Part shown: piece after piece, positions 1-64,000 of the stretch
How positions within the stretch are numbered: the first letter of the stretch is position 1
Layout: every line of letters starts with the position of its first letter
Assembly (NCBI RefSeq): GCF_002003665.1
Contig: NZ_JATM01000006.1
Coordinates: forward strand, 1 to 64,000
Source: Bombella intestini
GTDB lineage: Bacteria > Pseudomonadota > Alphaproteobacteria > Acetobacterales > Acetobacteraceae
DNA length: 64,000 nt
Direction of reading: 5' to 3'
The notes under the pieces: generated by a model
The model's input: the letters and a program-made list of their open reading frames with translations, nothing else
The model's database searches: none
Told to the model about the DNA's origin: nothing
Made by a program: the position numbers and the translations under genes

Positions 1-55
1 TAAATCCAACTCGCTCCGTTGAATCGGTAAAGCGTGGGTGTTTCTATATGCAGAG

Positions 56-90
56 AAGAAGGGCTCCATATTAGGAGCCCTTCTTTATGT
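56..90 (-). terminator. Rho-independent terminator-like hairpin after ohr
   Basis: A perfect 12-bp inverted repeat (56-67 with 74-85) encloses a 6-nt loop and lies just past the ohr stop codon. The arms begin and end with A/T runs, so it could act in both directions. The transcript entering from the left cannot be seen. Confidence 0.75.
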
Positions 91-91
91 C

Positions 92-514
92 TTAGACCAG
101 AGTAACAGTGGTCTTGATGTTACCCTTTGTAGCGTTGGCGTAAGGGCAGACGAACTCTGTCTTCTTTACCAGCTCAACAGCCTTAGCTCGATCCATCCCC
201 GGCAGGGAGACTTCAATGGCAACTTCAAGGCCAAAACCCCCATCGGAGCGGGGACCAATACCAACCGTTGCCTGAACATGCGTATCAGCGGGAATTTCAA
301 TTTTTTCTTCGCCAGCAACAAACTTCATGGCACCAAGGAAACAGGCTGAATAACCAGCAGCAAAAAGCTGTTCTGGATTATTCCCCTTGCCGTTACCCCC
401 CATCTCTTTGGGTACACCGAGATCCACACGGAAGCTACCGTCAGTGGTCTCGGCAAAGCCGTCCCGACCACCGGTTGCACGTGCAGTAGTTTTGTAAACA
501 ACGTTGATGGACAT
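92..514 (-). CDS. ohr: Organic hydroperoxide resistance protein (Ohr/OsmC family)
   Basis: This 140-residue protein matches the usual Ohr length and pattern. Ohr is a cytoplasmic thiol peroxidase that reduces fatty-acid and other organic hydroperoxides, taking electrons from lipoylated proteins. The two family cysteines are visible, one in an AGYSACF context near residue 57 and one in EFVCPYANAT near residue 123, as in Ohr rather than OsmC. The start is preceded by a GGGAGTAGG stretch. No OhrR regulator gene is adjacent. A strong hairpin follows the stop, so it is probably monocistronic. OsmC is the main alternative; the cysteine contexts favour Ohr. Confidence 0.9.
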   Translation of the reverse strand: MSINVVYKTTARATGGRDGFAETTDGSFRVDLGVPKEMGGNGKGNNPEQLFAAGYSACFLGAMKFVAGEEKIEIPADTHVQATVGIGPRSDGGFGLEVAIEVSLPGMDRAKAVELVKKTEFVCPYANATKGNIKTTVTLV

Positions 515-631
515 AAACCTACTCCCACCCCGTATATAGGGCCTGTTATGGTTACAGGAGCCCCCGGCCTTCGTAAGATTACCAGTCAGGACTTCTGTTC
601 TAGAGATGGGCGTTATGTCAGGCCAGACAAT

Positions 632-665
632 GGGGCTGCCTCATAAAAAATATTAGGTCAGCCCC
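632..665. repeat. Inverted repeat just past mdoH
   Basis: Arms GGGGCTG (632-638) and CAGCCCC (659-665) flank an A/T-rich loop, 22 nt beyond the mdoH stop. It may fold after transcription of mdoH, but no T-run follows the stem on either strand, so terminator function is uncertain. Confidence 0.35.
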
Positions 666-686
666 GCAAGTGGGAAAGAGCGGCTG

Positions 687-2879
687 TTAATGACTAGCCG
701 GCTCGTCTGTTAGATTAGGAGAGGTAACAGGCAGGTCCGCTAGAATGGCAATGTCACTGCCACAGCTTAGGATAGCTGCCTTCTCGGCGAGTGTTAGTTG
801 CGCTAGTGCGTCTTCCAGTGTTGCGCTTTCTTGGAGTTTAAGAGACCCCGTCAGCAGCGGTACGGAAATAGGCTCTCCAACTTTTCGGGGAGCTGGGAGC
901 GTCCTTAGATGCGCATGCCTTAGTTCCGTATTGCTACGGAGCGCATGAAAGGCCTCTGCAATCACGGGGTGTGGATGGTTCCGCTCCTCAAGGGCGCGTT
1001 GAATGATGGGGGGTGGTGTCGTTTCTTCCGGAATGAGAAGAAGCCCCGCCTTACGCATAGCTTGTCCGATGTGGCTGCTGCTAGTGAAACCAACCAGAGG
1101 AATGGCGAGCAACAGCCCGATAAGAACAGGCAGCATCCACAGAAACAGGGAAAGAGAGACCGACCATGCTGCTGCACTTAGAATGATACCGAACAGGCTA
1201 TAGAACCAATATTTCCGGATGGTATCTGCCCAAGGGAGGCTGCCATCATCACGGTTCTGTGCTTTCCAGCCGGAATCTCGCCCTAATAAAATAGATAGAA
1301 TGGCGGATGTCTGGATCAGCATAGCAATTGGCGCAATCAACGCACCAATCAGAGTTTCTAGTAAAATGGACCAGCCAAGCCGCATTACACCTCCAACCTC
1401 TTTACGCCCTGTTGGGTCGAGACAAATGGCGAGGAAGGCCAGAGCCTTAGGTGCGAGAAGCACAATCATGGTCTGAATGAAGACCAATCGGGCCAGAATG
1501 GGATCCACATGCGGCCAATGTGGATAGAGGCTACGTTGAGTGCTGAAATATTCTGGATGATAGAAGTGCGCCTGTAGGGCAATGAGAATGCCAAACAGTA
1601 AGAACAGCAGCCAGAGAGGCGACATGATGTAGGAGCCAATACCTACTAACATGTGAGAGCGGCTAACCCAGTGCATCCCTTTGGTGAAGAGAATACGAGC
1701 ATGCTGGAGATTCCCTTGGCACCAGCGACGGTCTCGTACGGCAATATCTGTTAGGGAGGGAGGGCTTTCCTCATAGGAGCCACTCAGGCCCGGGACCATA
1801 TGGATGGCCCAGCCACCACGGCGCATCAAGGCAGCTTCGATGAAATCATGGCTCAAAATATGCCCGCCAAAGGGTGGTTTCCCGGGCAGGTGCGGCAGAC
1901 CGGCTTGCTCGGCAAAGGCTTGCGTGCGGATGATGGCATTATGACCCCAATAATTGCCTTCAGAGCCATGCCACCAAGCAATACCCTGCGCAATTAAGGG
2001 ACCATAGACACGCCCAGCAAATTGCTGCATCCGAGCAAAAAGCGTGTTCCCCCCCACAATGACGGGCAAACTCTGGATGAGTCCAACCTGTTCATGCTGC
2101 TCCATGGCGGCTGCTAAACGAACAATCAGCCCGCCATCCATCAGACTATCTGCATCAAGGGTGAGCATGGCAGGGTAGGCACCGCCAAAGCGGGTCACCC
2201 AATCGCCGATATTTCCTGCCTTGCGGTCCGTGTTTTGAAAGCGGCGGCGATAGAAAAGATGCTTGCGGGCATAATCCTGTTTGTGAAGGTCTAGAACAGC
2301 TTGCTCTTCCTGCACCCAGATGTCCGGATCCGTTGTATCGGAGAGGATGAAGATATCGAAATGTTCGCCCCGCCCTGTCTCCTGAAGGCTCTTGAGCATG
2401 GCCCGGAGATTGATCATCACCCGTTGGGGTGGCTCATTATAGGTCGGGAGGAGAATGGCAGTTTTACCGGAAAGCTCCGGCAGGGGGCCAGTGCGGCGGA
2501 TGCCAAGGCCCAGCCCGCCATGCCGTAACATGGCCCAGAACCCGCCCAGTGCAGAGGCACAGGAAAGAGAGATCCAAAAGCTGAGGATGGTGAACAGCCC
2601 CAGCATGATGATGCCGAGCGTACTCGTTCCCAGCGAGTTGAAGACAGCATTAATCTTCACCACGCTGTAGCCAGTCAGTAGGAAGGCTACCCCAAAAACG
2701 GCCAGTCTCCGTAGCCAAAGCAAGGATGGCGTTGTTGGAAGCCGCCAGAAGGACCGACCATGGCGGTTCGGTGCTTTGTGCAGGTCCTGCACAGGCATGG
2801 CCAGTGGAGATTCAGGGGGGAGAAAGGCGTTATGCTGTGGCGTGGTCATCACTCTTACGGGGTCCAACGATATAGCCAT
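687..2879 (-). CDS. mdoH: Glucans biosynthesis glucosyltransferase MdoH/OpgH
   Basis: An inner-membrane GT2 glucosyltransferase that polymerises the beta-1,2-glucan backbone of osmoregulated periplasmic glucans from UDP-glucose and passes it across the membrane. At 730 residues it is a little shorter than E. coli OpgH. Membrane segments lie near residues 57-110 and 405-620. The catalytic core spans about 135-395, with LDADS at 241-245, a SHDFIEAA motif at 343-350 and RDRRWCQGN (the QxxRW-type motif) at 382-390. The chosen ATG overlaps the end of mdoG by 25 nt. An in-frame ATG at 2849, just after the mdoG stop, is an equally possible start, and neither has a clear ribosome-binding site. It forms an operon with mdoG. 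Confidence 0.93.
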   Translation of the reverse strand: MAISLDPVRVMTTPQHNAFLPPESPLAMPVQDLHKAPNRHGRSFWRLPTTPSLLWLRRLAVFGVAFLLTGYSVVKINAVFNSLGTSTLGIIMLGLFTILSFWISLSCASALGGFWAMLRHGGLGLGIRRTGPLPELSGKTAILLPTYNEPPQRVMINLRAMLKSLQETGRGEHFDIFILSDTTDPDIWVQEEQAVLDLHKQDYARKHLFYRRRFQNTDRKAGNIGDWVTRFGGAYPAMLTLDADSLMDGGLIVRLAAAMEQHEQVGLIQSLPVIVGGNTLFARMQQFAGRVYGPLIAQGIAWWHGSEGNYWGHNAIIRTQAFAEQAGLPHLPGKPPFGGHILSHDFIEAALMRRGGWAIHMVPGLSGSYEESPPSLTDIAVRDRRWCQGNLQHARILFTKGMHWVSRSHMLVGIGSYIMSPLWLLFLLFGILIALQAHFYHPEYFSTQRSLYPHWPHVDPILARLVFIQTMIVLLAPKALAFLAICLDPTGRKEVGGVMRLGWSILLETLIGALIAPIAMLIQTSAILSILLGRDSGWKAQNRDDGSLPWADTIRKYWFYSLFGIILSAAAWSVSLSLFLWMLPVLIGLLLAIPLVGFTSSSHIGQAMRKAGLLLIPEETTPPPIIQRALEERNHPHPVIAEAFHALRSNTELRHAHLRTLPAPRKVGEPISVPLLTGSLKLQESATLEDALAQLTLAEKAAILSCGSDIAILADLPVTSPNLTDEPASH

Positions 2880-4390
2880 GTTTCGGAAACAGGCCCTTGC
2901 GCATTAGCAAGCTGAACCTGAAGCTCGCAGAGTTTCGCCCCGCCCGGGTCAAGCTGGAAGAAGGCACGCATGCCGTTGATCTCTGGGTTAGGCATGATTG
3001 TGATGCCCTCGATACTGCCAGCTGATGTCTGGGCGATCAGATGATAGGCGGCGGGGTCAGAGACAGTGTGGAATGGTTCGCCGTCAAAATCCAGAACGAA
3101 TTGTACCTTGTCGGGATGGTCCGTTACGGCCCCGGCCCGGGTATCATGGATGCGGGCCTGATGGGTCGGCCACGGCGTATCCCATCCCCAGTACATGCGA
3201 TAGGTGAAATTATAGGTCTGCCCGGCTTTCATAGGGGTTTGGGGACGCCAAAATGAGACAATGTTATCGTTGACCTCACTGGGTGTGGGGATTTCCACTA
3301 GGTTGACACTGCCTTTTCCCCAGTTGCCGACTGGCTCTACCCACAGGGAGGGGCGTTTCTCATAATGCAGAGCAAGGTCTTCATAATCATGGAAAGACCG
3401 TTTGCGCTGCATCAGCCCGTAACCATACGGTCCTGCATCGCTGAAAGAGGAGAGCTGAAGGTCGGTCGGGTTTGTTAGTGGGCGGTAAATGTTCTGGCTG
3501 GCACCTGTCCATATCTGGAGGGCTTCACTGTCATGAGCGGCAGGCCGCCAGTCATTCACATGCACCCGGTCATTAGCATCGAAATAATACATACCCGTTA
3601 GCGGGGCGATCCCCCCTGCCGATATGTCCGCACGGGGGAAAAAGGAGGATTGTACATCAAACAGGGTTGTTTCACCCGGCCGGATGGTAAAGCGGAAGGC
3701 CCCTGTTAGGGAGGGGCTGTCCATCAGGGCGTGCAACACAAGGGACTGGCTGCCTGCGGCTGGTTTTTCCAACCAGAAGGCACGGAAAACGGGGAACTCC
3801 TCCCCAGTCGGAGTGCCTGTATCCTTGGCAAAACCACGGGCGGATAGACCATAAGTCTGCCCCTTGGCAACAGCTCGGAAGTAGGAAGCCCCGAGGAAGA
3901 CCGCACATTCTTCCATGACGCCGGGTTGATTGAGAGCATAGCGGATACGCAGGCCAGAAAAGCCCGCCTCGGTGCTGATGTTTAGCGAGGCATCCCGGCT
4001 GCTAAACGTGTCGGGCGTACATGTGACGGGGTGGGCCGAACCGTTTATGACCTCAAAAACATCAACATTCTGTTTATAGAGATAGCCACGGGGAAAGAAT
4101 TGGACATCAAACGCCAGATGGTCCTGCCCCCAGAGGGTCTTTTCATTATTGAATTGGACGGATGAAAACTGGTCAAACGTCATGTGTGCTAGAGAGTCGG
4201 GCAGGTCTTTTTGTGGGGCATGGTAGCTTTTACTGGCCAGATTCTGGGCCAGAGAGCGGACGGTGCCGTCATCAAAACGTGTCGGGGCTACGTCCACGGT
4301 CTGCGCCTTCAGGGAGTGTCTTCCTGCAAAGGTTAGTCCAGCTCCAAAACCCAGACCCGCTTTTACAATGTCACGACGATGCAGTTTCAT
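2855..4390 (-). CDS. mdoG: Periplasmic glucan biosynthesis protein MdoG/MdoD family
   Basis: The protein has 511 residues, the usual OpgG/OpgD length. These periplasmic proteins act on the beta-1,2-glucan made by MdoH, and OpgG and OpgD have been described as beta-1,2-glucanases. The N-terminus carries a twin-arginine motif (RRDIVK, residues 5-10) and a hydrophobic stretch ending near AGRHSLKA, so export by Tat is expected, which resembles OpgD more than Sec-exported OpgG. It is followed directly by mdoH in the same orientation, the classical opgGH arrangement, which supports the OpgG role. Choosing between G and D on sequence alone is not safe. The stop codon of bioD lies 135 bp upstream on the same strand, so some read-through from the biotin operon is possible. 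Confidence 0.88.
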   Translation of the reverse strand: MKLHRRDIVKAGLGFGAGLTFAGRHSLKAQTVDVAPTRFDDGTVRSLAQNLASKSYHAPQKDLPDSLAHMTFDQFSSVQFNNEKTLWGQDHLAFDVQFFPRGYLYKQNVDVFEVINGSAHPVTCTPDTFSSRDASLNISTEAGFSGLRIRYALNQPGVMEECAVFLGASYFRAVAKGQTYGLSARGFAKDTGTPTGEEFPVFRAFWLEKPAAGSQSLVLHALMDSPSLTGAFRFTIRPGETTLFDVQSSFFPRADISAGGIAPLTGMYYFDANDRVHVNDWRPAAHDSEALQIWTGASQNIYRPLTNPTDLQLSSFSDAGPYGYGLMQRKRSFHDYEDLALHYEKRPSLWVEPVGNWGKGSVNLVEIPTPSEVNDNIVSFWRPQTPMKAGQTYNFTYRMYWGWDTPWPTHQARIHDTRAGAVTDHPDKVQFVLDFDGEPFHTVSDPAAYHLIAQTSAGSIEGITIMPNPEINGMRAFFQLDPGGAKLCELQVQLANAQGPVSETWLYRWTP

Positions 4391-4525
4391 AATAAGATTT
4401 AAAAACCCTGTCAGTCTGTAATGTGGACTCTGTCTACCCCGTCATCGAAGGGCGGGGGAAATGGTATTTTCATGGCAGACTACGTTAGAGAGTGTAGTTT
4501 CTGCACCATTGAGAGGCCCAACATC

Positions 4526-5209
4526 TTACCACAGGCTGTCCCATGAAGGAATCTGTGCGGCTATCTGGCTGATATCATCCGGCCCTGGTGTTCCGGGTAG
4601 GAGAGGGATGTGATGGAGGGCGCGGCACTGGCCCAGTTTCTCTAATGTTTGGCTATTTTCCGGGGATTCCGGCCCATTGGTGATAAACCCTAGGACGGGA
4701 ATCCCCCGCTGATACAGTGCTTCAAGGCTAAGCAGCGTATGGTTGAGCGTCCCCAGCCCGCTGCGTGTGACAAGAATAACGGGTAGCCCCAAACGAGCGA
4801 TGAGGTCGATCATCAACATGTTATCTGTCAGGGGCACCATGAGTCCGCCCGCCCCTTCTACGATCAAGGGAGAATGTGTTGTTTGGGGTAGGGTGATATG
4901 TTCAGGCTCTAGCGTGACACCTTCCAGAGCACTGGCAGCGGCAGGAGAAAGGGGGGCCTGTAGGGCGTAGGTTGGGGGCAGGATGTGATCTGCGGATAAG
5001 CCTGTCAGGTGCCCAATGGTGGGCGTGTCCCCGGCTTCTTCCGCAAGGCCGGTCTGAAAGGGTTTCCAGTATGTTCCCTGCCACGATTTCGTCAGTATAG
5101 CACTGGTGAGGGTCTTGCCAATGCCGGTGTCTGTCCCGGTGATGAAGACGCCCTTAGGAGCGGTCTGTGGTAGAGTGGGTGGAGCCTGAAGCAGCATGGG
5201 AATCAGCAT
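4526..5209 (-). CDS. bioD: ATP-dependent dethiobiotin synthetase BioD
   Basis: Catalyses ring closure of 7,8-diaminononanoate with CO2 and ATP to dethiobiotin, the penultimate step of biotin synthesis. The 227-residue protein has the P-loop GTDTGIGKT near residues 25-33, typical of BioD, and a VEGAGGLMVPL motif in the middle. The ATG at 5209 overlaps the end of bioC by 7 nt. A second in-frame ATG at 5197 is an alternative start better placed behind an AAAGGA sequence. It is the last gene of the biotin operon. Confidence 0.93.
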   Translation of the reverse strand: MLIPMLLQAPPTLPQTAPKGVFITGTDTGIGKTLTSAILTKSWQGTYWKPFQTGLAEEAGDTPTIGHLTGLSADHILPPTYALQAPLSPAAASALEGVTLEPEHITLPQTTHSPLIVEGAGGLMVPLTDNMLMIDLIARLGLPVILVTRSGLGTLNHTLLSLEALYQRGIPVLGFITNGPESPENSQTLEKLGQCRALHHIPLLPGTPGPDDISQIAAQIPSWDSLW

Positions 5210-5979
5210 CCTTTCAGGAAGATACCAAAGGCAGTTTGATAGGTTACATGGCTAAAATTGGTGTCAAAATGATGCATGGCCCTGCGCAGCCCGTGGGCGG
5301 GTCGGTGTCCGTCCCGTGGTAGGGAGGCACCAATCATGCGGAGGCCTTTTAAGAAGTGCCGTGCCGAAGGTGTAGGATCATGAAGCGTGCAGACGTCCCA
5401 TTCTCCACGCCCCCCAGTGGGCCAGTCCTCTTGGAGTTGGGCAAGGCTGGGGTAATCGGGCACACCGCAGGCTATAGCGGCGTTTTTACAGCTTTCTTGC
5501 CATTCATGCAGGCTACCCGTCAGGAGGGTGCTGACTATCATCTCTCCCCCGGGGCGTAATAGAGCGGCAAGGTCACGGAACGCTGCGGCCCGGTCTTCAA
5601 ACCACTGCAGGCAGAGGCTGGAGGTGATGAGGTCGAATCCTTCTGTTGCCCCCTGTGGCTGCGGATTTTCCCCATCCATGACATAAAGGTGCACGGTTGC
5701 CGGGAGAGGAGCCAGATGCTGACGGGTCCGTTCCAGCATGGCAGGGGAAATGTCCGTGAGGTGAAACTCTGCCTTTGGGAAGGCAGAGACCAGTTCTCGG
5801 CTTAGCAGGCCCGTGCCGCAGCCAAATTCCAGAATCCGGCGGGGTGGGTGCGTAGCCAGATGCTGGCGGATGCGCTCGGCCAGCATCCGGGCGCATTGCT
5901 TCTGGATGAAAGCAGCCCGTTCATAGTCGTGGGCGGCATCAAAACGGGCGGCGATGATGGTCTTGCGGCTGTCTGTCAT
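5203..5979 (-). CDS. bioC: Malonyl-ACP O-methyltransferase BioC
   Basis: A SAM-dependent methyltransferase that methylates the free carboxyl of malonyl-ACP, so that the fatty-acid machinery can build pimeloyl-ACP methyl ester for biotin. The 258-residue class I fold shows motif I LEFGCGTGLLS near residues 50-60 and the acidic stretch VMDGENP further on. The N-terminal ARFDAAHDYERAA is characteristic of BioC. It overlaps the bioH-like gene by 4 nt and bioD by 7 nt, consistent with translational coupling. Position between an esterase and bioD makes this specific role much more likely than a generic methyltransferase. Confidence 0.9.
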   Translation of the reverse strand: MTDSRKTIIAARFDAAHDYERAAFIQKQCARMLAERIRQHLATHPPRRILEFGCGTGLLSRELVSAFPKAEFHLTDISPAMLERTRQHLAPLPATVHLYVMDGENPQPQGATEGFDLITSSLCLQWFEDRAAAFRDLAALLRPGGEMIVSTLLTGSLHEWQESCKNAAIACGVPDYPSLAQLQEDWPTGGRGEWDVCTLHDPTPSARHFLKGLRMIGASLPRDGHRPAHGLRRAMHHFDTNFSHVTYQTAFGIFLKGC

Positions 5980-6614
5980 ACAGAAGAAGCGTTCTTAATG
6001 ATGCGTGTCAGAAAGGTGGCGCAGTCCTGTGGGTGAGTGCGTGGTAGCAGGTGCCCGCCGGGCAGGGTAATGCTGGGTACATCCGCCCCCATCCCATTTC
6101 TAGCAGGAGAAAGCGGGTCATCTGGGCTGTGTAGGCTGTGTAGCCGTCCTTTCCAGCGGGGTAGGAGAGGGCGGTGTTCCATCTCTGCCAGTGTGGTGAG
6201 GCCATTTTTCAGGGCGTCACGATCCAGAGTGCTGGGAAGAATGGGGGCAGCCTCTCCGCACATTTGGCGGAACTGGTGAAGGACTGGGGCTGGTTGACGG
6301 TCTAATTGTCGGATCATGCGATGCAGGATGCGTTCTGGCACGCCTTCCGGAAAATCCTCGGCCTTGGTGAAGCGGGCAAAGCCATTGATGCTGATGATGC
6401 CAAGGCAGTGTGGTGCCTCCAGAGCCAGCAGAGAACAGGCCCCGGCAGAGTGCCCCACCGCCCAGAAGGGGGATTGAGGCAGGTCAGACCGTGCCTCCGC
6501 CCCAAGATAGCCCGCATCGGCACAAACATGCTGGAACTCCGGTAGGTGGCTCTGCAAGGGCATCCAGAAGTCGGCATCATAGCCCCAACCATGTTGAAAA
6601 TAGAGTGTCATCAT
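5976..6614 (-). CDS. bioH: Alpha/beta hydrolase, probable pimeloyl-ACP methyl ester esterase (BioH-like)
   Basis: The 212-residue alpha/beta hydrolase has a nucleophile elbow GHSAG near residues 54-58, an HGWG oxyanion motif close to the N-terminus, an Asp in SPDDPLSP and a His in PGGHLLP that would complete the triad. In the BioC-BioH pathway such an enzyme removes the methyl group once the pimeloyl chain is complete. The assignment rests on its place between bioF and bioC with 4-nt overlaps on both sides. It is shorter than E. coli BioH (256 residues), and several unrelated esterases (BioG, BioK, BioJ, BioV) do this job in other bacteria, so the exact family is open. Confidence 0.78.
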   Translation of the reverse strand: MMTLYFQHGWGYDADFWMPLQSHLPEFQHVCADAGYLGAEARSDLPQSPFWAVGHSAGACSLLALEAPHCLGIISINGFARFTKAEDFPEGVPERILHRMIRQLDRQPAPVLHQFRQMCGEAAPILPSTLDRDALKNGLTTLAEMEHRPLLPRWKGRLHSLHSPDDPLSPARNGMGADVPSITLPGGHLLPRTHPQDCATFLTRIIKNASSV

Positions 6615-7795
6615 TGGGGCGTTACACTCCGCAGGCTGTCCAGCAGGGCATCACCGAGCTGGTCTATGATCGTGGCGGAAAGGCGACTTTCTAGGGCAAT
6701 TCGTAGGCGGGCCGTGCCGGGTGGGACGGTCGGCGGGCGGATAGCGATGCTGAGGAAGCCTTTCTCTTCTAGAGAGCGGGCAACATGCAGGGCCGTTTCA
6801 CTATCTCCAATCATGATTGGAATGATTTGCGTGCTAGAAGCCCCGGTCTTCCAGCCTGCGTCATTCAATCGTTGGCGCAGACGGTTCGCTTGATGCTGGA
6901 GATGCTGGCGTTCAGCCTCTAATGAGGGGACAATCTCAAGGGCAGCATCTAGTGCCCCGAGGCAGGCAGGGGGCAGGGCCGTACTGTAGATGAAACCGGA
7001 GGCCTGGTTGACCAGATAATCGCAGAGAGCCTGACTTCCCGTGACGAACGCTCCCATGCCACCAAGGGCTTTGCTGGCGGTACTCATGGTGATGTCCGCC
7101 AGTCCGTTGGAAAGGCCGCATCCCCCCGGTCCCAGCACGGCAGTGGCGTGGGCTTCATCAACATAGAGGAAGGCACCGTAACGGTCTGCCAGTGCCCGCA
7201 GGGCGGGGATGTTGGCCCGGTCTCCATCCATGGAGAAGACACTCTCGGTGATGATGAATTTTAGGCCCTTCTGATCGGCATGGCGGTCTAGCAGGGTTTC
7301 GAGATGGGCAAGGTCATTGTGGTGGAAGCGTACCTGTCGCAGTCCGGCTGCCAGACAGCCATGATGCAGGCTGGCGTGGTTTAGGCGGTCCATGAAGAGG
7401 GTGGCCGGGTGGCCCATCTGTTGGCGGGACAGGTGGTTCAGGGCAGGCAGCAGGGACGCATTGGCTTGCCACCCGGTGGCGAACAGCAGGGCGGCCTCGC
7501 TTTTTTTAAAGCGAGCTAGCTTTTCTTCTAGCCGCGTATGTAGGGGCAGGGTGCCGCTGACAAGGCGGGAGGCCCGTGCGCCCGTGCCGTAGCGTTCTGC
7601 CCAGTCTGCCGCTCTCTGGCGTAGCAAGGGATGGTCCGCAAGGCCCAGATAGTCGTTGGAGGTGACATCAATCAGCTGGCGTTTCTGACGGAGCAGTGAG
7701 CCGGTCTGTCGTTCCACGGGGACGAGATGGCGGCGGGCATGTTGGTGGTCCCGCTCATGCAGGGCTGCCCGGAGGGCCGATTGGAGGGCGTTCAT
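6611..7795 (-). CDS. bioF: 8-amino-7-oxononanoate synthase BioF
   Basis: A PLP-dependent enzyme that condenses pimeloyl-ACP (or pimeloyl-CoA) with L-alanine to 8-amino-7-oxononanoate. The 394 residues match the alpha-oxoamine synthase family. Visible landmarks are TSNDYLGLADHP near residue 45, YGTGARASRLVSGT near 90-103, the cofactor-binding VDEAHATAVLGPGG and the TASKALGGMGAF segment that holds the PLP lysine. The start overlaps the bioA stop by 4 nt, and its own stop overlaps the bioH-like start by 4 nt. Confidence 0.95.
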   Translation of the reverse strand: MNALQSALRAALHERDHQHARRHLVPVERQTGSLLRQKRQLIDVTSNDYLGLADHPLLRQRAADWAERYGTGARASRLVSGTLPLHTRLEEKLARFKKSEAALLFATGWQANASLLPALNHLSRQQMGHPATLFMDRLNHASLHHGCLAAGLRQVRFHHNDLAHLETLLDRHADQKGLKFIITESVFSMDGDRANIPALRALADRYGAFLYVDEAHATAVLGPGGCGLSNGLADITMSTASKALGGMGAFVTGSQALCDYLVNQASGFIYSTALPPACLGALDAALEIVPSLEAERQHLQHQANRLRQRLNDAGWKTGASSTQIIPIMIGDSETALHVARSLEEKGFLSIAIRPPTVPPGTARLRIALESRLSATIIDQLGDALLDSLRSVTPQ

Positions 7796-9048
7796 CCCAG
7801 ATGGTCCTTTAGGACCTGATGGATGCTGCTGGTGAGAGTGCTTAATTCATCGGGTGTGATGGTGAAGGCAGGTGTGAGATAGACAATGCGCCGGAAGGGC
7901 CGCACCCAGACGCCTTTTTCGATAAAGGCCCGCTTAAGGGCTTCTGGGTCATCCAGTGTGTCCAGTTCCACAACGCCAATGGCTCCCAGAACGCGGACAT
8001 CCCTGACGCCGGGCAGGGAGCGGCAGGCCTCTAGTTCGGTGGTCATTTGGGCACTGATGGCCCGGACCTGTTCCAATCGTGGCTCTTGATCGAATAAGTC
8101 GAGCGAGGCATTGGCCACGGCGCAAGCTAGCGGATTGGCCATGAAGGTTGGGCCATGCATGAGGGCATGGAGCGGATCATCCGACAAAAAGGCCTCGAAC
8201 ACATGTTTCCGGGCAATGGTGGCAGCAAGGGGCAGGGTGCCGCCTGTCAGAGCCTTGGAGAGGGCCACAATGTCCGGCGTGATCCCTGCCTGCTCGCAAG
8301 CAAAGAATGTCCCTGTCCGTCCAAAGCCGGTGAAGATTTCATCAATGACGAGCAGGATATCATGGTCATCACAGAGGCGGCGGAGATGGCAGAGGGTTTC
8401 CGGCTCATGGAAGAGCATGCCACCCGCTCCCTGCACGAGGGGTTCGGTGATGATGGCGGCAATCTCGTGCCCCCGTTTGGAGAGTAAGGCTTCCAGTGCT
8501 GCCAGTGTCTCGGGCGTGGTGGGGAGGTCGGCAATAATTTGTTGCGGTAAGGCGTCCCCGAAGAGGCGGTGCATTCCTTCTTCCGGGTCGCAAACGGCCA
8601 TCATGGCTAGCGTGTCGCCATGATACCCACCTCGGAAGGAAAGTAGTTTGTGCCGTCCCTCCCGTCCCTGATTGAGTTGGTATTGGATGGCCATTTTGGC
8701 CGCTACTTCCATTGCCACCGACCCTGAATCGGTGAAGAAGACCCGTTCCAGATCGCCCGGTAGCCGGTCTGACAGACGCTGGGCTAGTGTTAGGGCGGGT
8801 TGATGGACCATGCCTCCGAACATGACATGAGGCATGGCCTCAGCCTGTTGGATGAGGGCCTGCCGGATATGGGGGTGATTATAGCCGTGGCAGGCTGTCC
8901 ACCATGAGGCGATGCCATCAATAAGGGTGCGTCCATCCGCAAGAGTGATCGTGCTGCCAGAGGTGGCGGCAGCCTCTACGGGCATGGGAGCGGTCTGCAT
9001 CTGGCTGTAGGGTAGCCAGAGATGGGGAAGGTTGCTGGCAGTGGTCAT
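7792..9048 (-). CDS. bioA: Adenosylmethionine-8-amino-7-oxononanoate aminotransferase BioA
   Basis: A class III PLP aminotransferase that uses SAM as amino donor to convert 8-amino-7-oxononanoate to 7,8-diaminononanoate. The LWLPYSQM motif near the N-terminus, DGIASWWTACHGYNHP, the DEIFTGFGRTG cofactor motif and the ALSKALTGGTLPLAA lysine segment are typical BioA. An in-frame GTG at 9093 would add 15 residues. I prefer the ATG at 9048 because the family begins almost directly with this W-P-Y motif, but neither start has a strong ribosome-binding site. It is the first gene of the bioAFHCD operon. Confidence 0.93.
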   Translation of the reverse strand: MTTASNLPHLWLPYSQMQTAPMPVEAAATSGSTITLADGRTLIDGIASWWTACHGYNHPHIRQALIQQAEAMPHVMFGGMVHQPALTLAQRLSDRLPGDLERVFFTDSGSVAMEVAAKMAIQYQLNQGREGRHKLLSFRGGYHGDTLAMMAVCDPEEGMHRLFGDALPQQIIADLPTTPETLAALEALLSKRGHEIAAIITEPLVQGAGGMLFHEPETLCHLRRLCDDHDILLVIDEIFTGFGRTGTFFACEQAGITPDIVALSKALTGGTLPLAATIARKHVFEAFLSDDPLHALMHGPTFMANPLACAVANASLDLFDQEPRLEQVRAISAQMTTELEACRSLPGVRDVRVLGAIGVVELDTLDDPEALKRAFIEKGVWVRPFRRIVYLTPAFTITPDELSTLTSSIHQVLKDHLG

Positions 9049-9305
9049 GTCTTGAATGTCAGCCTGACAGTCATGGAGGGAGAACCCTCTCACTATCGAA
9101 CAGGGAGTGTTCCGTAAAGTTGAGGCTGGGGCAAGGGGGACAGCCGCCTTGCGAAAATCTGACTTGACGATGAGGTATCTATTTCTGGAAAAAGGATAGG
9201 TTATGAAGCCTGCGGGAGGTCATGACATACGGGCCTAGAAGAAAGGCTTTTTCATGTGGTGCCGAGTGTGCCCGTGGTGGATTGTTCTGGAGATATGGAG
9301 AAACC

Positions 9306-9827
9306 ATGCTGAAAACTCGTGGCCTGATGGCTGTCATGATTGTGCCTTTTCTGACACTTGGCGCCTGCACGACGCCCGGGCAGGAATCACGGCCTGATGT
9401 TTATGACCAGTCTCAGGTCAATACCGTGCAGAGAGGCCGTGCAGTGCAGATCATTTCCGTATCTGCCGCTCGGGTGAATGTGGATAATTCCACTAATCAC
9501 GACACCGCAAGGGTTGTTGGTGGCCTTCTGGGGGCTGCCCTCGGCACGGGTCTGGCCGTTGGGGCTGGTCATGCAGGCTGGGGCGGTGGTCTGGCAGCCG
9601 GTGCTGGCGGTGCTCTGGGTGGTACCCTTGTTGGGGGACAGATTGCGGGTGGCCATACACTCGTTAGCGGCGTGACGATCGCTTATCAGGACCGTGCTGG
9701 CGGGGATGTTCTGCTTTCTACGCAGGTGGGCAAAACATGTGAATACAAGCCCGGTACAGCACTGCTAGTATCAACTGGTGGCAATGGAACTCGTGTCCAG
9801 CCTAATGCGGCCTGCCCGCAGCGTTAA
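9306..9827 (+). CDS. Glycine-zipper outer-membrane lipoprotein (SlyB/17-kDa antigen type)
   Basis: The 173-residue lipoprotein starts at the ATG behind a GGAGA ribosome-binding site. A longer in-frame opening at 9222 lacks a signal sequence. A signal peptide ends in a lipobox (LGAC near residue 20). The middle third is very rich in glycine and alanine in a GxxxG-type pattern (AALGTGLAVGAG, GGALGGTLVGGQ), typical of glycine-zipper 2TM domains of SlyB/Pcp-like envelope lipoproteins. Cysteines near the C-terminus could form a disulfide. It probably stabilises the envelope. It is the first of three exported-protein genes in a row. Confidence 0.85.
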   Translation: MLKTRGLMAVMIVPFLTLGACTTPGQESRPDVYDQSQVNTVQRGRAVQIISVSAARVNVDNSTNHDTARVVGGLLGAALGTGLAVGAGHAGWGGGLAAGAGGALGGTLVGGQIAGGHTLVSGVTIAYQDRAGGDVLLSTQVGKTCEYKPGTALLVSTGGNGTRVQPNAACPQR

Positions 9828-9854
9828 GAAAGCGGCCTTCCGGAGGAGGATGGA

Positions 9855-10382
9855 ATGATACGTCCAGATAAATGGCATGTTGGGCTATTGTGTTTGACTC
9901 TGGGAGGCATCAGCCTGTGTAGGGTAGTACCTGCTGCCTATGCACAGGCAACGGACCCTGCCCAGCTCGAAGCACTGGCTCATGTTCAGGATGGTCAGGA
10001 CCAGCGCCGTGTGGCGCTGGAGGCCGCCCAGCAACAGGCTGCCCAGCAGGCGCAGCAGCAGGAGAGAAGGCTGCAAGCACAGGCTTCAGCTAATGCGGCC
10101 CGTATTGCTGCGGCTCGTAATGCTCAGAATGAAGCAGATTGGCAGGATGACCGGCGTTACAAAGAAGCCAGCCGTGAGCTTGAGCTGAAAGAACAGCAGC
10201 TCAAGCTGAAAATGTTGGAGGCCCGTGCCAGCCGGGAGGATGATCTCATCAAAGCCGAGCTTGCCCACAAACAAGCGGAAACGGATAGTCTGCTTCAGAG
10301 TTCGCAAGGTGATGCAAAGCTGAAAGCGGATGTGGGTGAGGCAACCAAAATGAGCCAGCGGCATTGGTGGGAAGGGAACTGA
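9855..10382 (+). CDS. Periplasmic coiled-coil protein, function unknown
   Basis: I do not recognise a family. The 175-residue protein has a signal peptide (hydrophobic residues about 9-30, likely cleavage after AAYAQA). The remainder is Gln/Ala/Glu/Lys-rich and almost certainly a long alpha-helical coiled coil (QQAAQQAQQQERR near residues 58-70, then ELELKEQQLKLKMLEA). A GGAGGAGG sequence precedes the start by a short gap. It sits 27 bp after the lipoprotein gene and 74 bp before the IalB-like gene, suggesting a shared envelope role. Confidence 0.8.
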   Translation: MIRPDKWHVGLLCLTLGGISLCRVVPAAYAQATDPAQLEALAHVQDGQDQRRVALEAAQQQAAQQAQQQERRLQAQASANAARIAAARNAQNEADWQDDRRYKEASRELELKEQQLKLKMLEARASREDDLIKAELAHKQAETDSLLQSSQGDAKLKADVGEATKMSQRHWWEGN

Positions 10383-10456
10383 ACAGGCTGGTGACCAGTA
10401 GGTTCCAATGGTCTATAAGGCCGGACGGCAAAAATAGTGCAGGGGCAGGAAAGAGC

Positions 10457-11008
10457 ATGGCAAAATGCATGAGGATAGTGCAGCTGTTGGGAGGTCTCTG
10501 GGGGGTTGTGCTCCTGTTGGGAGGGTCCGCCCATGCAGCAGCTAGCCTACCGAATGGGGCGAGCATCCTGCGGGAACGCTATCAGGACTGGGAGGTTATC
10601 TGTCAGGCCCCGGCTGAAGGTGCGGCTAATGGCGGTAGTGTGCGGTGCGCCACGCAGCAGCAGGCGTTGGAACCCCGTACACGCAGGCGGGTCATGACCA
10701 TCCATTTTGAACCCGATGGCACGCAGGTGCATGGTGTGGTGACGGTGCCTTTCGGGCTGGACCTCGTCCGGGGTTTAACACTGACTAACGCTTCCCAGCC
10801 TGTAGGGGATGTCTATTCCTTCTCAACGTGCCTCCCGGCTGGCTGCTTAGTTCCCCTGACATTTGATGATCAGCAGTGGGCCACTTTGCTGAAAGAGCCA
10901 AAGGCTGTTTTCACGGCCATGACATTTTCTGGCAAGCCGATGAGGCTCATTTTCTCGACTAAAGGGCTGAGTCAGGCCCTGCAGCGTATCCAAAGCCTGA
11001 CGCATTGA
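10457..11008 (+). CDS. Invasion-associated locus B (IalB) family protein
   Basis: A secreted protein of 183 residues with a signal peptide ending near SAHAAA and the IalB-family opening YQDWEVICQAP, followed by paired cysteines (CLPAGCLVPL). IalB is known from Bartonella invasion of erythrocytes, but homologues are widespread in free-living alphaproteobacteria and their role is unclear. The ATG at 10457 has a good GGAAAGAG ribosome-binding site. An upstream in-frame start at 10364 would overlap the preceding gene and bury the signal peptide. Confidence 0.82.
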   Translation: MAKCMRIVQLLGGLWGVVLLLGGSAHAAASLPNGASILRERYQDWEVICQAPAEGAANGGSVRCATQQQALEPRTRRRVMTIHFEPDGTQVHGVVTVPFGLDLVRGLTLTNASQPVGDVYSFSTCLPAGCLVPLTFDDQQWATLLKEPKAVFTAMTFSGKPMRLIFSTKGLSQALQRIQSLTH

Positions 11009-11014
11009 TGGTGC

Positions 11015-11045
11015 CTCTGCCCCCTCTGTATCGATGGGGGCAGAG
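11015..11045. terminator. Bidirectional hairpin between convergent genes
   Basis: Perfect 10-bp stem: CTCTGCCCCC (11015-11024) with GGGGGCAGAG (11036-11045). It lies between the converging ends of the IalB-like gene and selO, where it could terminate both. No T-run is present. Confidence 0.6.
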
Positions 11046-11057
11046 AGATGATTGGTC

Positions 11058-12542
11058 TTATGTGCCACAAAATGTATGGTGGATTTCCTCCTCTTGTTTA
11101 GGTGCGGCAGCAAGTCCGTCATTGGCTTCCGCAAAAGGGGTTTTCAGAGCGTCATGCAGGGTATGGAAGAGCCAGCAATCGCCTTCGATCGCCTGTGATA
11201 GAGCCGCTTCGACCTGATGGTTTCTGGGGATGATGCGGGGATTGGTTGCCTGCATGGCTTGCTGGCGCACTTCAGCGGGGCGTTTTTCGAGTGTTAGGCG
11301 ATGAAGTATTTCTGTCCGGCAGAGGTCGAAATGGCCCTTATTGCCAGGGAACAGCTCCCGCAGGGCTGAATAATCGTCCCGGATGGCAACGTCTGGCGAA
11401 CTCAGCATACGGAAGGCATTAGTAAAGTCTGCCTGCCCGGTGTGCATGGTTTCCAAAATATGTTCTAGCAGGCGGATATCGTGCTCGTCTTGCTCCTCTA
11501 GCCCCAGCTTGCGCCGGAACCCCGCCAACCAGGCGTGATGGAACAGCTGATCGTAGCCTTGTAGAGCGTCTTGTGCTTTCTCGATGGCTTTATCTTCATC
11601 GTCATCAAAAAGTGGGAATAGACATTCCGCTAAGCGGCTGAGATTCCACAGGGCTAATGCAGGCTGGCGACCATAGGCATAGCGGCCGTCCTTATCGATG
11701 AAGCTGAAGCGTTTCATCGGGTCGAACCGGTCCATGAAGGCGCAGGGACCATAATCCAATGTTTCACCGGAGAGAGCGCAATTATCGGTATTCATGACCC
11801 CATGAATGAACCCAACTTCCATCCAACGGGCTACCAGCTGTGCTTGTTGTCGGATGGCGATTTTCAGCAAGGACAGATAGCATTCTGGCCCTTCGTTGGT
11901 GAGGGCGGGGAAGAGGCGTTGGATGGTGAAATCCGCTAACTGGCGGACATGGTCTAGGCCGCCATGTGCTGCTGCATATTGGAAACTGCCAACCCGAACA
12001 TGACTGCGGGCTACCCGGACGATTTGAGCCCCGGGGGTAGGTCCCTTATCCCGCTCTACCATGTCCCCGGTGGTTAGTACGGCGAGTGCTCTTGTAGTGG
12101 GGATGCCAAGGGCGTGCATGGCCTCACTGATAAGATACTCCCGTAGGGCTGGCCCTAGTGTGTTTCGACCATCGCCGTGGCGGGAGAAGGGCGTGGGGCC
12201 TGTTCCTTTTATCTGAAGTTCCAGCTGGTGGCCGTCTTTAGTCTGGCAGTCAGCAATGAGGGCCGCCCGACCATCCCCTAGAGATGGTACAAACTGGCCG
12301 AATTGATGCCCGGCATAGGCCGTAGCAACGGGTCCTGATGAGGCCTCATCCCGGTGGGGCAGTATTCCGCGGGAGAGAAAGGCCAGCCCTTCGGCAGAGT
12401 GCAGCCAATCCACATCCAACTCTAATTGCTGGGCTAGCTCTGTATTTAAGGCAACGATGCGGGGTGCAGGCGTAGGAGGTAGTGTAATGTTGCGGTGGAA
12501 AAAACTTGGTAGGGATGAGGCATAGTGCGGGGTTGTGAGCAT
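11058..12542 (-). CDS. selO: Protein adenylyltransferase SelO (YdiU/UPF0061 family)
   Basis: A pseudokinase-fold enzyme that transfers AMP from ATP to Ser/Thr/Tyr of target proteins; in bacteria it is linked to redox stress. The 494 residues fit the family. Motifs include FVPSLGDGRAALIAD, LQIKGTGPTPFSRHGDGR near residues 110-130, HGVMNTDN near 225-235 and the DYGPCAFMDRFDP metal-binding region. The reading frame stays open 111 codons upstream, but the ATG at 12542 gives the family N-terminus and has an AAAAGG ribosome-binding site 7 nt away, so the longer form is rejected. The C-terminus ends in TFCGT. Confidence 0.92.
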   Translation of the reverse strand: MLTTPHYASSLPSFFHRNITLPPTPAPRIVALNTELAQQLELDVDWLHSAEGLAFLSRGILPHRDEASSGPVATAYAGHQFGQFVPSLGDGRAALIADCQTKDGHQLELQIKGTGPTPFSRHGDGRNTLGPALREYLISEAMHALGIPTTRALAVLTTGDMVERDKGPTPGAQIVRVARSHVRVGSFQYAAAHGGLDHVRQLADFTIQRLFPALTNEGPECYLSLLKIAIRQQAQLVARWMEVGFIHGVMNTDNCALSGETLDYGPCAFMDRFDPMKRFSFIDKDGRYAYGRQPALALWNLSRLAECLFPLFDDDEDKAIEKAQDALQGYDQLFHHAWLAGFRRKLGLEEQDEHDIRLLEHILETMHTGQADFTNAFRMLSSPDVAIRDDYSALRELFPGNKGHFDLCRTEILHRLTLEKRPAEVRQQAMQATNPRIIPRNHQVEAALSQAIEGDCWLFHTLHDALKTPFAEANDGLAAAPKQEEEIHHTFCGT

Positions 12543-12856
12543 GAAGAGGCCTTTTGCTGTTAGATATTTCTCGGGAGGCTGTGGCGGGCCTTGTCTGGTT
12601 TTTTCCAGATGGGAAGCAGATAGATGGAATGGAAGAGGATGAGGTAGAAAGTGTACTGTGTGTGTCCTAAAACCTTGAAAGGCCCTGCTGTAAAGGGGGC
12701 GTTCCCCGTGAAACGAGCAAAAAGTAAAGGGGAAATTATATTTGTGCCCTTGCTGTGCCTTGTAACTGCTTATAGATTCCCGGAAGGCATAGTGTGAGCG
12801 GGGTATCAGGCAGCAGGATGCCTGATGCAGATGACGAGACAAAGTAAGGATATTCT
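12543..12856. other. Divergent intergenic region, selO / type I secretion operon
   Basis: This 314-bp gap carries the start signals of two divergent units. A candidate promoter for the rightward operon is listed separately. The only other structure noticed is a short hairpin with a T-loop (12594-12609). No convincing promoter for selO and no RNA gene was seen. Confidence 0.6.
12751..12779 (+). promoter_or_regulatory. Candidate sigma-70 promoter of the type I secretion operon
   Basis: TTGCTG (12751-12756) and TAGATT (12774-12779) are separated by exactly 17 bp and lie about 78 bp before the GTG start of the ABC transporter. Both hexamers match the consensus at four or more positions. Confidence 0.5.
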
Positions 12857-15151
12857 GTGGAGAACCAGCCTCCAACTGGCGAACAGTCTTCCGGGCAGGG
12901 TGCTGGAGGTCGTAAGTCCGACGCCCCCGGGGTAGATCATAACAGCACTGGGCAGAAGCCGCAGGGTGTCAGTCCGATCTATATCCGTTTGAGGGCCGTC
13001 ATGGCCGCAGCACGGTATCACGGGATCGAACTGGACATACGAGATTTTGCGGCGGAGCCCGGTGAAGCATCACCATCTCCCGCAACCCTTGTCCGCTGGC
13101 TGAGGGATTACGGTGCCGTTGCTAAGGGCATGCGTCTGCGGTGGCGGTATCTCGTCAAGTTGGGGTATACGCCGCCCGTTGTGCTGCTGTTCCGGGATGG
13201 ATCTGCCGGCTTGCTGGTTCGCACGAACCCCGAAAAGGGTATCGTTTGGCTGCGTGATCCTCTGAAGGGTGAGGGTGAGCCGCCCGTTCCCATTGATGAA
13301 CTAAGGTTGATGCAGCTCTGGACGGGTGATGTCGTCCTGATCAAGCGTCGCAGTGATGAGTCGGAAGCAGATGCTAATTTCGACTTTTACTGGTTCGTTA
13401 AGATGGTTCTGCGGGAAAAGAAGGGCCTGCGGGATATCGTCTTTTCCTCTATGGTGCTGAGTGTCCTAGGGCTATTCCCTGCCATGATCGTCATGCAGGT
13501 GGTGGATCGGGTCATCAACTATCATTCCATGGCGACCCTTGTTTCCCTGACGGGATTTGTCGTCATTCTCAGCCTCTATGAAGTTTTGCTGACGTATGCC
13601 CGGCAGGAGCTGACACTGGTTGTTAGTACCCGGCTGGATGCTCGTATTTCCCTCCATGCCTTTAACCGCCTTCTAGCGTTGCCGTTGGAGTTCTATGAAC
13701 GTCAACAGGCTGGTGAAGTGCTGGGGCGGTTTAACTCCATCTTCAAGGTGCGTGACTTCCTAACCGGACAAGTGCTGAATACCCTTCTGGACGTGTTTAT
13801 GCTGCTGGTTGTCATGCCAGTGCTGTTCTACATGAGCCCCTCTCTGGCATGGCTGACTCTTATCGCTGCCGGAGCGATTGGTCTGATTGTGGTCATCATG
13901 CTGCCTGTGGTCAGTCGTGTGGCTGGTAAGATGGTCAGGGCGGAGATGCAGCGTGGGGCTGCGCTTTACGAAACCGTAGCCGGTATTCGGACAGTCAAGA
14001 CATTGGCGCTGGAGAATACCCGGCGTGCTACATGGGATAACCGTACGGCCGTTGTTATTCATTGGCGTTTGGCATCTCAGCGTCTGGCCAATTGGGTCAG
14101 CACGATGGTGCAGCCGCTTAACATGTTTATCAACCGGGGCATTATCCTTGTTGGTGCCTATCTGGTGCTGACAGATGCTAACACCATGCAGGGTGGTGCG
14201 CTCATGGCCTTTATGATGCTGGGTGGGCGTGTTGCGTCCCCTCTGGTCAGTCTGGCCAAGATTATGGAATCCCTCAACGAGGTAACTGTGTCTCTGGGTG
14301 AAGCCGGTGAGGTGCTCAACCAGCCGACAGAAACCTACGCTCTGACTCATGGTATGCGTCCGCCTATCAAGGGGGCACTGAGCTTCAACAACATCAACTT
14401 TACCTACCCCGGGGCTGCGAATAGAGCTCTGACGGATGTAACCTTTGATGTGCCTGCGGGGACCATGCTTGGGCTTGTGGGGCGTTCGGGGTCTGGTAAA
14501 TCGACTATCACGCGTCTTCTTCAGGGTGTTAGCCGAGAATATCAGGGATATCTGCGCCTTGATGGTGTCGATCTGAGGGAAATTAACCTGCATTATTTGC
14601 GGCGGTCCTTTGGTGTTGTGTTGCAGGATAACTTCCTCTTCCGTGGGACTATCCATGATAATATTACCGCCGGGCGACCGGGGCTGACGCTGGATGATGT
14701 CATCCGGGCGGCTCGTCTGGCCGGGGCGGAAGAGTTTATTGAACGTATGCCCGCTGGCTATGAGACGTGGATTGAAGAAGGCTCGACCAATATTTCCGGT
14801 GGGCAAAGGCAGCGTTTGGCTATTGCCCGTGCTGTGATCTCCGATCCTAAACTGATGATTCTGGATGAGGCGACATCCGCACTAGACCCAGAATCCGAAG
14901 CCCTTGTTAATGCGAATCTCAAAAATCTGGCAAAAGGCCGGACGATGGTGATTGTCTCGCACCGTCTGTCCTCGCTGGTGGATTGTGACCAGATTGCTGT
15001 GATGGATCAGGGGCGTGCCATTGATATCGCACCACATGAAGTCCTGCTGGAACGTTGTGACGTGTATCGGACGTTGTGGCTCCAGCAGAACCGTCATCTT
15101 GCGCCGGAAACGCAGGCGGGCGGTAATCCGTCGGCAGGAGGACAGGAATGA
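12857..15151 (+). CDS. Type I secretion ABC transporter with degenerate C39-like domain (HlyB-like)
   Basis: An inner-membrane ABC exporter of 764 residues: an N-terminal peptidase-C39-like domain (about 35-165), six membrane helices (about 190-460) and an ATPase domain with Walker A GRSGSGKST (542-550), signature SGGQ (647-650) and Walker B LMILDE (666-671). The C39-like domain has no cysteine at all and lacks the catalytic His context, so it cannot cleave double-glycine leaders. This is the HlyB situation, in which the domain binds unfolded substrate. The GTG start follows an AAGGA ribosome-binding site. The stop overlaps the HlyD-like gene by 4 nt. The exported substrate is not encoded next to it. 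Confidence 0.9.
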   Translation: MENQPPTGEQSSGQGAGGRKSDAPGVDHNSTGQKPQGVSPIYIRLRAVMAAARYHGIELDIRDFAAEPGEASPSPATLVRWLRDYGAVAKGMRLRWRYLVKLGYTPPVVLLFRDGSAGLLVRTNPEKGIVWLRDPLKGEGEPPVPIDELRLMQLWTGDVVLIKRRSDESEADANFDFYWFVKMVLREKKGLRDIVFSSMVLSVLGLFPAMIVMQVVDRVINYHSMATLVSLTGFVVILSLYEVLLTYARQELTLVVSTRLDARISLHAFNRLLALPLEFYERQQAGEVLGRFNSIFKVRDFLTGQVLNTLLDVFMLLVVMPVLFYMSPSLAWLTLIAAGAIGLIVVIMLPVVSRVAGKMVRAEMQRGAALYETVAGIRTVKTLALENTRRATWDNRTAVVIHWRLASQRLANWVSTMVQPLNMFINRGIILVGAYLVLTDANTMQGGALMAFMMLGGRVASPLVSLAKIMESLNEVTVSLGEAGEVLNQPTETYALTHGMRPPIKGALSFNNINFTYPGAANRALTDVTFDVPAGTMLGLVGRSGSGKSTITRLLQGVSREYQGYLRLDGVDLREINLHYLRRSFGVVLQDNFLFRGTIHDNITAGRPGLTLDDVIRAARLAGAEEFIERMPAGYETWIEEGSTNISGGQRQRLAIARAVISDPKLMILDEATSALDPESEALVNANLKNLAKGRTMVIVSHRLSSLVDCDQIAVMDQGRAIDIAPHEVLLERCDVYRTLWLQQNRHLAPETQAGGNPSAGGQE

Positions 15152-16653
15152 TGAGCGAGAGCAAGCCCACCGGGTCCGGCCCTGCACAGGAGAAGGAGCA
15201 GCGGCAGGCTGCCCCTGACGCCGTCCCCAACATGGATGAAGACAACCATAAGGGCCCTCGTAAGGCGGATGATCCGTTCGCCCCGGAGGATATGCCCCTA
15301 GCTTTGTTGGAGTTCCATTCTCCCACGCTGGGTATGGTCAATCTGCCCATGACCGCCTCAGCCCGCTATATCACGTGGCTTGTTGGGTCGCTGGTGCTGG
15401 CGAGCGTGGCGGCCATGGCGCTGTTTCCGCTCAACAAGGTTGTGACTGTTACGGGACGAATCATCTCCACAGCACCGATTGTTGTAGTGCAGCCTGTCGC
15501 TGCTGGGCGTGTTCGGTCGCTCAACGTCAAAGTTGGTGAATATGTCCGTAAAGGACAGATTCTGGCCCGACTGGACCCGACATTGAGCGATGTGGATATG
15601 GACAATCTGTCCGCTCAGATGCAGTCCCTACAGGAGGAAGTGAGCCGACTGAAGGCGCAGGCATCAGGTGCAGAATATCGCACGGATATAAGTGTGCCAG
15701 CGTCTATCCAGCAGGAGCAGGTGTTCCTCCAGATGAAGGTGGATTACCAGTCCCACATCGAGGATTTCGACCGCCGTATTGCTGGGATGCAGAACGACCT
15801 TCAGCAGGCTAGAGCCAATGCAGCTATGTATGCCAGTAAGTTGAAGGTCACACAGGCCGTGCTGGATATGAGAGAGCGTGAGCAGAAGGAGGCCGTGGGG
15901 TCCCGTCTTTCCACTCTCGGGGCGCAAGATGCCGTGATGGATACGGAGCGGGCATTGATTTCCGCTCAGCAGGTGGCTGGTGCTACGCAGAACCGTCTAG
16001 ATGCCCTCAAGGCTCTGCGGGAAAGTTTTATCCAGTCATGGAAGACAAAGATTTATGAAACGCTTGTCACTGGTGAGAGACGGCTAGACCAGCTGAAGAG
16101 CGATTATCGCAAAGGGCGTGTGCGGCAAAAGGAGATTGACCTCCGGGCCCAGCAGGATGGTGTTGTGTTGACCATTGCTCCCATTTCCGTTGGGGCGATA
16201 GTCGGGCCGACCATGCGGGTGATGACGCTGGAGCCAACCGACAGCGGGTTGGAGGTGGAAGCCCTCATGAGCCCGCAGGATAGTGCTTATGTACGGCAGG
16301 GGCACCACGCCATCATCAAGTTTGCCAGCTTCCCTTACGTCCAGTACGGGGGTGCGAAGGGTACGGTCAGCCTCATCAGTGCTGATACGTTCTTGCCGCC
16401 TGAAATGGTCGAAGGGAACATCAGAGCCGGGATTGATCCATCCGCTATGGTAAAACAGGGTAATTCTGTCATTTTCTACCGTGTCCGGTTGAAGATTGAT
16501 AAATACACCCTGCATGGGCAGCCGTCTTTCTTCCATCCTAGCGCAGGTATGCCAGTGACGGCGGATATTGATGTGGGTAAGCGGACTATCCTGAAATATC
16601 TGTTCAGCCATGTTGTGCCCGCAGCAACAGAAGGCATGAGAGAGCCCTCTTAA
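15148..16653 (+). CDS. HlyD-family type I secretion periplasmic adaptor
   Basis: The membrane-fusion subunit joins the ABC exporter to an outer-membrane channel. It has 501 residues: a hydrophilic N-terminal tail of about 65 residues rich in E, P and K (longer than usual), one membrane helix near 75-95, a biotinyl/lipoyl-like segment (VAAGRVRSLNVKVGEYV), long coiled-coil helices (about 150-330) and a beta-barrel C-terminal part ending in a conserved IDVGKRTILKYLFSHV, typical of HlyD/PrtE. It overlaps the ABC transporter by 4 nt. No TolC gene is in this operon; the outer-membrane partner must lie elsewhere. Confidence 0.9.
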   Translation: MMSESKPTGSGPAQEKEQRQAAPDAVPNMDEDNHKGPRKADDPFAPEDMPLALLEFHSPTLGMVNLPMTASARYITWLVGSLVLASVAAMALFPLNKVVTVTGRIISTAPIVVVQPVAAGRVRSLNVKVGEYVRKGQILARLDPTLSDVDMDNLSAQMQSLQEEVSRLKAQASGAEYRTDISVPASIQQEQVFLQMKVDYQSHIEDFDRRIAGMQNDLQQARANAAMYASKLKVTQAVLDMREREQKEAVGSRLSTLGAQDAVMDTERALISAQQVAGATQNRLDALKALRESFIQSWKTKIYETLVTGERRLDQLKSDYRKGRVRQKEIDLRAQQDGVVLTIAPISVGAIVGPTMRVMTLEPTDSGLEVEALMSPQDSAYVRQGHHAIIKFASFPYVQYGGAKGTVSLISADTFLPPEMVEGNIRAGIDPSAMVKQGNSVIFYRVRLKIDKYTLHGQPSFFHPSAGMPVTADIDVGKRTILKYLFSHVVPAATEGMREPS

Positions 16654-16667
16654 GGCGGAGGCCGGTC

Positions 16668-18473
16668 ATGGTGGGTAGGTTTACCTTTTTTTCCTCCAAG
16701 TCCCGTAATCTCGCCCGTGCGCAACGGTTGCTGGAGGAAGGGAAGGTACCGCAGGCGTTTTCCCTCTTTGCAAAACTTGCAAAAGCGGGCGTGCCAGAGG
16801 CGGCGTATCGGGTAGGGCAGTGTTATCTGTCCGGGCAGGGGACACCTTCTTCTCTGGAGGAAGGTGCCCGCTGGACACGGGTTGCCGCAGAAGCTGGAAT
16901 TAAGGAAGCGAGCTTCACACTGGCCACCCTCTTCGCCATGGGGGTGCCGGAGGGGTTCGATTCCAGCCTATCCGCCTCGGCAGGCAAGAGCCTTTATGAC
17001 CGGGCTCAGGCTGATGAAGTAGAATCCTATAAACCGGATTTCGCCCAGGCCCGTATCTGGGCAGAGAAGGGCGCTGCTGAAGGATCGGTCGAGGCTCAGG
17101 CCCTTTTGGGGCATATCTTCAATCATGGCCCAGAAGGGATTCAGGACAGGCAGGCCGCCCGCCATTGGTACGGGGAGGCCGTGCAGGGTGGCTCTCTACA
17201 GGGGGCCTTAGGTCTTGGCCTTATTCTGCTGGATGAGGCAGAGGATGATAGCCAGCGGGCGCAGGCCATGGAGCTGCTCCAGCGTGCGGCAGAGGGCGGT
17301 CTTGGTTTGGCTAATGCCGCCATGGGCTGGATCTACGAGCATGGTGCTAATGGACAGCCTCGGGATGCCGAGATTTCTGCCCGTTATTACCAGAAGGCCG
17401 CTGAACAGAATATTCCCTCTGCACAGGCTCGTTATGGGTTGATGCTCCTGAAGGGCGTTGGGGTAGAGGCCAACGTTATTCAGGGTGAAAGCTGGTTGCG
17501 GCGTGCTGCGTATGGCGGCGATGCCGAGGCTGCGGCTCTTCTGGGGGACCTGTATATTCGGGGAGAGGAACTTTTCCGTCGCCCTATGGAGGCCGCCCGC
17601 TGGTACCAGTTTGCTGCTGAGCAGGATCATACACCGGCTGCCCGTGTACTGGCTGTGCTGTATCTGACGGGTACCGGCGTCCCACGGGATGAGCGGAAAG
17701 CCGCATACTGGTTCAATCATGCAGCCATGCTGGGGGACCATATGGCTGATGCAGACCTCGGTAATCTGGTTCTTGCCGGTGTGACACGGCCAGATGAGGA
17801 GCAACACAGCCTCCAGCAGCGTCTCAGGCAGCAGGCAGAGGGTGGGAATCCTCTTGGGGCTTTCAATCTGGGCGTTTGTCTGGCGCAAGGTGTTGGCGGT
17901 ACGGCTGATGAGACAGAGGCCTTTTATTGGCTCGGTCTGGCACGAGAAGGTGTCGTAAATGCTCAGTATTGGTATGGCCGACTGCTGTTCGAGGGGCGTG
18001 GCGTAGCGCAGAACATGCAGGATGGCCTTTCATGGATGGATAAGGCCGCACGGCAGGGTATGCCAGAGGCCTGTGTCAGCGTGGCGCAGATGCTCGTCAC
18101 GGGGCAGGTAGATGGCGTCCGAAATCATGCCCGTGCGTTGGAGCTTTATCAGCAGGCTGCCGATGCAGGGTTGCCAGAGGCGTATTTTTCTCTTGGGGCT
18201 ATGTATGGTGGGGGGCACGATGTGCCAGCCGATCTTCCACGGGCCCGTGAGTGTTTTGAGGAAGCCGCACAGCGTGGTCATGGCCTTGGGCAGATGATGC
18301 TAGGGCGTTATCTGCTTAGAGGGCTTGGCGGTCCAGAGGATAACGAGCAGGCCCGTTATTGGTTGGAGCAGGCAGCTGGCCAGGGGCTGGGGCAGGCGCA
18401 AAAAATGCTGGATAGTTTAACGGCGACCTCGCAGCGGGAGCCCGCTTTGGTGGAGGCAGGACCTGATCTGTGA
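16668..18473 (+). CDS. Sel1-like repeat protein
   Basis: The 601 residues are made almost entirely of Sel1-like (TPR-like) repeats of about 36 residues, for example AAYRVGQCYLSGQGTPSS, AQARYGLMLLKGVGVEAN and PEAYFSLGAMYGGGHDVP, roughly a dozen or more in all. Such solenoids act as protein-protein scaffolds. No signal peptide is evident, so it is likely cytoplasmic. It lies 14 nt after the adaptor and its stop overlaps the next glycosyltransferase start, so it may assemble the secretion and glycosylation proteins of this cluster. Confidence 0.85.
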   Translation: MVGRFTFFSSKSRNLARAQRLLEEGKVPQAFSLFAKLAKAGVPEAAYRVGQCYLSGQGTPSSLEEGARWTRVAAEAGIKEASFTLATLFAMGVPEGFDSSLSASAGKSLYDRAQADEVESYKPDFAQARIWAEKGAAEGSVEAQALLGHIFNHGPEGIQDRQAARHWYGEAVQGGSLQGALGLGLILLDEAEDDSQRAQAMELLQRAAEGGLGLANAAMGWIYEHGANGQPRDAEISARYYQKAAEQNIPSAQARYGLMLLKGVGVEANVIQGESWLRRAAYGGDAEAAALLGDLYIRGEELFRRPMEAARWYQFAAEQDHTPAARVLAVLYLTGTGVPRDERKAAYWFNHAAMLGDHMADADLGNLVLAGVTRPDEEQHSLQQRLRQQAEGGNPLGAFNLGVCLAQGVGGTADETEAFYWLGLAREGVVNAQYWYGRLLFEGRGVAQNMQDGLSWMDKAARQGMPEACVSVAQMLVTGQVDGVRNHARALELYQQAADAGLPEAYFSLGAMYGGGHDVPADLPRARECFEEAAQRGHGLGQMMLGRYLLRGLGGPEDNEQARYWLEQAAGQGLGQAQKMLDSLTATSQREPALVEAGPDL

Positions 18474-21460
18474 GGATGCAGGCCAGTTTTATTCCGGGGT
18501 ATGGCCGTGTTCTTCGGGCGGCGGATGAAGCACGCTGGACGTCTCGGCGTCTGGAGGCGATCCAGACAGCTTTTGACAAGGGCAGAGATTGTTTAAAACA
18601 GGGGCAGCAAGCGGATGGCCTCTTCTGGTTAAAACGGGCTGAAGCATTATCGGGGCGTGACGATAATATCAGCTTCACTTGCGCTATGGCTCTGTTGGAC
18701 AGTGGAGCTATTCCGCAGGCCCTGCCACGGCTTGAACGTTTATGGGCGCGTTATGGCCTGCGAGAAGCTGGACTGGCCTTAGCAGGGGGGTATCTGCGGT
18801 GTGGGGCTGTTGCACCTGCGGTTCGTATCATGGGGCAGGTTCTGTCCCGGAATAGTTTGATACATGAACATTATGCGTTAGCAGATAGCCTCTCCTTTCC
18901 TGTCGGGTTGCCGGGTTGGGGTGTGTTGTCCAACACCGGAGACTTACGCCTGCGTGTTGCTGGGCCGGTGGAACTGGTGCTGGATGGCAGACCGCTCGGC
19001 ACCGTGCCGGCAGGTGTGCATGATCTGGCCCAGTTGATGCCGGATGAGGCAGGGTGTTGGTGGCAGGGGCAGCAGCTTGTCATGTTGTGTGATGGCCGCC
19101 CACTGCTGGGTAGCCCGATCGACATACAGGGCTTGATACGGTTCCAGTCACTCGTCATGGCGGAGGCCGAAGGCGTGCGGGGCTGGTTATGGTATCCCGG
19201 TGAGCCTGATTTTCTGCCCTCTTTGAGGGTAGAGGGGTATGATGAGCCCTTGCTGGTGGACTATTCCGTAGAGGGTTTTAGCAGTACCGCCTTTCTGCAA
19301 CGGCCTAGGGAGTTTTATCTGCCTTATGCAGATTGGCCCCGCCCATTGCACAGCTCAACTGCTTTTTACGATCAGTATGGACGTTTGCTCAAAGGTGCTC
19401 CGCTTGACCCCGCTCTGGTAAGTCTGATGCGCCAGCCTGAGGTCAGCGGGAGCAGCCGTAAGGGCTGGACGAAGCAGGGGTGCCGTATGTCCCGGAAGAA
19501 CGGTGGAGCCTCTGGTGGGCAGCGGCAGGTTGTGGCCGCAGGTTGTGCCGTCATTGTACCGGTCTATCGAGGGGAGAGTGAGGTACGGGCCTGTTTGGCG
19601 TCCGTGCTGGCGAATATTCCGGAGACCTGCCGCCTGATTGTCGTGGATGATGCCTCACCCGAAGCCGGAATCCGGGTTTATCTGGATGAGTTATCCGAAG
19701 CAGGGCGTATTGTCCTGCTGCGTCATGTTACCAATCAGGGATTTGTTGGTAGTATTAATGACGGATTGGGCCTCGTGCCAGAAGGGTGGGATGTCATCCT
19801 ACTCAATAGTGATACGCTCGTTTCTGGAAATTGGATTGAACGGCTGTGTCGCTGGCTGCGTCTTGAAAAAGCCGGGACCGTCACGCCATTTTCTAATGCG
19901 GGTGGGCTGACGTCTTATCCTGACCATGAACATGATAATCCGGCGTTGCCCCTCGTTGATGTAGCGACTATGGACCGGCTCTTCCAACATCAGGCGGAGG
20001 GCTTCAGGCCGGTGGTGGAGCTACCAACGGCTAATGGTTTCTGTATGGGTATTGCGGCGGCCTGTCTGGCAGAGGTAGGCCCTTTGAGAGAGGCTTATTT
20101 TGCTCAGGGTTATGCTGAGGAAAATGATTTTTGTCTTCGGGCGAGCGAGGCAGGGTTTCGCCATCTGGCCGCTGTGGATGTCTATGTTCTGCATCATGGG
20201 CATGGTTCTTTTGGGTGGGAGGCAGCCCCCCTTTTGCGCCGCAATTTGGAGATTCTGAATCGTCTTTATCCCGGTTATGACGCTGCTATCCAGCGTTGGA
20301 AGAAAATTGATCCGTTAAGGAATTATCGGAGAATGTTGGACTGGCGACGGGTCCGGCAGTACCGGGAGGCCTTTACCGGGGCGGTGGTATTATTCCAGCA
20401 TCGTGGAGGCGGAGGAGTCGCTCGTGCTGTGAGGGAGCAGGCGGCTCTTTTGAGGCAGGGAGGGCTCCTGCCTGTCGTTGTAGAGCCAACAGAAACAGGG
20501 TGTCGGGTTGTTAGCTCGATAGTGGGATTAAAGGCCCCTAATCTGGTGTTTACCCTACCGGACGAGCAGCCAGAATTTTTATCATATATGCGGCAGTTAG
20601 GGGTACGCCTCGTTATCTGGCATCACATGTTGGGGCATGAGCCGGGGTTGAGGGAGTTGCACCAGCAGTTGGGCGTTCCCTATGACGTGCATGTTCATGA
20701 TCATATCTGGTTTTGCCCCCGTGTTGCTCTGTTGGACGAGCATGGCCGTTATTGTGGGGAACCCTCCATAGAGGGATGCAGGGCCTGTTTGGAGCGAGGC
20801 CATGTGCTGGCAGATGATGGTCTGACATTGTCTGATTTTCTAGCACGTTCAAAGAAAGAGTTGCACCAAGCACGCCGGGTTGTGGCTCCCTCTATGGATA
20901 CTGCTCGCCGGCTGACGAAGCACATACCTTGCCCTGCCCCTATCAGCATCGAACCTCTAGAAGATGATCGGAAGATCAGGGCCGAAGCATCTCCTCTGCT
21001 GGATGATAGCGGCCCGACACGGGAGTGGCCTTTGAAGATACTGGTTCTGGGGGGAATCAGCCGCTGGAAAGGTCATGATGTACTTCTGGCATTAGGGCGG
21101 TACATTCAGAAGAATGAACTACCGTTACAGCTTGTTGTTGTGGGAAGCACGCATGACGATGCCGCTTGTCTAGAAGTGGGTATCAAGGTGACGGGGGCGT
21201 ATGAGGATAGCAATGTCCTAGCCTTGATAGAGGAGGTGCAGGCTGACGTTGGCTTTGTAACATCCATCGCTCCAGAAACATGGTGCTATGCGCTGGGCTG
21301 GTTGTGGAAGGCTCGTCTTCCCGTAGTGGGATTTGATATTGGTGCCTCTGCAGAACGCATCCGAAAGGCTGGCCCTGCATGGGGGCAGCTCATCCCGCTG
21401 GGCCTTCCAGTGGACCAGCTGGCGGATGTTTTTATGGCCATTAAGCATCTTCGTAGATGA
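18470..21460 (+). CDS. Large bifunctional glycosyltransferase (GT2 + GT4-like)
   Basis: A 996-residue protein with three parts. Residues 1-140 look like a helical TPR-type region. Residues about 145-315 look like beta-rich, possibly carbohydrate-binding modules (GWLWYPGEPDFLPSLRV). Residues about 358-600 form a GT2 domain with VIVPVY (361-366), VVDDAS (391-396), LLNSDT (444-449) and GYAEENDFCLR (547-557). Residues about 637-996 resemble a GT4 glycosyltransferase, with HVHDHIWFCPR near 741-751, a cysteine pair (EGCRACLERG), GGISRWKGHD and a C-terminal APETWCYALGW acceptor-like motif. The GTG start overlaps the Sel1 stop; an ATG two codons on is possible. It probably glycosylates the exported product or a surface polymer; sugar and acceptor are unknown. 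Confidence 0.85.
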   Translation: MRMQASFIPGYGRVLRAADEARWTSRRLEAIQTAFDKGRDCLKQGQQADGLFWLKRAEALSGRDDNISFTCAMALLDSGAIPQALPRLERLWARYGLREAGLALAGGYLRCGAVAPAVRIMGQVLSRNSLIHEHYALADSLSFPVGLPGWGVLSNTGDLRLRVAGPVELVLDGRPLGTVPAGVHDLAQLMPDEAGCWWQGQQLVMLCDGRPLLGSPIDIQGLIRFQSLVMAEAEGVRGWLWYPGEPDFLPSLRVEGYDEPLLVDYSVEGFSSTAFLQRPREFYLPYADWPRPLHSSTAFYDQYGRLLKGAPLDPALVSLMRQPEVSGSSRKGWTKQGCRMSRKNGGASGGQRQVVAAGCAVIVPVYRGESEVRACLASVLANIPETCRLIVVDDASPEAGIRVYLDELSEAGRIVLLRHVTNQGFVGSINDGLGLVPEGWDVILLNSDTLVSGNWIERLCRWLRLEKAGTVTPFSNAGGLTSYPDHEHDNPALPLVDVATMDRLFQHQAEGFRPVVELPTANGFCMGIAAACLAEVGPLREAYFAQGYAEENDFCLRASEAGFRHLAAVDVYVLHHGHGSFGWEAAPLLRRNLEILNRLYPGYDAAIQRWKKIDPLRNYRRMLDWRRVRQYREAFTGAVVLFQHRGGGGVARAVREQAALLRQGGLLPVVVEPTETGCRVVSSIVGLKAPNLVFTLPDEQPEFLSYMRQLGVRLVIWHHMLGHEPGLRELHQQLGVPYDVHVHDHIWFCPRVALLDEHGRYCGEPSIEGCRACLERGHVLADDGLTLSDFLARSKKELHQARRVVAPSMDTARRLTKHIPCPAPISIEPLEDDRKIRAEASPLLDDSGPTREWPLKILVLGGISRWKGHDVLLALGRYIQKNELPLQLVVVGSTHDDAACLEVGIKVTGAYEDSNVLALIEEVQADVGFVTSIAPETWCYALGWLWKARLPVVGFDIGASAERIRKAGPAWGQLIPLGLPVDQLADVFMAIKHLRR

Positions 21461-21487
21461 TGAGATGGATAAAAATGTGCGTAGGTT

Positions 21488-21516
21488 TTGCAGAAAATTT
21501 TGAAATCGACTATAAT
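21488..21516 (+). promoter_or_regulatory. Strong candidate sigma-70 promoter inside the cluster
   Basis: TTGCAG (21488-21493) and a perfect TATAAT (21511-21516) are 17 bp apart in an AT-rich stretch, about 77 bp before the next gene. This is the best promoter match noticed in the window and suggests separate transcription of the genes that follow. Confidence 0.7.
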
Positions 21517-21592
21517 TACAGAGATCTTTTAGATTTTTTTGTGCAGTGCATGCACCTCATCCTCAGGCAGGAAAATGGTAACCGGAGTTAAG

Positions 21593-22474
21593 ATGCCAGA
21601 AACGGACGCAGGACAGCCCCGTCATCGTGTAGTGGATCTGAAGGCAGGAGCTCACGTGATGACGTTGGACGCCGGCGTCTTTTGTGTGTTCCATGCGCCG
21701 GGCCAGATAGAAGCCGGCCCCAGCGGATTGCCGGGTGTGCGGATTTCCCGGGCACCGGGTGTACCAGAGGATGCCGTTGAGGTTGTCACCTTTGCAGCGG
21801 ATGGCTGGATGGGTGCAGCTAATAGTGCTGCGCTGGTACGCGTCCGGCGCGGTCCGGCCGGTGTGATGGTAACCACCTATCAGGACGGGCAGGTCGGTAG
21901 TGAAGCTCCCCGCCTTCAGGTGATTCGCCTCATCAGTGGAGTTCCAGCGGACCCAGCGTCTGCGGAGAAGACAGCCGAGGCAGGCCAGACTAGCGGTGGT
22001 AAGGCGTCTGTCACCGGTGCTGTTGATGGTGCTGCTCAGGAGGTTGTCGCCCATATTCAGCGTCGTGGTGACGTTGGTAGTGCCATCGGCGAGTGGGTCG
22101 GGCAGGAAGGCAGCAAACGCTGGATAGAGGGCTTCTCTATTCGTCCTGAAGGCAAGGTTCGGGCTGAGGATATTGAATATCAAGCCGTGCTGGGGCGTGG
22201 CTGGCTTTCCCCGTGGGTTGAAGGGGGGCAGTTCTGTGGGTCGCGGGGTATGTCCCTGCCGATCTTGGGGCTGCGGGTCCGCTTGAAGGAAGAGGCTGCC
22301 CGTAAATGGACAGTCCGTTTGACGGCTAGCTTCACAGACGGCACGAAAGTGGGCCCCTCCGAAGGTGGGGAAGAGGCACTTCAGGCGGAGAACCTTGCCC
22401 CGCTTGAAGGCTTCCAGTTGGAGATTGTTCCCGTGAAAAAGCGGGGAAAAGAGGCAACTGCTAAGCGCGGGTAA
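21593..22474 (+). CDS. Protein of unknown function with a hydrophobic-W (ChW)-like motif
   Basis: A protein of 293 residues without a signal peptide or membrane helix. The N-terminal half is beta-rich and not recognised. A linker rich in A, E, T and G follows (about 120-150). Residues about 175-232 contain RWIEGFSIRP and then a segment matching the clostridial hydrophobic-W repeat pattern: IEYQA, GW, PWV, G, then GSRGMSLPILGLRVRL. ChW repeats are mostly known from secreted Gram-positive proteins, so its presence here is unusual. The ATG at 21593 is chosen for its GGAG site 5 nt upstream; in-frame ATGs at 21539 and 21575 are weaker. The tail is Lys-rich. It has its own strong promoter. Confidence 0.75.
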   Translation: MPETDAGQPRHRVVDLKAGAHVMTLDAGVFCVFHAPGQIEAGPSGLPGVRISRAPGVPEDAVEVVTFAADGWMGAANSAALVRVRRGPAGVMVTTYQDGQVGSEAPRLQVIRLISGVPADPASAEKTAEAGQTSGGKASVTGAVDGAAQEVVAHIQRRGDVGSAIGEWVGQEGSKRWIEGFSIRPEGKVRAEDIEYQAVLGRGWLSPWVEGGQFCGSRGMSLPILGLRVRLKEEAARKWTVRLTASFTDGTKVGPSEGGEEALQAENLAPLEGFQLEIVPVKKRGKEATAKRG

Positions 22475-22541
22475 GGCTGTAGAGGGGAGTTACGGGCAAG
22501 GGCTCTGATAGAGAGCCGGGGCGACAGGCAAGCCGGGGGAA

Positions 22542-23777
22542 GTGGTGCGTTTTCTTTTTGTTCATCAGAGCTTCCCTGCGCAATATGCCCATATGGTGGC
22601 CCATCTAGCCCGTAAGCCCGAACACGATGTCGTGTTCATCACGGCAGGCAAGGGGCCTGATATTCCGGGCGTTCGCCGTGTGTTGTATCGCCCGCCGGAG
22701 GTAAACCGGGAAGGTCCCCATCCATTTGTCCGAGAGCTGGACCACGCTATTAATCGTGCCGAAGCTATTGCAGTGGTGGCCCGCTCCCTAAAGAGCCTCG
22801 GCTTTCAGCCGGATATCATCATTGGGCATCATGGTTGGGGAGAGCTGCTGAATATTGATTCAGTTTTCCCCGGTGTGCCTGTGCTGGGATACTTTGAGTT
22901 CTATTATGGGCTGGAAGGCCGGGATGTGGGGTTTGACCCAGAGTTCCCCATGCCGAAGGAAGCAGGACTTCTGATCCGCTGTAAGAATGCTGTCAATCTT
23001 CAGGCTCTGGCTGGGCCGGGCGTGGGGCAGACGCCGACACGATTTCAGCGAGGGACGTATCCTTCATGGGCGCAGGAAAAAATTACCCTCTTGGATGAAG
23101 GGGTGGACCTGCAAAAATATCGGCCCAATCCTTCAGTACGTCAGAAGCCATTCCAGCTGGGTAAGATCACCATTGCTCCTTATGAAAAATTGGTGACGTA
23201 TGCCGCTCGTAACCTAGAGCCATACCGGGGTTTTCATAGCATGATGCGGGCTTTGCCTGCTTTGATGAAGGCTCGGCCGGATTGTCAGGTTATTTTGATG
23301 GGACGAGAGGACGTCAGCTATGGCCTCCCTCCAGCAGATGGCGGCACATGGCGGCAAACCATGCTGAAAGAGCTGGAAGGGAAGCTAGATCTGTCTCGCA
23401 TCCATTTTGTTGGCTGGTTGGAAAGAGATGAGATGATCCGGGTCCTGCAACGTTCGGATGCTCATGTTTATTTGACGTACCCCTTCGTTCTGTCATGGTC
23501 TTTGAGAGAAGCTATGGCAGTGGGGTGCCCGCTTGTGGGGAGTGATACAGCACCGGTGAGCGAATATCTGACCCACGAGGAAACAGCTCTTATGGCTCCG
23601 TTCCTTCAGCCGGACGCCATAGGCGATGCTATTCTGCGCCTGCTGGAGAGCAGGACACTTGCAGAGACACTGGGGCATAATGTGCGGCAGCGGGCGGAGA
23701 AGCTGCTGGATATGCAACAGTATCTTGCCCAGTATGAGGCTCTGATAAGCAGAGTGACAGGTCGTGAGGTGATATGA
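22542..23777 (+). CDS. Family 4-type glycosyltransferase
   Basis: The 411 residues have a GT-B layout. The N-terminal domain opens with RFLFVHQSFPAQY. The C-terminal nucleotide-sugar domain includes DEGVDLQKYRPN, VTYAARNLEPYRGFHSMM, IHFVGWLERDEMI and the SLREAMAVGCPLVGSDTAPVSEYL acceptor/EX7E-type motif near residues 320-345. It starts at tandem GTG codons after a GGGGGA site. Its stop overlaps the next small gene by 4 nt. It is the third predicted glycosyltransferase domain of the cluster; specificity cannot be read from sequence. Confidence 0.87.
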   Translation: MVRFLFVHQSFPAQYAHMVAHLARKPEHDVVFITAGKGPDIPGVRRVLYRPPEVNREGPHPFVRELDHAINRAEAIAVVARSLKSLGFQPDIIIGHHGWGELLNIDSVFPGVPVLGYFEFYYGLEGRDVGFDPEFPMPKEAGLLIRCKNAVNLQALAGPGVGQTPTRFQRGTYPSWAQEKITLLDEGVDLQKYRPNPSVRQKPFQLGKITIAPYEKLVTYAARNLEPYRGFHSMMRALPALMKARPDCQVILMGREDVSYGLPPADGGTWRQTMLKELEGKLDLSRIHFVGWLERDEMIRVLQRSDAHVYLTYPFVLSWSLREAMAVGCPLVGSDTAPVSEYLTHEETALMAPFLQPDAIGDAILRLLESRTLAETLGHNVRQRAEKLLDMQQYLAQYEALISRVTGREVI

Positions 23778-24313
23778 ATATGGCAGAGATGGATAAGGCT
23801 GCGCTCCAGGCGTTGGTGGCAGGTTGGATTGTCAAGAAATCGCCTTCCTCTGCCCCGCAGAGGCTAACAGCGGAGGATCGTGCCCAGCTGGAGGATGCCG
23901 CATGGCGGAGCTGGTGGGCCACGCAGGCCGGCCCCGAGGGTGACCCCGCCGAGAAGGCCATGTTGCAGACTTTAACAGAAGGCTGGATTGTTCAGCGTGA
24001 GCGGGGCGGGATGCCCGGGCATCTGCTGGAAGATGATTTTAAGGCGATCACGAATAGCCTGAAGCCGGAGAGGGTTCCCCCCGCCGTGCCGGAGCCTGTT
24101 GTAGAGAGTGAGCCAGAAGCCCCGGATGAGCCAGAGCAGCCCATCACTCCGGTTCTACCGGCTGATGCTAAGGTTGAGGATTGGCGTGCCGACTATATGC
24201 CCGATGATCTGGGAGCAGGGAATAATGTGTTACCGGATGGGCGTGCCGTGAAGGACGTGCTGAAGGAAGACCCTTTCTATTTCGCACGGCTCCATCTGGC
24301 TTTGTCTCTTTGA
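23774..24313 (+). CDS. Small acidic protein with an internal duplication, function unknown
   Basis: I do not recognise a family. The 179-residue protein contains a repeated unit: LQALVAGWIVKK at residues 11-22 and LQTLTEGWIVQR at 64-75, each followed by a charged helix-like stretch. A Pro/Glu-rich linker (about 100-130) leads to a C-terminal segment ending in a DPFYFARLHLALSL motif. No signal peptide or membrane segment is apparent. Translation is coupled to the GT4 gene by an ATGA overlap, so it is probably a partner of that enzyme or of the secretion apparatus. A good terminator follows. Confidence 0.75.
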   Translation: MNMAEMDKAALQALVAGWIVKKSPSSAPQRLTAEDRAQLEDAAWRSWWATQAGPEGDPAEKAMLQTLTEGWIVQRERGGMPGHLLEDDFKAITNSLKPERVPPAVPEPVVESEPEAPDEPEQPITPVLPADAKVEDWRADYMPDDLGAGNNVLPDGRAVKDVLKEDPFYFARLHLALSL

Positions 24314-24332
24314 TAGCGACAGGCCATCATAC

Positions 24333-24366
24333 GGGAGGGAGGCGGTTATTCCTGCCTCCCTTTTTT
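24333..24366 (+). terminator. Rho-independent terminator of the secretion/glycosylation cluster
   Basis: GGGAGGC (24337-24343) pairs with GCCTCCC (24354-24360), followed directly by six Ts. It lies 20-50 nt past the last gene of the rightward cluster. Confidence 0.82.
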
Positions 24367-24400
24367 ATGGCTGGAGCATGGGAGTGGGGCATAGCGTAAA

Positions 24401-24439
24401 AGAAAAGGCATACCCCCGTAGAGGGAGCATGCCTTTTTC
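24401..24439 (-). terminator. Rho-independent terminator of dps
   Basis: AAAAGGCAT (24403-24411) pairs with ATGCCTTTT (24429-24437), with an inner GC-rich stem. Read on the minus strand the hairpin is followed by TTTTCTTTT. It lies about 40 nt past the dps stop and could also work as a back-up terminator in the plus direction. Confidence 0.8.
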
Positions 24440-24479
24440 CATTTAGCTGAAGGTCTGAAGACCCTCTGCAAGACCGCTC

Positions 24480-24989
24480 TTAGCGCGGGCCAGCTTCAGC
24501 CTGGAGGTGGGCCTCAAGGAACCAGAGGTTCTTGTCCAGCCCGCGGGAGATTTCGGTGAAGATGTCGGATGTGTCTTCATCACCGGCTTCGGCTGTCACC
24601 TTGATGGCTTCACGGACCTTGTTAGCCACAACGCCATAACGCTCTGCCAGAGCCTTCACATGGTCGTGAACTGTGTAAATGTCCGTGGGGTACGGAGCAC
24701 AGTTTGTGTGCTTCTGCACGGTCTGAACAGTGCCGAGAGCCACACCACCCAGCTGAACAGCACGCTCAGCAGCGGTATCAACAAAACCATCAAGCCCGGT
24801 ACGGAAGCCGTCCAGCATCTCGTGAACACCGATGAAGTTGACACCCTTGAGGTTCCAGTGTGCCTGCTTGGTCACCAGAGCCAGGTCGATAAGGTCAGCC
24901 AGACGGGCATTCAGGGTTTCGATGGAAACAGCCTTTGTGTTGTCCGGGGTGTTGTTGCTGGTGTGATAATGATTGATCTTGCTCATCAT
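24480..24989 (-). CDS. dps: DNA-binding ferritin-like protein Dps
   Basis: A 169-residue Dps-family miniferritin that oxidises and stores iron using peroxide and protects DNA in starvation or oxidative stress. The ferroxidase ligands are visible in KQAHWNLKG near residue 40, then HEMLDGFRTGLDGFVDTAAER. The LNARLADLIDLAL helix opens the domain. An excellent AAGGAG site sits 5 nt before the first of two adjacent ATG codons. It is transcribed away from the secretion cluster and ends in a strong terminator. Confidence 0.93.
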   Translation of the reverse strand: MMSKINHYHTSNNTPDNTKAVSIETLNARLADLIDLALVTKQAHWNLKGVNFIGVHEMLDGFRTGLDGFVDTAAERAVQLGGVALGTVQTVQKHTNCAPYPTDIYTVHDHVKALAERYGVVANKVREAIKVTAEAGDEDTSDIFTEISRGLDKNLWFLEAHLQAEAGPR

Positions 24990-25044
24990 GATACTCCTTC
25001 GTCTTCTCCCCTCCTTTATGGAAGGGAGAAAAACCTTTTAGAAA

Positions 25045-25061
25045 CCGGGAGGGACTCCCCC
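25045..25061 (-). terminator. Short hairpin past the 834-residue glycosyltransferase gene
   Basis: GGGAG (25047-25051) pairs with CTCCC (25055-25059) around a 3-nt loop, just past the stop at 25075. On the minus strand it is followed by a GGTTTCTAAAAGGTTTTT stretch. The stem is short, so read-through into dps is possible. Confidence 0.4.
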
Positions 25062-25074
25062 AAACTTCCTACCC

Positions 25075-27579
25075 TCAGGACCATAAATCTTCTGGGGCGC
25101 GGAGGTCAAAGAAGGTCCGCAGATCCTGTCGGAAATAATGTGGGTATGCCGGATCTTTTTTAAAGAGCGGATTGTCCTTCCATCGCTCCAGCATGACCTG
25201 TTTTTCATTGAAAAAGCGGGCTTCATGCTCTGGGCGGTCGTCACTTCCTCGGGAGTAGCTTTCATGGTGGACAGCCTCTGCCTCCGCACAGAAGATGATG
25301 CGGTGTCCGCTATCCCGGATTTTTAGGCAGAGATCGACATCATTATAGGCTACGGCCAAGTTGGCTTCATCAAAGCCGCCGACTTCATCAAAGAGTGGAT
25401 GGGACACCAGCAGAGCAGCCCCAGTGACAGCCGTTACTTCATGGTTGAGGCGCAGCCGACCGATATAGCCGAAGTCCTTGGATGACTGGAGGCGATGAAC
25501 ATGCACCCCGATGACATCCGGCCCGACAGCCACGCCAGCATGCTGGATAGTCCCGTTAGGATAGAGCAGCCGTGCCCCTACGGCACCGACATTCGGTGTG
25601 GCCAGTGTTTCCAGCACCATTTTTTTGATGAAGTCGGGCTGGGTAATGATGACGTCATTGTTGAGGAAGAGCAGCAGGTCGCTCTGGCTCTGTTTGGCGG
25701 CCAGATTGTTGAGCCGGGCATAATTGAAAGGCTCTTCTACATGTAGAACGCTGACCTGCTGGTGTGCGCTGATCTCCTCCAGCCATGCCAGCGTGTCCTT
25801 CTGAACGGAGAAATTATCCACAAGGATGATGTCAAACTGGCTGTAGGTCTGTGTTTCTAGAAGAGACTCGACACAGTTTCGTGTCATGTCCAGCTGATCC
25901 CGGAATGGGATGATAATGCTGACAGACGGCCGTTCGACAAAAGGCCAGTCAACGGTATAGAGGCTCAGACGCTCCACAGAGGAAACAGTAGCATCAATTC
26001 CTTTGCGTTTCAGGTGGTCTGTAACGCAGCTTATGCCAGCTTGGACGGCATAACCTTTATTGCCGATATTGCTGGCAGTGGAATTGGGTGTCTTGCGCCA
26101 GTGATACAGAATCTCCGGTACGTGATGGATAGCCTCACGCGGGATGATCTCTACGGCACGGAGGATGAAATCATGATCCTGCGCCCCGTCATAACGGCTT
26201 TCCAACAACCCTACCTGACGGACTGTCTCTGCCTCCATAAACGTGAGATGGCAGATATAGTTGCAGCCTAAAAGATAGCGGTAGTCATAAGCCGGTTTTA
26301 GGTTCGGCTCGAGGAAGTGGCCACCGGCGTCTATTTTGTCTTCATCGCAATAGAGTAGCTTAGCCCCAGTTTCCAACGCAGCACGCACCATGCGTTCTAG
26401 AGCCACATCGACCAGCAGGTCATCATGATCGAAGAAGGCGATGTAGTCACCTTTGGCATGGCTAATGGCCTTGTTGGTGGCCCCGGCAATGCCCCGGTTC
26501 ACCTTTAGTGAGAAGGTGCGGATCCGTGCATCTTTTTTGCGATATTCTTTAAGCAGGTCTCTGGTCTGCTCACACTGACTACCGTCATCAACAAGGATAA
26601 GTTCCCAGTTTTCATAGGTCTGATTCAGGATGGATTCGATAGCCGCCCGGAAATCAGCCTCATCCGGCCGCCATGTCGGGCAGAGGACGGAGACGAGCGG
26701 TGCTTTCTTCAGCGGGTGAGCCTTGCGCAGTAGAGCTGTTTGCTCCCGCAGAAGGGGGTAATAGCTTTTCGCCCATCTGTCATAATGCTGGAGATTAAGC
26801 GGCTTGCGGGGGATCAGCGAGCGTGTGGTGTTTCGCAGGGCTGTCAGCTGCTGGTGCAGAGCGGCAATGCTGTTTTCGATCTGCACGAGTTTGGTGGTCA
26901 GCTGGTCGTCTGCCAGAGATGTGAGCAGCGGGCTACCAGATAGCGGGATGTCATCCGGCATGCTGGTAACGGTGATCTCGTGGGAGAGGCCGTCATGGTA
27001 CCGCTGAGGGATGGGCAGCTCGAAACCGCAGTTAGGTGGTCCTTTCAGGGCCTCGGCAACATCGCCCCGGTAGCAGTTGGCCCGGATGGTCCCAACGGGC
27101 ACACCATCAATTCGGACAGACACGACAACATTGTCTGACCAGTCAGCGTTCGGATGGTTGCGGGAGATGACCCACCCCCGCAGAAGACCTTCGGAGATGC
27201 CATCTACGCAGCTTTGATACTCAGTATGTGGCGTGAAGGAGAAGGGAAAGGATTCGTGGCCTTCTTCAGGCTTATCCTCATTGGGCAAAAGGAGAGCAGT
27301 GCGGTCAGCAAAGCGGATGGAGATGTCATGAGACTCGCCATCAAAAGCCTCTTGAGGGAGTTTAAACCGGAAGCCCAGCTTATTGCTGGCAGTCCGCAGT
27401 ACCTGGCGGACATCATCCCTAGGTAGGTCACAGAGAACCTGCATGACTTCCTGACCATCCATCAGGATATGAAGGAGGGCAACACGAGCCGGGTTGTGCA
27501 GATTGACAGCCCAGCCACTTATGATGCCGCTCTGGCTGTCTATAGTATCAACAAAACCGCGGAACTGGTCTGTAGGCAA
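25075..27579 (-). CDS. Double-GT2 glycosyltransferase with N-terminal beta-sandwich repeats
   Basis: The 834 residues begin with two similar non-catalytic modules (GFVDTIDSQSGIISGWAV at 8-25 and SCVDGISEGLLRGWVI at 123-138, each leading to an IDG/MDG strand). A coiled-coil-like linker follows (about 225-255), then two GT2 domains. The first (about 295-500) has VSVLCPTWRP, LVDDGS and AFFDHDD. The second (about 553-770) has VSIIIPF, ILVDNFS, LFLNNDV and VAYNDVDLCLK. Such tandem GT2 proteins build surface polysaccharides or O-chains. The start is a TTG behind a GAGGAGGAG tract; no ATG occurs before the first module ends. It points away from pstC and towards dps, next to the secretion-glycosylation cluster. 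Confidence 0.87.
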   Translation of the reverse strand: MPTDQFRGFVDTIDSQSGIISGWAVNLHNPARVALLHILMDGQEVMQVLCDLPRDDVRQVLRTASNKLGFRFKLPQEAFDGESHDISIRFADRTALLLPNEDKPEEGHESFPFSFTPHTEYQSCVDGISEGLLRGWVISRNHPNADWSDNVVVSVRIDGVPVGTIRANCYRGDVAEALKGPPNCGFELPIPQRYHDGLSHEITVTSMPDDIPLSGSPLLTSLADDQLTTKLVQIENSIAALHQQLTALRNTTRSLIPRKPLNLQHYDRWAKSYYPLLREQTALLRKAHPLKKAPLVSVLCPTWRPDEADFRAAIESILNQTYENWELILVDDGSQCEQTRDLLKEYRKKDARIRTFSLKVNRGIAGATNKAISHAKGDYIAFFDHDDLLVDVALERMVRAALETGAKLLYCDEDKIDAGGHFLEPNLKPAYDYRYLLGCNYICHLTFMEAETVRQVGLLESRYDGAQDHDFILRAVEIIPREAIHHVPEILYHWRKTPNSTASNIGNKGYAVQAGISCVTDHLKRKGIDATVSSVERLSLYTVDWPFVERPSVSIIIPFRDQLDMTRNCVESLLETQTYSQFDIILVDNFSVQKDTLAWLEEISAHQQVSVLHVEEPFNYARLNNLAAKQSQSDLLLFLNNDVIITQPDFIKKMVLETLATPNVGAVGARLLYPNGTIQHAGVAVGPDVIGVHVHRLQSSKDFGYIGRLRLNHEVTAVTGAALLVSHPLFDEVGGFDEANLAVAYNDVDLCLKIRDSGHRIIFCAEAEAVHHESYSRGSDDRPEHEARFFNEKQVMLERWKDNPLFKKDPAYPHYFRQDLRTFFDLRAPEDLWS

Positions 27580-27689
27580 TGTCTTCTTCTCCTCCTCAAC
27601 AAGGCCCGACGAAAGAGAGGCGTTTCATAATTATGCAATATTTCTATGCCAGGCACATGGCGTTTTCTGTTCCAGAATGGGGAATATAG

Positions 27690-27737
27690 AAAAAAGCGGG
27701 CAGTTCCACCCCTTAAAGTGGGATAATCGCTTTTTCT
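27690..27737. terminator. Bidirectional terminator-like hairpin in a divergent gap
   Basis: AAAAAGCG (27691-27698) pairs with CGCTTTTT (27728-27735), with an inner CCAC/GTGG stem. T-runs follow on both strands. Its place between divergently transcribed genes is odd: no known transcript should end there. Confidence 0.6.
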
Positions 27738-27840
27738 GACGGTTGTTCTTTGCGAAGAGGGGCGGTAATGCACGAAGGCGGAGGCATCCTGCATCAGTAA
27801 GGAATGTCGCTGCAGTTGAAACGGTCAAGGCTTCGGACAC

Positions 27841-28785
27841 ATGCGCATGACGCCCGTATCGCGTTCATCACACCGTAGAGCGGGGTTTGATACCGTTTTT
27901 CATGGGTTGCTTCTGCTCTGCTCGCTACTGGTGCTAGCCATGCTGGGCGGGCTGATCCTGCTGATGGCGACAGGAGGCTGGCAGGCTTTTACCAAGTTTG
28001 GCCTCTCCTTTTTCACCACGGCATCGTGGAATCCCGTAAAGGATGTATATGGGGTTCTGGCTCCTCTGCTGGGAACCCTCGTTAGTACGCTCATTGCCAT
28101 GTTGATCGCCGTCCCCATGGCCTTCGGGACAGCTTTTTGGCTGACCTACATTGCTTCAGGGCGGTTTTCTTCCATTGTGGGAACCACCATCCAGCTTCTG
28201 GCCGCTGTGCCATCCATCATATTCGGTATGTGGGGATTCCAGACGATCGTCCCTTTCATTGCCCGTGATGTGCAGCCGTTCCTTAATCACCATTTCCGCC
28301 ACACACCCATCGTGGGGTCGCTTTTGTCCGGCCCGCCTGTGGGAACAGGGCTTGTAACATCCGGCATTATATTGGCGGTGATGATCGCTCCTTTCATTAC
28401 GGCTGTCATGGTGGATGTGTTTAGTGCTGTTCCCCCCATGTTGCGGGAAAGTGCCTATGGGCTGGGAGCAACGCGCTGGGAGATGATGCGCAAGATTGTC
28501 GTGCCGTGGTCCCGCAATGGTATGATCGGGGCCATTGTGCTGGGCATGGGGCGTGCGCTGGGCGAGACCATGGCGGTGACCTTTATCATTGGTAATGTGA
28601 CAACGGTTGGTTGGTCCCTGTTTGCGCCACGCAGTACCGTAGCTTCCTTGATCGCCCTTCAGTTTCCGGAAAGTCCGGAAGGCTCTTTGCGTCTTTCCTC
28701 TCTTATGGCGTTGGGCTTCATTCTTATGCTTCTTTCCTGTGTCAGCCTGATTCTGGCACGCTGTCTCAGAGGGAAACGTCAATGA
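27841..28785 (+). CDS. pstC: Phosphate ABC transporter permease PstC
   Basis: An inner-membrane subunit of the high-affinity phosphate importer. The 314 residues have about six membrane helices and the BPD-transporter EAA-type loop, seen as RESAYGLGATRWEMMRKIVVPWSRNGMIGAIVLGMGRALGETMAV near residues 200-245. Its stop overlaps pstA (ATGA). No pstS phosphate-binding gene lies upstream; the neighbour there is a glycosyltransferase on the opposite strand. Confidence 0.94.
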   Translation: MRMTPVSRSSHRRAGFDTVFHGLLLLCSLLVLAMLGGLILLMATGGWQAFTKFGLSFFTTASWNPVKDVYGVLAPLLGTLVSTLIAMLIAVPMAFGTAFWLTYIASGRFSSIVGTTIQLLAAVPSIIFGMWGFQTIVPFIARDVQPFLNHHFRHTPIVGSLLSGPPVGTGLVTSGIILAVMIAPFITAVMVDVFSAVPPMLRESAYGLGATRWEMMRKIVVPWSRNGMIGAIVLGMGRALGETMAVTFIIGNVTTVGWSLFAPRSTVASLIALQFPESPEGSLRLSSLMALGFILMLLSCVSLILARCLRGKRQ

Positions 28786-29690
28786 CGGCACCTGTAATCT
28801 CTCCGGCCTCTGCTGGTAAGGAAGGCAGTACCGGCTCCGAACCGGGACAATGGCGTCCAAGCCGTAAGGCCATGCGGCGACAGTTGCTGGATTATGTAGC
28901 AACGGGTGTCAGCATTGCAGCGGGGAGTATCCTGCTGCTGGTTCTGGCCTCCATCCTGTGGACATTGCTTAGCCGTGGGTTGGTGGGCCTTTCATGGGCG
29001 ACGCTGACGCATAAAATGGGGCCGCCCGGCTCTGGCGGCGGGCTGGCTAATGCCATTGTGGGCAGTGTGTTGCAGACGGGCCTTGCCCTGCTGATGGCCG
29101 CCCCGGTCGGGTTGATGTGCGGCATCTATCTTTCCGAATATGGGCGCAAAGGGAATCACTTTGCCAGTGCCGTGCGGTTTGTTGCCGACATGCTGATGTC
29201 CGCCCCATCTATCTTGATCGGCCTGTTTATCTATCAGCTCTTTGTTGTGCCGTTTGGTCATTTTTCAGGTTTTGCTGGAGCGGTGGCCTTGGCTGTTCTG
29301 GCCCTACCTCTCATCGTACGGACAACGGAGGATATGCTCCGTCTAGTTCCGACAGCCATGCGAGAGGCCGGGGCGGCTCTGGGTGCAGCTCGTTGGCGTG
29401 TCATCCTGTTCCTGTGTCTGCGGTCTGCCCGTAAGGGAGTGACGACTGGTATCTTGTTGGCTCTAGCCCGTATGGGAGGGGAGACAGCCCCGCTGCTTTT
29501 CACCTCTCTGGGCAACCAGACCATGTCCACAGATATGACCCGCCCTATGGCTAGTCTGCCTATTGCCATCTACCAGTATGCTGGTGCCTCTTATGAGGAT
29601 TGGGTGCAGCTGGCCTGGACAGGTGCCCTGCTGGTGACTTTTGGTGTGCTGATCATCAACATCACCGTGCGGCTTTCATCCCGTCACTGA
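28782..29690 (+). CDS. pstA: Phosphate ABC transporter permease PstA
   Basis: The second membrane subunit of the Pst importer, 302 residues. The ATG at 28782 overlaps the pstC stop by 4 nt and gives the family N-terminus; the frame stays open upstream but only as a shadow of pstC. Membrane helices and the transporter loop ([47 protein letters not shown]) near residues 190-235 are clear. It is followed after 20 nt by pstB. Confidence 0.94.
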
Positions 29691-29710
29691 AATCAAGGGA
29701 AGAGATTTTC

Positions 29711-30517
29711 ATGACTCCTGCTTCGATGTCGTCTGCCGAGCCGTCAGGTAAGGCACCTGCTCAGGATGTGGCCCTTGCAGTGCGGGACCTGAACTTCCAC
29801 TATGGCAGCCACCATGCCCTGCATGGCATTTCGTTGGATTTCCCCGCCCGTTGTGTGACGGCCATGATCGGTCCCAGCGGTTGCGGTAAGTCCACTTTGT
29901 TGCGTGTCTTCAACAAGATATATGATCTTTATCCCGGCCAGCGGGCCACGGGTGAGGTGATGTTTGATGGTCGCAATATCCTTGATGATTCCATCAATCT
30001 AGACATGTTGCGCTCCCGCATCGGGATGGTGTTTCAGAAGCCTACGCCGTTTCCCATGTCCATTTACGACAATATCGCTTTTGGTGTGCGCTTGCATGAA
30101 AAGCTGAGTCGGACGGAAATGGATGAGCGTGTGCAGGATGTGCTAACCCGTGTGGCCCTCTGGAATGAGGTGCGGGACCGGCTCAATGCCCCGGCAACAG
30201 GCCTTTCTGGCGGGCAGCAGCAGCGTCTCTGCATTGCCCGTAGCATTGCAACTCGGCCGGAAGTCCTTCTGCTAGATGAGCCGACTTCTGCACTGGACCC
30301 GATCTCCACAGCCCGGATTGAAGAACTTCTTGATGAGCTGAAAGAAGAGTTCACCATTGCGATCGTAACGCATAATATGCAGCAGGCCGCACGTTGTGCC
30401 GATCGTGTCGCCTTCTTTTACCTCGGCAGGCTGGTGGAGGTGGATACGGCGGACCGTATCTTCACCAACCCCCGTGAAAAGCAGACGCAGGACTATATTA
30501 CCGGCCGGTTTGGATAA
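29711..30517 (+). CDS. pstB: Phosphate ABC transporter ATP-binding protein PstB
   Basis: The ATPase that powers phosphate import, 268 residues. Walker [10 protein letters not shown] near residue 55, the Q-loop [21 protein letters not shown] typical of PstB, signature [14 protein letters not shown] and Walker [12 protein letters not shown] are all present. An AAGGGAAGAG sequence precedes the chosen ATG; the frame extends 37 codons upstream inside pstA and is rejected. Confidence 0.96.
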
Positions 30518-30534
30518 GCGAAGGGAGAGAGCCT

Positions 30535-31260
30535 ATGCCTCACGAGCGTTCTCACATTGTCTCAAGCTTTGAGCAGGAGCTAGAACAGCTTCGGGCGATG
30601 ATGGTGAAGATTGGTCGTATTGTGGAGGAGCAGGTGGAACTTGCCCTTCGTGCCATTTCTGACCATGACGAATCAGCAGCCGAGGAAGCCACACGCCTCG
30701 ACCCGGAAGTGGATGAGCTAGAGCGGGAAGTGGAAGGGTTGGTTATCCGTCTTCTGGCATTGCGTAGCCCGATGGGGGCAGACCTGCGGGAGATTGTTGC
30801 TGCTCTCAAGATCACAGGGGATCTGGAACGCATTGGCGATTATGCTGCGTCTATTGCCCGTAAGGCCATCAAGGCAGCTTCAGGCGATGGGCAGATTTCC
30901 TTGTCCGGCCTGCGGAGTATGGGGCGTCTGGTGCGGGATAATCTGGGCCGGACGGTGGATGCCGTTATTGAGCATGACGCTCATCAGGCCATGGAGGTGT
31001 GGCACGCTGACAGAGGTGTGGACGAGCATTATGTAACCGTGTTCCGTGAACTGGTAACGTACATGATCGAAGATGCCCGGAACATCCGTGCTTGTACGGA
31101 GCTTCTCTTTATTGCCAAGAATCTGGAGCGTATTGGCGATCATGCTACTAACGTGGCTGAGCGTGTTTATTACGCTGTGACAGGTGAGAATCTGCCAACA
31201 ACCCGCCCTCGTGGCGGCAGCCCGACCCGGAGCGGTGGATTGGGAGAAGATGCCGATTGA
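30535..31260 (+). CDS. phoU: Phosphate transport regulator PhoU
   Basis: A cytoplasmic all-helical protein (241 residues) that restrains Pst uptake and PhoR/PhoB signalling when phosphate is plentiful. Two PhoU repeats are visible with metal-binding helices, including LKITGDLERIGDYAASIAR near residues 92-110 and LLFIAKNLERIGDHATNVAERVYY near 190-215. It ends the pstCAB-phoU operon and is followed by a strong terminator. No phoB or phoR is nearby. Confidence 0.95.
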   Translation: MPHERSHIVSSFEQELEQLRAMMVKIGRIVEEQVELALRAISDHDESAAEEATRLDPEVDELEREVEGLVIRLLALRSPMGADLREIVAALKITGDLERIGDYAASIARKAIKAASGDGQISLSGLRSMGRLVRDNLGRTVDAVIEHDAHQAMEVWHADRGVDEHYVTVFRELVTYMIEDARNIRACTELLFIAKNLERIGDHATNVAERVYYAVTGENLPTTRPRGGSPTRSGGLGEDAD

Positions 31261-31312
31261 TTCGCTGTTGGAGCGGATCAAAACGTAGGATCATCATTCC
31301 TTTATGAATGTG

Positions 31313-31355
31313 AAAAACCCCCGGCAGGCATCAAAGCCTGTCGGGGGTTTTCTTT
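31313..31355 (+). terminator. Rho-independent terminator of the pst-phoU operon
   Basis: CCCCCGGCAGGC (31318-31329) pairs with GCCTGTCGGGGG (31336-31347) with one G-T pair and a short loop, followed by TTTTCTTT. A-rich sequence on the left lets it also serve ansP, which converges from the right. Confidence 0.85.
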
Positions 31356-31373
31356 AGGGGACTTTGCTTATTG

Positions 31374-32798
31374 TTAGTCCTCGGAGTCGCTCTCTTTATC
31401 GTTGCGCTTGAGGAGCATCCACCCGCCATAGAAGACCAGTGCTAGAACGGGGATGGACCCAACTGTGATGGTGCCAGATGGATAATCAAATGCCATCATG
31501 ACCAGTACGAGCAGCAGGAAGGCTAGAGTCAGCCAGCCGGTATAGGGTGCTCCCGGCATGGCAAACCCTGTTCTGGCAATGCGACCTTGCCGGATGGCTT
31601 TGTGTAGGCGTAGCTGGCAGAGCAAGATAGTGGCCCATGTCCCCAAAATCCCCAGAGAGGAGATGCTCAGCACGATCTCAAAGATCTGTGTGGGGTACAG
31701 ATAATTCATCAGCACGCCAATGAGGTAGATGAAGAGTGTTGCACCAATCCCCACATAAGGGACGGCGTTACGGTTCAGCTTACCCATAGACTGTGGGGCG
31801 GAGCCACCAAGGGCCAGAGCCCGCAGAATACGCCCAGTGGAGTACAAGCCAGAGTTGAGGCTGGAGAGGGCTGCCGTCAGCACCACAAAGTTCATGATGC
31901 TGTCTGCTGCAGGCAGGCCTAATTTGTGGAAGAAGGTCACAAACGGGCTTTCACCGGCATGATAGGCCGACCACGGCATAAGGCAGACCAGCAGGGCAAC
32001 AGAACCAACATAGAAGACGACAATACGCCAGATCACGCTGTTGACAGCATTGGGGACGACCTTGCGTGGGTTTTCACATTCCCCGGCGGCAATGCCGATG
32101 AGTTCTGTTGCGGCATAGGCAAAAACGACACCCTGAATCAGCATCAGGGACGCTACAACCCCATGGGGGAATATGCCGCCAAATTCGGTAATGAGATGGG
32201 CACCCGGTGCATAGGGGCCGACATGTGTGCCGCTGAGCAGGACATAGCCGCCCACACCTAGGAAGATGAGCAGCGTGAGGACTTTAACCAGCGAGAACCA
32301 AAATTCAATCTCGCCAAAATAGCGCACGCCAGTAAGATTAACGGCCCCGACTACAAGCAATGCGCCCAGTGCAATCAGCCATTGAGGGATATCGCCAAAG
32401 ATCGGCCAGTAATGGATGTAGAGCGCAATGGCCGTAATATCGACAATGCCGGTCATGGCCCAGTTGAGGAAGAAGAACCACCCTGCCGCATAGGCGGCTC
32501 CCTCGCCAAGGAACTCACGCGCATAGGTGACAAAGCTGCCACTGCTGGGGCGGTACATCACCAGCTCCCCCATGGCCCGAAGGATCATGAAGGCGCACAG
32601 GCCACAGATCGCATAGGTGATGGCAAGGGAGGGACCGGCAATTTGGAGGCGGGACCCCGCTCCCAGAAACAGCCCGGTACCGATGGCGCCACCAATGGCG
32701 ATCATCTGCACATGCCGGCGGCTCAGGTCTTTTTGATAGCCTTCATCTGCCGCATTGGCCTGTTTGGGGAGTTTCTGGTCGGGAGGAGAAGTAGTCAT
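31374..32798 (-). CDS. ansP: APC-family amino acid permease, probable L-asparagine permease AnsP
   Basis: A proton-coupled inner-membrane importer of 474 residues with 12 predicted helices. The opening EEGYQK-type tail, VQMIAIGGAIGTGLFLGAG, RPSSGSFVTYAREFLGE, NWAMTGIVDITAIALYIHYW and AALSSLNSGLYSTGRILRALALGGSAP follow enterobacterial AnsP closely as I remember it. Related permeases (CycA, AroP, GabP) differ more in these stretches. The ATG at 32798 has an AGGA site; an in-frame TTG at 32813 is less likely. A good promoter match lies 95-125 bp upstream. Confidence 0.85.
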   Translation of the reverse strand: MTTSPPDQKLPKQANAADEGYQKDLSRRHVQMIAIGGAIGTGLFLGAGSRLQIAGPSLAITYAICGLCAFMILRAMGELVMYRPSSGSFVTYAREFLGEGAAYAAGWFFFLNWAMTGIVDITAIALYIHYWPIFGDIPQWLIALGALLVVGAVNLTGVRYFGEIEFWFSLVKVLTLLIFLGVGGYVLLSGTHVGPYAPGAHLITEFGGIFPHGVVASLMLIQGVVFAYAATELIGIAAGECENPRKVVPNAVNSVIWRIVVFYVGSVALLVCLMPWSAYHAGESPFVTFFHKLGLPAADSIMNFVVLTAALSSLNSGLYSTGRILRALALGGSAPQSMGKLNRNAVPYVGIGATLFIYLIGVLMNYLYPTQIFEIVLSISSLGILGTWATILLCQLRLHKAIRQGRIARTGFAMPGAPYTGWLTLAFLLLVLVMMAFDYPSGTITVGSIPVLALVFYGGWMLLKRNDKESDSED

Positions 32799-32894
32799 GC
32801 GATGATCCTGCAATGGTCGGTCTGGAGGGCCGTAGCCCGGGCAGGTGGTACCTTTTCGCTTCTGTCTGGTCTGCCATGTGTTTTACGAATAGAT

Positions 32895-32923
32895 TCTATA
32901 AACAACGCTCAAGGCTTTGCCAA
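32895..32923 (-). promoter_or_regulatory. Candidate sigma-70 promoter of ansP
   Basis: On the minus strand TTGGCA (32923-32918) and TATAGA (32900-32895) are 17 bp apart, about 97 bp before the ansP ATG. It lies in the gap after the TetR gene. Confidence 0.6.
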
Positions 32924-32969
32924 TGCGCAGTGCCCCGAAAGCAGTTCTTAACAGGTTATTATTGTGTTG

Positions 32970-33599
32970 TTACTGGTCTGCCCTGTTTTTTATGGGGGGA
33001 GTTGTGCGGCAGCCATGCAGAAAAATACGCAAACCCTCCTCGAGATAGTGGTGCAGGCTGTCCTTATCTCGTGCGGGGCTGCAATGGGCGAGTCGGCTAA
33101 GCATCGGTGCTCCAATGGTTAGGCCGAAGAGATGGTCGGCCGCATCAGCCGCATTGTCGAAGTGTAACCGCCCGGCTTTTTTCTGCTCATCTAGCCAGTT
33201 TCGCATGCTCGTTTTGCTATCAGCCGTGTGAAATAGTTCAGTCATGAGCTGCTGAATGGAGGGTGAGCGGTTCGTCTCACCAATAATAGTCCGCAGCAAG
33301 CCAAGGCGTTTCTCGCAAAGGAGTATGTCCGCCATTTTGAAGATCATGGCCCGGAGCTGTTCTTCCATTCCGATTTCTGGAGTGAGCGAGGGGGTTAGCG
33401 GTACAAACAGCTCGGAAAGCAGAAGCTGCTCTACCAAAGCTCGTTTGGAAGGGAAGAAAAGGTAGAGCGTCTTTTTGGACATGCCCGCATGGTGGGCGAT
33501 GTGATCCATCGTAGTGCGGTGGTAACCCTGTTGCTGCAACAGGGTGCAGGCTACCCGGAGAATGGTTTCACGGCGGTCCGTGCCATCATGAGGCTGCAT
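32970..33599 (-). CDS. TetR/AcrR-family transcriptional regulator
   Basis: The 209 residues have an N-terminal helix-turn-helix (about residues 10-55; RETILRVACTLLQQQGYHRTTMDHIAHHAGMSKKTLYLFFPSK) and a helical ligand-binding region. It is divergent from the RND efflux operon, the usual arrangement for a local repressor of a pump. A palindrome in the intergenic gap is a likely operator. The inducing ligand is unknown. Confidence 0.9.
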   Translation of the reverse strand: MQPHDGTDRRETILRVACTLLQQQGYHRTTMDHIAHHAGMSKKTLYLFFPSKRALVEQLLLSELFVPLTPSLTPEIGMEEQLRAMIFKMADILLCEKRLGLLRTIIGETNRSPSIQQLMTELFHTADSKTSMRNWLDEQKKAGRLHFDNAADAADHLFGLTIGAPMLSRLAHCSPARDKDSLHHYLEEGLRIFLHGCRTTPPIKNRADQ

Positions 33600-33730
33600 A
33601 GTACCACACTCCCTGTGAGATGGATAAAGAAAGCCAACTTCTTGCCCGATCTTTGCATGGGGCTGTCAAGCCTTAATCAGAAAAGATGTCTCCAGCATGA
33701 GATTTTCGGCCTAGTTAGGAGGGGGAGGGA

Positions 33731-33762
33731 TTGACCGGCAGATAGGAAACTAAGTAGTTTCC
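33731..33762. promoter_or_regulatory. Candidate TetR operator overlapping an efflux promoter
   Basis: A perfect palindrome GGAAACTA-AG-TAGTTTCC occupies 33745-33762. A TTGACC hexamer at 33731-33736 could be a -35 element, with the palindrome covering the spacer and -10 region (TAGTTT). This lies about 100 bp before the RND adaptor gene and 130 bp from the divergent TetR gene. A smaller palindrome, CCTAGTTAGG, lies at 33710-33719. Confidence 0.6.
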
Positions 33763-33860
33763 GTCTCCACTTGTTTTTTATGATGATACATGGTGCAGGT
33801 TGGCTTAGTTGCTTCTAGCCCCATTGTCCCATGTTTATTTTTTAGAGAGCCTGCCTGTCT

Positions 33861-35036
33861 ATGCCCATGATCCGCCCAAAATTGGCTGTCTGCCTGTCCC
33901 GAACGGTATTTTATGGCGGCGTGTCTTTGCTGGGCATGAGTGTTCTGGCGGGATGCCAGAAAAAAGCTCCGCCCGCCCCGCCGCCGCAGTCCGTAGCGGT
34001 TGTGACCCTCCATGCGCAGAGTGTCCCGCTGGAAACATCCCTTCCGGGGCGGACGGATGCCTACGAGCAAGCACAGATACGCCCGCAGGTCAGCGGGGTT
34101 CTGGTCGCTCGTATGTTTGAGGAAGGCAAGGACGTTCAGGCCGGGCAGCCTCTTTATCAGATTTATATCGCACCATTTCAGGCCGCCTATGATCAGGCTC
34201 GTGGTCGGCTGATGGAAGCGCAGGCTAGTGCTATTCGTGCCCATGCTCAGCTAAAGCGGTATAAGGCATTGGTCGGGCCGAGGGCGATTAGCCGTCAGGA
34301 TTATGATAATGCTCTGGCCACATCCCGGCAGGCGGATGCTGAGGTAGTGCAGGCGCAGGCCGCTGTAGAAACGGCTGCGGTCAATCTCAATTATACTCAT
34401 GTTCAGTCGCCGATTGATGGGCGTATCGGTAGAACGCTTTATACGGCGGGGACGCTGGTGACGGCCAACCAGAGCACGCCTATTGCGGTGGTTACACGGC
34501 TGGACCCGATTTATGTGGATGTTAATCTGGCCGCTGAAGATATGATCCGCCTGCGGCGTGAACTGGCATCCGGCCAGTTGGAACGTAAAGGCAACGAAGC
34601 GGCTGTAACGTTGGAGCTGCCTGATGGGTCTAGTTACGGTCAGACAGGCCAACTGAAACTTTCCGAAGTTACGGTCGATCCCGGTACAGGGACGCTGGTG
34701 ATGCGGGCTGTCATGCCCAACCCGGATAAGCTGCTTCTGCCGGGTATGTTTGTTCATGCACACATCAAGGAAGGAAGTGACCCAAATGCGCTGCTGCTTC
34801 CTCAAATTGGCGTGCAGCGGACCCCTAAGGGTGAACCATACGTTATGGTGGTTGATGAGCAGAACCATGTCCATATGCGGCTGGTTTCGCTGGGGCAGAC
34901 GGTTGGTTCTAACTGGATGGCCACCAAAGGGGTGAAAGCCGGGGAGAGGGTGATTGTAGAGGGGTTGCAGAAGGTCAGGCCGGAAGCGTTGGTCAAGCCC
35001 TATGAGGCCAATTTGGCCGAGATGGGGTTGGAGTAA
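33861..35036 (+). CDS. RND efflux periplasmic adaptor lipoprotein (AcrA/MexA type)
   Basis: A membrane-fusion protein linking the RND pump to the outer-membrane channel. The 391 residues carry a signal peptide with lipobox (VLAGC near residue 31), a lipoyl-like half-motif (AQIRPQVSGVLVARMFEEGKDVQAGQPLYQI near 70-100), a coiled-coil hairpin (about 105-175), VNLNYTHVQSPIDGRIGR and beta-barrel segments. The ATG at 33861 or the one two codons later may be used; neither has a strong ribosome-binding site. It is the first gene of the pump operon, 6 nt before the permease gene. Confidence 0.92.
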   Translation: MPMIRPKLAVCLSRTVFYGGVSLLGMSVLAGCQKKAPPAPPPQSVAVVTLHAQSVPLETSLPGRTDAYEQAQIRPQVSGVLVARMFEEGKDVQAGQPLYQIYIAPFQAAYDQARGRLMEAQASAIRAHAQLKRYKALVGPRAISRQDYDNALATSRQADAEVVQAQAAVETAAVNLNYTHVQSPIDGRIGRTLYTAGTLVTANQSTPIAVVTRLDPIYVDVNLAAEDMIRLRRELASGQLERKGNEAAVTLELPDGSSYGQTGQLKLSEVTVDPGTGTLVMRAVMPNPDKLLLPGMFVHAHIKEGSDPNALLLPQIGVQRTPKGEPYVMVVDEQNHVHMRLVSLGQTVGSNWMATKGVKAGERVIVEGLQKVRPEALVKPYEANLAEMGLE

Positions 35037-35042
35037 CAGCGG

Positions 35043-38000
35043 ATGTCACTTTCACGTTTCTTTATTGACCGCCCCATTTTTGCTTGGGTGGTCGGGCTAA
35101 TCATCATGCTTGTGGGTGGCGTGTCCATCACTCGCATGCCTATTGCCCAATATCCGACTATCGCCCCGCCGCAGATCGCCGTTGCCGTGGATGACCCCGG
35201 TGCTTCGGCAGATACGGTCAATAATACGGTGGTACGGCCTATCCTTCAGCAGATGTCCGGGTTGGATCATCTGGAATATCTGTCTGCCCAGTCTTATGGC
35301 AGCGGTCATATGGAAATTGACCTGACCTTTGAGCAGGGAACAAACCCCGATATTGCTCAGGTGCAGGTGCAAAACAAGTTGCAGCTTGCCCAGCCGCGTT
35401 TGCCGCCAGAAGTAGTCAGCCAAGGGCTGAGTGTCACCAAGGCCGCTAAGAACTTCATGCTTGTTATTGGCTTCATCTCCACAGATGGCAGCATGAACGG
35501 GAAGGATATTTCCGATTATGTAGCGTCCAACGTGATGGACCCGCTCTCCCGTATTTCTGGTGTGGGGGATCACACGCTCTTCGGGTCTGAATATGCCATG
35601 CGTATTTGGATGGACCCGGACAAGCTATACAAATATGGCCTGACCGTAGGGGACGTGCAGAGTGCCATCCAGAGCCAGAACATTCAGGTTGCATCTGGTG
35701 AGTTGGGCGGTCTGCCTGCCCGTAAGGGGATTGGTTTTGATGCAAACATCATCGGGCCTGTTCGTCTGACAGAGCCAGAACAGTTCAACAGTATGCTGCT
35801 GAAGGTCCAGCAGGATGGCAGTCAGGTCCGCATGAAGGATATCGGGCATGTAGAGTTGGGCGCACAGAGCTACAATTTTACATCCCGCTATAACAACCAG
35901 CCTGCCACGGCCATGGCGTTGAAGCTGGCCCCCGGGGCTAACCAGATGGTGACGGAAGCGGCTGTGCGGGCCAAGATTGCCCAGTTGTCTCAGTTCTTCC
36001 CCAAGGGGCTGAAGGTTGTTTATCCGTTGGATACGGAACCTTTCATTACCCATTCCATTGAGGAAGTGATTGAGACGTTGCTGGAGGCCATTGCATTGGT
36101 CTTCATCGTAATGCTCGTATTCCTCCAGAACTTCCGGGCTACGCTGATTCCAACCATTGCCGTGCCGGTGGTGCTGTTGGGGACGTTCGGTATCCTGTCA
36201 GTGTTGGGTTACAGCATCAATACGTTGACCATGTTGGCGATGGTGTTGGCCGTGGGGCTGCTGGTGGATGATGCCATCGTGGTGGTGGAAAATGTCGAGC
36301 GTGTGATGAGCGAGAAAAAGCTCTCACCACGGGCGGCAGCACGGGAATCTATGGATGAGATTTCCGGTGCGTTGGTGGGTATCGTGCTGGTTCTTAGTGC
36401 GGTCTTCCTGCCGATGGCCGCTTTTAGCGGGTCCACCGGGGTGATCTATCGCCAGTTTTCTATCACGGTGGTGGCGGCCATGTGGCTTTCCGTTTTGGTT
36501 GCTATGGTCATGACACCGGCCCTTTGTGCCACCATGCTCAAGCCGACCCAGCATGAGGTCCATTTCCGTCCGGCTGTCTGGTTCAACCGTCAGTTTGAAC
36601 GGCTGACGAACCGCTATATCGGCGGGGTACGGCACATGCTGCGCTTGCGTGTTCTGGCGATGGTCATTTTTGCTGGCCTGACAGTTCTGGTTGGTTTCTT
36701 GTTCATGAAGGTACCAACCGGCTTCCTGCCAGATGAGGATCAGGCTCTCATTTTCGGGCAGATCAGTATGCCCGCCGGGGCTACAGATGCGCAGACAGGG
36801 GCTGTTAACCGCCGGGTTACGGACTATGTGCTGAAGACGTATGGCAGGGATGTTGAATCCGTCTTTACCATGAACGGCTTTAGTTTTGCCGGGCAGGGGC
36901 AGAATGCCGGTGCGTTCTTCATCCGTCTCAAGCCGTGGGATGAGCGGCCGGGGTACGAACATTCCAGCATGGCCATTGCCAACAAGATCATGAAGCATTT
37001 CTGGGGGGACCCTGCGGCGCAGATTTACGCACTGAACCCTCCCGCTGTGATGGAGCTTGGCAATGCCACGGGGTTTGATCTGGAGCTAGAAGATAACGGC
37101 CATATCGGTCATCAGGCCTTCCTTGCTGCCCGTAATAAGCTTCTTGCTGCGGCATCCAAAAATCCACTTCTTTCTGCTGTGCGCCCGATGGGGCTGGAGG
37201 ATGCTCCGCAATTCGTGTTGGACCTCAATCGTGAGAAAGCCAATGCACAGGGCATTAGCAATGCGGATCTCAATACGACCATTCAGGGGGCATTTGGGTC
37301 GATTTATGTTAACCAGTTCACCCGGAATGACCGTGTGAAACAGGTTTATATTCAAGGTGAACCTTTCTCTCGCATGACACCAGAGGACCTGAACCGTTGG
37401 TATGTCCGCAATAATGTAGGGGACATGGTGCCCTTTACAGCCTTTGCTTCAGGGCACTGGGTTGTTGGCCCGCAGAAGGTGGAAAACTATAACGGCCTGA
37501 ATTCTTATGAGATTCAGGGTGTGCCTGCTGTGGGTGTCAGCTCTGGTAGGGCGGTGGAGGAGATTGAGAAGATCATCAAGACTCTTCCGCCGGGTGTTGG
37601 GCATGAATGGACAGGTCTGACCTTCGAGCAGCTAGCTTCTGGCAATGCTACGGGGCCGCTTTATGCGCTGGCTGTTATCGTGATCCTGCTGTGCTTGGCG
37701 GCCCTTTATGAGAGCTGGGCTATTCCGTTTGCTGTGTTGCTCGTGCTGCCGCTGGGCGTGCTTGGGGCCATTGGCTCGACACTCTGGCGTGGGTTGAGCA
37801 ACGATGTGTATTTTCAGGTCGGGTTGCTGACAACGGTCGGCTTGGCTGTGAAAAATGCCATCCTGATCGTGGAATTTGCCAAATTCTTTTACGATCAGGG
37901 CGACACATTGGAGGATGCCGTGCTGAAGGCCGGGCGGGAGCGTCTACGCCCTATTCTGATGACCTCCATTGCCTTTGTCTGTGGTGTGTTCCCGTTGGCG

Positions 38001-38186
38001 ATTGCAACAGGTGCGGGGGCGGCTTCTCGTGTGGCTATCGGTACCTGCGTAGTGGGTGGGATGGTTACGGCTACCGTGCTGGCCGTTTATTTTGTGCCGC
38101 TGTTCTTTGTGGTTGTGCTGCGTCTCTTCAAGGTCAAGCGACTTTCGGAACGGCACGAGGCAGAGCAGGAAGGAGACCACGCATGA
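35043..38186 (+). CDS. RND multidrug efflux permease (AcrB/MexB, HAE1 type)
   Basis: A proton-driven trimeric inner-membrane drug exporter of 1047 residues, full length for the family. The N-terminus MSLSRFFIDRPIFAWVVGLIIMLVGG, the GQ-loop region, the VGLLVDDAIVVVENVERVM segment in TM4 with its two proton-relay aspartates near residues 405-415, and TVGLAVKNAILIVEFAKFF in TM10 with its lysine are all intact. It is followed by the outer-membrane factor with a 4-nt overlap. Substrate range cannot be told from sequence. Confidence 0.95.
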   Translation: MSLSRFFIDRPIFAWVVGLIIMLVGGVSITRMPIAQYPTIAPPQIAVAVDDPGASADTVNNTVVRPILQQMSGLDHLEYLSAQSYGSGHMEIDLTFEQGTNPDIAQVQVQNKLQLAQPRLPPEVVSQGLSVTKAAKNFMLVIGFISTDGSMNGKDISDYVASNVMDPLSRISGVGDHTLFGSEYAMRIWMDPDKLYKYGLTVGDVQSAIQSQNIQVASGELGGLPARKGIGFDANIIGPVRLTEPEQFNSMLLKVQQDGSQVRMKDIGHVELGAQSYNFTSRYNNQPATAMALKLAPGANQMVTEAAVRAKIAQLSQFFPKGLKVVYPLDTEPFITHSIEEVIETLLEAIALVFIVMLVFLQNFRATLIPTIAVPVVLLGTFGILSVLGYSINTLTMLAMVLAVGLLVDDAIVVVENVERVMSEKKLSPRAAARESMDEISGALVGIVLVLSAVFLPMAAFSGSTGVIYRQFSITVVAAMWLSVLVAMVMTPALCATMLKPTQHEVHFRPAVWFNRQFERLTNRYIGGVRHMLRLRVLAMVIFAGLTVLVGFLFMKVPTGFLPDEDQALIFGQISMPAGATDAQTGAVNRRVTDYVLKTYGRDVESVFTMNGFSFAGQGQNAGAFFIRLKPWDERPGYEHSSMAIANKIMKHFWGDPAAQIYALNPPAVMELGNATGFDLELEDNGHIGHQAFLAARNKLLAAASKNPLLSAVRPMGLEDAPQFVLDLNREKANAQGISNADLNTTIQGAFGSIYVNQFTRNDRVKQVYIQGEPFSRMTPEDLNRWYVRNNVGDMVPFTAFASGHWVVGPQKVENYNGLNSYEIQGVPAVGVSSGRAVEEIEKIIKTLPPGVGHEWTGLTFEQLASGNATGPLYALAVIVILLCLAALYESWAIPFAVLLVLPLGVLGAIGSTLWRGLSNDVYFQVGLLTTVGLAVKNAILIVEFAKFFYDQGDTLEDAVLKAGRERLRPILMTSIAFVCGVFPLAIATGAGAASRVAIGTCVVGGMVTATVLAVYFVPLFFVVVLRLFKVKRLSERHEAEQEGDHA

Positions 38187-39676
38187 GCATGAAGCAGCAT
38201 AGCAGGAGCAGGGCTGTCCTTGCGGGGGTGATGGGGCTTGGCAGCTTACTTCTGTCCTCTTGTAATTTAGCACCTAAATATCATCGGCCAGACCCGGCCG
38301 TCTCAAAGGCGTATCCGGCTGATGCCGAGATTAAACCGGGCCAGCCGGTTCATCAGCAGGTGTCCGATCTTGGTTGGGAAGATTTCTTTACGGACCCACG
38401 GCTGAAGGCTCTCATCGGCCTATCTCTTGCCAATAACCGGGACCTTGCCGCCCAGATGGCCGCTGTGGCTGCTGAACGGGGGCAGTATCAGGTGCAGAAT
38501 GCGGCTCTGTTCCCGACTATCTCGGCTGGAGGAGGGGCCCAATATGCGGGGCCTTCCGATACTGCGGGGTTCTCCTTTGCGCCGGGAGCGGGTGAATCCG
38601 TATCTACGTTGCGTTTTTATCAGACCTCCATTGGGTTTTCATCTTACGAGATCGACCTCTGGGGCCGTATCCGCAACATGAGTCAGGCCCAGAAGCAACA
38701 AACATTGGGCACGGCAGAGAATCTACGGAATCTGTGGATCACGACCGTGTCGCAGGTGGCGAGCACCTATATTCAGTGGTTGGCGGACCGGCGTTTGCTG
38801 GACCTCGCCCATCATACGGCCCGCACGAGGGCGGATACATGGCGTCTCAATAAGCTGGAATATGATCATGACGAGCTGGATGCTCTGACGTTGGCACAGA
38901 GTGCGGCGGAACTTGAGCAGGCTCGTTCGGATGAGGAAAAGGAAACACGGGCCGTAGCGGATGACGAACATGCGTTGCAGCTGCTTGTCGGCGTCCCACT
39001 ACCTGCGGATTTGCCGCCTCCCTTGCCTATGGGGCGGCAGACGATGATTGCCGACCTGCCGGCTGGTTTACCGTCTGATCTGCTGCAACAGCGGCCTGAC
39101 ATCATGGCGGCTGAGCATAGCTTGCTCGGGGCTCATGCCTCTGTGGGGGCGGCACGGGCGGCGTTTTATCCCCGTGTGACGCTGACAGCGAGTGAAGGGA
39201 CCAGCTCCCTGCAGTTCCGCCGCCTGTTCACTCGTTTGGCAGAGACATGGGGTGTGTCCCCCAATATCAGTATTCCGCTACTGACATGGGGTGTTAACGA
39301 AGGGAACCTGCGGACTTCTAAGGCGAAGCTGCGTCAGAGCGTTGCGGAATATCAGAAGGCTATTCAGTCGGCTTTCCGGGAGGTTTCCGATGCTTTGACC
39401 GCTCGGGAAACTTATCGCAGGCAAGATGGTCATATGATCGTGTTGGAGACACAGGCTCAGCGGGCTTACGATCTCGCCCGTATGCGCTATCATGCTGGAA
39501 TTGATAGTTATCTGACCACATTGGTGCAGGAACGTCAGCTTTATCAGGCCCAGCAGACTCGTATCATGGTCGAGGCGGCACGGTTCCAGAACATGGTGAC
39601 CCTGTATCGTGCACTCGGTGGTGGCTGGAGCCGGAAAAGCCGGGGTGTAACCGACACGTCCCCTGGCCATTTATAA
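38183..39676 (+). CDS. Outer-membrane efflux channel lipoprotein (NodT/OprM type)
   Basis: A TolC-like trimeric channel of 497 residues that completes the tripartite pump. The signal peptide ends in a lipobox (LLSSC near residue 28), followed by NLAPKYHRPDP, the typical NodT-family mature start. Two outer-membrane-efflux-protein repeats follow, with long coiled-coil helices (SAAELEQARSDEEKETRAVADDEHALQLLVGVPLP) and QQRPDIMAAEHSLLGAHASVGAARAAFYPRVTL. It might also serve the type I exporter at 12.9 kb, which lacks its own channel, but this is inference. Confidence 0.93.
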   Translation: MSMKQHSRSRAVLAGVMGLGSLLLSSCNLAPKYHRPDPAVSKAYPADAEIKPGQPVHQQVSDLGWEDFFTDPRLKALIGLSLANNRDLAAQMAAVAAERGQYQVQNAALFPTISAGGGAQYAGPSDTAGFSFAPGAGESVSTLRFYQTSIGFSSYEIDLWGRIRNMSQAQKQQTLGTAENLRNLWITTVSQVASTYIQWLADRRLLDLAHHTARTRADTWRLNKLEYDHDELDALTLAQSAAELEQARSDEEKETRAVADDEHALQLLVGVPLPADLPPPLPMGRQTMIADLPAGLPSDLLQQRPDIMAAEHSLLGAHASVGAARAAFYPRVTLTASEGTSSLQFRRLFTRLAETWGVSPNISIPLLTWGVNEGNLRTSKAKLRQSVAEYQKAIQSAFREVSDALTARETYRRQDGHMIVLETQAQRAYDLARMRYHAGIDSYLTTLVQERQLYQAQQTRIMVEAARFQNMVTLYRALGGGWSRKSRGVTDTSPGHL

Positions 39677-39702
39677 GAGGTCGTGTCGAAGGGAGAGGGC
39701 AT

Positions 39703-40056
39703 ATGCGTTTTGTGAAACAGGCCGGTCTGCTGGCGGGAGCTGGCATGGTGCTGGTGGGTGTGGTCGGACTAGCCCCGGCGCAGGCTGATGACATTAATAC
39801 CATCGTTAGGAAGCCCATGCCCCGCTCCAGCCTGCCCCGTGTTCATGCTGATTACAGCATGTTTCATTTCGTGCCACGGGGTGATGAAGTGACCGTGCAG
39901 CCCGAGCGTGACCGCCTTCTTTTTCGCAAGAAAAGCGGTCAGCCAGATGGCTATGCGGAACGTCGTGGGGCGGCTATTGTTTATTATGATGCCAGCGGTA
40001 AGCCTATTCGCATTCAGCATCTGACCCCGGAAGAGCTGGACCGGATGAATCAGTAA
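39703..40056 (+). CDS. Small secreted protein of unknown function
   Basis: No family recognised. The 117-residue protein has a clear signal peptide (hydrophobic 8-25, likely cleavage after PAQADD) and a short mature domain with basic and acidic patches ending in a YYDASGKPIRIQHLTPEELDRMNQ-type tail. It lies 26 nt after the outer-membrane channel gene with a GGGAG site, so it is probably the fourth gene of the efflux operon. It converges with the thiamine operon. Confidence 0.75.
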   Translation: MRFVKQAGLLAGAGMVLVGVVGLAPAQADDINTIVRKPMPRSSLPRVHADYSMFHFVPRGDEVTVQPERDRLLFRKKSGQPDGYAERRGAAIVYYDASGKPIRIQHLTPEELDRMNQ

Positions 40057-40081
40057 GGAGATAGCGGCCCCTTGTTGGGCG

Positions 40082-40654
40082 TTAGCGTTTCCACTTCCAG
40101 TAGCCGTAAAGGCCGAGGCCGGTATAGCCTGCATACAGCAGGGCCGTAATGGTGAGTGAGCGGTTGAGGAACAGGCCCGTATAAATCACATCAATGGCGG
40201 ACCAGAGCAGCCAGCTTTCCCGGTGACGGCGGGCCGTCCAGAGCTGGGCGAGCAGGCTGGCCCCGCTTAGCCCACCATCTAGCAGAGGGGTTGGGTCATC
40301 ACTCCAGCGTTTCAGGGTTAAAATCCAGAGGATGGAGAGAAGCAGGAAGAAACCTGTTTCCAGTACGGCCCGACTGAGGGGAAGAGGCCGGGCCGGAAGA
40401 GTGTCTGCCGGGATGGTGGGGAGGTGCCCCGTCCCGTTGATGCGTTTTTTCCGTTCCCTAGCCCATAAGGCCCAGCCATAGAGGATGGCGATGCTGAATA
40501 CTCCTTGCAGCACCGTATCCGCATAGAGATGGGCCTGAAAGAATACTGTGCCATAAAACAGCGTTGCCAGCAGGGAAATGGGCCAACCGATCATGCGGCG
40601 TTGTGCTGTTAGCCAGACGCCAGAGGCACTGAGAAGGGCGGCGATCAGTTCCAT
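40082..40654 (-). CDS. pnuT: PnuC-family vitamin transporter, probably thiamine-specific (PnuT)
   Basis: A 190-residue membrane protein of the PnuC family, small facilitators that take up vitamins which are then trapped by phosphorylation. Hydrophobic helices and the family signature LSASGVWLTAQRRMIGWPISLLATLFYGTVFFQAHLYAD near the N-terminus, and WLLWSAIDVIYTGLFLNRSL near the C-terminus, are present. PnuC takes nicotinamide riboside, but here the gene ends an operon headed by a TPP riboswitch, so thiamine or a thiamine precursor is the likely substrate. It starts 4 nt after the kinase gene. Confidence 0.82.
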   Translation of the reverse strand: MELIAALLSASGVWLTAQRRMIGWPISLLATLFYGTVFFQAHLYADTVLQGVFSIAILYGWALWARERKKRINGTGHLPTIPADTLPARPLPLSRAVLETGFFLLLSILWILTLKRWSDDPTPLLDGGLSGASLLAQLWTARRHRESWLLWSAIDVIYTGLFLNRSLTITALLYAGYTGLGLYGYWKWKR

Positions 40655-40658
40655 GAGG

Positions 40659-41783
40659 TCAGCTTTCTTTCAGCAAGGTGAGTAGAGCCTGTCCTCTGGC
40701 GGTATGGAACCATTGGGCATGACCAATGAGATAGTCCCGCCGGGAAACTTCAGCAGCCTCTTTATTGCCCAGGACATCGCTGTAATAGGCGATCTCCGAG
40801 AGGGCGAAGGTAACATGGCAGAGTGGTAGCCAGCAGGCGGTGAGGTGCTTTTCAGCGGTGCTGCGGGGCCGCTGGGCATCATAAGCATGTATGAAGGCCA
40901 GAAGCTGCTCCTCATGCACCGCTGGGGTGCCGTCTGGGTCCAGCCAGTTGATGAAGCTGCGTTCTATGGCGACAGCGAGGTCAAAGGCGGCACTGGTCTG
41001 GTCACACATACCAAAATCAAACGCACGGGCAGCCGTGATGTCTTGTCCTTCTATGCGCCAGAGTAGGTTGGCACCGTGCCAGTCTCCATGTCCCCAGAGT
41101 GGATGATCATCTGGAAGTAGAGGATGCAGGGCCTCATGAAAGGGGGTCAGTAAAGGTAGGATATCCCGTTGTAGTGAGGCAGGTGTGTAGAAGGCGGCTA
41201 GTCCGCTCTGTTCTGCGGCCCACGGGATCAGACTGTCGGCTAGCTTATCACCCAGCAGGGGATGTCGTGCTGAGATGAGTGGAGGATTGTGGCGTGGCGG
41301 TGCTTGATAGGCCTCACTAGCTTGATGCAACTGCGCTAGAAGCGTGCCGCTGGACGCCGCTTGGTGCGTGCTGTGATAAGGCCGCCAAGAATCCAGCCCT
41401 CGATAGGCGTCTTGCTCGGTAAAGAGGGGGAAGGCCTCGTAAGTATAATCAGGTGTGGCGAGAGCTGTCTGTCCATCCAACATGGGTAGAGGGGCAGAGA
41501 CGGGCAGGCCCTGCCTAGCCAGATGGCGAGTGAAGCGGTGTTCTTCTGTCAGTGTATTTGCAGAGCGCAGGGCCTGCCCGTGTCGTTTGAGAAACAACCG
41601 TCCGCCATCGTCCAGTGCTATGATGGCCGAGGAAGAGAAAGGACGGCGGCTGTGCCAGAGCAGCGGATTACGGTCCGGCTGGACGCCCCAGCGTGGCAGA
41701 AGTGTGGTTATGTCTTTGTCTGTCAAATAGGGCCAGACGCAGCCATTATAACCACTCTCCAGACCAAGGGGGCGTGCCGACAT
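40659..41783 (-). CDS. APH-fold phosphotransferase, probable thiamine (vitamer) kinase
   Basis: A 374-residue protein with the aminoglycoside phosphotransferase/choline kinase fold. The catalytic loop HGDWHGANL (232-240) and the metal-binding DFG (256-258) are intact; an LFLKRHG lysine near residue 66 fits the ATP-binding lobe. It sits between a TonB receptor (2-nt gap) and a PnuC-type permease (4-nt gap) in a unit led by a TPP riboswitch. Such an enzyme would trap imported thiamine, or hydroxyethylthiazole-type precursors, by phosphorylation. Homology alone would only say phosphotransferase; the substrate is inferred from context. Confidence 0.78.
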   Translation of the reverse strand: MSARPLGLESGYNGCVWPYLTDKDITTLLPRWGVQPDRNPLLWHSRRPFSSSAIIALDDGGRLFLKRHGQALRSANTLTEEHRFTRHLARQGLPVSAPLPMLDGQTALATPDYTYEAFPLFTEQDAYRGLDSWRPYHSTHQAASSGTLLAQLHQASEAYQAPPRHNPPLISARHPLLGDKLADSLIPWAAEQSGLAAFYTPASLQRDILPLLTPFHEALHPLLPDDHPLWGHGDWHGANLLWRIEGQDITAARAFDFGMCDQTSAAFDLAVAIERSFINWLDPDGTPAVHEEQLLAFIHAYDAQRPRSTAEKHLTACWLPLCHVTFALSEIAYYSDVLGNKEAAEVSRRDYLIGHAQWFHTARGQALLTLLKES

Positions 41784-41785
41784 AC

Positions 41786-44173
41786 TTAGAATCCAGCTGT
41801 CAGGCTAGCGAGGGCGGCGAAGGGGGCACCGATATAATAACCCGGTGCTGATCCGCTAATTCGTGTGCCATGTAGCCCGGTAGTGTCATGTGCGTTCAGA
41901 GCGGTGGAGTTGACGCCAGAGAGATAACGCTGATTGCTGATGTTGCTCAGGTTCAGTCGTAATGTGGGTTGATGAAGGAAGCCCACATTGTTGAAGCGGT
42001 AACCAAGGCTTAGATCGGCCGTCATAATGGAAGGGATACGCTCGTCATTCATGAAGGTAGAATATTGGTGGCTCATGTAATGCATGGTGATCATGCTGAA
42101 GAAGTGTCCATCATCATAGCGTAATCCGGCTCCAACCTGAAAATGGGGGCTACGGATCGCCGTCTTACCTGCTGTTGGTAAGATGTCCCCTCCGGTGGCG
42201 ATATTATTATCAATACTCGTATGGAGATACTCGAAGGACGCATAGGGGCTAATATGATGCCAGGGCCGTGTACCCAGCTCCACATCCACGCCACGGGAGG
42301 TCTGTTTCCCAGCATTGATGGTTGTGATGATGTTGGGGTTGTTCGCTTCGCCTGTTTGTATCTGCCGGTTGCGGAAATTATAGTTGAAGAAGGTCAGGCT
42401 TGCTGTCAGCCAATCCCCCGTGCGGCGGTATCCGAATTCCTCGGCGACTGAATATTCATTCTTCAGGTGGTTGGTCCCGGCCTGACTGATGGCGCCATTG
42501 GCTGCTCCATTCGCATCTACACCAGCATAGCTGTTATAATAGGCAGAGACAGCCGGTGCCCGAAAATTGGTGTTCACATTGAGGAAGATTTGATCCTGTT
42601 TTGTGATGTTCCAGCGTAGGCCGAAGCGGGGGAGGGGTTCTTGCCGGTTGCTGGTAACGTTGCGCTGCGAGCCGGGTACATCGTTCGTTCCCCAGCGGTG
42701 CAGCATGACTTCCTTAAAGCCAATATCCATAGCTAACCTGTCATCCATTAAGGAGATATGGTCGCCAATGTAGAGGGCATTGGCCTGCGACATGGTGTGA
42801 AACGCCCCGGCCAGATAAGGGTTGCCATCTGACATGAGGATGCGGTTGCGTCTTTTGTCGGCCCAGATGTTGGTAGCAGAGCCATCATCACCCACGCTCG
42901 TGAAGGGCTGACGCTCATTATCATCGGAGTAGTCGTACCAGTAGCCCATGACGAAATCATTCCATTTGTAATGGGCATGGAAGGCCATGTTCACACCGGC
43001 CCGATAACTGCGCTGGGTGTAATCAGCCCGGACGGTCTGGCCGTCTTTAACGGGTAGGGAGGCTACGGGTTGGGAGCCGTAATAATTCCCCGTGCTGGAG
43101 AGCGTGGAACCATAGGGGAAGTTGCCGTAGGCACTCTGGGCATAAGGGGTGATGTCGAAGGAAAAACGCTGGTTGAAGCGCAAATGCACCGGTGCGCCGA
43201 CATAGAGCGTTTCTTCTGGGTCGCGGGCAAGACGCCAGTAGTTGGTGCTGTTTTCACCGGGCTGGAAATGCTGGGTTAGCTTGCCGCTATGGGTGCCGTA
43301 GGTTTTCCAGTCCGCAAGGGAGGTAAAGGGGTAATAGCTGGTATCGGCTTTGTTCCATGACCCCAGAAGGCTGGCATGGCTTCCTTGTCCCCATTCTTTG
43401 AGAAGCCTGAAGTCGATGTGCTGACGGGTGTCGTACCCTCCGCTGCGCCAGTTGTCCGCATGAGTGTTGGAATAGGAGACAAACCCTCTTACACCGCTAT
43501 GGCCTATTTCACCTGTTTCCAGCCGGATGAAGCCACGCCTTGTATTGAAGGCCCCATAAGAGAAGGAGGCAAAGCCGCCGGGCTTTAGGGCGGGGTCAAG
43601 AAAGGAGAGTTTCATCAGCCCGCCTGCGGCGTTGAGGACGGGGCTGTCCAAATCGGCTGATCCCTGCTGGAGGCCGATCTTGCTGTAATTTTCTGTATCG
43701 GCAAACTGGTTGGGGTAGCCATTGTAGGCGGCAATGTCGTTAAGGGGCATTCCCTCCAGCACATAGCCCAGCGCATCGCCATTTAGGCCACGCACGCTGA
43801 TGTTGGTGTTAGGCGAAATTCCGAACGGGTCGGATGTCATGACATTAGCACCCGGCAGGATGGAGACGAGCTGAAAGGCCGAGGCCATAGGGGCCTGAAT
43901 GTCCATGTAGCTGCGGCCCACCTCACTGATGGACTGCGTACCATGCTGGGGGCGGATCAGCCCGCCGCCACGTTGGACAACCTCCGGGGTGGCACGGGTG
44001 GTGATGTATTCCACCTGTTTGGCCTGCATGGCGTGGGGTGCCTGATGTTCGGCAGGGTGGTGGGGCGTGGCGGATTTGTGGGCCTGCTTCTCGGAGGTTG
44101 CAAGTGCCCAGCCGGGGCTACAAAGAAGCAGAAAGAAAGGAGCTGTTTTTCTACCGGAGAAAAATGAACGCAT
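41786..44173 (-). CDS. TonB-dependent outer-membrane receptor, probably for thiamine vitamers
   Basis: The 795 residues comprise a signal peptide (about 1-25), a plug domain (about 75-200, with ISPNTNISVRGLNGDALGYVLEGMPLND) and a 22-strand barrel ending in a C-terminal phenylalanine (AALASLTAGF), as required for outer-membrane insertion. The barrel sequence is of the siderophore/vitamin-receptor type. Its leader holds a TPP riboswitch, and the two genes downstream look like a permease and a kinase, so the ligand is most likely thiamine or a related compound rather than iron. Confidence 0.88.
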   Translation of the reverse strand: MRSFFSGRKTAPFFLLLCSPGWALATSEKQAHKSATPHHPAEHQAPHAMQAKQVEYITTRATPEVVQRGGGLIRPQHGTQSISEVGRSYMDIQAPMASAFQLVSILPGANVMTSDPFGISPNTNISVRGLNGDALGYVLEGMPLNDIAAYNGYPNQFADTENYSKIGLQQGSADLDSPVLNAAGGLMKLSFLDPALKPGGFASFSYGAFNTRRGFIRLETGEIGHSGVRGFVSYSNTHADNWRSGGYDTRQHIDFRLLKEWGQGSHASLLGSWNKADTSYYPFTSLADWKTYGTHSGKLTQHFQPGENSTNYWRLARDPEETLYVGAPVHLRFNQRFSFDITPYAQSAYGNFPYGSTLSSTGNYYGSQPVASLPVKDGQTVRADYTQRSYRAGVNMAFHAHYKWNDFVMGYWYDYSDDNERQPFTSVGDDGSATNIWADKRRNRILMSDGNPYLAGAFHTMSQANALYIGDHISLMDDRLAMDIGFKEVMLHRWGTNDVPGSQRNVTSNRQEPLPRFGLRWNITKQDQIFLNVNTNFRAPAVSAYYNSYAGVDANGAANGAISQAGTNHLKNEYSVAEEFGYRRTGDWLTASLTFFNYNFRNRQIQTGEANNPNIITTINAGKQTSRGVDVELGTRPWHHISPYASFEYLHTSIDNNIATGGDILPTAGKTAIRSPHFQVGAGLRYDDGHFFSMITMHYMSHQYSTFMNDERIPSIMTADLSLGYRFNNVGFLHQPTLRLNLSNISNQRYLSGVNSTALNAHDTTGLHGTRISGSAPGYYIGAPFAALASLTAGF

Positions 44174-44270
44174 GGAATCTTCGCCTTCGGGATACGATGG
44201 TGAAGGTTCGCAGTAGGGGCGTCAGTTCAGGGGGAGTAACGGGGGATAAACCCGCTCTATGCTGTTTCCT

Positions 44271-44362
44271 GTCCCTTCGCCGGTACGAACCGGATCAGGT
44301 TCAAAGGGTTAGATGGGCTAATAGCCATCTTCTCAGCCTTACATCGCAAAGGCACCCCTCGG
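44271..44362 (-). ncRNA. TPP riboswitch (THI box)
   Basis: Read on the minus strand the leader shows the conserved order of the thi-box: GAGGGGTGCC, then GGCTGAGA, a hairpin arm with ATGGC..., ACCCTTTGAACCTGATC, then GGTTCGTACCGGCGAAGGGA. These correspond to the P2/P3 and P4/P5 thiamine-pyrophosphate-binding arms. It lies about 98 nt before the TonB receptor start. High TPP should shut off the downstream receptor-kinase-permease operon; a small CGGG/CCCG hairpin at 44240-44254 may belong to the expression platform. Confidence 0.95.
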
Positions 44363-44520
44363 AACATATCCCTCCGTTAGCAGAGAGGGCGGCTTGTGTC
44401 TATTTGCTTTCCCGTTCGCCGGGGCGGTTCCTACAGCCTGTGGGATTCCCTTGTAAAAAAGCCGTATTCTGCCAATATCGCATGTAAATATGCACTGTCG
44501 GTTCTTTATATGGAGGTTAC

Positions 44521-45198
44521 ATGCCCATCATTGCACCAAGCCTGCTTGCTGCTGATTTTTCCAATCTGCGTCACGAGATGGGCGCTGTTGCGGAAGCACC
44601 GTGGCTGCATCTTGATGTCATGGATGGACATTTTGTACCGAATATTTCCTTTGGTATGCCCGTCATCAAGGCGTTGCGCCCCCATAGTAAGGCCCGTTTT
44701 GATGCCCATTTGATGATTGAACCGGCCGACCCTTATCTGGCCGCCATGGCGGAAGCCGGTGTGGATCATATCACCGTGCATGTAGAGGGAAACGCTCATC
44801 TCCATCGTACATTGCAGACCATCAAAGCACTGGGCTGTAAGGCCGGTGTGGCTATCTGCCCTGCTACACCGCCAGAGGCTTTGTCGGAGGTGATGGACAT
44901 GGTCGATATTATTCTGGTTATGACGGTTAATCCCGGTTTCGGGGGGCAAAAATTCCTGCATGGTCAGTTGGCTAAGATACGAACCCTTGCTGAGATGATT
45001 CGTAAGAGCGGGCGTGACATCGTGCTGGGGGTTGATGGTGGTATTGATGAGACCACTACCCCGCTGGTGACAGAGGCTGGGGCAACCATGTTGGTAGCGG
45101 GTTCTGCTATTTTTGGTAAGGATGATCGCAAGGCAGCGATTGAGGGTATGCGTGCCGCTGCCCGGCCAGCCCGACTTTCAGCCTCGGCAGGGGAATGA
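44521..45198 (+). CDS. rpe: Ribulose-phosphate 3-epimerase
   Basis: Interconverts ribulose 5-phosphate and xylulose 5-phosphate in the pentose phosphate pathway, the main sugar route in acetic acid bacteria. The 225-residue TIM barrel shows IAPSLLAADFSNL, HLDVMDGHFVPN with its metal-binding His and Asp, DAHLMIE, VMTVNPGFGGQKF and VDGGI. A TGGAGG site precedes the ATG. The heparinase-like gene follows after 3 nt. Confidence 0.96.
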   Translation: MPIIAPSLLAADFSNLRHEMGAVAEAPWLHLDVMDGHFVPNISFGMPVIKALRPHSKARFDAHLMIEPADPYLAAMAEAGVDHITVHVEGNAHLHRTLQTIKALGCKAGVAICPATPPEALSEVMDMVDIILVMTVNPGFGGQKFLHGQLAKIRTLAEMIRKSGRDIVLGVDGGIDETTTPLVTEAGATMLVAGSAIFGKDDRKAAIEGMRAAARPARLSASAGE

Positions 45199-45201
45199 TG
45201 G

Positions 45202-46845
45202 TTGTTTAGGGCTTGCTGGCGGTATTTCAGGCTGATGTTAGTCTCCATGCCCCGGCGACGGCGGCATGAGGGAGTAAGTCCTGTCTGTCTTTATCAAGAC
45301 AGGGAGGAAGGCGATGTAGATCAGGGTGCCCTGCTGACAGGGGGCGTATTTCGCTTCGGCCAGAAGACCTACAGCCTGCCCTTGCGTGGTGTCTGGCAGA
45401 CTAATAGCTGGCCGGATGATGTCCGCCGCTGGTTCTATGGCTTCGATTGGTTGCGGGATCTGCGGACGCTCGGGACGAATGGGGCTCGGCTTTTAGCCCG
45501 GTCTATGGTGGCCTCATGGGCGGATCGCCCGCCAACTGACTCGGTCGCACGGGAAAGTGGCGTGATGGGGCGGCGGCTGGCTAATTGGTTGGGGCATTAT
45601 GAATTTTGCCTCTCCACCGCCACGGAGGGGACACAGCAGCTGGTTTTGGATGCCGCCGTGCGGGAGGCTCGTCGCCTTTCAGCTATGTTGCCTCTGCCGC
45701 CCACGGGGTGGGAAGGGCTGGTCGCCTTGCGGGGGCTGCTGGCTGTTTATATGGCTGTGCCGTATTATGATGGTTTCTTCAAACGGTTTGAGCAGCAACT
45801 TCCGCTGGAATTAAAGCGTCTGATGGGTGAAGACGGCATTACCGCCGAGCGCAGCCCGGAGGCACAGTACCGGTGCGTGCAGGAGCTGACAGCCATTCAG
45901 GGTATGTTCAGCACCTTGCAATGGATGCCGCCGGATTGTGTGCCGGTGATGTTAGGCCGTGCCTGTGCTGTATTGCGGGCGTTTTGTCATGGTGATGGCG
46001 GGTTAGCCCTGTTCAATGGCTCGCAGGAGCGTGGCGCAAAAGCTGTGCAAGACCTGCTGGAACAGGCAGAACGCTATAGGGTTGTTGCGTCTAGCATCAG
46101 CAAAGGTGGGTTTGCTCGTCTGACAGCAGGGCGGGCATTGTTGCTGGTGGATGCCGCCGCTCCGCCCTCTGCTGGGATGGATCGTCTGGCTCATGCCGGG
46201 ACATTGTCTTTTGAATTTTCCCATTATCGGCAGCGGTTGTTTGTCAATTGCGGTGCAGCGGAGGGGGGCGCTTGGCAGCGGGCCCTCCGTGGTTCTGCCG
46301 CCCATACGATTCTGGTTGTGGATGGGGAATCTTCGTCTGATTTTGGGGAGGATGGCCATGTGACCCGCCGCCCCTCACAGGTGCGCTACGAAGAGAAACG
46401 ACAGGGCCGCACGCAAGAACTGCACTTATCACATAATGGATATTATCCATCTTATGGGGTCATCTGGTTCCGTTCCCTGTTTCTGGCTCCGTCTGGTGAG
46501 GAACTCAGAGGGCAAGAGGTGGTGGAAGGTGAGCGGGATGTGCCCTTTACGTTGAGGTTTCACATTCATCCCGATGTCCGTGTGGAGCGGGAGGATGATG
46601 AGATTCTACTCCATGCCCCGTCAGAGATATGGCGTTTCCATCAGGTGGGTGGTGTGCTGGCTCTAGAAGAAGACCTGTATATGGGCCGTGGTGTGCCAGA
46701 GCAGACATCCCAGATCATTGTTCAGTCTCTACCGGGCCGGACTGTGCCAGTGGTGGGGGGTGCAGCCGATGCTAGTAACAGGGCCACAAAGCCCCCCAAA
46801 CGCCAGCAGAGGGTGGAATGGGTGCTGGAGTATGTGCCTCTTTAG
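45202..46845 (+). CDS. Heparinase II/III family protein
   Basis: The 547 residues show an N-terminal helical toroid and a C-terminal beta-sandwich of the heparinase II/III family, usual for the gene next to rpe or purH in alphaproteobacteria. Recognisable are FGFDWLRDLR-type and ANWLGHYEFCLS segments, MLPLPPTGWEGLVALRGLL and the C-terminal HTILVVDGESSSDFG with DVRVEREDDEILL. It probably acts on envelope or extracellular glycans; the true substrate is unknown. The start is a TTG with GGGGA 7 nt upstream; in-frame ATGs at 45235 and 45247 are alternatives. Its stop codon overlaps that of the converging GIY-YIG gene. Confidence 0.83.
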   Translation: MFRACWRYFRLMLVSMPRRRRHEGVSPVCLYQDREEGDVDQGALLTGGVFRFGQKTYSLPLRGVWQTNSWPDDVRRWFYGFDWLRDLRTLGTNGARLLARSMVASWADRPPTDSVARESGVMGRRLANWLGHYEFCLSTATEGTQQLVLDAAVREARRLSAMLPLPPTGWEGLVALRGLLAVYMAVPYYDGFFKRFEQQLPLELKRLMGEDGITAERSPEAQYRCVQELTAIQGMFSTLQWMPPDCVPVMLGRACAVLRAFCHGDGGLALFNGSQERGAKAVQDLLEQAERYRVVASSISKGGFARLTAGRALLLVDAAAPPSAGMDRLAHAGTLSFEFSHYRQRLFVNCGAAEGGAWQRALRGSAAHTILVVDGESSSDFGEDGHVTRRPSQVRYEEKRQGRTQELHLSHNGYYPSYGVIWFRSLFLAPSGEELRGQEVVEGERDVPFTLRFHIHPDVRVEREDDEILLHAPSEIWRFHQVGGVLALEEDLYMGRGVPEQTSQIIVQSLPGRTVPVVGGAADASNRATKPPKRQQRVEWVLEYVPL

Positions 46846-48068
46846 AGGGATTGCTGGGGTGTATTCTTGCGGATGATGGTCTTCTGGTGGGGGTCATACT
46901 CGTAAAGGTGGAGTGTGCCTTCCTGTATGAGGTGGGCTGCCTGACCAATCAGGGCAGCGGGTAGCAGGAACCATTCCTGGGGGTAGATCAGCTTCCCCAT
47001 ACGGTCATGGACGTGCAGTTTCGCCCGTGAGGGAGCGAAAAAGCGATGAAGGCAGTCTTCCACCTTGCGATAGGAGAGATTGACCAGCGTATAGGTGGCC
47101 ACAATATCCACCGGTGCCATGAGGAAGGTAGGGTCATTGCGGGCATCGGCAACCCGGCGGCGAACATCACCGCTGGTGACACCAATCTTATAAAGTTCTC
47201 CACGTAGTTTACGGATGGCCGGAATATCGGAGAGAGAGCGGGCAACATAAATGGTACCGGTGGCGTTGGTGATAGTTTCGCTACCGGCGAGTGGCCCAAG
47301 GCCGATGCGGGATATGAGGCGGGCTGTCTTATCTTCTGTTAAGGACTTGCGGAAGGACGACATAAGCGGGTCACTTTCCGTCCCATTGGAGAAGATAATG
47401 CGCAGGCGATGTTCTCGGTCGCCGTGGCGATAGGTCTTTTCATATTTCTCGGCGACATAGGCAATGAGACCATTACGGATGAAGAAGTCGCCTTCCGCAG
47501 GTTCAAGAATCTGGTTCTTCTTTATACGCTTTGCTTTGCGGGTGCCGTTGGCTATTTCCTGCTGCACAGCCTCGAACAGGGCCTCATAATCTTGAAAATT
47601 GGCGCAGGGCGTGATGAAGGCTTGATGCTCTGGCACGGCCCGTTCCGCAGCAGGGCTGGAGTGCCGGAGTGTGAAGAGGCTGTCATCTATGTCCAGGCTA
47701 TCATCATTGAGGATATCATCCAGTGATTGGGGGATATCCGTAAAGGCCTGTTCATCCCGCCAGTCGGGTAGGGTTGGGGAGGGGGGGGTGGACTCGGCAA
47801 GTAGCCCCAGCTTGTCAGCCTCCTTCATGGCTGGGGATGGGGTTTGCGCCATACGAGTCCATGCCGCTGCAAGGCACATTTCGTCGTGATCTTCTGCCTT
47901 GTTATCTGGGAACCTGCCGTGCTCTTCGTAAAAACGGCTCACCTGTTCTAGAAGATCCAACTCTGTTTTGCGGGTACCTCGCCCCTGTTGAGATGGTGAG
48001 GCATCGTCCATAAGTAGGCCGAGTTCGTCATCCTCAGCGAAAATATCTTCCAGTGTGAGGCGTTTCAT
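46842..48068 (-). CDS. GIY-YIG nuclease (T5orf172/MUG113 type) of a restriction-like cassette
   Basis: The 408 residues have an acidic, probably flexible N-terminal region (1-150), an unrecognised middle domain (about 155-260) and a C-terminal GIY-YIG nuclease domain (about 268-380). Visible are GTIYVARS (271-278), LYKIGVT (292-298), the arginine cluster RRR (303-305), a glutamate in YRKVEDCLHRFF (E337) and EWF (365-367), the pattern of the T5orf172/MUG113 branch. The ATG at 48068 is 4 nt after the helicase stop; a 22-residue upstream extension inside the helicase is rejected. It would be the DNA-cutting subunit for the methyltransferase and helicase encoded upstream. Confidence 0.85.
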   Translation of the reverse strand: MKRLTLEDIFAEDDELGLLMDDASPSQQGRGTRKTELDLLEQVSRFYEEHGRFPDNKAEDHDEMCLAAAWTRMAQTPSPAMKEADKLGLLAESTPPSPTLPDWRDEQAFTDIPQSLDDILNDDSLDIDDSLFTLRHSSPAAERAVPEHQAFITPCANFQDYEALFEAVQQEIANGTRKAKRIKKNQILEPAEGDFFIRNGLIAYVAEKYEKTYRHGDREHRLRIIFSNGTESDPLMSSFRKSLTEDKTARLISRIGLGPLAGSETITNATGTIYVARSLSDIPAIRKLRGELYKIGVTSGDVRRRVADARNDPTFLMAPVDIVATYTLVNLSYRKVEDCLHRFFAPSRAKLHVHDRMGKLIYPQEWFLLPAALIGQAAHLIQEGTLHLYEYDPHQKTIIRKNTPQQSL

Positions 48069-48072
48069 AGGG

Positions 48073-50151
48073 TTAGTCCTGCCGCTGGCGTGCTTTGGCT
48101 TTGGCTTTGCTAAGATAAAGCCGTACGATAGCAAGGCGTTGTTCTAGTTCGTCGGGTGAATGGGGGTCGGGGTGGCGACCTTCCTGTAAGCAGAAGGCCC
48201 GGAAACGGGGCCAGAGGATTAGAGCTTCCTCATCTGTCATGGGGTAATTCTGGGCGGTGAAAGCGGTCTTGATCTGCGCTAGCAGGGGGGCGTCCATATC
48301 ACGGGAGATGATCTCAAACCGTTCCTGAAAACAGTTGACGCTGTCGATCAGCTCCATGTCGATATCTTTTACATTGATGAGCCGCCTGACGAGGCTGAGC
48401 AACGTGTTAGGCGCACTGGCTGTCTTTTCGTCCTCTGTGGTGGGGCTTGGGCCAATGTCGGGTGAAGGCCTGTTCTCATCGGGGGTGGGTGGAGTGATGT
48501 CTTCCTCCGGGAGGGTTTGCCGGGCCAATGTGGAAAGATTGATGCGAGCAGAAAGCTGTTGCCGGACAGATTCCGTCTCATCTTTTGTTAGGTCGGGGTA
48601 GCGTTTCTCGATGATGCCAGTCAGCATGGGCTGGTTGAGGACTTCCGGGGCTGTGCTGGGGTTTAGGGCACGGCTGGACATGTGTTGATGGGTGGTAGCG
48701 ACGAGGTCGTTCATGTCCCGTTCGCAGATGTCACGGGCCCGCTGGGTTGGGGGTTCATCAAGATTGTGGATGCCAATGGTGACATGCCCCTGTGCATCCG
48801 TGCTGACAGGCGCACGGATATCGCTATCCTCCCGCCTGTAGAACTTGAAGTTGGGTGCCAGAACCTGCTCCATGAGTAGAGAGCCTGAAATGGCCTTGAG
48901 CATGTCATTTACGGCATCCTGCACGGCCTGTGTTTCCACTCCCGGCTCGGCGACCAGATTGGTAAAGACAGCCCGTGTTTTGGCGGGTGCGTCCCGTGTG
49001 GCTCGGCCGATAATCTGGACGATCTCCGTCAGGGAGGAGCGGTAGCCTATGGTCAGGGCATGTTCGCACCAGACCCAGTCAAACCCTTCCTTAGCCATGC
49101 CGAGGGCGATGATGATGTCCACCTTGGCCCGGTCGGCTTCGTCATCCCGTTTGCCATCTGGCCCGGTGATGGTTTTGGCAAGGCTGGCCTTGATGAGGTC
49201 CCGGTTGGGGCCATCATCCACAAGGTCAGCCACTTTGAGCAGCTGGCCATCAGGCCGGCGGACCAGATCAAACCCGGTTTCTGGGTCCCGTCTCTCAATC
49301 GTGCCGATGAGGTCGATGATCTGCCCGACCTCATTATATTTATCGTCAAAGGCCTCGGATGACCCACGGTGCGGAATATGGATGATGGTCTTACGTGTGG
49401 GGTCCAGAACATCCTTTAGCCCGTTGATGTAGGTCCCTTTATAGAACTCGTAGGAGATGCCCAGTTTCTTGAGGAACTCATACCCCTCTAGCTGTTCGTA
49501 ATAGCTGTAGGTAATGGGGGTGAAGCGGCTTTCATCTTCCGGGCGGAGAACGGGGATGGAATCCCCTCGGAAGTAGCTGCCCGTCATCGCCATGAGGTGG
49601 CAGCGGTCCCGGCTCAGCAATTCCCGCAGGATGAAGCCGAGGCGGTTATTATCCCCCGCTGAGACATGATGAAACTCATCCACAGCGATGAAGCAGGAAT
49701 CGAAACGCTCCACACCATCTTGTGCGATGACGGCATCATACCCAAAGCGGAAGGTAGCATGGGTGCAGACGAGCACCTGCGCCTTGTCATCCTGTAGAAA
49801 ATCTTGAAAAGCCCGCACCTTGCGGGGGGAGCTTTCGTCACTGTCGAGGCAGAGATTCCAGCGGTCTTCCACCACCCAGTCACATTCAAAACCGGGGAGG
49901 GATGTACTGCGGAAGGAGCCGCCGATGGAGGTCTCCGGCACGCAGATGATGGTTTTTTCCACGTGCTGATGGCGCATCTTGTCCAGCGCGACGAACATGA
50001 GGGCACGGCTTTTCCCGGCGGCGGGCGGGGCCTTGAGGAGAATATGCTGGGCCTGCCGAACATTATAGACACGCTCCTGCATGGGGCGCATCCCCTGTGC
50101 GTTGGTGCCTGCCTTGCTATGGCCATAGGTCATGGTGAGCATGTTTGCCAT
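48073..50151 (-). CDS. SF2 DEAD/DEAH-box helicase of a restriction-like cassette
   Basis: A 692-residue superfamily 2 helicase/translocase. Walker A APPAAGKS (41-48), Walker B VDEFHH (157-162), motif III MTGS (189-192) and motif VI QIIGRATRD (379-387) are intact. The C-terminal 250 residues are not recognised and include a Pro/Thr/Ser-rich linker (about 560-590) before a helical end domain. The DEFHH box resembles restriction-type translocases such as the HsdR motor, but no nuclease motif is seen in this protein. The ATG at 50151 is 4 nt after the methyltransferase stop; a 56-residue upstream extension is rejected. It likely moves along DNA with the methyltransferase as the recognition subunit. 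Confidence 0.87.
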   Translation of the reverse strand: MANMLTMTYGHSKAGTNAQGMRPMQERVYNVRQAQHILLKAPPAAGKSRALMFVALDKMRHQHVEKTIICVPETSIGGSFRSTSLPGFECDWVVEDRWNLCLDSDESSPRKVRAFQDFLQDDKAQVLVCTHATFRFGYDAVIAQDGVERFDSCFIAVDEFHHVSAGDNNRLGFILRELLSRDRCHLMAMTGSYFRGDSIPVLRPEDESRFTPITYSYYEQLEGYEFLKKLGISYEFYKGTYINGLKDVLDPTRKTIIHIPHRGSSEAFDDKYNEVGQIIDLIGTIERRDPETGFDLVRRPDGQLLKVADLVDDGPNRDLIKASLAKTITGPDGKRDDEADRAKVDIIIALGMAKEGFDWVWCEHALTIGYRSSLTEIVQIIGRATRDAPAKTRAVFTNLVAEPGVETQAVQDAVNDMLKAISGSLLMEQVLAPNFKFYRREDSDIRAPVSTDAQGHVTIGIHNLDEPPTQRARDICERDMNDLVATTHQHMSSRALNPSTAPEVLNQPMLTGIIEKRYPDLTKDETESVRQQLSARINLSTLARQTLPEEDITPPTPDENRPSPDIGPSPTTEDEKTASAPNTLLSLVRRLINVKDIDMELIDSVNCFQERFEIISRDMDAPLLAQIKTAFTAQNYPMTDEEALILWPRFRAFCLQEGRHPDPHSPDELEQRLAIVRLYLSKAKAKARQRQD

Positions 50152-50155
50152 CGGG

Positions 50156-52909
50156 TCAGCCCTCCTGCTTTTTTGTTGTGGAGCGTTTTTTGCGGGCAGT
50201 CTGTTTCTTCCGGCTTTGTGCCACACGGGCAGCATAGCGGCGGAAGAGATGTTCAAGCCGCTGTGTATCGTTAGTGAAGGGCTGGCCCTTGTTATACAGC
50301 CCCTCCAGCAGGGCATCATTGGCCTGATGGGCCTCCCAGAGATCGGCAGGCATTTTGTCCGGGTCGTACAGTTCGGCCAGAGACTTGTCGAAATAGGACG
50401 CCCGTACCCGCATGATCGCCCGCCCGGACTGCTTCAGGGCCTCTTTGTCTGCCTCCGTGAGGGCAGGCACGGGGAAGGTGTGCCAGCCGAGCGTGTTGGA
50501 ATAGCGGAAGTCTGTTTTCAGTTTGCCGCAGATTGAGGCCGCCCATGCCAGATGGAGGCGGGAAACCAGAAGGGCAAAGCACCATTCCGGCGCATCATAG
50601 AGGACGAAGTTGAGGTTGGAGGAAATTGTGTCAGACTTGACCCGTATGGTCGGAAGATAGGGGCGGCGTTCCGAGCTGACACTGGGAATGAGGTAGGCGT
50701 GGTTTTGTGGGGCGTCATGCTCCCTGAACTGCCAAGGGCGGTCCAGCAGTTTGGGATTTTTTTGAGCTTCTTTGATTTTAAATGTACGAGCTTCAAGAGT
50801 GGCATCTATGCGATCCGCAATAAGGCTGATCGATTTGGCTTCTTCAATATCTCTATCATCAATCCAGAGGCAATAACGCTCAAGGTCGTTGATTGCTTCT
50901 TTAGACCCCATGAAACGCCGGATGAAGGGCGCAGCCTGTGGGGTCTGTTGCAGGAGCTTGTCCTTCTCTTCTGGTGAGAGGATGAGATGGCCGTTATCAA
51001 CGGGCATGTTGCCTTTTACCATTTCAGGAAGGCCGAAGAGGCTTTTGCTAGCTTTTTCTACGAAGACATCCGGAGCATCGAGCAGATAGGCATTGATGTT
51101 TGTGGCCTGATGCTCCGTCTCCCCGGTGAAGAGGCGTTTTAGTATTGTTGTGGTCTTGGTTTCCGGGCGGTTTCTCAACCCGACAATGATGCAGATGACA
51201 GCGGCATTATGGCTGGCATTATTGCGCCATTTAAAGGAGGTATGGGCGAAGCTGATTTCTAACGCTTCTCCCAACAAATCGGGCCAGAGAGCATTGACGG
51301 CTTGCCCCTGGCAGAGCGAGTTGGTGGAAACTAGAGCGGCCTCTGCCTGTCGTCCCTGAATATAGCGGGCAGCTTTGAAGAACCATGCTGCCACATAGTC
51401 CAGCCCCTTATAGTTTTTTACGGAGCCGGAGAAGGTGATGGCCATGTCGGCTTTCTGCTCTGCATTCTGGTAGTTCGAACCCAGAAACGGCGGATTGCCG
51501 ATGATGTACACCAGCTCACCATCCCCCGGTGGCGGGCAGACGGCCTCCCAGTCGAGCCGCAGCGCATTACCGCAGACAATATGGGCGGCCTCCCGCAGTG
51601 GCAGGGGGGCAATGGCCCGGCCAAAACGCTCGGCAAAGAGGGCATTGGCCTGATATTCCGCAATGAACAGGGCCAGCTTGGCCGTTTCTACGGCAAAATC
51701 GGCACATTCTATGCCATGAAAATTGGCAATCGGGATGGTAGAAAATAGCTCCATCGTGTTATTGCCGTTCAGCGTGGCCAGCCGTTGCAGGATGGTCATT
51801 TCCAGCTCTCGCAGCTGGCGATAGGCAATGACAAGAAAATTCCCGGAGCCACAGGCGGGGTCAAAAATATGGATATGACCGAGCTTATGCAGGAGTTTCT
51901 GTAGGGCTGCGGGTTTGTCCCAGTCCTTCTGGATCTCGCTGCGCAGACCATCCAGAAAAAGAGGGTCGATGACTTTGCGGATATTGGGGACGGATGTGTA
52001 ATGCATCCCCAGTTCGGCCCGGATGCCCGTATCCGCAACAGATTGGATCATGGAGCCGAAAATATCGGGGTTGATGTCCTTCCAGTCCAGCGCGCAGGCA
52101 TCTTTCAGGTAACGGAAGGCCGTAACATCAAAGGTTGGTATGGTGATGTCACCAGCAAATAGCCCGCCATTGACGTATTCCAGCGGGGCTGTCCAGTCCG
52201 GCAGGTGGCTGCGTTCATCTTTCGGCAGGTTCATGGCTTCAAACCCGGCCTGAAGGACAGTGTGCAGGGCCTCGCCTTCTTTCCCGCCATAGTCCAGCAC
52301 CATGCGGCTGAACTGGTCTTTAGGGAAGATGCCGACATCCTCGGAGAATAGGCAGAAGATCAGCCGCATCATGAACTGGTTCATAATGTGTGTATGGCTG
52401 GGGTTCTTCCACTCCGGATTATGCCGGATGAGGGCATCATAGAGCTTGGCCAGCTTGCCCGTTGCCTGCACGTCAACGGGGTTTTCCTCTACGGCCCGGT
52501 AACGCTCCTTACCAGCAGCGGGGAGGAAGAAGCCAAAATGTTTGGCCATTTCATCCAACTGGCAATGCAGGCTCTCCCCGCTGGCAGGGTGAAAAGCGGC
52601 CAGCATGGTACCATCTGTTGTGAGGAGAATGGCCGGCTTTGCCTGCTTGTTGCGGGGCGAGGCCTTCAACTGGTCCAAAACGGCATCAACTGTCGCCTGT
52701 TTCGTTCCCCCCGCAGGGGCAAAGTGGAAGCGGCGGCTTAGCAGCACGCCACCGGGGAGGTCGGAACGGTTGGTCGCACCTTTGCGGAGCTTATCTACGG
52801 TTGCTTTTGCGGCGTCCGTAGCGAGTGCAAAGTCGTAGGGAAATATACTGCCATCAAAGGGCTGAGATGCGAGGTCCGAGAGAGCATCATAGATTTCGGT
52901 CGGATTCAT
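50156..52909 (-). CDS. MmeI-like class I DNA adenine methyltransferase of a restriction-like cassette
   Basis: The 917 residues have the size and layout of type IIL/MmeI-like enzymes: an N-terminal domain (1-140), a helical spacer (about 150-345, with HYTSVPNIRKVIDPLF at 303-318), an N6-adenine methylase core with SAM motif DPACGSGNF (350-358) and catalytic GNPPF (471-475), and a probable target-recognition domain (about 600-830). The tail is strongly basic. The PD-ExK nuclease motif of MmeI is not visible in the N-terminal domain, so this protein probably methylates and recognises but does not cut. It is the first gene of the cassette, with downstream genes each 4 nt apart. Confidence 0.87.
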   Translation of the reverse strand: MNPTEIYDALSDLASQPFDGSIFPYDFALATDAAKATVDKLRKGATNRSDLPGGVLLSRRFHFAPAGGTKQATVDAVLDQLKASPRNKQAKPAILLTTDGTMLAAFHPASGESLHCQLDEMAKHFGFFLPAAGKERYRAVEENPVDVQATGKLAKLYDALIRHNPEWKNPSHTHIMNQFMMRLIFCLFSEDVGIFPKDQFSRMVLDYGGKEGEALHTVLQAGFEAMNLPKDERSHLPDWTAPLEYVNGGLFAGDITIPTFDVTAFRYLKDACALDWKDINPDIFGSMIQSVADTGIRAELGMHYTSVPNIRKVIDPLFLDGLRSEIQKDWDKPAALQKLLHKLGHIHIFDPACGSGNFLVIAYRQLRELEMTILQRLATLNGNNTMELFSTIPIANFHGIECADFAVETAKLALFIAEYQANALFAERFGRAIAPLPLREAAHIVCGNALRLDWEAVCPPPGDGELVYIIGNPPFLGSNYQNAEQKADMAITFSGSVKNYKGLDYVAAWFFKAARYIQGRQAEAALVSTNSLCQGQAVNALWPDLLGEALEISFAHTSFKWRNNASHNAAVICIIVGLRNRPETKTTTILKRLFTGETEHQATNINAYLLDAPDVFVEKASKSLFGLPEMVKGNMPVDNGHLILSPEEKDKLLQQTPQAAPFIRRFMGSKEAINDLERYCLWIDDRDIEEAKSISLIADRIDATLEARTFKIKEAQKNPKLLDRPWQFREHDAPQNHAYLIPSVSSERRPYLPTIRVKSDTISSNLNFVLYDAPEWCFALLVSRLHLAWAASICGKLKTDFRYSNTLGWHTFPVPALTEADKEALKQSGRAIMRVRASYFDKSLAELYDPDKMPADLWEAHQANDALLEGLYNKGQPFTNDTQRLEHLFRRYAARVAQSRKKQTARKKRSTTKKQEG

Positions 52910-52991
52910 AGCATCAGTCCTTTAGTAAGAATAAGGAAGAAGCGAATCACATACCGTCAGTTTTGTCCAGATACGCTACTGCATAGCATGT

Positions 52992-53022
52992 AGTCGGAGA
53001 GGGCGGTAATGCCTCTCCGACT
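52992..53022 (-). terminator. Hairpin past tyrS
   Basis: Perfect 11-bp stem AGTCGGAGAGG (52992-53002) with CCTCTCCGACT (53012-53022), 14 nt past the tyrS stop and before the restriction-like cassette. No T-run follows, so it may be a structured 3' end rather than a classical terminator. Confidence 0.55.
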
Positions 53023-53035
53023 GTATAACGTGACT

Positions 53036-54286
53036 TTACCCAACCCGGACGAGGATATGCTTCTTCTTGCCAGAGGAAAGTTTTAGCGTACCATCCGTTA
53101 GGTCGGCAGATGTGATGATTTGGTTCTCATCCTTAATGACCACATCATTCAACCGGGCACCACCCCCACGGATGAGACGGCGGGCTTCGCCACCGCTGGC
53201 GGCCAGTCCGGCTTCTGCAAAGAGTTTGAAGGCCGGCATACCCTCAGCAGGTAGGCCGGAAGAGAGCGTGACTTCCGGTAGGGCTGCCTGCACGCTCCCC
53301 TGTTCAAACACTTTGCGGGCCGTCTCGGCAGCTTCCTCGGCGGCTTCCCGACCGTGACAGATGGCCGTGGCCTCGGTGGCCAGAATCTTCTTGGCTTCGT
53401 TGATCTCTGCCCCTGCCAGTGCACCGAGACGCTCACATTCTTCCACGGGCAGGTCTGTGAACATTTTGAGGAAGCGGCTGACATCGGCATCCTCGGTATT
53501 GCGCCAGAACTGCCAGTAATCAAACACAGGCCGGCGTTCCTTGCGGACCCACACGGCCCCGTTGGCGGACTTGCCCATCTTGGCACCGGAGGATGTGGTG
53601 ACGAGGGGTGTCGTCAGCCCGAACAGGCGGGCACCGTCGGTGCGGCGGGCAAGGTCGATGCCGGAGACGATGTTGCCCCACTGGTCAGAGCCGCCCATCT
53701 GGAGGATGGCCCCGTGGCGGCGGTGCAGCTCCCGGAAGTCGAACGCCTGAAGGATGGAGTAGTTGAACTCCAGGAAAGTCAGCCCCTGTTCCCGGTCTAG
53801 CCGCTGCTTTACGCTCTCAAAGGAGAGCATCCGGCTGACAGAGAACTGCACACCGACATCCTGAAGCAGGCCGATGTAAGATAGTTTATCCAACCAGTCC
53901 GCATTATTGACGAGACGGCACTTATCATCATCAAAGTTCAGGAACTGCCCAAGAGAAGCCCGCAGACCGGCGAGATTATGGGTGATAGTCTCATCCGTCA
54001 TCAGGGAGCGGGCTTCATCACGGAAGGACGGGTCACCAATCTTTGCCGTGCCGCCGCCAATCAGGGCGATGGGGTTGTGCCCGTGTTTTTGGAGCAGCCG
54101 TAGCATCATGATCGACATGGCATTGCCCACATGCAGGGAGTCTGCCGTGGGGTCAAAACCGATATAGGCCGTAATGGGGCCAGCCAGCATGAGTTCATCC
54201 AATGCTTCGAAATCTGTGCACTGGAAGATCATGCCACGGGCTTTTGCTTCCCGCAGGAATGGGCTTTTAAGCGTTATATCGGTCAT
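53036..54286 (-). CDS. tyrS: Tyrosyl-tRNA synthetase
   Basis: Charges tRNA-Tyr with tyrosine. The 416 residues contain the class I signature HVGN (HIGH-type) near residue 52, the tyrosine pocket YIGFDPTADSL, QMGGSDQWGNI and the KMSKS equivalent KMGKS near residue 235. An S4 RNA-binding domain forms the C-terminus (GGEARRLIRGGGARLNDVVI). It is full length and lies 47 bp downstream of the alpha/beta hydrolase gene on the same strand. Confidence 0.96.
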   Translation of the reverse strand: MTDITLKSPFLREAKARGMIFQCTDFEALDELMLAGPITAYIGFDPTADSLHVGNAMSIMMLRLLQKHGHNPIALIGGGTAKIGDPSFRDEARSLMTDETITHNLAGLRASLGQFLNFDDDKCRLVNNADWLDKLSYIGLLQDVGVQFSVSRMLSFESVKQRLDREQGLTFLEFNYSILQAFDFRELHRRHGAILQMGGSDQWGNIVSGIDLARRTDGARLFGLTTPLVTTSSGAKMGKSANGAVWVRKERRPVFDYWQFWRNTEDADVSRFLKMFTDLPVEECERLGALAGAEINEAKKILATEATAICHGREAAEEAAETARKVFEQGSVQAALPEVTLSSGLPAEGMPAFKLFAEAGLAASGGEARRLIRGGGARLNDVVIKDENQIITSADLTDGTLKLSSGKKKHILVRVG

Positions 54287-54333
54287 GAAGGGCCTTCTTC
54301 CTGGTAGATGTCCTGTCGGCAGGGTGTGGGTAG

Positions 54334-55029
54334 TTAGCCGACAGCTTCTGCAGCGGGCTCGGGCATTAGGGTGTCTTCGGGGGCGAAGAGATTCCGCTGC
54401 CGGGTTGTCACGTGGTCTTCCAACGCATCGGCAATCAGTTCTGCCTGTTGGGAGAAGATGTGATCGGCCTCGGGGAAGACCCGGTAATCAACCGTGACAT
54501 TCTTCTGCGTGTTGAGCTTGTCCACCAGTTTATGGATGACAGGCTCCGGCGCCATGCTGTCCTTGCCGCCAGCAATCATCAAGCCGCTGCACGGGCAGGG
54601 GGCAAGGAAGTTGAAGTCATAATCATCAGCCGGAGGAGCAACGCTGATCCAGCCACGGATTTCCGGGCGGCGCATAAGCAGCTGCATTCCTACGAAGGCA
54701 CCGAAGGAGTACCCGGCAATCCACAACTCGGAGGAGTTGGGGTTGATCATCTGCATCCAGTCTAGCGCAGCGGCTGCATCGGAGATTTCCCCGATTCCCC
54801 CGTCATAACGCCCCTGAGAACGACCAACACCACGGGAGTTGTAACGCAGGACAGAAAAGCCCATTGTCTGGAAACGCCGATACATGGTGTAGGCGATTCG
54901 ATTGTTCATCGTCCCCCCATGCAACGGATGTGGATGGATGATCAGGGCAAGCGGGGCGTTTGGGTCTTCAGAGTGATGGTAATGGCCTTCGAGCCGCCCG
55001 TCCGGGCCGGCAAACATGACTTCAGGCAT
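54334..55029 (-). CDS. Alpha/beta hydrolase of the dienelactone-hydrolase-like type
   Basis: A 231-residue cytoplasmic hydrolase. Motifs are HPHPLHGGTMNN (oxyanion region), YNSRGVGRSQG, the nucleophile elbow GYSFGA near residue 107, an Asp in GGKDSM and a His in EADHIFS. The family (COG2945-type) is conserved in proteobacteria with no established substrate. The ATG at 55029 has an AAGGTGAG site; an in-frame ATG nine codons upstream is less likely. The ~300 bp upstream hold a strong palindrome. Confidence 0.82.
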   Translation of the reverse strand: MPEVMFAGPDGRLEGHYHHSEDPNAPLALIIHPHPLHGGTMNNRIAYTMYRRFQTMGFSVLRYNSRGVGRSQGRYDGGIGEISDAAAALDWMQMINPNSSELWIAGYSFGAFVGMQLLMRRPEIRGWISVAPPADDYDFNFLAPCPCSGLMIAGGKDSMAPEPVIHKLVDKLNTQKNVTVDYRVFPEADHIFSQQAELIADALEDHVTTRQRNLFAPEDTLMPEPAAEAVG

Positions 55030-55351
55030 GCGTCTCTCACCTTTTTGTCCACCCATTGCCCGTTGAAGGACCAGAGTGGTTGTGCAAACCGATAATGCCC
55101 GGGTCCTGTCCGGGGCCCGGGCATAATTTTACGCCCCGGTCAGAAGGCACAGCCCCAGTCCGGGAGGAACATACCGGCGTTGTATATCGGTTCCACCCTC
55201 GCAATTTCTACCAAAATCGACTCTTCTCTTCTGGTTTTTTCAAAATGGTAAAGAAGATTGTATCTATCATCGGTCATGAGCATGGCTTGTTGTAGAGTGT
55301 TTAGACAAGGCATGACTCTATGCGTTTCAGGCAGAGCAGAAGGGGTTTTTC
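55030..55351. other. Intergenic region with a GC-rich palindrome
   Basis: The gap separates the divergent hydrolase and cysteine desulfurase genes. ATGCCCGGG (55095-55103) pairs perfectly with CCCGGGCAT (55116-55124); an AATTTT follows on the plus strand. A second, imperfect pairing is possible between ACGCC near 55131 and CCGGCGT near 55172. No tRNA or SRP RNA could be made from it. It may hold operators for the Fe-S gene cluster or a small structured RNA. Confidence 0.45.
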
Positions 55352-56560
55352 ATGATTCAGGAGGCGGCTTTGCGGCAGAGTCCTGTCTATCTCGATGCTA
55401 ATGCAACCGAGCCCCTGCGCCCTGCTGCTCGGGAGGCTGTATTAGCCGGGTTGGAGCAGACAGGGAATCCGGCGTCTGTTCATGCGGCAGGGCGTAAGGC
55501 CCGTATCATGCTGGAAGAAGCCCGCAAGCAGATGGCTGTAGCGTTTGGCAGAGAGGCTGACTGCTGCGTTTTTACATCGGGGGGAACAGAGGCGGATACG
55601 CTTGCCCTGCATGGTTTTGGGCGTGCGGAAGGCCGTGCCATTCTCATCGGTGCTACCGAGCATGATGCCATCCGTAAAGCCGCCCCTGATGCTGCCCTTA
55701 TCCCAGTAGATGGGCAAGGTGTGATTGATTGCACGGCATTAGAAGAGATGCTGGCGACCCGTACCGCCGGGGAGGGAGTACAGCGTGGGCCATTGGTCTG
55801 CATTATGGCCGCTAATAATGAGACGGGGGTATATGCGCCTTTGCAGGATGTGGCCGCCCTTTGCCGCCGCTATGGTGCGTTTCTTCATGTGGACGCTGTA
55901 CAGGCTGCTGGCCGGATGCGGGAACGGGATGAGTTCTCACAGGCTTTGAAGGATGGTTCGCTGGCCGGGGCTAGTTTAGCCCTGTCCGCCCATAAGATGG
56001 GTGGCCCCAAAGGGGCGGGGGCTTTGATTCTGCCAGAAGATAGGCCTCTATCCCCTCTGTTGCCCGGTGGTGGGCAGGAGAGGGGACGGCGGGGCGGTAC
56101 GCCAGCTCTTGCCCTGCATAAAGGCATGGTCGCCGCCTTTGAGGAAAGCCAAAAGCAAGATTGGGCCATGTTGGAATCCCTCCGGGATGAACTGGAGTCC
56201 ATCATGGCGCAAGCCGGAGCCCTCATCATGGGGCGCGGTGTGGCCCGCTTGCTCAATACCATCAGTGCTGTTCTTCCCGGTGTAACGGCCCAGATGCAGC
56301 TGATGGCGTTGGATATTGAAGGGTATTGCGTGTCTGCTGGTTCGGCTTGTTCGTCTGGCAAAGTGTCTCGGTCTCATGTGCTGGAAGCCATGGGGCAGGG
56401 GGAGGCCGCCGGACAGGCCATTCGTGTATCTTTGCCGTGGAATGTGAGGGCTGAGGATGTCAGGACATTTGGGCACGCTTATGCACGTATGGCACAGCGT
56501 TTTGCTGAACGTGGCTTGTTGAAAAGGCCTGCTTCCTTGGGAGGAGTAGATGATCGGTAA
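55352..56560 (+). CDS. Cysteine desulfurase (first of a tandem pair)
   Basis: A PLP enzyme that takes sulfur from cysteine as a persulfide for Fe-S clusters and tRNA thiolation. The 402 residues show VYLDANATEPLRPAAREA, FTSGGTEADTLAL, the PLP lysine in LSAHKMGGPKG near residue 210 and a reactive cysteine in SAGSACSSGKVSRSHVLEAMG near residue 328. All catalytic residues are present. Compared with its neighbour it is more divergent (ANATEP instead of the usual NATT). It overlaps the next gene by 11 nt. Confidence 0.9.
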   Translation: MIQEAALRQSPVYLDANATEPLRPAAREAVLAGLEQTGNPASVHAAGRKARIMLEEARKQMAVAFGREADCCVFTSGGTEADTLALHGFGRAEGRAILIGATEHDAIRKAAPDAALIPVDGQGVIDCTALEEMLATRTAGEGVQRGPLVCIMAANNETGVYAPLQDVAALCRRYGAFLHVDAVQAAGRMRERDEFSQALKDGSLAGASLALSAHKMGGPKGAGALILPEDRPLSPLLPGGGQERGRRGGTPALALHKGMVAAFEESQKQDWAMLESLRDELESIMAQAGALIMGRGVARLLNTISAVLPGVTAQMQLMALDIEGYCVSAGSACSSGKVSRSHVLEAMGQGEAAGQAIRVSLPWNVRAEDVRTFGHAYARMAQRFAERGLLKRPASLGGVDDR

Positions 56561-57716
56561 GGGGCAGTGTCCGTCTGATGGGGTGATCTATTTGGACTAT
56601 CTCGCCACAACCCCTTGTGACCCCGCTGTGGTGGAGGCGATGCTACCGTGGTTTATGCAGCATCCTGCCAATGAGGGGAGTCTGCATGTGCCGGGGCGGC
56701 GGGCAGAAGAAGCTGTGGAGCAGGCCAGAGCAGAGCTTGCCGCAGCACTTCACGTTAGTCCGCAAGAACTGATTTGGACCTCCGGAGCCACAGAATCCAA
56801 CAATCTGGCTATTAAGGGGGCGGTTCGTTTTCTGAAAGAACAGGGTGATAAGCGGAGGCGCATCATCACCGTGGCAACGGAACATAAATGCGTGCTGGAG
56901 AGTGTTCGCTCTCTGGCGGATGAAGGGTTCGAACCCGTCATCCTGCCCGTGGAGCCGGATGGTCGCTTGTCGCCTGATTGTCTGGAAGATGCTTTGAAGA
57001 CGCCCGCCCTGCTGGTCAGCATCATGGCGGCGAATAATGAGACGGGCGTGGTACAAGACCTTGCCTCTCTCATACCGCTGGTAAAGCAGGCTGGTGCTCT
57101 ACTGCACGTGGATATGGCCCAGATGTTCGGTAAGCTGCCTTGTATGTTGGAGGGAGTCGATCTCGCTTCAGTCTCGGCACATAAGATATATGGTCCCAAG
57201 GGGATTGGTGCCTTGTATGTCCGGCGGCGGCCCCGTGTGCGGCTTGCCCCCCTGTTTTCTGGCGGAGGGCAGGAGCGTGGCATGCGCTCTGGCACGTTGC
57301 CTGTGCCGCTGATTGTCGGCATGGGGACGGCTGCCCGCCTCGCCGTGGAGACACAGCTTGCGGAGGCAGACCGTCTTGCGGGCTTGCGGGATAGGCTGTG
57401 GCAGGGTATGCGGCAGCTGTTCCCGGTGGTGTATCTTAATGGTGCACCGGCCCCACGGCTGCCGGGCGTCTTGAACATATGCCTGCCCGCTGGGCTGGAA
57501 GCACGGCAAGCTCTGGCCCTTGTGCCGGGGGTTGCTTTTTCATCAGGTTCGGCCTGTTCGGCAGCATCCGGGGCCCCGTCCTACGTTCTGAAAGCGATGG
57601 GGTTGACGGATGCAGAGGCACGCAGGAGCTTGCGCCTGTCGGTAGGACGTTTTACCTCGGCAGGTGATGTGGAGTGCGCAGTGGCCCGTTTTGGGCAGGG
57701 CTTTGCCGGGCGGTAA
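56550..57716 (+). CDS. iscS: Cysteine desulfurase (second of a tandem pair, IscS-like)
   Basis: The 388 residues carry [45 protein letters not shown], the PLP lysine in [20 protein letters not shown] near residue 210 and the active cysteine in [21 protein letters not shown] near residue 332, closest to IscS. A GGAGGAG site precedes the ATG inside the end of the upstream gene. The ferredoxin and mnmA genes that follow suggest it feeds Fe-S assembly and tRNA 2-thiouridine. No iscR, iscU or sufBCD gene is in the window. Confidence 0.9.
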
Positions 57717-57750
57717 AGGCTACTGCATGGATACAGGGAGTGAGGGATTT

Positions 57751-58065
57751 ATGCCCCGGATGGTTTTTGTTGAGCGTGATGGTAGCCGCCATGAGGTGGA
57801 GGCACAGGCTGGTCTTTCCGTGTTGGAGATCGCCCATGAAAATAATATTGACCTCGAGGGTGCCTGCGAAGGGTCACTGGCCTGCGCCACCTGTCATGTG
57901 ATCGTGGACCCCGCTTGGGCAGACAAGCTGAAAAGCCCGAATGATGATGAGGAAGATATGCTTGACCTCGCCTTTGGTCTGGAAAAGACTTCCCGCCTTG
58001 GCTGCCAGATCGTCATGACGGACGAGCTGGATGGTCTTGTTGTTCATCTTCCTAAGGCCGGTTGA
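57751..58065 (+). CDS. fdx: [2Fe-2S] ferredoxin, Isc/adrenodoxin type
   Basis: A 104-residue electron carrier for Fe-S cluster assembly. The cluster ligands appear as [10 protein letters not shown] (C-x5-C-x2-C) near residues 39-48 and a later cysteine in [21 protein letters not shown]. It has the family length from this ATG, which follows a GAGGG site; an ATG at 57727 and an open frame further upstream are less likely. It lies 34 nt after iscS and overlaps mnmA upstream sequence by none. Confidence 0.9.
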
Positions 58066-58076
58066 GGTTTCTGACC

Positions 58077-59159
58077 ATGCGTATCCTTGTGGCTATGTCC
58101 GGTGGGGTGGATAGTTCCGTCGTGGCAGCACTGCTGAAACAGCAGGGCCATGAGGTTATCGGGGCAACTCTGCAACTTTACGATCATAGTGGCCCGGCCA
58201 AGCCCGGTGCTTGTTGCGCTGGGCGGGACATTATGGATGCCCGCATGGTCGCCGAGCGTATCGGTTTTCCGCATTACGTTATTGATGCAGAAAGCCGCTT
58301 CCGGGAAAGTGTGATCGAGAGTTTCGCCGATTCTTATGCCAGAGGGGAGACACCTGTCCCCTGTGTGGCCTGCAATCAGGGTGTCAAATTCACGGACCTT
58401 CTGAATATGGCACGGGACCTTGGCTGTGAGGCTATGGCGACTGGCCATTATGTGCGCCGTGTAGAAGGCCCGGAGGGTGTAGAAATGCACCGTCCTGTGG
58501 ACCGGGACCGGGACCAGAGCTGGTTCCTGTTCGCTACCACCCGTGAGCAGCTTGAATTTCTACGCTTTCCACTCGGTGAGATGCCCGATAAAGCCCATGT
58601 ACGGGCCTTGGCGGAGGAGCTGGGGCTGGATGTGGCGACAAAGCGGGACAGTCAGGATATTTGTTTCGTGACGAACGGTTCCTACGCCGGGTTGGTGGAG
58701 AAGATGCGGCCTGAGATCGAAGGGCCGGGCGATATTGTGGATGAAAAGGGTAATGTGCTGGGCCGGCATGAGGGTATCGCCCGCTATACGGTTGGGCAGA
58801 GCCGTCGTCTGGGGGACATTCACACCGGCACGGGTGAGAGGCAGATGGTCACAGCTATTGATGTCCCCTCCCGCCGCATTATCGTTGGCCCTCGCCAGAC
58901 ATTAACCAGTGATGAGAGCCGCCGGATTGTTCGTCTGCGGGACATGAATTGGCTGATCGATGCCCCACCAGAGGGTGTCCGTTGTGGTGTACAGCTTCGT
59001 GCACGGGAAGGGCTGCGGCAGGCCCTTGTACGCCCTCTGGAAGACGGCCGGGCCGAAGTGCAGTTGGAGGAACCGGCTCTGCCTGCTCCGGGGCAGGCCT
59101 GTGTAATGTATGCAGGTGACCGGGTGTTGGGTGGCGGCTTTATTCTCGCTGACCGGTGA
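58077..59159 (+). CDS. mnmA: tRNA-specific 2-thiouridylase MnmA
   Basis: Adds sulfur at U34 of tRNA Lys, Glu and Gln using persulfide sulfur from a cysteine desulfurase. The 360 residues show the PP-loop AMSGGVDSSV near residue 8, the catalytic cysteines in PVPCVACNQGVKF and KRDSQDICFVTNGSY, and GDIVDEKGNVLGRHEGIARYTVGQSRRLG. The ATG at 58077 follows a GAGG site; an in-frame TTG at 58062 is rejected. Placement after iscS and fdx fits its sulfur source. Confidence 0.95.
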   Translation: MRILVAMSGGVDSSVVAALLKQQGHEVIGATLQLYDHSGPAKPGACCAGRDIMDARMVAERIGFPHYVIDAESRFRESVIESFADSYARGETPVPCVACNQGVKFTDLLNMARDLGCEAMATGHYVRRVEGPEGVEMHRPVDRDRDQSWFLFATTREQLEFLRFPLGEMPDKAHVRALAEELGLDVATKRDSQDICFVTNGSYAGLVEKMRPEIEGPGDIVDEKGNVLGRHEGIARYTVGQSRRLGDIHTGTGERQMVTAIDVPSRRIIVGPRQTLTSDESRRIVRLRDMNWLIDAPPEGVRCGVQLRAREGLRQALVRPLEDGRAEVQLEEPALPAPGQACVMYAGDRVLGGGFILADR

Positions 59160-59176
59160 ATTGAGATGCTTGCAAA

Positions 59177-59200
59177 GGGGAGCGGAGAAATCCGCTTTCC
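59177..59200 (+). terminator. Hairpin past mnmA
   Basis: AGCGGA (59181-59186) and TCCGCT (59191-59196) enclose a GAAA tetraloop, and the stem extends outward through G-T and G-C pairs to 59177/59200. It lies 18 nt past the mnmA stop. The T-run after it is weak. Confidence 0.55.
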
Positions 59201-59266
59201 ATCACGCATTCTTTATCCTTGATTAAAAGTGACGTTTTCCCGCCATTTTGGGCTGGGGGCTTCTAG

Positions 59267-59345
59267 GGCGGGGAATGGATATTCCTTACTTTGGGGAATG
59301 GCTGGCCTTTAGGAATGTTTCGACTTCCCAATATATTTTGCATGA
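59267..59345 (+). promoter_or_regulatory. Putative putA control region with repeated GGAATG motifs
   Basis: GGAATGG occurs at 59272-59278 and 59295-59301, and GGAATG again at 59312-59317, with an inverted ATTCC at 59281-59285. GGAAT-N4-ATTCC forms a palindrome. A TTTAGG...TATATT pair (about 59308 and 59331) could be the promoter. This would suit an Lrp-type or other regulator of proline use, but no regulator is identified. The rest of this 302-bp gap shows nothing further. Confidence 0.4.
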
Positions 59346-59461
59346 ATCCTGTTTTTGGATATGGACAAAGCCCCATGTTTCATGGTCTGGCTGGATGTAG
59401 AGAAGTTCTTTCTCCACAACAACAGGAAGTGATTGTCACGCTCTCAGCTTGAAGGTTTGGT

Positions 59462-62400
59462 ATGGCTTATTTTGCACGTCATTTTGGTTCATTGCCGGAA
59501 CGTTCTGCCCTGCGGAAGGCCATTGCCGAGAAGATACGGTATCCGGAACAGGCCTGTGTGGAAGCCCTGCTTCCCGATGCTGAGCTGAAGTTCGATGAAG
59601 AACGGGTCGCCGGTAGAATCAGCTTGGCACTGGCTCGTGCCCTGCGCGATCACCGTAAGCCCGGTCTGGTGGAAACGCTGGTACAAGAATTCAGCCTTGG
59701 CTCTGCCGAAGGTGTGGCCCTGATGAGCATGGCAGAGGCCCTGCTGCGGACACCCGACCACGAAACGCGTGATGCCCTGATTCGGGATCAGGTCGGCGTA
59801 GGTGACTGGCTCTCCCATATGGGGCGGGAGAGTGGCCTGATCATTAATGCCGCCTCGTGGGGGCTGGATATTACAAGCCGCCTGATTGCTCCCCAGAAGC
59901 GCATGAGTGTGATTCACAACATGCTGCGTAAACGTGGTGAGCCGGTCGTCCGCAAGGCTGTGCAGTTCGCTATGCAGATGATGGGCCAGCAGTTCGTGCT
60001 TGGTCAGACCATCGAGGGAGCCTTGAAGGATTCCAGCAAGCGGCAGGCACAGGGCTTCACCTACTCTTACGATATGCTGGGTGAGGCTGCATTGGACCGT
60101 ACCGATGCTGAGCGTTATCAGGCCGCCTATCATGCTGCTCTGGAAGCCATCGGGAGCCGTGCCACGGGCGAGGCGGTTTATGACCGTCCCGGTCTGTCCA
60201 TCAAATTGTCCGCTCTGCACCCCCGTTATGAGCGTGCCAAGCGTGAGCGTGTGCTGGGCGAGCTGCTGCCGACCGTCAAGGCTCTGGCCGTGCGTGCTAA
60301 GCACTACAATATCGGCCTGAATATTGATGCTGAGGAAAGCGAGCGGCTGGATATCTCTCTGGATATTCTGGAAGCCCTTTGCCGTGATCCTGAGCTGGCC
60401 AACTGGGATGGTATCGGTTTCGTTGTGCAGGCTTATGGTCGCCGTGCCGCTACTGTGCTGGATTACATCATTGCCCTTGGTCGTGAGACCGGGCATCGCC
60501 TCATGGTTCGTCTGGTCAAGGGAGCCTATTGGGATACCGAGCTGAAGAAGGCTCAAATTGATGGCGTGCCGGACTTCCCGGTTTTCACTCGCAAATGTCA
60601 TACGGATGTTAGCTACATTGCGTGTGCCCGTAAGTTGCTGGGTGCGACCGATGCTGTGTTCCCGCAGTTTGCCACGCATAATGCCCGCACGGTGGCTTCT
60701 ATTTATGCCATGGCTGGTACGGACTTCCATGAAGGGCAGTACGAGTTCCAGTGTCTGCACGGCATGGGTGAAGCCCTTTTTGAGCGTGTCGTAGGCCCGA
60801 AGAATCTGGATCGTCCGTGTCGTATCTATGCTCCGGTTGGAACATATGACACGTTGCTGGCCTATCTAGTCCGCCGTCTTCTGGAGAATGGGGCTAACTC
60901 GTCCTTCATCAACCTGCTGGGCGACCCGAACATTTCGCTTGAGAAACTGGTGGAAGACCCGGTTCAGGTCACACGCTCCTACAGCCCGGTCGGTGCGCCG
61001 CATCGTGAGATCAAGAAGCCGCTGGATATGTTCGAGCCAGAACGGCGGAACTCAAAGGGTATGGACCTGAACGATGATTTCGTTCTGGCTCATCTCGGAA
61101 AAGAGCTGGATACTCTGCCAGAGACCTACGAGGCTACACCGCTTGTGCCGGGTCTTGGTGAGGCAGAACGTCCGGTTCATCCAGTAACCAACCCGGCAGA
61201 GCGTAGCGATCAGGTTGGTCAGGTGACCTTTGCCATCCCAGAGGATATCCCTCATGCCATGAATGTGGCGGAAGAGGCCTTTGCAGGTTGGGCAGCACGT
61301 TCTTCTGATGAACGTGGCGAGATTCTCGAACGGGCAGCTGATCTGCTTGAAGAACGCTACATCGCCTATATGGGTCTTGCTGTGCGTGAAGCTGGTAAGT
61401 CCTACCCCAATGCTGTGGCCGAGGTGCGTGAGGCTATCGACTTCCTGCGTTATTATGGCGGCATGGTCCGGCGGGAATTCAGCAATAAGACGCATCTCCC
61501 GCTGGGGACAGTCGTTTGCATCAGCCCGTGGAACTTCCCGCTAGCTATTTTCCTTGGACAGGTTTCTGCTGCTTTGGCCGCTGGGAACACTGTTCTGGCC
61601 AAGCCAGCAGAGGAAACACCGCTGATTGCTATGGAGGCTGTCAAGCTTCTGCATGAAGCAGGCGTGCCGAAAGAGGTTCTCCAGTTCCTGCCTGGTGAAG
61701 GTGATGTGGGCGCCGCTATGGTGGCCGATAAGCGTGTTGCTGGGGTGATGTTCACTGGTTCCACAGTCGTGGCGCAGATCATTGCTCGTCAGCTCGCAGG
61801 CCGTCTGGGGCGGAATGGTCAGCCGGTACCGCTCGTGGCGGAGACAGGCGGGCTGAATGCGATGGTGGTTGATTCCTCTGCTCTGCCGGAGCAGGTAGTC
61901 AAGGATATCGTATCTTCCGCATTTGATAGTGCCGGTCAGCGTTGTTCGGCTCTGCGTGTGCTCTGTGTGCAGGATGATGCAGCCGATCGTATCATTTCCC
62001 TCTTGAAGGGAGCCATGGAAGAGCTGCGCATTGGTATCCCGGCTAAGTTGGCTACGGATGTGGGGCCGGTCATCAGTGAGGTGGCTCGTAAAGGTATTGT
62101 AGATCATATCGAGGCACTGCGTGCCCGGAATCATCCGATCTTCCAGGCCCCAACCGTGGAGGAAGAAACCAAGGGTGGTACTTACGTTCCGCCGACCCTG
62201 ATTGAGGTCAACTCCATTGCTGATGTGGGTGGTGAGATCTTCGGACCGGTGCTGCATGTGCTTCGTTATCGGCGTGAGGAGCTGGAAGCTCTGATCACCC
62301 GTAGCAACGCTGGTGGTTATGGCCTGACCTTTGGTGTGCATAGCCGTGTGCCGTCCCGGATCGAGTATCTGGTTGACCGGGTCGAGGCTGGGAATATCTA

Positions 62401-63097
62401 CGTCAACCGTAACATCGTTGGGGCCATTGTGGGCGTTCAGCCGTTCGGTGGGCATGGGCTTTCCGGTACAGGCCCTAAGGCTGGTGGTCCGTTGGCTTTG
62501 CGCCGCCAGCTGGCTCATGCGCCGCGTACGCCGCTGGTGAAGGCGGATGCCATGCCTGCTATGGCTCGCTCATGGCTGCTGTGGCTGGGCACGGATGATC
62601 GTGAGCTTTCCCGTGAAGTAACGCCGTGGATGGATCATGGTCTGCTGGATTGCCGTCTGGAGTTGCCGTCCCCGGTGGGTGAAAGCAACACTTATACGCT
62701 AGAGCCCCGTGGCCGTGTGCTGATTGTCGCTGAGACTGTTCGTGGCCTGAAGCGTATGATCAGTTATGCTGTCAGCTGTGGTAACGAGGTTGTGGCTCTG
62801 GCCGCCCCGGCTGTGATCAAGTCTCTCGATACGTTGCCTGACGTTCTGCGGAATGTGATACAGCCAGCTGATTCTCTGGAAGATGTGGGGGGCTGCTCTC
62901 TCATCCTGACAGAGACCATCAATGAAGGTCTGTGGCAGATCGTCAGTGACCATCTGAAGAACCCGGATGCGCCAGTGCCGCTGGTGTATTGGGCGGATGA
63001 AGAGACGCTCCAGCCGGAGGCTCTGCTGCAGGAGAAGCTGGTAAGCATCAATACGGCTGCTGCTGGTGGTAATGCTGAGCTGATGACACTGAGCTGA
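59462..63097 (+). CDS. putA: Bifunctional proline dehydrogenase / delta-1-pyrroline-5-carboxylate dehydrogenase PutA
   Basis: Oxidises proline to glutamate in two steps, with FAD in the first domain and NAD in the second. The 1211 residues include an N-terminal arm (1-120), a proline dehydrogenase barrel (about 200-460, with RPGLSIKLSALHPRYE, VRLVKGAYWDTE and FATHNARTVASI), the P5C dehydrogenase domain (about 530-1030, with SPWNFPLAIFLGQ, LVAETGGLNAMVVD and the catalytic cysteine in SAGQRCSALRVLCVQ) and a C-terminal oligomerisation/lid domain. There is no ribbon-helix-helix DNA-binding domain at the N-terminus, so it is not self-regulating as E. coli PutA is. Codon choice is strongly biased, suggesting high expression. 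Confidence 0.96.
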   Translation: MAYFARHFGSLPERSALRKAIAEKIRYPEQACVEALLPDAELKFDEERVAGRISLALARALRDHRKPGLVETLVQEFSLGSAEGVALMSMAEALLRTPDHETRDALIRDQVGVGDWLSHMGRESGLIINAASWGLDITSRLIAPQKRMSVIHNMLRKRGEPVVRKAVQFAMQMMGQQFVLGQTIEGALKDSSKRQAQGFTYSYDMLGEAALDRTDAERYQAAYHAALEAIGSRATGEAVYDRPGLSIKLSALHPRYERAKRERVLGELLPTVKALAVRAKHYNIGLNIDAEESERLDISLDILEALCRDPELANWDGIGFVVQAYGRRAATVLDYIIALGRETGHRLMVRLVKGAYWDTELKKAQIDGVPDFPVFTRKCHTDVSYIACARKLLGATDAVFPQFATHNARTVASIYAMAGTDFHEGQYEFQCLHGMGEALFERVVGPKNLDRPCRIYAPVGTYDTLLAYLVRRLLENGANSSFINLLGDPNISLEKLVEDPVQVTRSYSPVGAPHREIKKPLDMFEPERRNSKGMDLNDDFVLAHLGKELDTLPETYEATPLVPGLGEAERPVHPVTNPAERSDQVGQVTFAIPEDIPHAMNVAEEAFAGWAARSSDERGEILERAADLLEERYIAYMGLAVREAGKSYPNAVAEVREAIDFLRYYGGMVRREFSNKTHLPLGTVVCISPWNFPLAIFLGQVSAALAAGNTVLAKPAEETPLIAMEAVKLLHEAGVPKEVLQFLPGEGDVGAAMVADKRVAGVMFTGSTVVAQIIARQLAGRLGRNGQPVPLVAETGGLNAMVVDSSALPEQVVKDIVSSAFDSAGQRCSALRVLCVQDDAADRIISLLKGAMEELRIGIPAKLATDVGPVISEVARKGIVDHIEALRARNHPIFQAPTVEEETKGGTYVPPTLIEVNSIADVGGEIFGPVLHVLRYRREELEALITRSNAGGYGLTFGVHSRVPSRIEYLVDRVEAGNIYVNRNIVGAIVGVQPFGGHGLSGTGPKAGGPLALRRQLAHAPRTPLVKADAMPAMARSWLLWLGTDDRELSREVTPWMDHGLLDCRLELPSPVGESNTYTLEPRGRVLIVAETVRGLKRMISYAVSCGNEVVALAAPAVIKSLDTLPDVLRNVIQPADSLEDVGGCSLILTETINEGLWQIVSDHLKNPDAPVPLVYWADEETLQPEALLQEKLVSINTAAAGGNAELMTLS

Positions 63098-63110
63098 GGG
63101 ATTAGTTTAG

Positions 63111-63143
63111 AGGGATCGGGTTATTGATCGACCCGATCCTTCA
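63111..63143 (+). terminator. First terminator hairpin past putA
   Basis: GGATCGGGT (63113-63121) pairs perfectly with ACCCGATCC (63131-63139) around a 9-nt loop, followed by TTCATTT. Confidence 0.65.
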
Positions 63144-63173
63144 TTTAGAACAGTGTTTCTGCCGTAGGGTAGA

Positions 63174-63219
63174 ATAAAAAAACGGGTGGGAGAGATTGGC
63201 TCTTCCACCCGTTTTTTAT
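63174..63219. terminator. Bidirectional terminator between putA and oxyR
   Basis: An A-run (63176-63182) leads into ACGGGTGG (63182-63189), which pairs with CCACCCGT (63205-63212), followed by TTTTTT. The symmetric A/T runs fit termination of both converging genes. Confidence 0.85.
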
Positions 63220-63258
63220 TGTGTTGGCGGGAGTAGGTAGCCCGTCTTGAATTGTTCT

Positions 63259-63999
63259 TTAGCTTGGTATTTTTGTCTTCGGTAAGGGGAGACAGCCATC
63301 CGGTGTGGCAACCCGGAGGAAGTTAGCCAATTCCCGGAAAGAGGTTGCCCGTGGGTCGGAAGGACGCCAGACGAGGCTGATGGTCCGCCGCGCTTCGGTC
63401 TCGCTCAGTTCCCGGATGGTCACGAGGTCATCGAACTCTTGACGGTTATTTAGGGCTAGGCGGGGAATGAGGGAGAATCCCTCTCCAGCCCCGATCATGT
63501 GCCATAGCATTTCCAGACTGGTGGCCAGCCGCTGATCCTGTGAACGGAAATTGCTGGGGCAGAGAGACAGGGCTTGATCCCGCAGGCAGTGTCCATCTTC
63601 CAGCAGCAGCAGGTCTGGCCGGGCTAGATCGGAAATGGAAAGATGTTTCTTGCTTGCCAGCTCATGATCCTTGGGGAACACTGCTAGAAAAGGCTCTTGA
63701 AAAAGCGGTGCATGTTCCAGGGATTCGGTGGCTGCCGTAGGTGCCATGAAGGCAACGTCCAAGTCCCCCTGTCGGAGTGACTGCACCAGATTAGGAGTGG
63801 TATTCTCGTTCAGTCGGAGGCCCAGTTGGGGGTATTTCTGGCGCAGGCGCGGCAGCAGGCCGGGAATGTAATACGGCCCAAGGGTAGGAATCACACCGAT
63901 ATGCAGCAGGCCATCCAGCGGGCCGGTATGGGCACGGGCAACTTCCAGAAGGTTGCGGGCTGAGGCCAGTACGTCCCGCCCTAATGCGATGAGGCGTTC
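63259..63999 (-). CDS. oxyR: Hydrogen peroxide-sensing LysR regulator OxyR (5' end beyond the window)
   Basis: The visible 246 codons cover the linker and the ligand-sensing domain; the helix-turn-helix lies past position 64000. The redox-active segment LLLEDGHCLRDQALSLC contains the two cysteines corresponding to E. coli OxyR C199 and C208, separated by the same spacing, and is followed by ATSLEMLWHMIGAGEGFSLIPRLAL, the usual OxyR context. An apparent GTG start at 63894 is internal: the frame continues open to the edge with ERLIALGRDVLASARNLLEVA, typical of the LysR linker helix. Peroxide-response genes ohr and dps are in the same window but not adjacent. Confidence 0.93.
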   Translation of the reverse strand, partial: ERLIALGRDVLASARNLLEVARAHTGPLDGLLHIGVIPTLGPYYIPGLLPRLRQKYPQLGLRLNENTTPNLVQSLRQGDLDVAFMAPTAATESLEHAPLFQEPFLAVFPKDHELASKKHLSISDLARPDLLLLEDGHCLRDQALSLCPSNFRSQDQRLATSLEMLWHMIGAGEGFSLIPRLALNNRQEFDDLVTIRELSETEARRTISLVWRPSDPRATSFRELANFLRVATPDGCLPLPKTKIPS

Positions 64000-64000
64000 T

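What the first reader, a model, noticed from the sequence alone, without database searches (positions are those of the whole stretch)
46842..52909. Three-gene restriction-like cassette: nuclease-less MmeI-like methyltransferase, SF2 helicase, GIY-YIG nuclease
Seen: three genes on one strand, each starting 4 nt after the previous stop. The methyltransferase keeps the SAM and NPPF motifs but shows no PD-ExK site; the helicase keeps Walker A, DEFHH and motif VI; the nuclease keeps the GIY and YIG cores, the Arg cluster and a Glu. Known: type ISP and type IIL enzymes combine nuclease, translocase and methylase functions in one polypeptide. Inference: this is the same logic split into three subunits, with a GIY-YIG cutter in place of PD-ExK, probably phage or plasmid restriction that follows methylation status. 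I cannot match it to a named defence system from memory.
Basis: partly seen in the sequence, partly recalled or inferred. Interest (0 to 1): 0.75.

Follow-up and report, generated by a model that had tools for sequence, protein, structure and literature searches.

The report
Known-type three-gene restriction cassette
A bacterium related to honeybee-associated Bombella carries three neighbouring genes (a DNA-marking enzyme, a DNA motor and a DNA cutter) that most likely act together to destroy unmarked foreign DNA; this gene trio was described in print years ago, so the find is a good new example rather than a new system.

Summary
In detail: three minus-strand genes, 4 nt apart, encode a nuclease-less MmeI-like methyltransferase (50156-52909), an SF2 helicase (48073-50151) and a GIY-YIG-superfamily nuclease (46842-48068). 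The trio is a real unit: 76 of 80 related loci keep the three in order, and in 289 sampled genomes of the class all 16 helicases have the nuclease downstream and an MTase or MTase piece upstream. It is not new: Blow et al. 2016 (PMC4752239, passages) describe this architecture as OspHL35III with 'several hundred members in REBASE', and B. subtilis dnmA-yeeB-yeeC is a published example. Best reading: an ATP-dependent restriction-modification cassette, under purifying selection here (dN/dS 0.10-0.17), present in 5 of 11 genomes of the genus at one chromosomal site, with empty sites in sisters. Extra regularities found: inserts between MTase and helicase genes in 39 of 133 loci, none of 138 at the next junction (embedded toxins are known for other R-M operons); an MTase specificity block that diverges independently; a helical module shared by helicase and nuclease; a predicted motif NRNGmAG.

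The parts
50156..52909 (-). MmeI-like DNA adenine methyltransferase with target recognition domain, lacking the PD-ExK catalytic residues (917 aa)
   Evidence: translation; five MmeI Pfam domains; MmeI 5hr4 E 3.8e-151; D-x9-ExK present in 9 of 9 fetched stand-alone relatives, absent here
48073..50151 (-). SF2 helicase-like ATPase, presumed DNA translocase (692 aa)
   Evidence: motifs I, II, III, VI conserved in 27 aligned sequences; sub-threshold Pfam DEAD/ResIII/Helicase_C
46842..48068 (-). GIY-YIG superfamily (MUG113/T5orf172) nuclease with a helical N-terminal module and a middle beta domain (408 aa)
   Evidence: MUG113 5.8e-10, T5orf172 1.1e-7; Y274, R305, E337 invariant in 51; model m4397d2300115
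48085..48231 (-). C-terminal helical module of the helicase (about residues 641-689), homologous to the N-terminal module of the nuclease
   Evidence: hhalign probability 88.8 against 0.1-0.5 for four control pairs; nuclease-module profile finds 22 helicase ORFs at E<=1e-3, the reverse profile only 2 nuclease ORFs
47823..47969 (-). N-terminal helical module of the nuclease (about residues 34-82), partner of the module above
50510..51562 (-). Specificity block of the MTase (about residues 450-800: NPPF half of the catalytic domain plus TRD) whose divergence is uncoupled from helicase and nuclease
   Evidence: sliding-window distance correlation, 39 loci
46840..53031 (.). Stretch present here and replaced by 97 bases in a sister genome (L093)

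Best explanation
It is a three-subunit, ATP-dependent restriction-modification cassette of the OspHL35III / DnmA-YeeB-YeeC kind. Shown here from sequence: the parts, their intact motifs, their inheritance as one unit, purifying selection on all three genes, and absence of the single-chain enzyme's own nuclease residues. Inferred: the MTase-TRD subunit finds an asymmetric six-base site (predicted 5'-NRNGmAG-3') and methylates the adenine of one strand of host DNA. On DNA with unmethylated sites the helicase subunit is recruited by, or in complex with, the MTase and moves along DNA, carrying or meeting the GIY-YIG nuclease, which has one active site. A double-strand break probably needs two complexes, most likely at head-to-head unmethylated sites; this would spare freshly replicated host DNA, in which one site of every head-to-head pair stays methylated.
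For: Architecture and motifs. Synteny: 76 of 80 loci, two of them with a partial or split gene; 16 of 16 helicases in 289 genomes with nuclease downstream and MTase or MTase piece upstream; 7 of 7 plasmid loci looked at, including Bacillota, Actinomycetota and Cyanobacteriota. Of the 10 other MmeI-like MTase matches in the same 289 genomes I fetched 9: all 9 keep [IV]D-x9-ExK and none has the helicase or nuclease in the fetched stretch, so absence of the built-in nuclease goes with presence of the partners. dN/dS 0.10-0.17 for each gene in three same-genus comparisons. The specificity block diverges independently of the rest, as expected for an enzyme under pressure to change targets. Head-to-head logic: proposed for MmeI (PMC3874165, passages); convergence of two translocating enzymes is stated for type ISP (PMC7049714, start of abstract in search listing). 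Literature: same architecture named a Type IIG-like R-M system; per PMC9973331 deletion of dnmA and yeeB homologues in Vibrio crassostreae raised sensitivity to some phage subclades.
Against: No restriction, methylation or ATPase activity was measured. In B. subtilis neither plasmid transformation (dnmA deletion) nor three phages (single deletions) showed an effect, and the authors call the cluster a relic. In Vibrio some phage subclades were unaffected. The helicase falls below Pfam cut-offs and the nuclease has KIG, not YIG. Neither model gave a PDB fold match at E<=0.001. The translocation and head-to-head steps are analogy only.
Confidence: 0.75

Rival explanations
1. Orphan methyltransferase with a dead restriction module: only the methylation is used, for gene regulation, and helicase and nuclease are relics, as proposed for B. 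subtilis.
For: B. subtilis deletions show no phage or transformation phenotype while DnmA methylates and alters expression.
Against: In this genus helicase and nuclease are about as constrained as the MTase (dN/dS 0.10-0.17; three comparisons), the catalytic motifs are intact, only 5 of 11 genomes have the cassette, and the specificity block is not conserved across the family, which fits poorly with a fixed regulatory mark.
Confidence: 0.12
2. Non-cleaving exclusion: the helicase complex blocks phage DNA replication in BREX or DISARM fashion and the GIY-YIG protein is structural or regulatory.
For: The MTase also matches DISARM DrmMI (1.1e-35) and BREX PglX (4.6e-7) profiles.
Against: The helicase matches BREX/DISARM-type models only marginally (BrxHI 13 bits) and the ten neighbouring proteins scanned with Pfam are metabolic; nuclease residues Y274, R305 and E337 are invariant in 51 sequences.
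Confidence: 0.08
3. The three genes are independent neighbours.
For: None found.
Against: Synteny in 76 of 80 loci and 16 of 16 helicases; helicase and nuclease distances correlate at 0.97 over 27 and over 39 loci.
Confidence: 0.01
4. The complex attacks modified phage DNA or senses damage, with the MTase acting as a reader rather than a self-marker.
For: Not excluded by sequence; other genes, some of them toxins, are inserted in the operon of relatives.
Against: The MTase motifs are kept in 27 aligned sequences (FDPACGSGNF in 26, LDPACGSGNF in 1; GNPPF in 16, GNPPY in 11), and DnmA is an active methylase.
Confidence: 0.04

Closest known systems
OspHL35III-type Type IIG-like R-M system (Blow et al. 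2016, PMC4752239, S4 Fig legend, part C)
   Same: MmeI-like MTase/TRD lacking the endonuclease motif, separate translocase, separate GIY-YIG endonuclease; three proteins
dnmA-yeeB-yeeC of Bacillus subtilis (PMC9973331, PMC7261158)
   Same: Same gene order and domain types; m6A at an asymmetric site GACGmAG, which fits the pattern NRNGmAG predicted for the window's MTase
   Different: B. subtilis copy reported inactive in restriction; sequences could not be fetched for a direct comparison
MmeI / type IIL enzymes
   Same: MTase, spacer, TRD and C-terminal domains (508 bits over residues 117-897 of the window's MTase)
   Different: MmeI is one chain with its own PD-ExK nuclease; here those residues are absent and two partner proteins are present
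Type ISP enzymes (LlaGI and relatives)
   Same: MTase, target recognition, SF2 motor and nuclease functions in one system
   Different: Single chain with an Mrr-family nuclease (PMC4666363, start of abstract in search listing)
CglI
   Same: Separate endonuclease and helicase-like ATPase subunits, asymmetric site, NTP-dependent cleavage
   Different: CglI is an R2H2 complex of endonuclease and helicase (PMC5737866 abstract), with no MmeI-like MTase-TRD described there; that its nuclease is PLD-type is recalled
DrdVI-like systems
   Same: GIY-YIG endonuclease with a translocase and methyltransferases
   Different: Translocase and endonuclease are fused in one protein (PMC4996451, one passage)

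Membership tests
OspHL35III-type three-protein Type IIG-like R-M | MTase with MmeI methylase/specificity domains but no N-terminal endonuclease motif | tested here: met
OspHL35III-type three-protein Type IIG-like R-M | Separate translocase protein | tested here: met
   SF2 motifs conserved in 27 sequences; translocation itself not testable
OspHL35III-type three-protein Type IIG-like R-M | Separate GIY-YIG family endonuclease | tested here: met
   Pfam MUG113/T5orf172 over cut-off, which belong to the GIY-YIG clan (recalled); catalytic residues. No PDB fold match at E<=0.001
OspHL35III-type three-protein Type IIG-like R-M | m6A methylation and restriction activity | not testable with these tools
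   needs long-read methylation calls and phage assays
DnmA-YeeB-YeeC | Gene order MTase, helicase, T5orf172 protein | tested here: met
   against the description
DnmA-YeeB-YeeC | Sequence orthology to the B. subtilis proteins | tested here: inconclusive
Type IIL (MmeI) single-chain enzyme | PD-ExK nuclease in the same chain | tested here: not met
   no D-x9-ExK here; 9 of 9 fetched stand-alone relatives have it
Type ISP | Nuclease, motor, MTase and TRD in one polypeptide | tested here: not met
   three ORFs
BREX | PglZ and BrxC components | tested here: not met
   not among the three proteins or the ten neighbours scanned with Pfam; the rest of the window was not scanned
PADLOC model REase_MTase_IIG (PDLC03598) | Restriction enzyme and methyltransferase in one protein | tested here: not met
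   model matches (917 bits here; 945-1007 in three other trio MTases) but scores four nuclease-bearing relatives higher (1098-1228 bits)

The most novel reading that the evidence does not exclude
This kind of cassette is a modular defence chassis: a fixed motor-nuclease pair joined through a shared helical module, an MTase whose residues about 450-800 are exchanged as a specificity block, and one plug-in slot, only between the MTase and helicase genes, that takes back-up toxins or anti-phage genes which fire when the restriction arm is blocked, as PrrC is described to do inside a type Ic system (PMC3710099, passages).
Probability: 0.3. Interest if true: 0.5.

Novelty: new member of a known kind. 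Interest (0 to 1): 0.28.

Why it matters
It places a widespread but little-studied restriction type in a Bombella-related genus, at one clean chromosomal site with natural cassette-free sister genomes, so restriction could be tested in a natural plus/minus set. One PADLOC 2.0.0 model scores best both for nuclease-bearing single-chain enzymes and for these nuclease-less MTases, so the trio would tend to be labelled as a single-protein type IIG enzyme and its helicase and nuclease overlooked. The insert slot and the independently diverging specificity block give testable leads on how such systems collect extra defences and change targets.

Tried and rejected
Degenerate PD-ExK domain: the N-terminal region (175-residue alignment A4) of trio MTases aligns with that of stand-alone MmeI-like enzymes (hhalign probability 92.6), but the half that would carry the catalytic strands alone gives 3.5, and the model (mean pLDDT 88.9) has no PDB match at E<=0.001 (best 0.029). 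So the catalytic residues are absent; whether the fold is a dead nuclease is open.

N-terminal domain as a dedicated docking domain: its distances correlate with the helicase (0.83 in a 26-locus subset) better than the catalytic domain's do (0.69), but a sliding window shows that all of residues 1-440 is coupled and only about 450-800 is not, so I dropped the claim that the first 165 residues alone are the dock.

Nuclease fold: pTM only 0.39 with low-confidence linkers; Foldseek gave no PDB match at E<=0.001, the best (0.0023) being eIF5A/EF-P-like proteins. The Pfam profiles carry the GIY-YIG assignment; the PDB sequence searches gave no useful match for nuclease or helicase.

Shared module: the nuclease-module profile finds 22 helicase ORFs and 1 unclassified ORF at E<=1e-3, but the reverse (helicase-module) profile finds only 2 nuclease ORFs at that level, 31 at E<=0.1. 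I keep it as likely, not proven.

Pattern hits: 4 of 95 trio MTases contain some D-x(8-16)-E-x-K string in the N-terminal part (L053, L054, L055, L110); three are at residue about 102-106 and one at about 52 with a 16-residue spacer; judged chance.

Counts dropped or qualified: one search kept the best 80 of 122 helicase loci. Of the 80, L051 and L063 are short contigs that lack one partner, and L056 and L057 carry truncated helicases without the full set; L035 and L047 are counted as trios although a gene is partial or split. One search examined 147 loci (80 genome contigs, 7 plasmids, 17 genome stretches, 43 viral-collection contigs), found a helicase in 145, an MTase or piece upstream in 133 and a nuclease downstream in 138; these are not independent (ten loci share one cargo family; L148 and L172 look near-identical). 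Zymomonas paper PMC8432527 was read in passages and is about other systems. PMC12839542 holds none of the terms GIY-YIG, T5orf172, MmeI, YeeC or DnmA.

Full report
What is there. The window lies in a 2.02 Mb genome in 12 contigs close to Bombella favorum (helicase 99% identical). On the minus strand three ORFs follow each other: an MTase (52909-50156), a helicase (50151-48073) and a nuclease (48068-46842), each starting 4 nt after the previous stop. The MTase has all five MmeI Pfam domains and aligns with the MmeI structure's sequence (5hr4) over residues 117-897. The helicase keeps motifs I, II, III and VI, invariant or nearly so in 27 aligned sequences. The nuclease belongs to MUG113/T5orf172; G271, Y274, R305, E337 and H341 are invariant in 51 aligned sequences, but the second core motif reads KIG rather than YIG. 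The predicted elements of residues 270-343 (strand, short helix, strand, helix with R305, strand, helix with E337) fit a GIY-YIG core as I recall it.

Is it a unit? Of the best 80 of 122 helicase-related loci from genome contigs, 76 have all three genes in the same order and strand, two of them (L035, L047) with a partial or split gene. In a sample of 289 genomes of the class there are 16 helicases in 15 genomes; all 16 have the nuclease directly downstream, and all 16 have an MTase or an MTase piece upstream (the G180 and G244 MTases are cut by contig ends, the G052 MTase has an internal stop). The nuclease profile gave 19 matches: 16 in these trios, two pieces of one degraded remnant (G079) and one fragment with a stop (G301). 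The MTase profile gave 28 matches: 16 in trios, two pieces from G079, and 10 others. I fetched 9 of those 10 (not G041): 9 of 9 carry [IV]D-x9-ExK near the N-terminus and 0 of 9 have a helicase or nuclease of this family in the fetched 3.8-14 kb. So within the MmeI-like family the built-in nuclease and the two partner genes replace one another. Among 95 trio MTases, 91 have no D-x(8-16)-E-x-K string in the N-terminal part. Seven of seven plasmid loci viewed carry the trio, in Alphaproteobacteria, Bacillota, Actinomycetota and Cyanobacteriota. Forty-three contigs labelled viral hold the helicase; 39 of 43 show the nuclease and 33 of 43 an MTase or piece, most of the gaps being at contig ends.

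Where it sits and whether it is alive. Of 11 genomes of the genus, 5 have the MTase next to tyrS; in 4 others the heparinase-like gene directly follows tyrS; one (L099) has about 1 kb between them, not examined, and one (L100) could not be judged because the fetched stretch ends. In L093 the 6.2 kb between window 46840 and 53031 is replaced by 97 bases. NG86 dN/dS against three same-genus loci is 0.12-0.13 for the MTase, 0.10-0.14 for the helicase and 0.12-0.17 for the nuclease, against 0.02-0.06 for tyrS. That is purifying selection on all three genes, weaker than on tyrS, and it argues against a relic here.

How it most likely works. Residues that read bases in MmeI (PMC4833311, section read) were mapped through the alignment: L766 at the A774 position and R802 at R810 (rule: G at position 4), K798/D800 at E806/R808 (rule: G at position 6), K632/M635 at Y642/K645 (the MmeI double mutant with these residues reads R at position 2). 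Positions 1 and 3 could not be read from the rules I saw. The prediction is 5'-NRNGmAG-3'. DnmA's published GACGmAG fits this pattern, which is encouraging but not proof. These positions vary across the 96 trio MTases aligned (for example K at the 806 position in 55 and E in 23). Methylation of one strand leaves a replication problem; the head-to-head solution is proposed for MmeI in PMC3874165 (passages), and convergence of two translocating enzymes is stated for type ISP in PMC7049714 (start of abstract in a search listing). I infer the same here: MTase finds sites, helicase moves, GIY-YIG nuclease nicks, two complexes make a break. Only the parts, not these steps, are shown.

Three further regularities. 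(1) Helicase and nuclease share a helical module: hhalign between the helicase C-terminus and the nuclease N-terminus gives probability 88.8, four control pairings 0.1-0.5; a profile of the nuclease module finds 22 helicase ORFs and 1 other ORF at E<=1e-3 among 8795 ORFs, while the reverse profile finds only 2 nuclease ORFs. It sits at the abutting ends of neighbouring genes and may be a common dock. (2) Sliding-window distances over 39 non-redundant loci show MTase residues 1-440 and 800-916 coupled to helicase and nuclease, and residues about 450-800 much less so (r -0.04 to 0.14 in a 26-locus subset; 0.26 to 0.54 over all 39), as if the specificity half is exchanged by recombination; rapid divergence without exchange is not excluded. 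(3) Between MTase and helicase genes 39 of 133 loci have an insert of at least 250 bp; between helicase and nuclease 0 of 138. The inserts hold 54 ORFs of at least 80 aa in 27 sequence clusters. Of the 30 I scanned against PADLOC, 16 match a model at E<=1e-5: PD-T4-5-like (about 45 bits), RhuM (PDC-S05), DarT, DarG, SoFic, PDC-S42, PDC-S22, PDC-S26, PDC-S02 and PDC-S15; 14 do not. Among those 14, Pfam names a zeta toxin, a RelB antitoxin, pentapeptide repeats and a CoiA N-terminal domain. One plasmid is annotated with an addiction-module and RelE/ParE pair there. The window's own cassette has no cargo.

How new are these? Toxin genes embedded in R-M operons are described for other R-M types: PMC3710099 (passages) reports PrrC, Abi2-type HEPN, RhuM-like and Doc genes in R-M neighbourhoods, and PMC12629846 (passages) reports second systems embedded in type I R-M loci and cites a 2024 preprint by Payne et al., not held. 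For the present trio I did not find the slot described in searches, which were aimed at embedded genes; searches were aimed at the system or its mechanism, and none was aimed at (1), (2) or the motif. The library holds only open-licence papers. Because embedding is known in principle, I lowered the interest of the bold reading from 0.6 to 0.5 after this check.

What is known. Blow et al. 2016 (PMC4752239; passages) name OspHL35III as the prototype of several hundred REBASE members with a nuclease-less MmeI-like MTase, a separate translocase and a GIY-YIG endonuclease: the same architecture. PMC9973331 (passages and reference list) reports that dnmA homologues are commonly followed by yeeB and yeeC homologues, found no phage protection in B. 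subtilis for three phages, and cites Vibrio crassostreae deletions that raised sensitivity to some phages (the published study was asked for by a recalled DOI and is not held). PMC7261158 (passages) says Morgan et al. 2009 had noted nuclease-less MmeI homologues flanked by yeeB- and yeeC-like genes and that a Type I-like system had been suggested (Morgan 2009 not held). The window's cassette therefore belongs to a described kind; direct comparison with the B. subtilis proteins was not possible. PADLOC 2.0.0 scores both forms best with one model (PDLC03598): the window's MTase 917 bits, three other trio MTases 945-1007, four nuclease-bearing relatives 1098-1228. Helicase and nuclease have only marginal matches (18-19 bits).

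Verdict. Observation confirmed; interpretation right in kind, wrong about novelty. Interest is low to moderate, resting mainly on the insert slot, the mosaic MTase and the clean presence/absence polymorphism.

Noticed in passing
L006, L070, L074, L076, L079, L105, L108, L109, L114, L148, L158, L162, L175 and others (between MTase and helicase genes): In relatives the junction between MTase and helicase genes repeatedly holds co-directional toxin or candidate anti-phage genes (39 of 133 loci with an insert), while the helicase-nuclease junction holds no insert of 250 bp or more in 138 loci.
   Followed up: partly
window 46840-53031; L093, L096, L097, L098: Cassette present in 5 of 11 genomes of the genus at one site; four sister genomes have the heparinase-like gene directly beside tyrS.
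   Followed up: yes
L095 and L094 (G003, G007): Over the first 456 residues MTase identity to the window is higher in G003 (94.1%) than in G007 (91.9%) although tyrS ranks them the other way (93.5% and 96.2%), hinting at transfer or recombination of the cassette within the genus.
   Followed up: no
L120 (G079), L047, L056, L057: Degraded copies: one remnant lacks the helicase, others have split or truncated genes; described only.
   Followed up: no
Acinetobacter records: 74 Acinetobacter plasmid-collection records match the helicase; in the ones listed it is split or partial, one beside an IS30-type transposase.
   Followed up: no
L099: About 1 kb between tyrS and the heparinase-like gene where four sister genomes have almost nothing, so the site may take other insertions.
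   Followed up: no
window 55352-57716: Two adjacent genes that look like cysteine desulfurases (first one scanned: PF00266 1.7e-40); they cross-match at about 34% in part.
   Followed up: no
window 40082-44173: A TonB-dependent receptor, an APH-family phosphotransferase-fold protein and an NMN-type transporter in a row, perhaps a vitamin or nucleoside uptake cluster.
   Followed up: no
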